From positions 1 through 25,257 of IMG/VR virus record IMGVR_UViG_3300026320_000025: DNA of 25,257 nucleotides; one strand, given 5' to 3'. Numbering within the stretch: the first letter of the stretch is position 1; each line of letters starts with the position of its first letter. The notes under the pieces are model-generated. The model was not told the origin of the DNA and ran no database searches. It saw nothing but the letters and a program-made list of their open reading frames with translations. Source of the stretch: a virus. This document shows, in pieces, positions 1-25,257 of this stretch. A program made the translations under genes and the position numbers.

Positions 1-328
1 TAGCTGTCCCGCTTACCGGGAAGAGTGCCGCTGTACCAGTTACGCAGTTTGCGCCTGTTCCGGTCTGAATCGCGAAGGTTCCCGATGTCGCTGTGGTCGT
101 CTGCACCATTATGTCAGTGATGTAGAGAACCAAATTCGCCCCCGGTGCCGCTTGGCATTGCGTGAGCGTCGCCGCTAGGGCATTCAGTCCACAGGTCCAG
201 AAAGAATCCGAACCGTAGCGCTTGTACTGCCCGGAGGTCTGCTGCTGTCCGTCGGCTGACAGACTTAGGCAGAGAAGAATTAACAGGGGCGTAAAGAATT
301 TCGCAGGGTATAAAGTTTTTAGCACCAT
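1..328 (-). CDS. exported protein, 3' end outside window (partial)
   Basis: The frame opens at ATG 328 and stays open to the left edge, so only about 109 residues are visible. A ribosome binding site GAGGT lies about 6 bases upstream and overlaps the stop of the preceding gene. The N-terminus (MVLKTLYPAKFFTP, then a Leu-rich stretch LLILLCLSLSADG) is a classical Sec signal peptide: a basic start, a hydrophobic core at about residues 13-23 and a likely cleavage site near Ala25-Asp26. The rest is a Thr/Gly/Ala-rich chain with three cysteines, like a beta-structured surface protein. It follows another protein with an N-terminal hydrophobic segment, so the pair may be made for the host envelope or periplasm. 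I do not recognise a family. A competing reading in another frame (114-341) lacks these features and I treat it as a shadow. Confidence 0.72.
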   Translation of the reverse strand, partial: MVLKTLYPAKFFTPLLILLCLSLSADGQQQTSGQYKRYGSDSFWTCGLNALAATLTQCQAAPGANLVLYITDIMVQTTTATSGTFAIQTGTGANCVTGTAALFPVSGTA

Positions 329-337
329 TGTCCGACC

Positions 338-1087
338 TCACTGCACTCCGGAGACCTGGAGGTTCAGCGCTGAGGCCGTTCCCGCAATCGCCGTGATGCC
401 GCTGGCAAAACTAACCCCTCCGAGGGGAAAAGTCACGTTGCTGTTCGCGGGAATACTAAAATCCGCATTTCCTCCAACCCAGATGATCGGCGTGCCGGTT
501 TTATCCTGAAGTCGGAAAGTGACTGCGGAGTTCGTGATGTTGTTCACGTAGACGAGCGTCACGCAGGTCGTTGTCGACGTCACCGAAGTGCCGGCTCCGG
601 TAGCTACTCCCACCGTGCTGCTCGTGAAATTCGTGGATTGGGTACAGGAAGATGGGAGAGACCGCGTGTAACCGACATTCGCGGTCCCGCTGGCGAGTGC
701 TGGCAGGGATGTCACCGCAGTGGTCGAGCCAGAGTCCGCGATCACGTGGCCGATGACCGCGGAACTCGCATCGTTGATGACGTGGCCGATGACGGCAGAG
801 CCGGCGACCAAGCCAACCGTACCGCTTGATCCGATGCTGACTAAGTTCGTAGTTCCCGGCGTGGTCTGATCGATGCTCACCTTGCCGATGACGTTCGCAC
901 CGGTAGGCAGTGCGGCGTTGATCGTGACACTGGAGCCAGGGCCTCCGGACTGCTGAAGCTGAGATTTCGTCGGCTGTGCAAAAAATATTCCTGCAAGAAT
1001 AATAAATATTCCCAGCGCAGCCCAATGAGGCAATGAACGCGGCGGATTTCCATATGTACGACTGTAGCCCGGCTGCGGATATCTCAT
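338..1087 (-). CDS. membrane-anchored or exported beta-repeat protein
   Basis: 249 residues, starting at ATG 1087 behind a strong AAGGAG site six bases upstream. Residues about 22-38 (WAALGIFIILAGIFF) form one hydrophobic segment after a Pro/Arg/Tyr-rich N-terminus, which suggests an uncleaved anchor or a signal peptide. Residues about 50-120 hold short repeats of the type VIGKV-ID, VIGHVIND, VIGHVIAD separated by Ser/Thr/Gly linkers. Similar repeats occur in phage tail-associated proteins, as I recall them. The C-terminal 80 residues read as a beta-sandwich (YVNNITNSAVTFRLQDKTG and onward). It is transcribed with the exported protein downstream and the small protein upstream. Role unknown: host-surface or tail-associated are both possible. 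Confidence 0.75.
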   Translation of the reverse strand: MRYPQPGYSRTYGNPPRSLPHWAALGIFIILAGIFFAQPTKSQLQQSGGPGSSVTINAALPTGANVIGKVSIDQTTPGTTNLVSIGSSGTVGLVAGSAVIGHVINDASSAVIGHVIADSGSTTAVTSLPALASGTANVGYTRSLPSSCTQSTNFTSSTVGVATGAGTSVTSTTTCVTLVYVNNITNSAVTFRLQDKTGTPIIWVGGNADFSIPANSNVTFPLGGVSFASGITAIAGTASALNLQVSGVQ

Positions 1088-1097
1088 AGGTAACTCC

Positions 1098-1397
1098 TTA
1101 ATTATAGAATTCCACGATGGCGATAGTACCGTCCTGGGTGGCCTTTAAGAGAGCCACTGTTTGACCTTTGGTAAAACGAAATCTTTGATAGAGAGCAGGA
1201 GAAAGAAATGAAAACCATCCGCCCGGCTGCATCGTGTAACTCGAATTAGGATCATCCGTATTCGTGCATCGCAGCATCGCGCTGCCATCGGAATTCCCGA
1301 TGATCAAGAAATAAGCGCACGGCATCGGTGCAGTGATGGGTGTCCACGAATCTATGCTCAGGGGGAATTTAGCGATTTGTGATCCAACGGAAATCAA
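1098..1397 (-). CDS. small tail-region protein, unknown function
   Basis: 99 residues, starting at TTG 1397. This TTG overlaps the TGA stop of the upstream gene (TTGA) and has GGGAG exactly seven bases upstream, so the non-ATG start is well supported. The protein looks like one compact beta domain: hydrophobic strands alternate with turns, and aromatic residues (Trp, Phe, Tyr) cluster around GGWFSFLSPALYQRFRF. There is no signal peptide or membrane segment. The position after the large tail protein and a fibronectin-like protein suggests a tail or virion-surface accessory part. I do not recognise the family. Confidence 0.7.
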   Translation of the reverse strand: MISVGSQIAKFPLSIDSWTPITAPMPCAYFLIIGNSDGSAMLRCTNTDDPNSSYTMQPGGWFSFLSPALYQRFRFTKGQTVALLKATQDGTIAIVEFYN

Positions 1398-1993
1398 CCA
1401 CTGGCTCCCTGGCGTTTCGGGCCGATGGCTGGACGAAATAAAACTTTCCCGAATCCCGAACCGCCTTGCTGCCCCGATGACTGCGCTGTGCCGCTTCCAG
1501 TGCTCGAGACTAAAGTCATTTGCTGCATACCGCCAGGATCAACACCTGTTGGCGTTGTACCTCCGAAGTGCACCGGCTCTCCGGGATGACTACCTGGGTA
1601 TTGCGAATAGGCCCTGAAAAAGAATTTCTGCGGATTGCCGTTGTCATCTCCACCCGGCAGCGTGATCGGCGGCATCGAGCGACTAGCGCCAAGATGCACG
1701 ACATGCGGTTGTTTGAAAGACGGGTCAGTGTCGTACTCCACAAAATAATGCAACCCCTTCTGGATTGGGTTGTTATCAGAAACCACCGCGTGCACGAGTC
1801 CAGTGCCATTCGTCTTCACAGTGAGCTGCTGGACAGTCGGAGGCTTGGGCAGTGTTCCAGTGGGATCGACGGCAACATGCTGCCCCATGTTGTTGGTAGC
1901 TTCCTGAACTTTGCGAAGCGCTTCGCTCAAGTACTGGCCGAATTCAGGAATCTGCCGCAAAAACTCCATCTCTTTTTCTAATGCTAGTGGAAT
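1394..1993 (-). CDS. fibronectin-like structural protein, probable ATT start
   Basis: 199 residues if read from ATT at 1993-1991. An AAAGGAG site (2001-2007) overlaps the stop of the upstream gene and sits exactly seven bases before this ATT. The first in-frame ATG (1969) has no properly spaced site. The extended N-terminus reads PLALEKEMEF after the initiator and continues the same helix as what follows. Residues about 10-35 are helical. From about 50 to 140 the chain resembles a fibronectin type III or Ig-like beta-sandwich (VQQLTVKTNGTGLVHAVV, then HYFVEYDTDPSF, then KFFFRAYSQYPGS). The last 50 residues are Gly/Ser/Gln-rich. It is probably a virion surface or tail accessory protein. Function is by analogy only. 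Confidence 0.75.
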   Translation of the reverse strand: MPLALEKEMEFLRQIPEFGQYLSEALRKVQEATNNMGQHVAVDPTGTLPKPPTVQQLTVKTNGTGLVHAVVSDNNPIQKGLHYFVEYDTDPSFKQPHVVHLGASRSMPPITLPGGDDNGNPQKFFFRAYSQYPGSHPGEPVHFGGTTPTGVDPGGMQQMTLVSSTGSGTAQSSGQQGGSGFGKVLFRPAIGPKRQGASG

Positions 1994-2005
1994 TGTATTT
2001 CTCCT

Positions 2006-5000
2006 TTAATCATTTTTGCCACGCAAAGGACTCCACGCATCTCCACGCATGATCATCACGAGGCGTGAGAGTTCGAATCCGGCGCCAACGGCATTCGTGC
2101 TGAAAATCACGAACAAGCGGCTTCCTGCCTCATTGAGCGGCACTTCGATGTCTCCGTTCGTATCGAGCGGCAACGTCAGATTTGGAAGCAGTATATGCGA
2201 ATACGGGGTATCCAGGGAATTCGGATATACCGTGATGGTCAGCGATCCCTGCCCTCCGATAATCAACGTCATGTAGTCGTAGACGAAGCGCGTCACGCCC
2301 ATCTGGCGGCCTTCGCCAAGTTCCGAAGTCACGAATCCGGCTGTGGCATAGAGCTGGCTAATGGCAGCGCCGTCATCTTCCAGCAAACCAGCGACCAAGG
2401 CGAAGATTTTGCCGTTATGATCGGAATTCCCGAGGAACAGCTCTGACGTAGTATCCGGCCGCTCGATGAATGCGGCGCAAGGCGCTTTGATGGTCCACAG
2501 CGACCACTTCCGCACGATGTCGGAGGCGATCAGTTTCCCAGAATAAGACCGATGGATCTGCACGCTGTCCATCAGGGCGCTAGCGGTATTCAATTGCTTG
2601 TAGTTCAGCTCAAGGATCATGTTTGGCGTGGTGGGATTATTGTCGGTGAGGAGTCCAGCGGGAAGCCACGTAGGAGTCTCGCCTTCAGAATTCAGCGCTT
2701 TCAGCGGTACGCCGACAAGAATTCTGCGATTCTTGATATCGTTCTTGACCCATATCGTATAGCCGTAGGTCCAGTTGATCTGGTCCCAGACGGACTGGAT
2801 TTCTTCGCTAAGTTTCACTGGCTGGCTACCCTGGAACAGAAATAGCCCGGGAATCCCGGCAATCAGCGCCCATTCTTCGCCGGCGTTGGCTTCGTCAATG
2901 GCAAAAGTGACCGCATAGGGGCCCACGGTTCCGACGGACTGTGAAATCACCCGCGGTATCGTCCAATTATTCGGTTCCGTGGAGTTGTTGTCGTTCACTG
3001 CCACCATCGATCCAGTCTTGACCATATAGAGCGTTCCAAACTGCACAAACGCGCTCTTCACCGGCTGCTGATTCTGCTGCGTGGCCAGGATCACTCCGGT
3101 CAAGCGGTCAAAGGACTCGAAATTGTTCTGATAGCTGCCGATAATTTGCCCGTTAAGATTTGGCAACTCGGTCGGAAAGGGCTCGATGCGGTCAACCAAT
3201 ACCTGCACGCCATTAGGAAGATTCGTCGCATACAGGCGGATTTCTAGATCGTCTGGAACCGGCGCCAAAACCGTACTCAGCATGGTTCCGGTGAATATTT
3301 GCATGCTGGTCTGCATGGCGCCGAGGGATATGGTGTAAGTCCCGAGGGCAATCCCTAGTTTCGGGCTGAAGAGATCCCCCACCAGGCTTCCTCCGGAAGT
3401 TCCAGTAGGAACCGAGGCCGTCACACGCATGCTGTAGGTAGTCGATGCCTCGATGATGGGAACAAGGAATTCATCCTGGAAAACGTTCTGGGTGATCATG
3501 CCGTAGATGGCTTGCGTAATGCCCGATGAATTTTTGATCGAATAGGCGTTTCCGAAAATCGGCGAAGAGATGACGCTGCCACCAGTTCCATATGTCGGAT
3601 CGACAACCCATCCGGCCGGATATTGCGTGGCCGCGATGATGCCTCCATCGAAAGAATAGTTTAGCAAATTGTGGATTTTGTTCTGCTCTCCGATGGCAAA
3701 GAGGCGCTGCGCATATGGCACCAAGGCCACCGAGCTGCCGAGTTCTCCGCACTCGAAAAGATTATTTCCTTCGATATCGATTTCATCGGCCGCCAGGAGT
3801 ACGCCGTCTGAAAAACTCAAGACTACGTTTGTCGTGAAATTGTCATTGATCCACGTAGAACTGTTGATGACATCGACGCCGTTGCTATTCACCGTCACGG
3901 GCACGGGGATGTTGTAGAAGTTTCCGCCGTTTGCCGCCGTGAGATGGATCACACGCGCAATCACGTTTGAAGGTCCGGGCAGAAGATCCCCGATGACGAT
4001 CCCGGAAGCTCCGGCGATGACATCGAAAGTAAGGATCGGCGAAGGCTGCGTCAGGAAGCCATTGCGCGTCAGGAACGAATAGCACACCTTGCGAATCCCT
4101 GCCGCAATGACTCCAATCGTGACGATGGTGCCGCCTGATCTGTCGCCGATGATCTGTAGCGGATCGAACGTAAAAATAGTTCCGAAAATGATTCCTGCTC
4201 CGGTTTCCGCGGCACTTGTGACATCCGCATGAGTCACAGCAATTGAGAAAGAACCAGGACTCGTCGAAGTAATCACCGCATTCGCCACATTGAAAATGCC
4301 GTTACCGTTCAGCGTGCTGGTTACCGTCACGAATTCACCGACAACTGGATTCGCTCCGGTGATTAGGTTGAATCCATAGGTGGCCACGTTGTTCAGCAGC
4401 ACCGTCGAGGTAATCTGCATCTGCGCGGCGTTCGGAGTATCGATCACCGTCCATGGGCCATCGTATCCCGCCGGGGGTGCGCCGCCGGTGCCGGCAAGCT
4501 GGAACTGGTTTCCGACTTCGAGATTGGGGATTTGCGCAGAAGTCGTCATGGTGGCGAGAGTGACTTGATAAGCAGTTCCCGGTATCCCGCTATTTGGCGT
4601 GAACTGAATTCCGCTGGTAGTGGTTGGTCCCGTGACCGTAAAATACCAATGCGGATTGGAGAAATTTCCATTTGGCGGAACCCCCGAACCCACGCCGACG
4701 ACCGTATATGTTCCATTGATTGGCTGATTCGTGTGACCGTTCAGAAATGGCAGTCCCGTGATTTTTATTCCTTGGCCGACTACGATGTGAGGATCAGCGG
4801 CTGCTAATCCAAAATTCACCCGTGAATAAAAGATAGTGATGGTGCTTCCAGGGGACATAGTGCTTGGCCCAGCAGACCACAGCACTGCGCGAAATCCGCT
4901 GGTCTCGTTGTCATGCGTCACGGGAGGAAATTGCGTGATGGAAACAACTGTTTCCGAAGCCGATGTCGTCGATGCCGACGGCGGCGCGCCGGGGCCGACT

Positions 5001-6604
5001 TGCGATAGACGGTCAAAGTTCGGCGGCGTATAGGTATAGGGAATATCCGTGCCATTCTGGAGATTCGAGACGGCGATGAATTCCCGGTCGTCGGCGGTGG
5101 CCGATTGCGCGAAGCTATCAGGCTTGATTGCCGAATATACCGCCGTGAGCGTTCCCGGAAGATTGCCAACATCCTCCTGATAGATTGTTCCATCGCTGCC
5201 AAGAGCGAGCGTCAGCACTTCGCCGCCGGTTTCAGCAAACGTCTTGAGATAGTTGAAGCTTGGCGCCGGATTCGGCGTCAGCCAAATTTTAAGTTTGACC
5301 GCATAAATGCTGAAGGTCGCAAGAGCACTGGCGCTGGCGACGATTTCCACGCCGAAATTTGGATTGTTGACCAGCGCCTGATTCAAAACGAGAGACCATG
5401 TTTCTAGCGTGGTTCCAACAGTAACTTGCCCGTCGATGAGAGGCAATTGCGTGGTTAGGATTGTTGCTCCTGAAGATCCATCGGCTTCGAGAAGATTGAC
5501 ACTCAACAGTTCATCGGCGCTGCTTCCGGATTGATGGCCGCTGATTTCTACTTGTGCTCCAAGAACGCTTTGTGTCGATGGAATGTTGAAAGCGAAATTC
5601 GTGGCTTTCAGAATTTGCGAATTCCCGGGCGTTGCATTGAGGGCTCCAATACCGGCGATTTCATACGCCTTGATTACGCCAGCGCCAAAAAATGCCGACA
5701 TCGAAACCGTCACCGTGGTTGTCAATGCAGCGACATTTGGAGCCCAAAATGCCGCGATGCCGCCGGCATTCCCGGAGGTGACTTGCCCTATTTTCGTATA
5801 CATCCCGCCGCGATTGTCGCTGACGACCGTGCCGGTTGGCGGCGTAGTGGTGGAATTGGTAACGATCAAAACCAAGATGCCGCTTCCAGCGGTGATTGGT
5901 AAAACGAAAGCATTTGAAAACGGCCCGGTGCCGAATCCACCGCTGATAATCGAATTGATCTGCAGAGCCGCTGGTGCAAGCCCGGTCGAACTGCCGAAGA
6001 AAGCAAGCATCGTTGCCCATTGGTCGCTCAGCGATAGTGTCTGCGTTTCGGAAACTGCAGCGCTATCTGACAGGAATTTAGAGTAGAAAGCGCCGGCAGT
6101 GCCGTTCGGATTATCCAGCAATGTCCATCCGCCGGGAACCGGAGCCGCAATCGGCTGCCCACCATCCGCAGTAATGAGAAGCGCGGCTTCGCCAGATTGC
6201 GAAGGTGTTCCCGAAGCTGCAGCGCTTGCGCTGTTTCCGGTGTTCGTTACGGCATGATCAAAAGTGGCGCCGACGCCGCTGCCTGCAGTAGCATTGAGCG
6301 TAACCGATGAATAGCTCCCTGGGACATTCAGCGTTACGTTCGATGGTGAGGCCCATGGGGCTTCGTTGGGAGCAAACACGCCAGCGATGGACCGCGCAAA
6401 GGTGGTCAACTTCTCTACGAAGGAAGCGGTGAAGTGGTACTGATTTTGCTTTCCAGGGCGTTGCAGGTTAGATCCCAAAATGAAATCGCAATTGATGACG
6501 AGGGGGCTTGCGCCTAGCGGCAATGTTTCGCTACTTGCCTCTGTGTACAAACCCCCGACCAGCTCGAGTGGCACGGCGACATACGGTGGCTGCTTGGTAA
6601 TCAA
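2006..6604 (-). CDS. large tail-accessory (nozzle/propeller-like) protein
   Basis: 1532 residues, starting at TTG 6604; an ATT one codon later is an alternative. GGTGA lies just upstream, in the foot of a hairpin. The N-terminus (VGGLYTEASSETLPLGASPL, then an Arg-Pro-Gly) resembles the opening of podovirus tail-accessory proteins of the P22 gp10 kind, which typically read GGL...LP.G...N...RPG. A region of roughly residues 95-450 is Ser/Thr/Gly-rich and holds two similar beta-sandwich units, each ending in an aromatic-rich strand and an LxxFFG-like segment. The middle and C-terminal parts (RLFAIGEQNKIHN, SFDGG, GTVGPYAVTFAIDEANAGEE) fit a beta-propeller. The end, DAWSPLRGKND, is a typical closing motif. 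I infer a distal tail component with an inserted adhesin-like part. Confidence 0.8.
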   Translation of the reverse strand: MITKQPPYVAVPLELVGGLYTEASSETLPLGASPLVINCDFILGSNLQRPGKQNQYHFTASFVEKLTTFARSIAGVFAPNEAPWASPSNVTLNVPGSYSSVTLNATAGSGVGATFDHAVTNTGNSASAAASGTPSQSGEAALLITADGGQPIAAPVPGGWTLLDNPNGTAGAFYSKFLSDSAAVSETQTLSLSDQWATMLAFFGSSTGLAPAALQINSIISGGFGTGPFSNAFVLPITAGSGILVLIVTNSTTTPPTGTVVSDNRGGMYTKIGQVTSGNAGGIAAFWAPNVAALTTTVTVSMSAFFGAGVIKAYEIAGIGALNATPGNSQILKATNFAFNIPSTQSVLGAQVEISGHQSGSSADELLSVNLLEADGSSGATILTTQLPLIDGQVTVGTTLETWSLVLNQALVNNPNFGVEIVASASALATFSIYAVKLKIWLTPNPAPSFNYLKTFAETGGEVLTLALGSDGTIYQEDVGNLPGTLTAVYSAIKPDSFAQSATADDREFIAVSNLQNGTDIPYTYTPPNFDRLSQVGPGAPPSASTTSASETVVSITQFPPVTHDNETSGFRAVLWSAGPSTMSPGSTITIFYSRVNFGLAAADPHIVVGQGIKITGLPFLNGHTNQPINGTYTVVGVGSGVPPNGNFSNPHWYFTVTGPTTTSGIQFTPNSGIPGTAYQVTLATMTTSAQIPNLEVGNQFQLAGTGGAPPAGYDGPWTVIDTPNAAQMQITSTVLLNNVATYGFNLITGANPVVGEFVTVTSTLNGNGIFNVANAVITSTSPGSFSIAVTHADVTSAAETGAGIIFGTIFTFDPLQIIGDRSGGTIVTIGVIAAGIRKVCYSFLTRNGFLTQPSPILTFDVIAGASGIVIGDLLPGPSNVIARVIHLTAANGGNFYNIPVPVTVNSNGVDVINSSTWINDNFTTNVVLSFSDGVLLAADEIDIEGNNLFECGELGSSVALVPYAQRLFAIGEQNKIHNLLNYSFDGGIIAATQYPAGWVVDPTYGTGGSVISSPIFGNAYSIKNSSGITQAIYGMITQNVFQDEFLVPIIEASTTYSMRVTASVPTGTSGGSLVGDLFSPKLGIALGTYTISLGAMQTSMQIFTGTMLSTVLAPVPDDLEIRLYATNLPNGVQVLVDRIEPFPTELPNLNGQIIGSYQNNFESFDRLTGVILATQQNQQPVKSAFVQFGTLYMVKTGSMVAVNDNNSTEPNNWTIPRVISQSVGTVGPYAVTFAIDEANAGEEWALIAGIPGLFLFQGSQPVKLSEEIQSVWDQINWTYGYTIWVKNDIKNRRILVGVPLKALNSEGETPTWLPAGLLTDNNPTTPNMILELNYKQLNTASALMDSVQIHRSYSGKLIASDIVRKWSLWTIKAPCAAFIERPDTTSELFLGNSDHNGKIFALVAGLLEDDGAAISQLYATAGFVTSELGEGRQMGVTRFVYDYMTLIIGGQGSLTITVYPNSLDTPYSHILLPNLTLPLDTNGDIEVPLNEAGSRLFVIFSTNAVGAGFELSRLVMIMRGDAWSPLRGKND

Positions 6605-6612
6605 GATTCACC

Positions 6613-6636
6613 AAAAACCGCTATTTTAAGCGGTTT
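6613..6636 (-). terminator. hairpin with T-tract ahead of the large tail gene
   Basis: On the minus strand AAACCGCT, a six-base loop and AGCGGTTT form a perfect 8-bp stem, and the T run continues past the stem to five T in a row. It lies 30 bases after the stop of the 126-residue gene and directly before the start region of the 1532-residue gene. It could end or attenuate transcription between them. The stem is palindromic, so it also works in the other direction. A nine-residue reading frame ends inside its loop (see findings). Confidence 0.55.
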
Positions 6637-6666
6637 CCGTTACCAGGAATCCCATTAGGAATCCTG

Positions 6667-7047
6667 TTAGGCGTTTCGCAATACTGTGGCGCGAAATTCG
6701 ATTGTATCGTTCACGACTCCCTGCATGTTGGTGGAACTTGGAATTTCCTGCAACGGAGCGGCAGTGGTAAGCGAGCCGTTCGGGGGAATCTGCAAGATCA
6801 TCATCCGGCCAGTCGACGGGATGCGCTGATAGATGTATCCGCTTCCAGCGGCAGACTGGATTTGCGTGAATTTCACGCCGGAATTTGTGGTCGCTCCGGA
6901 TTGCGCCAGCAGCACGGAGTCGAATGGGATACCGCCGACAGGATAAGTTCCGTTGGCAGGCGTCACATTGATTTGCCCGTAGATATGGATTCTCTTTTGG
7001 GTATTGTCGTACTGCACGTTCGAGATCGTCATCGTACAAAGAGCCAT
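6667..7047 (-). CDS. small virion-region protein, unknown function
   Basis: 126 residues from ATG 7047 with AGGAG six bases upstream. The chain reads as an all-beta domain (TMTISNVQYDNTQKRIHIYG, then GGIPFDSVLLAQSGA, then a final NDTIEFRATVLRNA), with no signal peptide or membrane segment. It lies between a fibre-like protein and the very large tail protein, after a 111-base gap that contains no gene I can support. The location and beta content suggest a tail or decoration component. I do not recognise the family. Confidence 0.75.
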   Translation of the reverse strand: MALCTMTISNVQYDNTQKRIHIYGQINVTPANGTYPVGGIPFDSVLLAQSGATTNSGVKFTQIQSAAGSGYIYQRIPSTGRMMILQIPPNGSLTTAAPLQEIPSSTNMQGVVNDTIEFRATVLRNA

Positions 7048-7158
7048 TTCATTCTCCTAAAACTGCCAGCGCATTGCTAAACGCCGCCCCAGAGATTTGT
7101 ATGCAACCCCTCTCCGGGAAGGGTGTCCTACATCGCCACAAAATCAATGGCGAAATTC

Positions 7159-8163
7159 TTATGACGCATTCCAGGAGCCTGGCCCTGTCGCGCGCCAATT
7201 CGTTCCATCCCATATAAAACTTTGCACGCTAACACTGCTTGCAGCCGGATCGATTCCAGAACTGCCTTTGAAATTCGCCGGCCAAGCAAAGGTCCATCCG
7301 CCTGTTCCGTCCTGAGTGATGATGAACGTGATGGTTTCCCCGACCGTGGGATTTGTGACTGTGCTCGAAGTCACATTCCCGGTGAGCGTCATCTTGAAAC
7401 TCAGCGCCACCGAAGCATCAAAAGTCGGCGTCGCCGAAAATGACGTGGTCACCTGACCGGGGAGATCAGCGGGAACCATGGCGCGCGCGGTGATATTTCC
7501 GGATCCACCGCTGGCCGGGCCGACAAGAAAAGCATGCGCGGCCTGGACAGCAAAATTCAGATTCAAAGTGGCTGTGCCTGATGTCGTTACCGGATTGGTG
7601 CCGGTGATGCTCGCAGTGAAAAGCGCGCCGGCGCTGACGGCCAGCGTCACGCTCGTTACGGTTCCCGTTCCAGCGGGCATATCTGCAGCGACGAGTGCCC
7701 TGAATGTAGGGACTGCAGCTCCTCCGCTACTTGGCCCGGAATAAACGCGATTGGCGCTCTGGGTAGCCTTTGTAATTGCCAGCGTTCCTGAACTGGTGAT
7801 TGGCGATCCGGAGACGGAAAATTCCGCTGGAACAGTGAGTGCCACGCTGGTGACGGAGCCGCCGCCTTGTGAAACTACTTGCTGGTCAGGGAATACCGTC
7901 GTCGGAATCCTGGCAAGGGGATCGTAAAGGACAATCGTATAGGTCCCCGTCAGCGCATACATCGCCCAATTCCCTAGGCCATCTGTCTGCAGTGGAGCCG
8001 TGCTTTGAAGGATAGGCACAAGACCGGCTTGATCGGAATAGATTGTCGCCAAGGGTGACGGTGGAATAGTAGTCGTGACAGCTGGCTGGGTGCAGACGTA
8101 GATAATCACGCCATCAAGCGCCGGGCCTTGCGCCGAATTGACTGAGCCTTGAAGACGGAACAT
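7159..8163 (-). CDS. tail-fibre-like protein with internal repeats
   Basis: 334 residues. The ATG at 8163 overlaps the TAA stop of the adaptor candidate by one base (TAATG). Residues about 1-95 form an N-terminal domain that reads like a carboxypeptidase-regulatory or transthyretin-like beta domain (VIIYVCTQPAV, GTYTIVLYD). Then come two related units of about 65-70 residues, each opening with VTSVALTVPA or VTSVTLAVSA, passing a Ser/Thr-Gly-Thr strand and ending in VAADMPAG or VPADLPG. Such units are common in phage fibre proteins. The C-terminal 80 residues are a separate beta domain with WTFAWPANFKGSSGIDP. It is probably a trimeric fibre or a fibre adaptor at the virion surface. Confidence 0.78.
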   Translation of the reverse strand: MFRLQGSVNSAQGPALDGVIIYVCTQPAVTTTIPPSPLATIYSDQAGLVPILQSTAPLQTDGLGNWAMYALTGTYTIVLYDPLARIPTTVFPDQQVVSQGGGSVTSVALTVPAEFSVSGSPITSSGTLAITKATQSANRVYSGPSSGGAAVPTFRALVAADMPAGTGTVTSVTLAVSAGALFTASITGTNPVTTSGTATLNLNFAVQAAHAFLVGPASGGSGNITARAMVPADLPGQVTTSFSATPTFDASVALSFKMTLTGNVTSSTVTNPTVGETITFIITQDGTGGWTFAWPANFKGSSGIDPAASSVSVQSFIWDGTNWRATGPGSWNAS

Positions 8164-8981
8164 TAAGAATTCCCTGTCGAGCCCAGACCGGTATTCAACT
8201 CATTGTTCGATCCGCCGCCTTGATAGTCCTGCCTAGAATACGTCACCGTCTGACCGCGTCTTATGTACTCGAGCGCCATCTCGTCAATGGCTTCTGCGGC
8301 CTCATCCTCGCAACTCTTGATTCCTTCGGCTGATCCACCATTGCGGCGCCCATAATTGGCAGCCATCAGATTGGCGATGGCGTCTTGCGAATCAATGATG
8401 TAGATCGGCGTCGTCGCAAAATCAGCAGCTGGCGCATTGATGGGCGGCTGGCCAGACTGATAGCGGATCATGATGTCCTGGGCCTGGAGCGATCCGTTCA
8501 TCCAGATGGCGTATTGGCGCCATTCCCACATGCCCAGCCAATTATTCTGATAGCCCGACGGCAAGCCTTCTTGCGATTGCGGTATGACCTTGAATGGCAA
8601 ATTCGATCCGGTGACGCGCTGGCGCACCACATAAACCTGCATGCAGTCGCCCGGAAGATAGGGAGTCGCGGAAGTCGTGGTTCCGTTGTTCGTGCCGGTG
8701 AAGCCGATATTTATGAACACTGAAGGATCTGCCTGCACGACTGGCGGAATATTTCCGAGAACGATGCCGTCCTTGATCGGAAAGGTCACGCCTTCATTCC
8801 TGAGTTTGCGGAGAATTTTGCGGATAGCGGAATTCAAAAATGGCTTTGTGAATGGCGCGTCGTTCGTGAAGATGCGTCCTTGCGCGCCGGCGATCCCGGT
8901 GAACGTGTCCATCACAATAGATCGGACCAGTTGCATCACCTCATCGATGGAAGGAAAAAGCGTTGGTTGAACGTTCGACAC
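8163..8981 (-). CDS. putative head-tail adaptor (neck) protein
   Basis: 272 residues from GTG 8981, with GAGGA only 3-4 bases upstream, so the start is somewhat uncertain. The architecture is helical N-terminus (SIDEVMQLVRSIVMDTF, then a basic segment SAIRKILRKLRNEGV), a central beta barrel (about 75-190, with LPGDCMQVYVVRQR and GMWEWRQYAIWMNG) and a helical C-terminus (DAIANLMAANYGRR and AAEAIDEMALEYIRRGQ). This alpha-beta-alpha plan, and the place between capsid and fibre genes, fit a podovirus neck or tail-tube adaptor (T7 gp11 or P22 gp4 functional class). The assignment comes from architecture and position, not from a recognised signature. The 89 bases upstream hold a long inverted repeat. 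Confidence 0.72.
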   Translation of the reverse strand: MSNVQPTLFPSIDEVMQLVRSIVMDTFTGIAGAQGRIFTNDAPFTKPFLNSAIRKILRKLRNEGVTFPIKDGIVLGNIPPVVQADPSVFINIGFTGTNNGTTTSATPYLPGDCMQVYVVRQRVTGSNLPFKVIPQSQEGLPSGYQNNWLGMWEWRQYAIWMNGSLQAQDIMIRYQSGQPPINAPAADFATTPIYIIDSQDAIANLMAANYGRRNGGSAEGIKSCEDEAAEAIDEMALEYIRRGQTVTYSRQDYQGGGSNNELNTGLGSTGNS

Positions 8982-8998
8982 GGTTCCTCAATCTTCGA

Positions 8999-9060
8999 CT
9001 TGGAGGAGGCTGCGCTTCGCAGAATCGGGGAATACGGCGAGATACGGAGACTCCTCCAAG
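8999..9060. repeat. 10-bp perfect inverted repeat with nested hairpin
   Basis: CTTGGAGGAG at 8999-9008 and its exact reverse complement CTCCTCCAAG at 9051-9060 flank a 42-base interior. That interior holds a second small stem, CTGCG-CTT-CGCAG (9010-9022). The element fills most of the gap between the 287-residue gene and the adaptor gene. On the minus strand the folded RNA would lie just ahead of the adaptor start, with GAGGA left outside the stem. It could be an RNA processing site, translational control element or DNA-binding site. There is no T-tract, so it is not a standard terminator. Confidence 0.55.
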
Positions 9061-9070
9061 AAGCTCTTTT

Positions 9071-9934
9071 TTAAGCGGCGGCCTTCTGTTTCCTCTTTTT
9101 CGGCGCTGGCGCTGGCGTTTCCGCTTCGGCAGATCTTGTTTGCATCGCGACTTGCGCCGCTTGTCCAGCATCGACGATTTTCGCGTAACGCTCGGCATCC
9201 AAAATGCATCGATCACCGAAATCGTTTTTATGATATGCGATCCCATCGGGTACTAGCATCCCGCAGTTCGGGCACGAGATCATGTGCGTGCTGGCCATAT
9301 GCCACTTGGCTTGTTTCCCGAGATAGTCCATGGCGAAGTGCATGAGTGGCGTGATGTTCTTCAGATCGTCGGCAGCGCTCAGTTCCTCGCCGCGCTTTAT
9401 CAGCGCGTTCATGGTTTCTTCCACTTTCTTTTTGAAAATCTTGATTTCCTTTTCGAGTTTCTCTGTCTCGTCGGGCCTCGTAAGCGACCACCAGACACCA
9501 TAGGCGTTCAGGTTGTTTCCCTGCTGGTCCATGGTGTCCCATTTCTGAATCTGGCTGTTCCAGTTGGTGCCTGGAAAAGCGCTGGGGTTCAGGAGGCTCG
9601 TGGCGCACTTCCTGCCGTCGACGTTCTTGTAGTAATACTCCGTGCTCCCCGGTTTCATGTAGGTCTCTTTCACGAACGCCGGAAGAGTCGTGACGGAGAA
9701 TTTCTCTCCTCGCTCGCATGCGCGAATGATGAAGCCGGGGAAAAGCGGCGGTTGCGAGACGATATTCTCGCGCTCCAGGATGTTGTACACGTAAATCACG
9801 TATCCAGCTTCCCGACCGGTGTCCTGCGTTTCAATCGTGGTCTTGCCGTGATTCTGATCGTAAGTCAGCGCTCTCCCTTTAGATTGCGCGAGTCGCTGAT
9901 CTTGCGCCAGTGTTGCCGTTAGTGGGATTCCCAT
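9071..9934 (-). CDS. phage protein with possible zinc site, unknown function
   Basis: 287 residues. I place the start at ATG 9934 because AAGGAG lies nine bases upstream; a longer frame upstream to 10063 overlaps the preceding gene and has unlikely content. The N-terminal 150 residues look globular and mixed alpha/beta. Residues 155-185 are strongly charged and likely a coiled coil (ETEKLEKEIKIFKKKVEETM). Cys221, Cys224 (CPNC) and Cys243 could bind zinc, with a histidine as fourth ligand. The tail is Ala/Pro/Lys-rich (PAPAPKKRKQKAAA), perhaps for nucleic-acid contact. It lies in the head-assembly cluster, so a morphogenesis or packaging accessory role is likely. I do not recognise the family. 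Confidence 0.75.
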   Translation of the reverse strand: MGIPLTATLAQDQRLAQSKGRALTYDQNHGKTTIETQDTGREAGYVIYVYNILERENIVSQPPLFPGFIIRACERGEKFSVTTLPAFVKETYMKPGSTEYYYKNVDGRKCATSLLNPSAFPGTNWNSQIQKWDTMDQQGNNLNAYGVWWSLTRPDETEKLEKEIKIFKKKVEETMNALIKRGEELSAADDLKNITPLMHFAMDYLGKQAKWHMASTHMISCPNCGMLVPDGIAYHKNDFGDRCILDAERYAKIVDAGQAAQVAMQTRSAEAETPAPAPKKRKQKAAA

Positions 9935-9978
9935 GGAGTCTTTCTCCTTGTTTCTCGGGAGGTCTTTCCTCCCTAGAT

Positions 9979-10740
9979 TTAGTTCACTATTCGCGGGGCA
10001 TTTCCTTGTTGCATGCCACGAGAAAACTTTGGCCGTATTCCTCGCTTCGTCATCCGGTCCCATACCTGTTGGATTTGAAACATTTTCCTATCCAAGAGGG
10101 ATGTACAGATACCTTGCGCACGATAACTGGTAGGTCCCCACCACCGCGGCAGGCTTTCAGCCATATACTCGGCGATGAATTCCGTTGTTTCTTTTTCTTC
10201 CGCTGCTTTGACGGCGCCCCTTGCGACCACCTGCTCTTCTTTCGAGAGACGCTGGAAAGCAAGCATCATAGGAATTACTTTGTCGATCAGAAAGTGCGAG
10301 AGCGGAAAGTGCGTGATCACCAATTTTCCGTCTACAATCTCTTTCGAGATCAGCGCTTGCAGAATCTCGTAGCGGCCGCGCCACGGATATTCTCCGGTGA
10401 CGTAGAATCCGTCAGGACTGTCGAACTTTCGCTCGCCGTCCTCGTGCGTTTTTGCCGCCATGTAACTATTCGCGTAATAAATGTTCGGAGAGCCGTACTT
10501 CGTCGGTGGTTGCCAGCGCATGATCACCCAGCAAGCCATTCCGTGAGCTTGGTAGCGGTCACGATAGCCGATTCTCTCGTTTCCGTTCTTGTCGCGCCAG
10601 AGATTACCCATGCGGATGAATTGCGATTGTCCCCAAACGATTTTAAAAAGCGGCGTACCGAATTCAGATTTCCCGAAAGTTCTGGTCAGGCGGTCTTGAA
10701 ACTCCGCAGGGCAGCGACGTCGCTCGCCGGTTATGGACAT
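9979..10740 (-). CDS. head-cluster phage protein, unknown function
   Basis: 253 residues from ATG 10740, overlapping the end of the GroES-like gene by ten bases, which implies coupled translation. No clear ribosome binding site is seen. The protein is rich in Trp, Tyr and Arg (IVWGQSQFIRMGNLWRD, ACWVIMRWQPPTKYGSPN). It has a helical middle with Glu/Lys/Ala (about 160-205) and a basic C-terminus (RMTKRGIRPKFSRGMQQG). There are no membrane segments and no catalytic motif I recognise. The position between co-chaperonin and neck genes suggests a head-completion or DNA-related role. An opposite-strand frame of 290 codons covers the same DNA but lacks gene-like context. Confidence 0.74.
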   Translation of the reverse strand: MSITGERRRCPAEFQDRLTRTFGKSEFGTPLFKIVWGQSQFIRMGNLWRDKNGNERIGYRDRYQAHGMACWVIMRWQPPTKYGSPNIYYANSYMAAKTHEDGERKFDSPDGFYVTGEYPWRGRYEILQALISKEIVDGKLVITHFPLSHFLIDKVIPMMLAFQRLSKEEQVVARGAVKAAEEKETTEFIAEYMAESLPRWWGPTSYRAQGICTSLLDRKMFQIQQVWDRMTKRGIRPKFSRGMQQGNAPRIVN

Positions 10741-11075
10741 GGCACGGCCCGTGCGTACACTTCCTCTTCGAGAACGAGATGAAGGTTCCTTTCGCCGGTG
10801 AGTTCCTCGATGTCTGGAATTTCGAGGGGAAAGTTCGTGTAAATCACGACATCGCCTTTAGATAGTCCAGTGCCATCGGGAGCCGCCACGACGATGCCGC
10901 GCTGCGACCTAGCATTGAAGAGCGGAGAACCTTCTCCAGGAACAACCACGCCATCCGCAGTCTTCATCTCTTCCTGAGTGATCTTGCGGATCAAAACCCA
11001 CTTGTTACGTGGCTCAATTTCCCACTGCGTAGTTTTGGCAAGCGCTACGGCGCTGCCGCCTTCTTTCGCTTTCAT
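10731..11075 (-). CDS. GroES-like co-chaperonin (Cpn10 fold)
   Basis: 114 residues from ATG 11075 with a G-rich site (GGGGGAAGCG) upstream. The sequence follows the Cpn10 plan. NKWVLIRKI (24-32) matches the first strand. EEMKTADGVVVPG (35-47) matches the GroES mobile loop, whose hydrophobic tripeptide (IVL in GroES) is VVV at 43-45. ARSQRGIVVAAPDG (55-68) matches the EK.QRG.VVAVG strand, and LSKGDVVIY (71-79) matches the VKVGD.V.F strand. The end, LVLEEEVYARAV, matches the ILREDDILAVI terminus. Known phage co-chaperonins (T4 gp31) partner host GroEL to fold the capsid protein. The gene sits next to the capsid gene, separated only by an HNH gene, which fits that role. Confidence 0.8.
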   Translation of the reverse strand: MKAKEGGSAVALAKTTQWEIEPRNKWVLIRKITQEEMKTADGVVVPGEGSPLFNARSQRGIVVAAPDGTGLSKGDVVIYTNFPLEIPDIEELTGERNLHLVLEEEVYARAVPCP

Positions 11076-11088
11076 CGCTTCCCCCGAT

Positions 11089-11610
11089 TCATGAATCCCA
11101 ATTCGCCACCATCAGTTTCATTTCGTCAAACGTCAAATTGTTTTTCGAGCGGTTCGCTTTGTAACTTATGACTCTGACGTTTTCTTTCACGTAGCCCCTG
11201 GACCCATCGCGCCTGTCAAGCGTCGGGCTGTTGTCCTGCAAAACTCTACCGCTTTGGAACAGAGGAATTCTCAACATCGGACAAAGCGTCGGGATTACGA
11301 CATCAGTTACATCAATATTGAACGGCAGCCCTTTCTCTCGCGCTCGATGCTTGGCCATTTGCCACATGATGTATTCTGGCGTCCTGGATTTTCCGTGCTT
11401 GAAATTGCATTTGCCGCGCACTTCCCTCGAATAGCAACCACAACTAGTACTTCCGCCAGAGGTTAAATTTGCGACCGATGTAGTCACAAGACCTCCGCAC
11501 TCACAAGAACAAAGCCAATGGTACATCCTGGCTTTGCCAACATATCCTACGAACCACCGTGCGGTTAGCCTTCCAAAAATGCGGCCAGTCAAATCTAAAA
11601 TCTTTGCCAT
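11089..11610 (-). CDS. free-standing HNH homing endonuclease
   Basis: 173 residues from ATG 11610 with AGGAG six bases upstream. Residues 5-62 carry the N-terminal module common in phage HNH proteins: DLTGRIFGRLTARW, then WLCSCECGG (Cys34, 36, 38) and SCGCYSREV (Cys57, 59), likely a zinc-bound DNA-reading domain. The nuclease part has CPMLRIPL at about 110-117 and SPTLDRRDGSRGYVKENVRV (128-147), the usual SLDRID...GYV.GNV.V motif, followed by SYKANRSKNNLT. It should nick or cut DNA at a specific site and spread by homing. It separates the capsid gene from the GroES-like gene and sits after two hairpins, so it looks like an insertion. Confidence 0.88.
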   Translation of the reverse strand: MAKILDLTGRIFGRLTARWFVGYVGKARMYHWLCSCECGGLVTTSVANLTSGGSTSCGCYSREVRGKCNFKHGKSRTPEYIMWQMAKHRAREKGLPFNIDVTDVVIPTLCPMLRIPLFQSGRVLQDNSPTLDRRDGSRGYVKENVRVISYKANRSKNNLTFDEMKLMVANWDS

Positions 11611-11635
11611 CGCACTCTCCTCTAAAGAGTGGAAA

Positions 11636-11658
11636 GGAGGGTGTTAGAGGCACCCTCC
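11636..11658 (-). terminator. strong hairpin downstream of the capsid gene
   Basis: On the minus strand GGAGGGTG, a seven-base loop and CACCCTCC form a perfect 8-bp GC-rich stem, followed only by TTTCC. It lies between the capsid stop (11703) and the HNH start (11610). It could be a weak intrinsic terminator, or a stabilising 3' end for the capsid mRNA that also lowers HNH expression. The T-tract is short, so termination is uncertain. Confidence 0.55.
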
Positions 11659-11674
11659 AAGCCATTGATGAATC

Positions 11675-11693
11675 CACCGTTGATCAGACGGTG
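11675..11693 (-). other. second hairpin after the capsid gene
   Basis: On the minus strand CACCGT, a seven-base loop and ACGGTG form a perfect 6-bp stem, ten bases after the capsid stop codon and just ahead of the stronger hairpin. The two in tandem suggest transcript 3'-end formation or protection after the most highly expressed gene. No T-tract follows this stem. Confidence 0.45.
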
Positions 11694-11702
11694 AAATCTA
11701 TT

Positions 11703-13040
11703 TTAACTCGTAACAGAAGGCACGGCAGCACCTGAAATATACAGACCTGCCTTCAGTGAGGAATTGTACAAATTTAAAAACGCGTTGTAAAAAAAGATCG
11801 AACTGGTCAGATAGCTTCCCTGACCAACGTAATCGGGAATCGGCATGGTGGTGACGCCGTCTCCGAAATCATAGAGCGATGGCTCGACGGTTTCGACGAT
11901 GCCCCAAGTCTCGGGACAAATCGCGTCGAGGCGCCCTTGTTTCGCGGTGTAGGCCACATTCAAATCACGCCCGCCAAACTGCGGCGACATGTGCTTCTTG
12001 ACCATGTCGAGTGCCTTGTCGCCTGGCGGGACGTAGTTCTGCTGCAGCACGTTCGTATAGAGTTGCGTGACGGCCAGCTCCTGATCCGGCCCGCAGACCC
12101 ATTCGAAGTCCGCTACCGCCTCGTTGTCGGCGCCGAGCCCGCGGCCAATCAGGATCTCAGCCTTGTACGGATCGGTGGTGTTGATGGGAGCATTTGCCTT
12201 AGCAATGTTTGGCGTCGAGAGCTGTCCAGGGTAAGTCGAGCGGGACAGATTCAGAATCGTGCCTGTATTCGACGCCACTTGGTAGGTGTACAGTCCCGCA
12301 AGCCCGCTGTTCAGCGCTCCTGAAGAGCCCTGAATCATCACGAAGTCTCCGGCAGCCGTGCTGGTTGGCAAAGCAGTCGAGAAAAACACCGTGTCTGCCG
12401 CACCGTCGACATAAGACACTGTCGCCGTCGCTGGCGTGATGCGAGCTGTTCCGCCTTCTGTCGGGAAGAACTGAACGACTTGCTGCTCTTGGAATTGGTT
12501 TGCCTGGCCACCGAGACCCACGATGCTCGATGGATTTGCGCCGCCCAGCGTGTTGTTGTTGACCGTGGCGGTGGTGGGAATCTGCAGGATAGCTCCTGAA
12601 CCGTCGCTCAAGAATTGCGCGTCGAGGCCTTGCATGAAGGAGTTGAAGGAGTTCTTCAGCTCTTCAGCGCGCAGGCTGATCAGACTGCGCTTCGGACCAC
12701 TCGTGGCGATCCTCGCGAGATAGGTAATCTCTGTCCCGGCAAAGAGTCCGATGGGAGAAATATCCCCGGCCACCCAGTTCGAGCCAGTCCCGCGGCCCAA
12801 AGCATCACCGTTTCCGGTAGCTTGGAAGATTGCCGCACCAGACTGAATGCGCACAGGAATGCGGAAAGACGGTCGCGAAGTGCCGCCAGCTTGCGTGGTG
12901 ACGGAAGTCGGGAAGGTTTTGCTCTTCTTTTTGATAAGGTTATAAAAAGTTCTGCCTTTGTACACCAAATCAGGAATGCCTTTTGCAAAATTTTCCAACT
13001 CGACGGCCTGGACGGCCGCCTCTTGTAGGGGCGATGCCAT
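11703..13040 (-). CDS. major capsid protein
   Basis: 445 residues from ATG 13040 with GAGGT about six bases upstream. The N-terminal arm is helical (LQEAAVQAVELENFAKGI, then LVYKGRTFYNLIKKK). It is followed by an Arg/Pro strand region (SFRIPVRIQSG) and a long helix around SLISLRAEELKNSFNSFMQG, consistent with the spine of an HK97-fold capsid protein. Residues about 180-275 are Thr/Ser/Ala-rich and may be an inserted beta domain. The C-terminus contains LYDFGDGVTTMPIPD (389-403) and GSYLTSSIFF. It follows portal, scaffold-like and a short capsid-adjacent gene in standard head-gene order. The LYDFGD segment recurs in two small proteins near 18.9 and 19.7 kb. No protease gene lies upstream, so the shell is probably assembled on the scaffold-like protein. 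Confidence 0.88.
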   Translation of the reverse strand: MASPLQEAAVQAVELENFAKGIPDLVYKGRTFYNLIKKKSKTFPTSVTTQAGGTSRPSFRIPVRIQSGAAIFQATGNGDALGRGTGSNWVAGDISPIGLFAGTEITYLARIATSGPKRSLISLRAEELKNSFNSFMQGLDAQFLSDGSGAILQIPTTATVNNNTLGGANPSSIVGLGGQANQFQEQQVVQFFPTEGGTARITPATATVSYVDGAADTVFFSTALPTSTAAGDFVMIQGSSGALNSGLAGLYTYQVASNTGTILNLSRSTYPGQLSTPNIAKANAPINTTDPYKAEILIGRGLGADNEAVADFEWVCGPDQELAVTQLYTNVLQQNYVPPGDKALDMVKKHMSPQFGGRDLNVAYTAKQGRLDAICPETWGIVETVEPSLYDFGDGVTTMPIPDYVGQGSYLTSSIFFYNAFLNLYNSSLKAGLYISGAAVPSVTS

Positions 13041-13128
13041 ACTCGTACCTCTGCATTTAGCTCAACGGTGAAACGAACCCCCGAACGTTCACGTTGGCGA
13101 TCCGCGCGCAGTCAAGTGCGCAGATTTC

Positions 13129-13245
13129 CTAGCTCCCCGATATGTTTGGAATGCAGAAGTTGTGGAGATGCTTCCGATATTCGTCCCGCCCCTTGACGCG
13201 GCCTCGGAAGAACGGCCCTTGTTTATGAGAGATCAAATCTCCCAA
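13129..13245 (-). CDS. possible 38-residue basic micro-protein
   Basis: This is the only gene-like frame in the 267-base stretch 13041-13307 before the capsid gene. It opens at TTG 13245 (TAGGAG three bases upstream, a tight spacing) and ends at TAG 13129. The product, beginning MGDLISHKQGPFFRGRVKGR, is rich in Arg, Lys, His and aromatic residues and ends CIPNISGS. The frame continues open after the stop for another 23 codons (to 13060), so a degraded longer gene is possible. Small hairpins are also present (GAGAT-TTG-ATCTC at 13229-13241 and GCGCA-6-TGCGC near 13106-13121). Coding is uncertain; the alternative is an untranslated leader of the capsid mRNA. Confidence 0.3.
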   Translation of the reverse strand: MGDLISHKQGPFFRGRVKGRDEYRKHLHNFCIPNISGS

Positions 13246-13307
13246 TGGCTCCTACAGCTTCAACCAGAGGCTACTCCCAAAGGAATTTAGGATGCAAGGG
13301 ATTTTTT

Positions 13308-13550
13308 CTATCCGCCTGCTCCAACCGCTACGGGCACTTCGCTGAAATCGACGTAGAAGTATTTCCCGAGCGCCAGAAAATCCGATGCTGGCGGATTGTC
13401 GATTTGCAACTGAATCGTTCCGCTTGGCGTGGCTTTGGCAAAGCGCCGGTCCTCTTCGATCGATTGGTCATACTGCGGGCTGAGCGTCACTTTCACTGAC
13501 CCGTATTGATTTTTGGCGACCTCTGTTACTTGGAATTTTGCGCGTACCAT
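13308..13550 (-). CDS. short capsid-adjacent protein, unknown function
   Basis: 80 residues from ATG 13550 with AAGGAG six bases upstream. The chain is beta-rich: KFQVTEVAKNQYGSVKVTLS, a charged turn (QSIEEDRRFAKATPSG), then TIQLQIDNPPASDFLALGKY and FYVDFSEVPV. Short beta proteins with a similar ending often sit between scaffold and capsid genes in phage contigs. From position alone it may be a decoration or head-stabilising protein. Length and composition fit a single OB-like or Ig-like domain. No motif gives a firm function. Confidence 0.75.
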   Translation of the reverse strand: MVRAKFQVTEVAKNQYGSVKVTLSPQYDQSIEEDRRFAKATPSGTIQLQIDNPPASDFLALGKYFYVDFSEVPVAVGAGG

Positions 13551-13583
13551 TTGATTCTCCTTAGTTCTTCAATGTGGATTTTA

Positions 13584-14987
13584 CTACTTTTCCTTAGCCC
13601 AGTCCCAGTTCACTTCTTTGCCGTTTTTCAACCAAGCTTTTCCAGCGATCCAATACGTGTCGTTGGTCTTGGCCCAATCGACATCGTCACGATTTGGCTT
13701 TCCGCCAGTGTAGTTCACTTTGGCTGCTCCAGTCCCACCACCACCTCCTGCTCCATTTGCCGCAGCTCCTTTACCGACTCCAGCGACCGCGGCTTTCACT
13801 TTGGTGCCGCCTTTCATGAAGTTCGGATACATCGCATCGCGAAGCTTCCTGAATTCTTCCGGCAAGAGTTCAGCAAACTTGGCGTGCGTGAAGCGCGCTG
13901 CGCGGAGCCGGTCGCCCTTACCAATGATCGCTTTTGCCGCCTTCTGGAAAGGCATGTCCTTCTTCATCAGACTCCAAACGCGATTGTTGAGCGCGTTGAT
14001 GAATTCGCGGCGGCCGTCCGTTTTTAGATTCAACTGCTTGAAGAACGGCTCGACGATTTTCGCGGTCACGATGTTGTTGGAGCGGTTCACATCGGTGGCA
14101 ACGCTGTCTTCGAAATCTTGGAATTTCTTGGTTTCGAAATCGGCTTTCTCGCGTTCGAACTTCTCGCGCTCCGGGTCTTTCTTGTTCTTCAGCTCGATTT
14201 GCTTCGAGGCCAATCCTTTGGCCTTGTCGAGCCATCCGGCTATTTTTGCGGTGAGATCGTAGGCTTCCTGGCCCTTGCCGTCTTTGATCAATGCGGCGAG
14301 TTCTTGAACGGAACTGTACATCTGGGCTTTCTCGAGACGCGCCACCATCGCCGGAAGAATGGCTTTGTCAAATAAGTCCGGAGATTTCTGCGCCAGCAAA
14401 TCGATGCCGTTGCTGATCGCCAGCACAAATGAATCCGGATTGGCTTCGTGGAGTTGCGTCAAGAGTGCAGGATCGCCTTCGGAGAACTGCTTGATCTCGT
14501 TGCGATAGTCATCTACTTCGCCTTGCAGGCCGTCGAGGCCTTCTTGACCGCCGAGAGCTTCGAAAGTGGCTTTGATCTGGCGCGCTTCATTGACGCCGCC
14601 GGGAAATTCTTCGTCGTAGGCTTTTCTGCGGAAATGATCGTTGCCCCATTTCTTGGCAAGTTCTGGATGGAGCTTCTTTAGCTCGGCGATGTCCTTGCGG
14701 GTCTGCTCGTCCATCTTGGGATCGAGCGGACCCAATCCTGGCTCTTCTTCTGCCGCTCCTTCCCCGCCTTCGCCAACTCCCTCGCCAGCCCCTTCCCCGC
14801 CTTCGCCTTCCCCTGCTCCGGTGCCTTCTCCTCCTTCATCGGTACCACCACCAGCCCCTGCGCCTTCGCCAGATCCGGCACCGTCACCAGATCCTGCCCC
14901 AGCGCCAGCGCCTTGATCACCAGCGGCACCCGCTCCTGCGTTTTGATCCGCAGCTACTTCAGTTCCAACGCCGCCTAGATTGTCCAT
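13584..14987 (-). CDS. putative scaffold-like protein
   Basis: 467 residues from ATG 14987 with GGAGG seven bases upstream. Residues 1-83 are almost entirely Gly, Ala, Glu, Ser and Asp, encoded by a simple GC-rich repetitive stretch. Residues about 93-390 are helical and charged, including an EREKFEREKADFETKKFQDF coiled-coil-like segment near 280. The tail has a Gly-rich linker and a Trp-rich C-terminus (DVDWAKTNDTYWIAG, then VNWDWAKEK). Acidic, helical, non-conserved proteins between portal and capsid are typically scaffolds, and the C-terminal basic/aromatic end could bind coat subunits. No Ser/His protease motif is visible. Alternative: an internal head protein. Confidence 0.72.
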   Translation of the reverse strand: MDNLGGVGTEVAADQNAGAGAAGDQGAGAGAGSGDGAGSGEGAGAGGGTDEGGEGTGAGEGEGGEGAGEGVGEGGEGAAEEEPGLGPLDPKMDEQTRKDIAELKKLHPELAKKWGNDHFRRKAYDEEFPGGVNEARQIKATFEALGGQEGLDGLQGEVDDYRNEIKQFSEGDPALLTQLHEANPDSFVLAISNGIDLLAQKSPDLFDKAILPAMVARLEKAQMYSSVQELAALIKDGKGQEAYDLTAKIAGWLDKAKGLASKQIELKNKKDPEREKFEREKADFETKKFQDFEDSVATDVNRSNNIVTAKIVEPFFKQLNLKTDGRREFINALNNRVWSLMKKDMPFQKAAKAIIGKGDRLRAARFTHAKFAELLPEEFRKLRDAMYPNFMKGGTKVKAAVAGVGKGAAANGAGGGGGTGAAKVNYTGGKPNRDDVDWAKTNDTYWIAGKAWLKNGKEVNWDWAKEK

Positions 14988-15005
14988 CGTCTTTCCTCCC
15001 CGATA

Positions 15006-18000
15006 TTAAAGTTTGGGCCGACCGCCTGCGTTTTCAGGAGCACCTGTAGGAAGCGGTGCTGCTGGGGGTTTCGCCACTCCTTCCGCCGCTGCCGGGACCG
15101 GTGCAGGTGCACCAGCTCCAGGAGATGGCGTGAGTCCAGCCTTCTGCAGAATTTGATCCGATGCGCCTTTATCAACCATGGCAACATCTTTGTATCCGAC
15201 GCTGACACTTGGCGGTTTCCCGGCCGGTGCGGCTTGCGCAGCCTTGGCCTGCACGGCCTGGGCGTGCTCGTCATAGTGCAGGCACACGTTCTTGAAGCCG
15301 TCTGGATTGCTGCGTTTCGCGCGGCGCCCTTCCTGACCATTGATATATTGCCAGCAAGTAGCGGCTTCTGTGTCGTTATCGTCGGTCTTCTCGTCGATGG
15401 GCATCGAACAAACTTCCTGGGGCATGGCAGCAACTTGCTGCTCAGCGGCGGCCAACTCTTGCGGATCGACACCAGCCATCTTCATCTGCTCTATCTTTTG
15501 CGTGGCTTCTTCCACCTGCGGATTGGGAACCGGGATGCTCTTCAGTAATATTTCTATCTCGCCGAGTTGCTTGTTGCGCGAAGCCACCTGCGGAATGTAG
15601 AGATCGGAAAGGCCCATCATGTTCTGCAGGAATTCGAGATTCGCGGCATTGAAGAAAACTTCCTGCAGCATCGGATTCTTCCCGATGTCGTTGAAGATAT
15701 TCATGATCGCGTTCTTGCGCTGTGTGTAAGTTTCCGGGAAATTCTCGTCGCTCTCGGCAAACACCATGATGTTAGCTTTGAGATCGTTGATCTCGAGCGC
15801 GATGGTTTCCCCGCCAGGGATACGTTCGTTGATGGACTTGTCGCGGCACTTCGCGGCCCAGCGCACTAACTGCTTCATCGAAGTGGCTTCGGCATTCTTC
15901 ATGGAATGCCACGTCGGCGCTAGTCTGCCTAGAGCGGAATCACGTTGGGTGGCAATTGCAACTCCGCTATCGGCGGTTCCGACATCTCCCCCGGCAAGGG
16001 CCGGATACGCTCCCGACAGCAATTCGGCAAGTGGCCCGGAATATTCTTTGATGAAGTCCGCGAGATTGGCCGGCGGATTTACGGCCGGCTCAACGAAGAT
16101 CAGTTCATTTACCGCAATCCCGGGCTGGCGCCTGAACGATCCGATATCTCCGGGAACGTTGGTTTGCTGGCGGATGGCTTCGACGGCAAAGGCTTTCGAG
16201 TCCATCCATTTCTTCGGGATGGTGCGCACGAAAATGTCGTTCATCAAATCCAGCCAATTGTTAAGCCGCTTCTGCAAGGGCATCGTTGACGTGCCCATGG
16301 CATTGCGGTTCTGGCCGTCGCCAGAATAGGCTTGCGCGAGTGCCCAGGAATCGTCCATCGATTCGTTGCGCGCAAAACAGAAAGTGTCTCCGGCAAAAAC
16401 TACATAGCAGCCGTTAGGAAACATCTCGATCAATTCATCGCGCTTATTCTCATCCGTGATGCCCATCAGATATGAAGGGCGCATCCAAGTGCGTTGAATG
16501 GTGACATCGGCAGCGATGGAATCGCTCGTCACATAAGTGGACTGCATCCCCAACTTGACGTTCTGGCGCGCGAGACGGGCTATCTCACCCATGGCCGCTT
16601 GATTCGTGGCCGCCTTGATGTCATCGGCTACCCACGGGAACATGCCTTTGGCGCGTGTCTCGTCTACTTCGCACTCGTACTGCAGCACGTCCACTTCATC
16701 CAAACTATTCGCCATCATCGGCGTCAACTTGATTTCCAGTTTTCCGTGCGCGGTGCGGACCTCTTGCCCTCGTGGCGTGCGCTTGACCGGCTCCGATTCT
16801 TCTCCTTCTTCCGATTCTTTCTCTTCATCTGTGGCGGGAGGCGCGCCAGGACTTTCTTGGGCAGTCTCAGCCGATTCCGGAGTTGACGCAGCCGCTGCTC
16901 CTTCAACTGGCGTCCCTTCGTTTTCCGGAACCAGGTCGTCTGGCTCGTCATCCTCTTCCCATCCGAAGCGCTGGCCGTCCTTCACGAAACGCGACCAATA
17001 GAGATAGCGTCCGTCAGTCCAGAGCAAACGCGATCCGTCTGTTTGAATCTGGATCAAATCGTTGTTGCGCGAGATTACCTTGACAAATTTCTCAGCCGAT
17101 TCAGCGGACGTGATTTGCGCGTCGGAGTCGGCGCGTTGTGGGCCGAAGCGCACATTCGGCACTGTGCGCGTGAGCGCAGCGATAATCATCTGCGCGCGTG
17201 CGGAATAAACATTCGTCGGTAACAGAGCCAAGTCCATCTGCATCGACGGCCCGTAGCCAGTGCTCTCGCCAGGAATAATCCACCCGCCGCCGCGCTGCGG
17301 AATAAGGAATTGGAAGCCGCGATAGAAGAGCGCACAGTTGTGCGTCGGGATCATGGACTTACCAGCAAGATAGAGATGATCCGCAGCGTTTACTGAGATG
17401 CAGCGCACCATTCGTTCGCCTGCTGGTTTGATTTCCTGAATGTATACTTTGCGCGTGCGTCCGTTCTCTTTAGGAATCTGTTGCTTTGCCAACTTACGCT
17501 TCAGGCGAAATGCCGCAAACTGCGGACGAAAGGAAGTCTGCTGGAAATTGTAAGTCTTACCATCGCGCTCTCTGCTGTATGGATAGAACTGATGCTTCAC
17601 TCCTAGAGACGCTAGTAATTCAGAAACATCTTCGATGAGTCTAAGGTGTTTATCTGGCGACTGGCCCCATCCGCAACCGCCGCTACCATCGGCCCATCCA
17701 TCCGTATCCATCAACCCTTGAAGCAAAGCTATCCGTTGGGGGATAGAAGCGCGGAGATATACTTTAGGAATGCGCTTGTTTCCGAAAATGCCGAGTTGAT
17801 GGAGAGTCTTGGAAAGACCGTGAATACGCACTCTCCAAATGTTCTTAACTTCTGAATTTTTACCGCCGTCCTTTTCTGGCTTACTAGTTTCGTATCCAGC
17901 CTTTCTAAAGCTAGATACTGATTCACTTAAGTCTTGGATATTCCCACAAATACATCCACCCTTAGAATATCCATCGCCAAGCCAGCAACCGAGCAGGTAT

Positions 18001-18575
18001 GGATCAAGAGGCAATTCGGCGCACATCGTTTGCAGACCAGGAGATAGGTCAATGCTGTGACTTTGCTCTTGAGTCTCGAAAAGTTCTTTGGTTGAACGCT
18101 CCTTGGCAGATTTGCCAGCGTAGCGTTCTTTTACGGTTTGTGTGTTCCAAGTGTGGCCTTCTGAGGCGGTTATCGAAGAACCATCATCGAACTTTACATA
18201 AAAAGAAGACTCTTTGCTGATTGGCTGGACGGCGAGCACATCTACAATGCGGCCGTTAGAACCGAAAACATAATCGCCTGCTTGCAGGTCACCGATACGC
18301 ATCCAACCATTGGGCGTTGCGATTGGCGTTTCGACATCTAATTTTTCCCAGGCCTGAATCACTTCTATCAGTCTCGCGGGATAATCGCGCTTCGCCGCCA
18401 CCTTGCAGCGATCCTTCAGGAGATTTTCTTGTTCTTTGGTAAGTTCCGCGTTGGGTACGGTGGAGAATTCTAATCCTGCGAGGACACCGATTTTATATTT
18501 AGGCTCGTCGTGCTCTTGGGTGTCGCGACCTTCTTGCTCGTCGCTGCCCGTATAATTTTGGACCGCTGTCGCCAA
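15006..18575 (-). CDS. portal protein, interrupted by an intein
   Basis: 1189 residues from TTG 18575, with GAGAGG five bases upstream. The intein occupies residues 78-413, leaving an 853-residue portal after splicing. The joined junction would read EVIQAWE-CALFYRGFQ, inside the N-terminal region of podovirus-type portals (ARLIEV.QAW...FYRG.Q.L). Later landmarks are GGGWIIPGES, a long helical region with MPLQKRLNNWLDLMNDIF (stem or crown helices) and LLSGAYPALAGGDVGTADSG. Residues 540-597 are an acidic Glu/Pro/Ser insertion. The last 80 residues are Ala/Pro-rich. The portal forms the dodecameric DNA gate at the head vertex and docks TerL. It is followed by the scaffold-like gene and preceded by a small basic gene. 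Confidence 0.85.
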   Translation of the reverse strand: MATAVQNYTGSDEQEGRDTQEHDEPKYKIGVLAGLEFSTVPNAELTKEQENLLKDRCKVAAKRDYPARLIEVIQAWEKLDVETPIATPNGWMRIGDLQAGDYVFGSNGRIVDVLAVQPISKESSFYVKFDDGSSITASEGHTWNTQTVKERYAGKSAKERSTKELFETQEQSHSIDLSPGLQTMCAELPLDPYLLGCWLGDGYSKGGCICGNIQDLSESVSSFRKAGYETSKPEKDGGKNSEVKNIWRVRIHGLSKTLHQLGIFGNKRIPKVYLRASIPQRIALLQGLMDTDGWADGSGGCGWGQSPDKHLRLIEDVSELLASLGVKHQFYPYSRERDGKTYNFQQTSFRPQFAAFRLKRKLAKQQIPKENGRTRKVYIQEIKPAGERMVRCISVNAADHLYLAGKSMIPTHNCALFYRGFQFLIPQRGGGWIIPGESTGYGPSMQMDLALLPTNVYSARAQMIIAALTRTVPNVRFGPQRADSDAQITSAESAEKFVKVISRNNDLIQIQTDGSRLLWTDGRYLYWSRFVKDGQRFGWEEDDEPDDLVPENEGTPVEGAAAASTPESAETAQESPGAPPATDEEKESEEGEESEPVKRTPRGQEVRTAHGKLEIKLTPMMANSLDEVDVLQYECEVDETRAKGMFPWVADDIKAATNQAAMGEIARLARQNVKLGMQSTYVTSDSIAADVTIQRTWMRPSYLMGITDENKRDELIEMFPNGCYVVFAGDTFCFARNESMDDSWALAQAYSGDGQNRNAMGTSTMPLQKRLNNWLDLMNDIFVRTIPKKWMDSKAFAVEAIRQQTNVPGDIGSFRRQPGIAVNELIFVEPAVNPPANLADFIKEYSGPLAELLSGAYPALAGGDVGTADSGVAIATQRDSALGRLAPTWHSMKNAEATSMKQLVRWAAKCRDKSINERIPGGETIALEINDLKANIMVFAESDENFPETYTQRKNAIMNIFNDIGKNPMLQEVFFNAANLEFLQNMMGLSDLYIPQVASRNKQLGEIEILLKSIPVPNPQVEEATQKIEQMKMAGVDPQELAAAEQQVAAMPQEVCSMPIDEKTDDNDTEAATCWQYINGQEGRRAKRSNPDGFKNVCLHYDEHAQAVQAKAAQAAPAGKPPSVSVGYKDVAMVDKGASDQILQKAGLTPSPGAGAPAPVPAAAEGVAKPPAAPLPTGAPENAGGRPKL
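17337..18344 (-). mobile_element. class 3 intein with LAGLIDADG endonuclease domain
   Basis: This in-frame insertion encodes portal residues 78-413 (336 residues). Block A reads KLDVETPIATPNGW and begins with Lys instead of the usual Cys, Ser or Ala. Block B has GSSITASEGHTW with Trp143. Block F reads RCISVNAADHLYLAG with Cys392. Block G is IPTHN followed by Cys as the +1 residue, with Thr411. A missing N-terminal nucleophile together with Trp, Cys and Thr at these places is the class 3 signature (WCT), in which the block F Cys starts splicing. LLGCWLGDG (194-202) and LLQGLMDTDG (284-293) are the two LAGLIDADG motifs, so homing is likely intact. The portal gene stays in frame across it. Confidence 0.87.
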
Positions 18576-18588
18576 GAGAGCCTCTCAG

Positions 18589-18780
18589 TTATTTACGCGC
18601 ACTTGCAAAGGCTAAAGCTAGCCTGGCTTTCTTTCCGACTTTTCCTGGCTTGTGCTTGTCGTGCTGCGCTTCTTCCGGAACAGAACGACCGTGGGCGTGA
18701 GCGATCCGCGTAAAACTTCCCTCGGTTCCTTTGGACTTCATCTCTTTCTTGACGCCAGACATCCAGCGGTTAGAGGCCAT
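18589..18780 (-). CDS. small basic protein, unknown function
   Basis: 63 residues from ATG 18780 with AAAGGTG four bases upstream, overlapping the previous gene by 11 bases. It is strongly basic (MSGVKKEMKSKGTEGSFTRI; GKVGKKARLALAFASARK) with several His residues in the middle. Proteins of this size and composition are frequent just ahead of phage portal genes. It may bind DNA or RNA or be packaged, but nothing in the sequence proves this. It ends 13 bases before the portal start, so it is probably co-translated. Confidence 0.7.
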   Translation of the reverse strand: MASNRWMSGVKKEMKSKGTEGSFTRIAHAHGRSVPEEAQHDKHKPGKVGKKARLALAFASARK

Positions 18781-19225
18781 GGGTCACCTTTCTGCTGGCA
18801 TTCTCCAAACAGGTTGCTGCTTCAGCATCGAATCGCTTCACTGCTTCTACGAGTCTCTCAAGGATATCGGTGCTGTCGATGATGCTCTTCCTTGGTCCTC
18901 CAGGGCGATTTTTGCATTTAATCTCGAATCCCAAGAAGAGAGTTCCTTCAAGATTTTGGAGAAATGCAATCGAGGTAGACAGGTAGGTTCCCTGGTCTTT
19001 CATGTCAGGGATCGGCATGACTGTAACTGAATCTCCAAAATCGTAGAGTTTCAGATGGGGCGGGATCACTGCGGCAAAAGCACGCTCCTCGCGCTCCTCT
19101 TCGGCTACGATTGCCGCACATCTTTCGCAGAGAATATGGCCTGCTACATCAGAAGATAAATTCTGGCCCGGCATCATCGCCAACGGCGACATAGCTGCGG
19201 ATTTAATTAGGTTGCGTCTGTTCAT
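18770..19225 (-). CDS. capsid-motif protein A with twin-Arg-like N-terminus
   Basis: 151 residues from ATG 19225, with GAAGGA seven bases upstream (overlapping the previous stop), so this start is well supported. Residues 1-19 (MNRRNLIKSAAMSPLAMMP) look like a twin-arginine signal: paired Arg, hydrophobic middle, Pro/Gly end. Cys33 and Cys36 (ILCERCAAIV) could bind metal. Residues 60-88 (LYDFGDSVTVMPIPD, then GTYLSTSIAFL) closely match capsid residues 389-417. The C-terminal part (STDILERLVEAVKRFDAEAA) is helical. Its neighbour at 19446-19823 has the same motif-then-helix plan. Function unknown: it may copy a capsid surface to modulate assembly, or be a head component derived from the capsid protein. 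Confidence 0.72.
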   Translation of the reverse strand: MNRRNLIKSAAMSPLAMMPGQNLSSDVAGHILCERCAAIVAEEEREERAFAAVIPPHLKLYDFGDSVTVMPIPDMKDQGTYLSTSIAFLQNLEGTLFLGFEIKCKNRPGGPRKSIIDSTDILERLVEAVKRFDAEAATCLENASRKVTHGL

Positions 19226-19228
19226 AGC

Positions 19229-19453
19229 TCATTCCTTCACGAGATTCGCAAGAGAATTCTTAGGTTCCCACCAATCCGAGCAAAAACTGTCGGCAGGAGC
19301 TGGCAAGCGCGTCGAGCCGTTCCACTTGACGAAGTATTTGTTGATGCAGCTTTCTTCATCGCTCCCCAGGAATTTGCAGTTCTTGCACATCGATCCGCCT
19401 TTAGGCACGCGCATTCCAGCGCGATGCCCTGGTGGATACGTCGCCTCAGCCAT
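19229..19453 (-). CDS. small four-Cys protein, HiPIP-like cysteine pattern
   Basis: 74 residues from ATG 19453, overlapping the upstream stop by eight bases. After a Pro/Gly-rich start (YPPGHRAGMRVPKGG) come Cys23, Cys26 (MCKNCKFLG), Cys36 and Cys58, the last in FCSDWWEP. The arrangement C-x2-C-x9-C-x21-C, with Phe after the second Cys and Cys-Ser-x-Trp at the end, resembles the cluster-binding part of high-potential iron-sulfur proteins, although the spacings differ. A structural zinc site is the main alternative. It lies between the two capsid-motif proteins. I would not assign a redox function from sequence alone. Confidence 0.7.
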   Translation of the reverse strand: MAEATYPPGHRAGMRVPKGGSMCKNCKFLGSDEESCINKYFVKWNGSTRLPAPADSFCSDWWEPKNSLANLVKE

Positions 19454-19823
19454 TGGCGGATTTCGCGCTCTCGGGATAGTGCGCTGCGCGATAATTCAAG
19501 AGCCGCTCTTCGGCTCCACGGAGCTTCTCATTCAATTCCTCGAAAGTGGCGAAGTGATTGATCACTACCGTGGTCACGAACCATCCGTTGCCCATAGCGA
19601 TGACATCATTCTCTTTGCCAGGCAATGGCCCGTCGTATGTTGGTCTTTCTGTGCCACGAAGCACGGGGAAAACAGCAGTTTGCGTCAGGTATTCGCCTTT
19701 AGCGTTCATCATCGGAACTTCGTTTAGCCCGGTGCCGAAATCGAATAGCGTGAAGTCGTGGCGGTTTGAAGCGTAGTCGTAGAGCAACTGGCTTCTTCGT
19801 GCTTCTTCCATTGATTGCCTCAT
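19446..19823 (-). CDS. capsid-motif protein B
   Basis: 125 residues from ATG 19823 with AAAGG seven bases upstream, overlapping the previous gene by four bases (ATGA). Residues 26-52 (LFDFGTGLNEVPMMN, then GEYLTQTAVF) align with the capsid C-terminal segment LYDFGDGVTTMPIPD...GSYLTSSIFF. Similarity is lower than in protein A, but the Leu-aromatic-Asp-Phe-Gly start, the Pro and the Gly-x-Tyr-Leu-Thr sequence agree in order and spacing. A beta segment (GNGWFVTTVVINHF) and a C-terminal helix (TFEELNEKLRGAEERLL) follow. It may share a role with protein A in head assembly. No other family is recognised. Confidence 0.72.
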   Translation of the reverse strand: MRQSMEEARRSQLLYDYASNRHDFTLFDFGTGLNEVPMMNAKGEYLTQTAVFPVLRGTERPTYDGPLPGKENDVIAMGNGWFVTTVVINHFATFEELNEKLRGAEERLLNYRAAHYPESAKSANG

Positions 19824-20005
19824 CGGCGTGCCTTTCTGAACTGCTCTGCAATGCGCGATTTCTTCTTCAGCGCTTTGCTGCCCTTGCGCATGTGGCCCAT
19901 CTTGGGATTGGCGTGGAGTTCACTGTGCATGTTTTCTTTTTGGACTGCAGACAAAGGGGAACCGGATGAAAATAAAAACTTCACTTGATGACGAGTCCAG
20001 GGAAT
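19820..20005 (-). CDS. small basic phage protein, probable ATT start
   Basis: 61 residues if read from ATT 20005-20003. AGGAG (20013-20017) overlaps the stop of the His-rich gene and lies exactly seven bases before the ATT. The first in-frame ATG (19930) has no comparable site and would leave only 36 residues. The protein begins PWTRHQVKFLFSSGSPLS after the initiator, followed by HANPKMGHMRKG and a Lys/Arg-rich end (ALKKKSRIAEQFRKARR). Small phage proteins that open with Met-Pro, x-x-x-Gln-Val-x-x-Leu and a Ser-Gly-Ser-Pro-Leu segment are familiar to me, which supports the longer reading. It overlaps the next gene by ATGA. Function unknown, possibly nucleic-acid binding. Confidence 0.62.
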   Translation of the reverse strand: MPWTRHQVKFLFSSGSPLSAVQKENMHSELHANPKMGHMRKGSKALKKKSRIAEQFRKARR

Positions 20006-20015
20006 AGGTCAACTC

Positions 20016-20435
20016 CTAACTGAGTCCAGGAATCCCTTTGCTGCCAGTGGTTTCTTCCTCGTACTCTTCGTCCGGGGACTCCGAATCACGTTCTTCCTGT
20101 TCCTCGTCCTGCATCCCCATGGCTTTGGCGATGTGAGCATGAGCAGCGTGATGCGTCTTATGTTTGCTGTGATGCGAGGTCTCTTCACCTTCGCCGTGAT
20201 GACTCGAAATGTGATGCTCGCCGCTCGCCTGGTCGTGGGTGTACTCGATCTTGTGCGCTGGACCGTGAGTATCCACGTGATCTTCGATGGAATGGGAACT
20301 TGGCGCGGGATGACTGAGGCCTTCCGGTTTCTTCATCTCTGAAACTGGCGCAGCTTTCTTTGCGCCCATCTCGTCGTGCATAGAGGCCCGACTTGAAGAA
20401 TGGTGGCGACTTCCATCTTTTGCAAAAACGGCCAT
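20016..20435 (-). CDS. His-rich acidic-tailed protein, unknown function
   Basis: 139 residues from ATG 20435 with AAGGGAG about six bases upstream. Twenty His residues lie between positions 11 and about 102, many as pairs (SRHHSSS, GEHHISSHHGEG, TSHHSKHKTHHAAHAH). The C-terminus (about 108-132) is acidic (EEQEERDSESPDEEYEEE). The protein is probably disordered and able to bind metal ions, or to change charge with pH. It sits between the TerL-linked coiled-coil gene and the small basic gene. Similar His-rich proteins occur near the packaging genes of uncultured phages, as I recall. Possible roles are metal storage, head interior or an assembly aid; none is shown. Confidence 0.72.
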   Translation of the reverse strand: MAVFAKDGSRHHSSSRASMHDEMGAKKAAPVSEMKKPEGLSHPAPSSHSIEDHVDTHGPAHKIEYTHDQASGEHHISSHHGEGEETSHHSKHKTHHAAHAHIAKAMGMQDEEQEERDSESPDEEYEEETTGSKGIPGLS

Positions 20436-20449
20436 GTTGTTTCTCCCTT

Positions 20450-20827
20450 CTAATTCGAGGCGTTGCTACTTTCAGCTTCTTTCTCGGCTGCGTCAACTGG
20501 CTGCGTATAGCGTTGAGCGACTTTCTCTTCCTGTTCTCGCAGCGCTTTTTGAAGTATCCGTTGCCAAGGGGTTCCAGTGTATGTCTCTTGGCTCGGCGCT
20601 GGCGGCGCTGATTTATCTGGCTCCAACTGCACGTTCTGCAATGCGGGCGTGAGATAAAGCCGTATTCTCTGCGCTTCCTCTCTTAGCCTAGCGCATTCTT
20701 CTATAGCACGGTTGAGTTCCACGACGTGAGCGTTTTTTAAATCTGTGATTTGTTGAGCATGGTCGGCCTTCAACTTCTCGAACTGCTCTTCCAGCCATTC
20801 TTCGTGGTGACTACGGAAGAATTTCAT
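20450..20827 (-). CDS. coiled-coil protein coupled to terminase
   Basis: 125 residues from ATG 20827, overlapping the TerL stop by four bases (ATGA), so translation is coupled. A longer frame upstream lies inside terL and is not needed. Residues about 5-70 form one long charged helix with heptad character (EEWLEEQFEKLKADHAQQIT, then VVELNRAIEECARLREEAQR). The C-terminal half is Pro/Glu/Ala-rich, with a second helix (PWQRILQKALREQEEKVAQR). It may be a terminase partner or a portal-docking accessory. It does not look like a small terminase, since no helix-turn-helix is visible. Confidence 0.72.
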   Translation of the reverse strand: MKFFRSHHEEWLEEQFEKLKADHAQQITDLKNAHVVELNRAIEECARLREEAQRIRLYLTPALQNVQLEPDKSAPPAPSQETYTGTPWQRILQKALREQEEKVAQRYTQPVDAAEKEAESSNASN

Positions 20828-22404
20828 TGTCCTAACCTTCGCTGCCAGCTCGGCACGATCTTTGATCCCCCAGGCCCTTTGCGCTCTGCGGCTTGCTGTT
20901 CGTTCCAATCACGGTACGCCACAATATGCCGAGTAAATGGATCAGCTATCCCCGCCAGCTTCTCGCGGAGCAATTGTTCCTTAGGTTTATCCGCTGCGTC
21001 AAGGAGAACGCCAGCTACCGCGTACCTCATCGAATCGCCGCAGTCATCAATGAGGCTTGCTCCTTTTGGCTTTATTACATCTTCCATGGAGCATTTGTTT
21101 CCATCTCCGCGCACCAGTAAGGGAATCGCTTCTGCGCAGTTTTGACATTTCCCTTGGAGCAAAAACCATTCATCCATTTCGAGCATCGAGTACATCTTGG
21201 TCCAGCCGGCGATGCGGTCGTTGTTGGAGCGTGTTGGCCGCGGCAGACCAGCGGCAGCCAAGATATCTCCCACTTCGTCGGCGACCGTGCGATTCGATGT
21301 TGTGCGATTGAAGCGCTCCCAAGAAAAATGGATTGAATCGATATCCCAGGCATAGCCTGTTTCGATTCCGTTTTCGTCGTGGTTGCGCGGAATAGCGGAT
21401 ATCAGTGCATGAGCTTGCTGCTCGGGGGTTTGTTCTTGAAGCACAAGTTCTTCGAGAGTGACATTCACTACGCGCGGCTTCTCGCCTTCGAATCGCGGCC
21501 TCAAGAGCGCTTTCGTCCAGAAAGTGATTACGGAAAAGTGACCAAACCCCCAGTCGTAACCTACCCACACGGGCTGCCAGGGCTCAAACATAAATGCTTC
21601 ACGCGGCAGAATGTGGCGATTAGGCTCGAAATTGGCGAAGTATTGCCCGCTGACCGTCTCAATGTTTCCCCATCTAATCTTGTCGCGCAAGGGAGATTTC
21701 TCAAGCGAGGCGATATACGCTTTGTCCTGGCTGAGGATAGGATTGTCTTCGACTGTCGAGTGAATAAACTGGTAGTCTGCGGGATCGTATTTCTCTGGGT
21801 CCATGCCATGCGCCGGCAAATGATCCACCCACAAGCGCTTGATCCAGCCCCAGCCGATGCCCATCGGATTTGTGGCACTGGCCATGCACGGTCGTGAGCC
21901 AGGAATTGTGCAGCGGTTGCGCCCTTCCATCGCGTCATAGATCAAGTAGGGAAATTCGCCAAGCTCCTCGAAGCCGATGAAGACAAACTCAGTCGAAAGA
22001 TATTTGCCGACGTCCTCGACGCGCTCGCAAGCGGCAAAATATAACTTGCTTTGCTTTCCGTTCACTGGAGGGAAGTAAACGATGTGATCGGATTTGTTGA
22101 AAGTGCCGCGCTCTTGCGATCCGCGCTCGTAGAGAGATTTCGGGACATCCGCCAAAAATTTATCGATGACGGTGCGTTTTAGGTCCGGAATAGTTTTCCG
22201 CAAAATTATGGAGTTCGAGCCGGGATATTCAAGGCAATGAAAAACTGCTTCCATCAAAAGCGCCCTGGACTTGGCCGACCCAAATCCGCCAATTTGTATG
22301 CGGTGCTTTGCCGTCATGCAATGAAAAATTTGTTGTTTGGGCCACGGAATGTAAAAGTCGGTGATCTTGAGGACTTGATCTGGACGGTGCTGCTTGAGAT
22401 TCAC
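20824..22404 (-). CDS. terL: terminase large subunit (DNA-packaging ATPase/nuclease)
   Basis: 526 residues from GTG 22404. No good ribosome binding site is seen and an in-frame stop lies just upstream, so the start is the least certain part. The ATPase domain has a Walker A-like GGFGSAKS (39-46), a Walker B EFVFIGFEE with acidic pair 146-147, and the coupling motif SATNP (176-180). The nuclease domain (RNase H fold) has GYDWGFGH with Asp284, then WDID (Asp354, Asp356) and DDCGDSMRYAV (Asp453, Asp454, Asp457), which supply the metal ligands. The length is normal for the family. TerL docks on the portal, translocates DNA into the head and cuts the concatemer. A terminator-like hairpin precedes the gene. 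No convincing small terminase is visible in the window. Confidence 0.93.
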   Translation of the reverse strand: MNLKQHRPDQVLKITDFYIPWPKQQIFHCMTAKHRIQIGGFGSAKSRALLMEAVFHCLEYPGSNSIILRKTIPDLKRTVIDKFLADVPKSLYERGSQERGTFNKSDHIVYFPPVNGKQSKLYFAACERVEDVGKYLSTEFVFIGFEELGEFPYLIYDAMEGRNRCTIPGSRPCMASATNPMGIGWGWIKRLWVDHLPAHGMDPEKYDPADYQFIHSTVEDNPILSQDKAYIASLEKSPLRDKIRWGNIETVSGQYFANFEPNRHILPREAFMFEPWQPVWVGYDWGFGHFSVITFWTKALLRPRFEGEKPRVVNVTLEELVLQEQTPEQQAHALISAIPRNHDENGIETGYAWDIDSIHFSWERFNRTTSNRTVADEVGDILAAAGLPRPTRSNNDRIAGWTKMYSMLEMDEWFLLQGKCQNCAEAIPLLVRGDGNKCSMEDVIKPKGASLIDDCGDSMRYAVAGVLLDAADKPKEQLLREKLAGIADPFTRHIVAYRDWNEQQAAERKGPGGSKIVPSWQRRLGQ

Positions 22405-22421
22405 TGAAGAAGGTTATCACA

Positions 22422-22463
22422 AATAAAAGGGGGGCCGACTGCCCTCCCAGGCTCATCAGCCCC
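22422..22463 (-). terminator. terminator-like hairpin upstream of terL
   Basis: On the minus strand GGGGCTGA pairs with TCGGCCCC (8 bp with one G-T wobble) around a 17-base loop that can form a small inner stem. CCTTTTATTT follows. This fits an intrinsic terminator, separating the small-protein block (25231-22492) from terL. The large loop lowers confidence. If it terminates, terL needs readthrough or its own promoter; I see no convincing promoter in the bases that follow. Confidence 0.45.
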
Positions 22464-22491
22464 AACTGACCCTAGCTTTCCGCAGTGCAGT

Positions 22492-22674
22492 CTACTTGCC
22501 TGTGCGGAAGTTTTCAAGAAGTTCCAAGAAGTGGGTATCGTCTTGGTTCAGATCGCCTAACTCCAGCATTTTCTTCCTGAGCACTCGGCAAGTGTCAATG
22601 CGCACTTCAGCTGACCAGCGCCTGTCGTGGAAAATCGAATCGTGGACCCGAAGGATATATAGCCATCTCTCCAT
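22492..22674 (-). CDS. small protein, unknown function
   Basis: 60 residues from ATG 22674; GAGG lies ten bases upstream. The chain is mixed and helical (ERWLYILRVHDSIFHDRRWS, then CRVLRKKMLELGDLNQDDTH), with balanced charge and no motif. It is the last gene before the terminator-like hairpin and terL, where small terminase genes are often found, but it is too short for one and shows no clear DNA-binding motif. A 93-base gap separates it from the upstream gene. Confidence 0.6.
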   Translation of the reverse strand: MERWLYILRVHDSIFHDRRWSAEVRIDTCRVLRKKMLELGDLNQDDTHFLELLENFRTGK

Positions 22675-22767
22675 GGCGGGCTAGCCTCTGAGACTCGCTG
22701 CCCTTATTCTGATTTTAGGTCTATACCTTAGGCGCGCAACAAGCAAGGGTACGTTGGTTCTCAGGGC

Positions 22768-23028
22768 TTACTCGCCACGTATCTCGGCTCTTGGGCCAAC
22801 CGCGATGAAATTCACTGCGTTCGGAAGGAGAGTAACCTGTTTGAACTCCAGTACAGGGAATTTCTTGTCGATGTAGTCGATGGCGCGCTCAAGAATCCCT
22901 TCAATGTCCGACTCGCTATAGCCGCGCTGCGCCGGAGCCACGAACTGATGGTGCAGGGTCTTGTCGCCCACGATCACCTTGATCGTCACGCGCTTCCAAA
23001 GTTTCTTTCCGTCTTTCGCTGGCTTCAT
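22768..23028 (-). CDS. small phage protein, unknown function
   Basis: 86 residues from ATG 23028, overlapping the upstream TGA (ATGA). A TTG ten codons earlier (23058) would overlap more and is less likely. Basic start (MKPAKDGKKLWKRVTIKVIV), then KTLHHQFVAPAQRGYSESD, a helix (IEGILERAIDYIDKKF) and a final strand region (FKQVTLLPNAVNFIAV). The alternating strands and single helix suggest a small alpha/beta domain. Similar short proteins occur in packaging-gene neighbourhoods of uncultured phages, as I recall. No function can be assigned. Confidence 0.68.
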   Translation of the reverse strand: MKPAKDGKKLWKRVTIKVIVGDKTLHHQFVAPAQRGYSESDIEGILERAIDYIDKKFPVLEFKQVTLLPNAVNFIAVGPRAEIRGE

Positions 23029-23228
23029 GGACGTGGTCGATGCACTTTGCAGCCCCAACTCCTGAAGAACGGATTGCGCTCGACTTTATCGCAGCGCCGG
23101 CAAGTCCAGAAACAGTCTGAGCATCCGCAGCCTAATGGGATAACGCTGCTGTCCCACTTGTGCCCCAATTTCCGGCAGAAGAATGCCTGGACGCGCGAAA
23201 ATAAAGTTTCTCTCCAATCATTCGTCAT
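23025..23228 (-). CDS. small Cys-rich (probable zinc) protein
   Basis: 67 residues from ATG 23228, overlapping the upstream stop (ATGA). A frame nine codons longer upstream is disfavoured by this coupling. Seven Cys: 18, 34, 36, 39, 43, 46 and 60, with CGCSDCFWTCRRC as the core (C-x-C-x2-C-x3-C-x2-C) and His23 nearby. This fits one or two zinc sites in a small ribbon or knuckle fold. Basic and aromatic residues around it (HKWDSS, FFRSWG) would suit nucleic-acid binding. No family recognised. Confidence 0.66.
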   Translation of the reverse strand: MTNDWRETLFSRVQAFFCRKLGHKWDSSVIPLGCGCSDCFWTCRRCDKVERNPFFRSWGCKVHRPRP

Positions 23229-23479
23229 TGGTTGCCAAACGGCGGTTTGCGCCACTCTTTTCTGTCGGTATATAGCTTGCGCGCTTCAAACTCAATCGTC
23301 TCGCGCGACGGGAACCAGCGCAAGAAATCCTGGCGCATCTCAATGGAGTCCATGATGAACTTGAGATTGCGGAAGTCGCAGCCCGCTCGAAGCACTTCGG
23401 TTTCCCGATTACGGAGAATGAATTCAAAACGACATGGCTGGAACTCGCGCCGCAACTGTTCGATCCCTTGGCTCCTCAT
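23225..23479 (-). CDS. small phage protein, unknown function
   Basis: 84 residues from ATG 23479, overlapping the upstream stop (ATGA). There is no separate ribosome binding site, so translation is probably coupled. The protein is rich in Arg, Glu and Phe (CRFEFILRNRETEVL, FRNLKFIMDSIEMRQDFLRW), with a helical appearance and no membrane segment. It is part of the run of four overlapping small genes 23772-22768. Function unknown. Confidence 0.66.
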   Translation of the reverse strand: MRSQGIEQLRREFQPCRFEFILRNRETEVLRAGCDFRNLKFIMDSIEMRQDFLRWFPSRETIEFEARKLYTDRKEWRKPPFGNQ

Positions 23480-23772
23480 GGCGATCCGAGAGGGATCACT
23501 TGATTGGCGTCGGCGTCCTTATCGTTGCGCTCGATACGCGGCCGCAAGAGCCCTTCCTGCAAAATGGCATCGAGTTTCTCTGGCGTTAGCTTGCGGTCGT
23601 TCTCGTCAAATACTTTCTTGATCTGCTCGCTGGTCCAGATAATGTCCGGGGTATAGCAGACGATCACTAAGCTGTCAGGGCTGACGAGCGGCTTGCCGTC
23701 TTGCACGCGTTCAAGATTCGTGGGCTCTAGGATGAGCACATGCTTGTAATCAACGGTCGTAAAATAAATGAT
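23476..23772 (-). CDS. small phage protein, probable ATC/ATT start
   Basis: 98 residues if read from ATC 23772-23770 (or 97 from the ATT at 23769). A site AGGCGGTG (23778-23785, one mismatch to AGGAGGTG) lies upstream, with seven bases between AGGCGG and the ATC. The only standard in-frame start near the N-terminus is GTG 23739, which has no ribosome binding site and would remove IYFTTVDYKH. That segment reads as a natural first strand and continues into VLILEPTNLE. The rest is alpha/beta: DSLVIVCYTPDIIW (a strand), then a helix (SEQIKKVFDENDRK) and a charged C-terminus. It overlaps the next gene by ATGA. Function unknown. Confidence 0.64.
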   Translation of the reverse strand: MIYFTTVDYKHVLILEPTNLERVQDGKPLVSPDSLVIVCYTPDIIWTSEQIKKVFDENDRKLTPEKLDAILQEGLLRPRIERNDKDADANQVIPLGSP

Positions 23773-23793
23773 TAGAGCACCGCCTCGAAGATT

Positions 23794-24222
23794 TCAGATT
23801 TGAAGCGTTATTTCTTTTGTGGCACGGCTGGCCTCGGTCTTATCTTGTTTCTGATTCTTTTTTCTCCTCTTTGGTTCCTCGGCGGGCTCCACGGATTTGA
23901 TCCAGTCGATGAGTTGATCCATGGTCCACTGCTGATCCCACACATTCCACATCTTGGACATCACGTGAAAATCGAATACGTGCGCTATCGCTTCAGTGTA
24001 GGAAACATATGAACCGCCGCAAGAGCAAGGACCATTGCAGGACTTCTTTAGCCAGGGCCATTGTTTTTCGGGCTCTTCGATGAAACTAGGCTTTTCAATC
24101 TTCACGCCGACGGCTGCGAGCGCCATGCCCAGAGCGCATCCAGATCCTTCACCATCCGTCAAGAACATCGCTTTAGGCTTCAGCAGCACTCGGCCCAGGG
24201 CCATTGCTTCACTGAGTTTCAT
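23794..24222 (-). CDS. phage protein with Cys cluster, unknown function
   Basis: 142 residues from ATG 24222. GGAAGG is seven bases upstream, which favours this ATG over one two codons earlier. The N-terminus MKLSEAMALGRVLLKP, then SGCALGMALAAVGV, is helical; SCNGPCSCGG (Cys62, 66, 68) may bind metal. A helix with Trp-rich sequence follows (MSKMWNVWDQQWTMDQLIDW), then a Lys/Glu-rich tail. It overlaps the membrane micro-protein by 14 bases. Proteins beginning MKLSEA with a CALG segment are frequent as hypothetical phage proteins, as I recall. Function unknown. Confidence 0.7.
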   Translation of the reverse strand: MKLSEAMALGRVLLKPKAMFLTDGEGSGCALGMALAAVGVKIEKPSFIEEPEKQWPWLKKSCNGPCSCGGSYVSYTEAIAHVFDFHVMSKMWNVWDQQWTMDQLIDWIKSVEPAEEPKRRKKNQKQDKTEASRATKEITLQI

Positions 24223-24331
24223 CGTCATCCCTTCCTTTCCTGTGCTTCGCAAATAGAAACTCTTTCAGCGCGACGATCACCAAGACCGAGAAAGCAATGG
24301 CGGCAAACATGACCAACGTGTCCAGAACCAT
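24209..24331 (-). CDS. 40-residue single-span membrane protein
   Basis: ATG 24331 follows the previous stop (24332) without a gap (TGAATG) and has GAGG six bases upstream. The product has a hydrophobic segment at about residues 6-27 (LVMFAAIAFSVLVIVALKEF) and then a charged tail (KHRKGRDDDETQ), giving an N-out or N-in single span with the tail probably in the cytoplasm. It ends inside the next gene. Small membrane proteins in phages include holin-like, superinfection or spanin-type factors; size and topology alone do not choose among them. No lysis gene is seen nearby. Confidence 0.62.
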   Translation of the reverse strand: MVLDTLVMFAAIAFSVLVIVALKEFLFAKHRKGRDDDETQ

Positions 24332-24634
24332 TCACGTCCTCAAGAGTTTCTTGAAACAGACTTCGTGAAATGCCGCTTGCAAGGTCTTCTTGCCTTTGCC
24401 CTTGAAGAGAATAATGGGCACTTCGTCGCGGCACAAGTCGCAATCTATACAATCTTCGTCGTGTCTCTCCCATCGCGGATCGTCTTCCGCTACTCCAATC
24501 GGCTGCGCGCAAAGAGCGCACACGCAATCCGGATCCAGACATCCCGACTGGCCGCAGGACTTCTTCGACCAGCGAATCTCGTGCGCACGTTCGTTGAATT
24601 TAAATTGGTTCTCATCGCCAGCTACCATGCCCAT
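24332..24634 (-). CDS. Cys-rich zinc-binding-like protein
   Basis: 100 residues from ATG 24634. GAGGTG lies seven bases upstream, better than the TTG at 24649 that overlaps the previous stop. Nine Cys: 27, 32, 37, 39, 42, 62, 65, 68 and 93, in two groups (CGQSGCLDPDCVCALC and CIDCDLC). The paired CxxC motifs suggest two zinc sites, possibly binding DNA or protein. The C-terminal segment (LQAAFHEVCFKKLLRT) is helical. One of several Cys-rich small proteins at this end. No known family assigned. Confidence 0.68.
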   Translation of the reverse strand: MGMVAGDENQFKFNERAHEIRWSKKSCGQSGCLDPDCVCALCAQPIGVAEDDPRWERHDEDCIDCDLCRDEVPIILFKGKGKKTLQAAFHEVCFKKLLRT

Positions 24635-24645
24635 TTGGCAGCACC

Positions 24646-24993
24646 TCAATCAGGGGATTTCTTTACGCTTTTTCTTTTGCTGGCACAGAGTCCGCAGGAA
24701 CAATTTGGAGCGTGTGCGAGAACACTTGATGGAGTAGCGGGAGTGACGGTTCCGTTCGCTGAATTGACGAAGGCAACGGAGACTCGGTGCACTTCTCCGG
24801 TGGCCACACGAGCACGCCGTTTACGAGGAGCAATTCCTCCAGTCCTTCCGGTGTCATGCGCTTCACCCGATTCATCAATCCTCGCGTTGCATTGCGTGCG
24901 AATCCATTCTGAGAGCGAGAGCTTCTCGCGCTTCGCAGCGCCCACCCATATCGTATGAACGCTTTCGTCAAGTTTCAATAGTACGGTCTTCAC
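24646..24993 (-). CDS. small protein with ribbon-helix-helix-like N-terminus
   Basis: 115 residues from GTG 24993. A stop codon lies immediately upstream in frame and AAAGGTG sits just before it, so GTG is the start. The N-terminus (TVLLKLDESVHTIWVGAAKR, then KLSLSEWIRTQCNARI) has the strand-then-two-helices pattern of ribbon-helix-helix DNA-binding proteins. This suggests a small regulator or an antitoxin-like protein. The C-terminal half is Ser/Ala/Arg-rich and ends with CSCGLC and a Lys-rich tail, a possible metal site. The ribbon-helix-helix reading is inferred, not proven. Confidence 0.65.
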   Translation of the reverse strand: MKTVLLKLDESVHTIWVGAAKREKLSLSEWIRTQCNARIDESGEAHDTGRTGGIAPRKRRARVATGEVHRVSVAFVNSANGTVTPATPSSVLAHAPNCSCGLCASKRKSVKKSPD

Positions 24994-25021
24994 TCAGTCA
25001 CCTTTCGAGAAGCCTCCTATT

Positions 25022-25231
25022 TTATTTTTTCTCCAAAGAATTCAGCACGCGCGTCACTTCGTCGTACTCCCCGAGAAGCGCTTCTAAAGTCGCGTGGCCT
25101 TGGTGTTCCTCGCTCTTCAGTTCCCCGCATCCAGTGCAGCGGAAGATCACCCAACAGGTATAAAACTTGTTGGAGTTCGTTACCTGAACAGGTCTCCAAG
25201 AATGCCGGTGTCGTTTTCTAAATGGCCACAT
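25022..25231 (-). CDS. small zinc-ribbon-like protein
   Basis: 69 residues from ATG 25231; only a weak GAG is found upstream. Basic N-terminus (MWPFRKRHRHSW), then Cys26, Cys32 and Cys35 (CTGCGELKSEEHQGH), with His10 or the later His residues as a possible fourth ligand: a short zinc ribbon. The C-terminal helix (TLEALLGEYDEVTRVLNSLE) may dimerise. It is the first gene of the window in transcription order; what precedes it is outside. Confidence 0.62.
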   Translation of the reverse strand: MWPFRKRHRHSWRPVQVTNSNKFYTCWVIFRCTGCGELKSEEHQGHATLEALLGEYDEVTRVLNSLEKK

Positions 25232-25257
25232 CGTCTAAACTCACGGGAAGCACAGTA

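Follow-up and report, generated by a model that had tools for sequence, protein, structure and literature searches.

Why does a virus carry a short stretch of its major capsid protein (MCP) again in two small, otherwise different proteins, and what might such copies do? The window, meaning the whole stretch of DNA analysed here, is a 25,257-base IMG/VR virus record, and all of its genes relevant to this question are on the minus strand. The MCP (445 aa, 11703..13040), the source of the recurring segments, has weak library matches (NCBIfam podovirus capsid, 31.7 bits against a cut-off of 80; PHROG major head, two matches with E 0.005 and 0.013), and its identity is also backed by gene order in relatives. 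Solved structures compared with the MCP profile gave nothing convincing (best E 0.4, unrelated enzymes), and an AlphaFold2 model made from 17 sequences is unreliable (pLDDT 37).

The genes for the two small proteins, P0002 (151 aa, 18770..19225) and P0003 (125 aa, 19446..19823), had been placed between terL and portal, and gene order confirms this. One border of the interval is the terminase large subunit gene terL (20824..22404; PHROG E 1.4e-34; Pfam Terminase_3, 47.1 bits), and the other is a portal-like gene (P0005, 15006..18575), which no library named and which is identified by gene order. The gene at 13584-14987 is called scaffold-like because of its position. A GroES-like gene (10731-11075) is directly downstream of the MCP gene, and is found beside it in most of the relatives listed, which suggests help for capsid folding. 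Between these two genes is an HNH-like gene (11089-11610, labelled by eye); its protein is 100% identical in locus L004, the gene was not found there in the further relatives compared, and it looks mobile. Searches of cultured phages with the MCP, P0002 and one of the leader proteins described below gave no match, and neither did a pattern search of a bacterial genome collection for the MCP or the leader.

The capsid segment in P0002 and P0003

The sequence-only reading had reported that MCP residues 389-417 (11790..11876), near the C-terminus, recur as residues 60-88 of P0002 (18962..19048) and, in a weaker form, as residues 26-52 of P0003 (19668..19748); these residues and coordinates are exact. 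The MCP and P0002 segments are identical at 20/29 residues (BLASTP E 8e-12; Gumbel p ~2e-10 from 5000 shuffles), and the profile search and the profile-profile comparison that the reading had proposed agree, the latter matching the P0002 family to the MCP at 97.9% (E 4e-13). For P0003, the pairwise likeness would be marginal if taken alone (BLASTP E 3e-4, shuffle p 9e-4). In an MCP profile search of 28 proteins, P0003 itself scored E 0.063 and its ortholog in L011 E 0.0094 (a further ortholog is present in L004), while the P0003 family matched the same MCP columns by profile-profile comparison (54%, E 1.3e-4). The weaker form is credible because of the L011 ortholog, the profile-profile match and a bridging protein, L115 2679-3089 (LYDFGGGTAVMPMVDKDGGSYLTSTVCYP).

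It had also been argued that codons differ too widely between the MCP and P0002 segments for a recent duplication. This was borne out: 56/87 bases are identical, 10 of the 20 identical residues share a codon, and synonymous sites are saturated, which rules out recent duplication as the origin of the segments.

The likeness to the MCP covers ~33 of the 151 residues of P0002 and ~27 of the 125 of P0003, or about a fifth of each chain. P0002 has relatives in L003/L004, L019, L115 and L010, and together with L019 4665-5093, L115 2679-3089 and the motif-poor L010 1052-1384 (which aligns with the L115 protein over 107 residues) it looks like a member of one small-protein family. The fold of this family may possibly be a helix, three strands and a helix, going by an AlphaFold2 model of P0002 from 5 sequences that is not reliable (mean pLDDT 42; helix 34-53, strands 67-73, 81-92 and 95-104, helix 118-149). 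A helix had been expected after the motif; the model does have a later one at 118-149, a weak point in favour, but the third strand (95-104) intervenes.

The 29 N-terminal residues of P0002 (19139..19225, MNRRNLIKSAAMSPLAMMPG) weakly resemble a twin-arginine signal. This stretch is missing from the 96% identical allele in L004 through an in-frame indel, and no second copy of it was found among the collected loci. Neither P0002 nor P0003 matched a PHROG or NCBIfam family, and the only Pfam match was a sub-cut-off TAT_signal for P0002. Judged by sequence, the two proteins are outside known library families and are not conventional capsid paralogs.

Capsid pieces, leaders and an A-domain-like family in related viruses

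Relatives of the MCP were gathered in three rounds (27, 38 and 55 loci, many of them the same contigs). The MCP profile was then compared with 18,980 unique stop-to-stop ORFs of >=30 residues from 114 partly overlapping IMG/VR loci, and matched, besides MCPs, 16 small ORFs at E<=0.01. These represent ~14 lineages when two near-identical allele pairs are each counted once; MCP exons at contig edges or with interruptions, five in all, had been dropped. The mirroring of the MCP by small proteins is thus real, and wider than the sequence-only reading had seen. The C-terminal segment is carried in the window, L003, L019 and L115; the N-arm in L036/L037, L029, L015, L107, L109, L105 and L010 (the last with a spine-helix piece as well); the spine helix in L034; and the E-loop in L003 12874-13425 and L029 1435-1644. 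Labels such as N-arm, E-loop, spine and A-domain are presumptive: they follow sequence position and analogy with the HK97 fold rather than a structure. The copied pieces are short, about 17 to 62 residues, and are set within otherwise different proteins. The E-loop-like piece of L029 1435-1644 is embedded in a small protein that has paired cysteines and resembles a zinc-binding domain. Variants of an MCP loop, LxRxxYPGxL (residues ~267-277), recur in L036, L107, L114 (E 0.011), L089 and L105.

Many carriers begin with a leader of the form M-RR-F...LGVAAATALPSEVWPFRKIFLP, present in 21 loci, and a second form ends in PFRVFSFP (L055, L089, L094 and L105). The region behind the leader is highly variable, and the pieces in it are sometimes scrambled. 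In L113 they depart from the order in the MCP: between two collinear pieces is a stretch that by itself matches the N-arm (model positions 17-33, E 1e-4), a score reached by 0/500 shuffles. Scrambled order is also seen in L107. The piece in L055 has a tryptophan, as does its own MCP, where most others have phenylalanine.

Twenty-four leader proteins were scored against ten profiles, a near-identical allele (L037) being dropped and a segment counted at E<0.01 for one comparison. The main MCP profile gave a segment in 13/24, against a shuffled mean of 0.13, and none in the remaining 11/24; the distant MCP profile gave six, portal three, terL two, and groES and g96 one each. Scaffold, p152, p139 and g63 segments were found in 0/24, and shuffled means across the ten profiles were 0.01 to 0.32. 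The portal segments (L049 9e-4, L111 2e-4, L114 3e-3) and terL segments (L115 E 8e-3, L105 3e-4) are weak, each E value being for one comparison. The terL profile alone found none at E<0.1 among 28 proteins, a set that did not include the protein of L105 2953-3264. By profile-profile comparison, the N-arm leader proteins matched the MCP at 97.8% and three leader proteins matched portal at 32%. At L111 9806-10628 there are two tandem leader proteins, the second of which has one stretch in common with portal and also with the g96 family, so that its origin appears ambiguous. The variable parts of the L044 5049-5330 and L048 2618-2935 leader proteins match 0/10 profiles at E<0.05.

The leader resembles that of twin-arginine signal proteins in having M-RR-F and a hydrophobic stretch; it differs in that what follows is a constant stretch, WPFRKIFLP or PFRVFSFP, and then mosaics of phage proteins. 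Scores against Pfam TAT_signal (cut-off 22.7) were 12.2 bits for P0002 and 10.5, 14.0, 15.5, 21.7 and 21.9 for five leader proteins. Among those five, only L113 passes NCBIfam TIGR01409 (17.1, cut-off 16.7), which P0002 does not match, and no known exported domain was found in the leader proteins scanned. They and P0002 can only doubtfully be called twin-arginine proteins.

A further family of 17 small proteins resembles the MCP A-domain, and many of its members have an HPxQ-like motif; eight seeds were picked by eye and nine members were added by profile search. The family is collinear with a distant MCP clade over 84 columns (profile-profile 88%, E 3e-6; 40% with a second MCP clade), and its profile finds the MCPs of L086 (E 2e-4) and L091 (1e-3). 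Leaving out its most MCP-like member, from L088, lowers the profile-profile match to 80% (E 1e-5) and weakens the MCP matches to 0.025 and 0.07. Members are alike over most of their own length, yet cover only one region of the MCP. The window has no member of this family.

In the 39 genome clusters that include terL as well as portal, the interval between these genes holds an MCP-piece ORF in 13, a first-form leader protein in 14 and an A-domain-like protein in 12. At least one such gene is present there in 20/39 clusters, and none was detected in 19/39, although four of the latter carry one elsewhere (L055, L088, L089 and L094): in L055 just upstream of or overlapping terL, and in L089 and L094 on the other strand, beyond the MCP. 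The E-loop gene of L003/L004 sits between portal and scaffold. The P0002/P0003 pair is, on this comparative evidence, one case of lineage-wide accessory proteins that bear pieces of the MCP and, in a few, of portal or terminase.

Specificity, age and selection

The same whole-ORF search with portal, terL and scaffold profiles returned only members of those genes themselves, edge fragments or split copies, and 12 column-shuffled MCP profiles gave 0 matches at E<=0.01 (best 0.7). As controls, seven further conserved small families were compared with five structural profiles (35 comparisons), and all scored <=1.5%. The mimic families used for profile-profile comparison had been assembled after the likeness was noticed. 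Fragments of scaffold may simply be harder to recognise than those of the MCP. The copied MCP columns are barely more conserved than others (0.824 versus 0.782, circular-shift fraction 0.05); the idea that they are the most conserved MCP columns was rejected, as the effect is slight and detection bias may explain it.

Reading frames are intact in P0003 and the leader proteins, which do not look like decayed gene duplicates. Five ortholog pairs of these proteins gave dN/dS values of 0.11-0.22 by a simple counting method, values that are rough since four of the five pairs have dS >1.6; the leader alone gave 0.04 and 0.12. P0002 and its L004 allele gave 0.62, a value based on one close allele and on too few changes to show selection on P0002 itself. 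Compared with their own MCP genes, five pieces are at or near synonymous saturation and are therefore old. In two ortholog pairs, the pieces show no higher conservation than the remainder of the proteins that carry them (P0003/L011, 16/26 versus 56/92 identical; L029/L107, 14/31 versus 25/46). The likeness is beyond chance, old and, in the whole-ORF search, specific to the MCP, and several of the carriers are under purifying selection.

Proposed mimicry and its alternatives

The explanation tentatively preferred, although it could well be wrong, is mimicry of the MCP in competition for a partner, perhaps a variable host factor for which the small protein would be a decoy. The small protein would present a surface or peptide of the MCP and so compete with it for whatever binds the MCP. 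The partner probably varies, and might be a host factor that detects the MCP or acts against it; a partner within the phage, such as scaffold, the shell edge or the portal rim, would be about as open a choice. A host partner is slightly favoured because carriers come and go, differ in their pieces and can scramble them, and because bacterial immunity senses the MCP, portal and terminase: MCPs are established activators of immune systems, and STAND systems respond to terminase or portal proteins (PMC9712102). A precedent for a competing phage protein is DSAD1 (phages phi3T and SPbeta), which vies with the tail-tube trigger for binding to DSR2 (PMC11087589) and is alike in being a phage protein in a sensor site meant for a structural trigger. 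It differs in that copying of the trigger sequence is unstated for DSAD1 in the available text of that paper, whereas here the likeness is plain and a sensor is proposed. In the Gol peptide/Lit and CapRel systems, a short MCP stretch or the MCP itself activates host defence (PMC9712102, PMC12926258); those triggers are inside the MCP, whereas here separate phage genes carry the pieces. Against a decoy, a leader that targets the membrane or periplasm would remove the protein from cytosolic sensors. The 11/24 leader proteins lacking a segment of the main MCP profile, and the conservation of the pieces, no better than elsewhere in their proteins, also weigh against mimicry. No description of such capsid-piece proteins was found in the open-access literature searched.

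A role in assembly or in the virion is possible though doubtful, and is judged nearly as likely as a host decoy. The small proteins would bind the MCP, scaffold or portal where the copied element usually binds, and would cap the shell, nucleate it or fill it, perhaps around the portal vertex. The sequence-only reading had proposed such a role, with the small proteins copying an inter-subunit contact as vertex, portal-ring or assembly-control parts; in a variant, the twin-arginine-like signal could be an anchor holding assembly at the membrane. Where both borders are present, most carrier genes are in the same-strand terL-portal block, and the pieces come from presumptive N-arm, E-loop, spine and A-domain elements, all of which make contacts in HK97-type shells. 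The A-domain-like family, with its 84 collinear columns, is also domain-like. A fixed vertex part fits poorly, however, because the pieces differ between genomes, their order is scrambled in some, and 19/39 clusters have no such gene detected in the interval; the AlphaFold2 models of the MCP and P0002 are both unreliable. The vertex protein of T4 is a paralog of the MCP of the same phage, MCP-like over its full length and of HK97 fold. The proteins described here are likewise second MCP-related proteins of their phages, but the T4 likeness is whole-chain and theirs is confined to short pieces.

Mimicry might also take a modular form, in which a twin-arginine-like membrane leader or a small carrier fold presents interchangeable and sometimes scrambled peptides of the MCP, portal or terminase, all known targets of bacterial sensing, as 'poly-epitope' decoys that would occupy host sensors and blunt protein-sensing immunity. 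This is unlikely.

The portal-like gene of the window contains an intein with a LAGLIDADG domain (library matches; ~residues 78-413 of P0005, window ~17337-18344). Its relatives match residues 1-77 and 408 onward, and the 94% identical portal of L004 is without the intein. MCP genes are interrupted near residue 103 in L025 (9947-11994) and L026 (9998-11973) and near residue 32 in L033 (2902-4981), and by eye there is an intein-like insert in terL at L109 1-1755; these interruptions are likely inteins. Because the two MCP interruption sites (near residues 32 and 103) fall in copied segments, the pieces were considered as DNA targets of homing endonucleases, but this is unlikely given that DNA likeness is low (56/87 bases for P0002) and that the other copied segments are without a known insert.

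Homing endonucleases and inteins could nevertheless have spread bits of the MCP into a permissive interval, where the pieces would be inert debris of recombination. The portal intein, the interrupted MCP and terL genes, HNH-like genes (by eye) beside the MCP and terL, the mosaic and scrambled pieces and their conservation no better than that of their flanks are all consistent with this. It is made improbable by the open frames and low dN/dS of the five ortholog pairs, by the recurrence of the same segment across diverged families, and by the small ORFs, among which the whole-ORF search found no portal, terL or scaffold fragments; it would hold most for single pieces.

That P0002, P0003 and the MCP C-terminus are instead the same old small beta fold, alike by descent and fold constraint with no mimicry, is very unlikely: a motif-poor relative (L010 1052-1384) exists and the poor P0002 model has a beta hairpin at the motif, but fold constraint seldom keeps identity as high as 20/29, the likeness ends at ~33 residues, and the N-arm, spine and E-loop carriers, which are different proteins, are left unexplained.

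If the pieces act by mimicry of the MCP, they would reveal which parts of the shell something in the cell grips, and would be a sign of this visible in sequence for which further genomes could be mined. The choice between a host sensor and the assembly machine as partner is directly testable, as the proteins are small and expressible.
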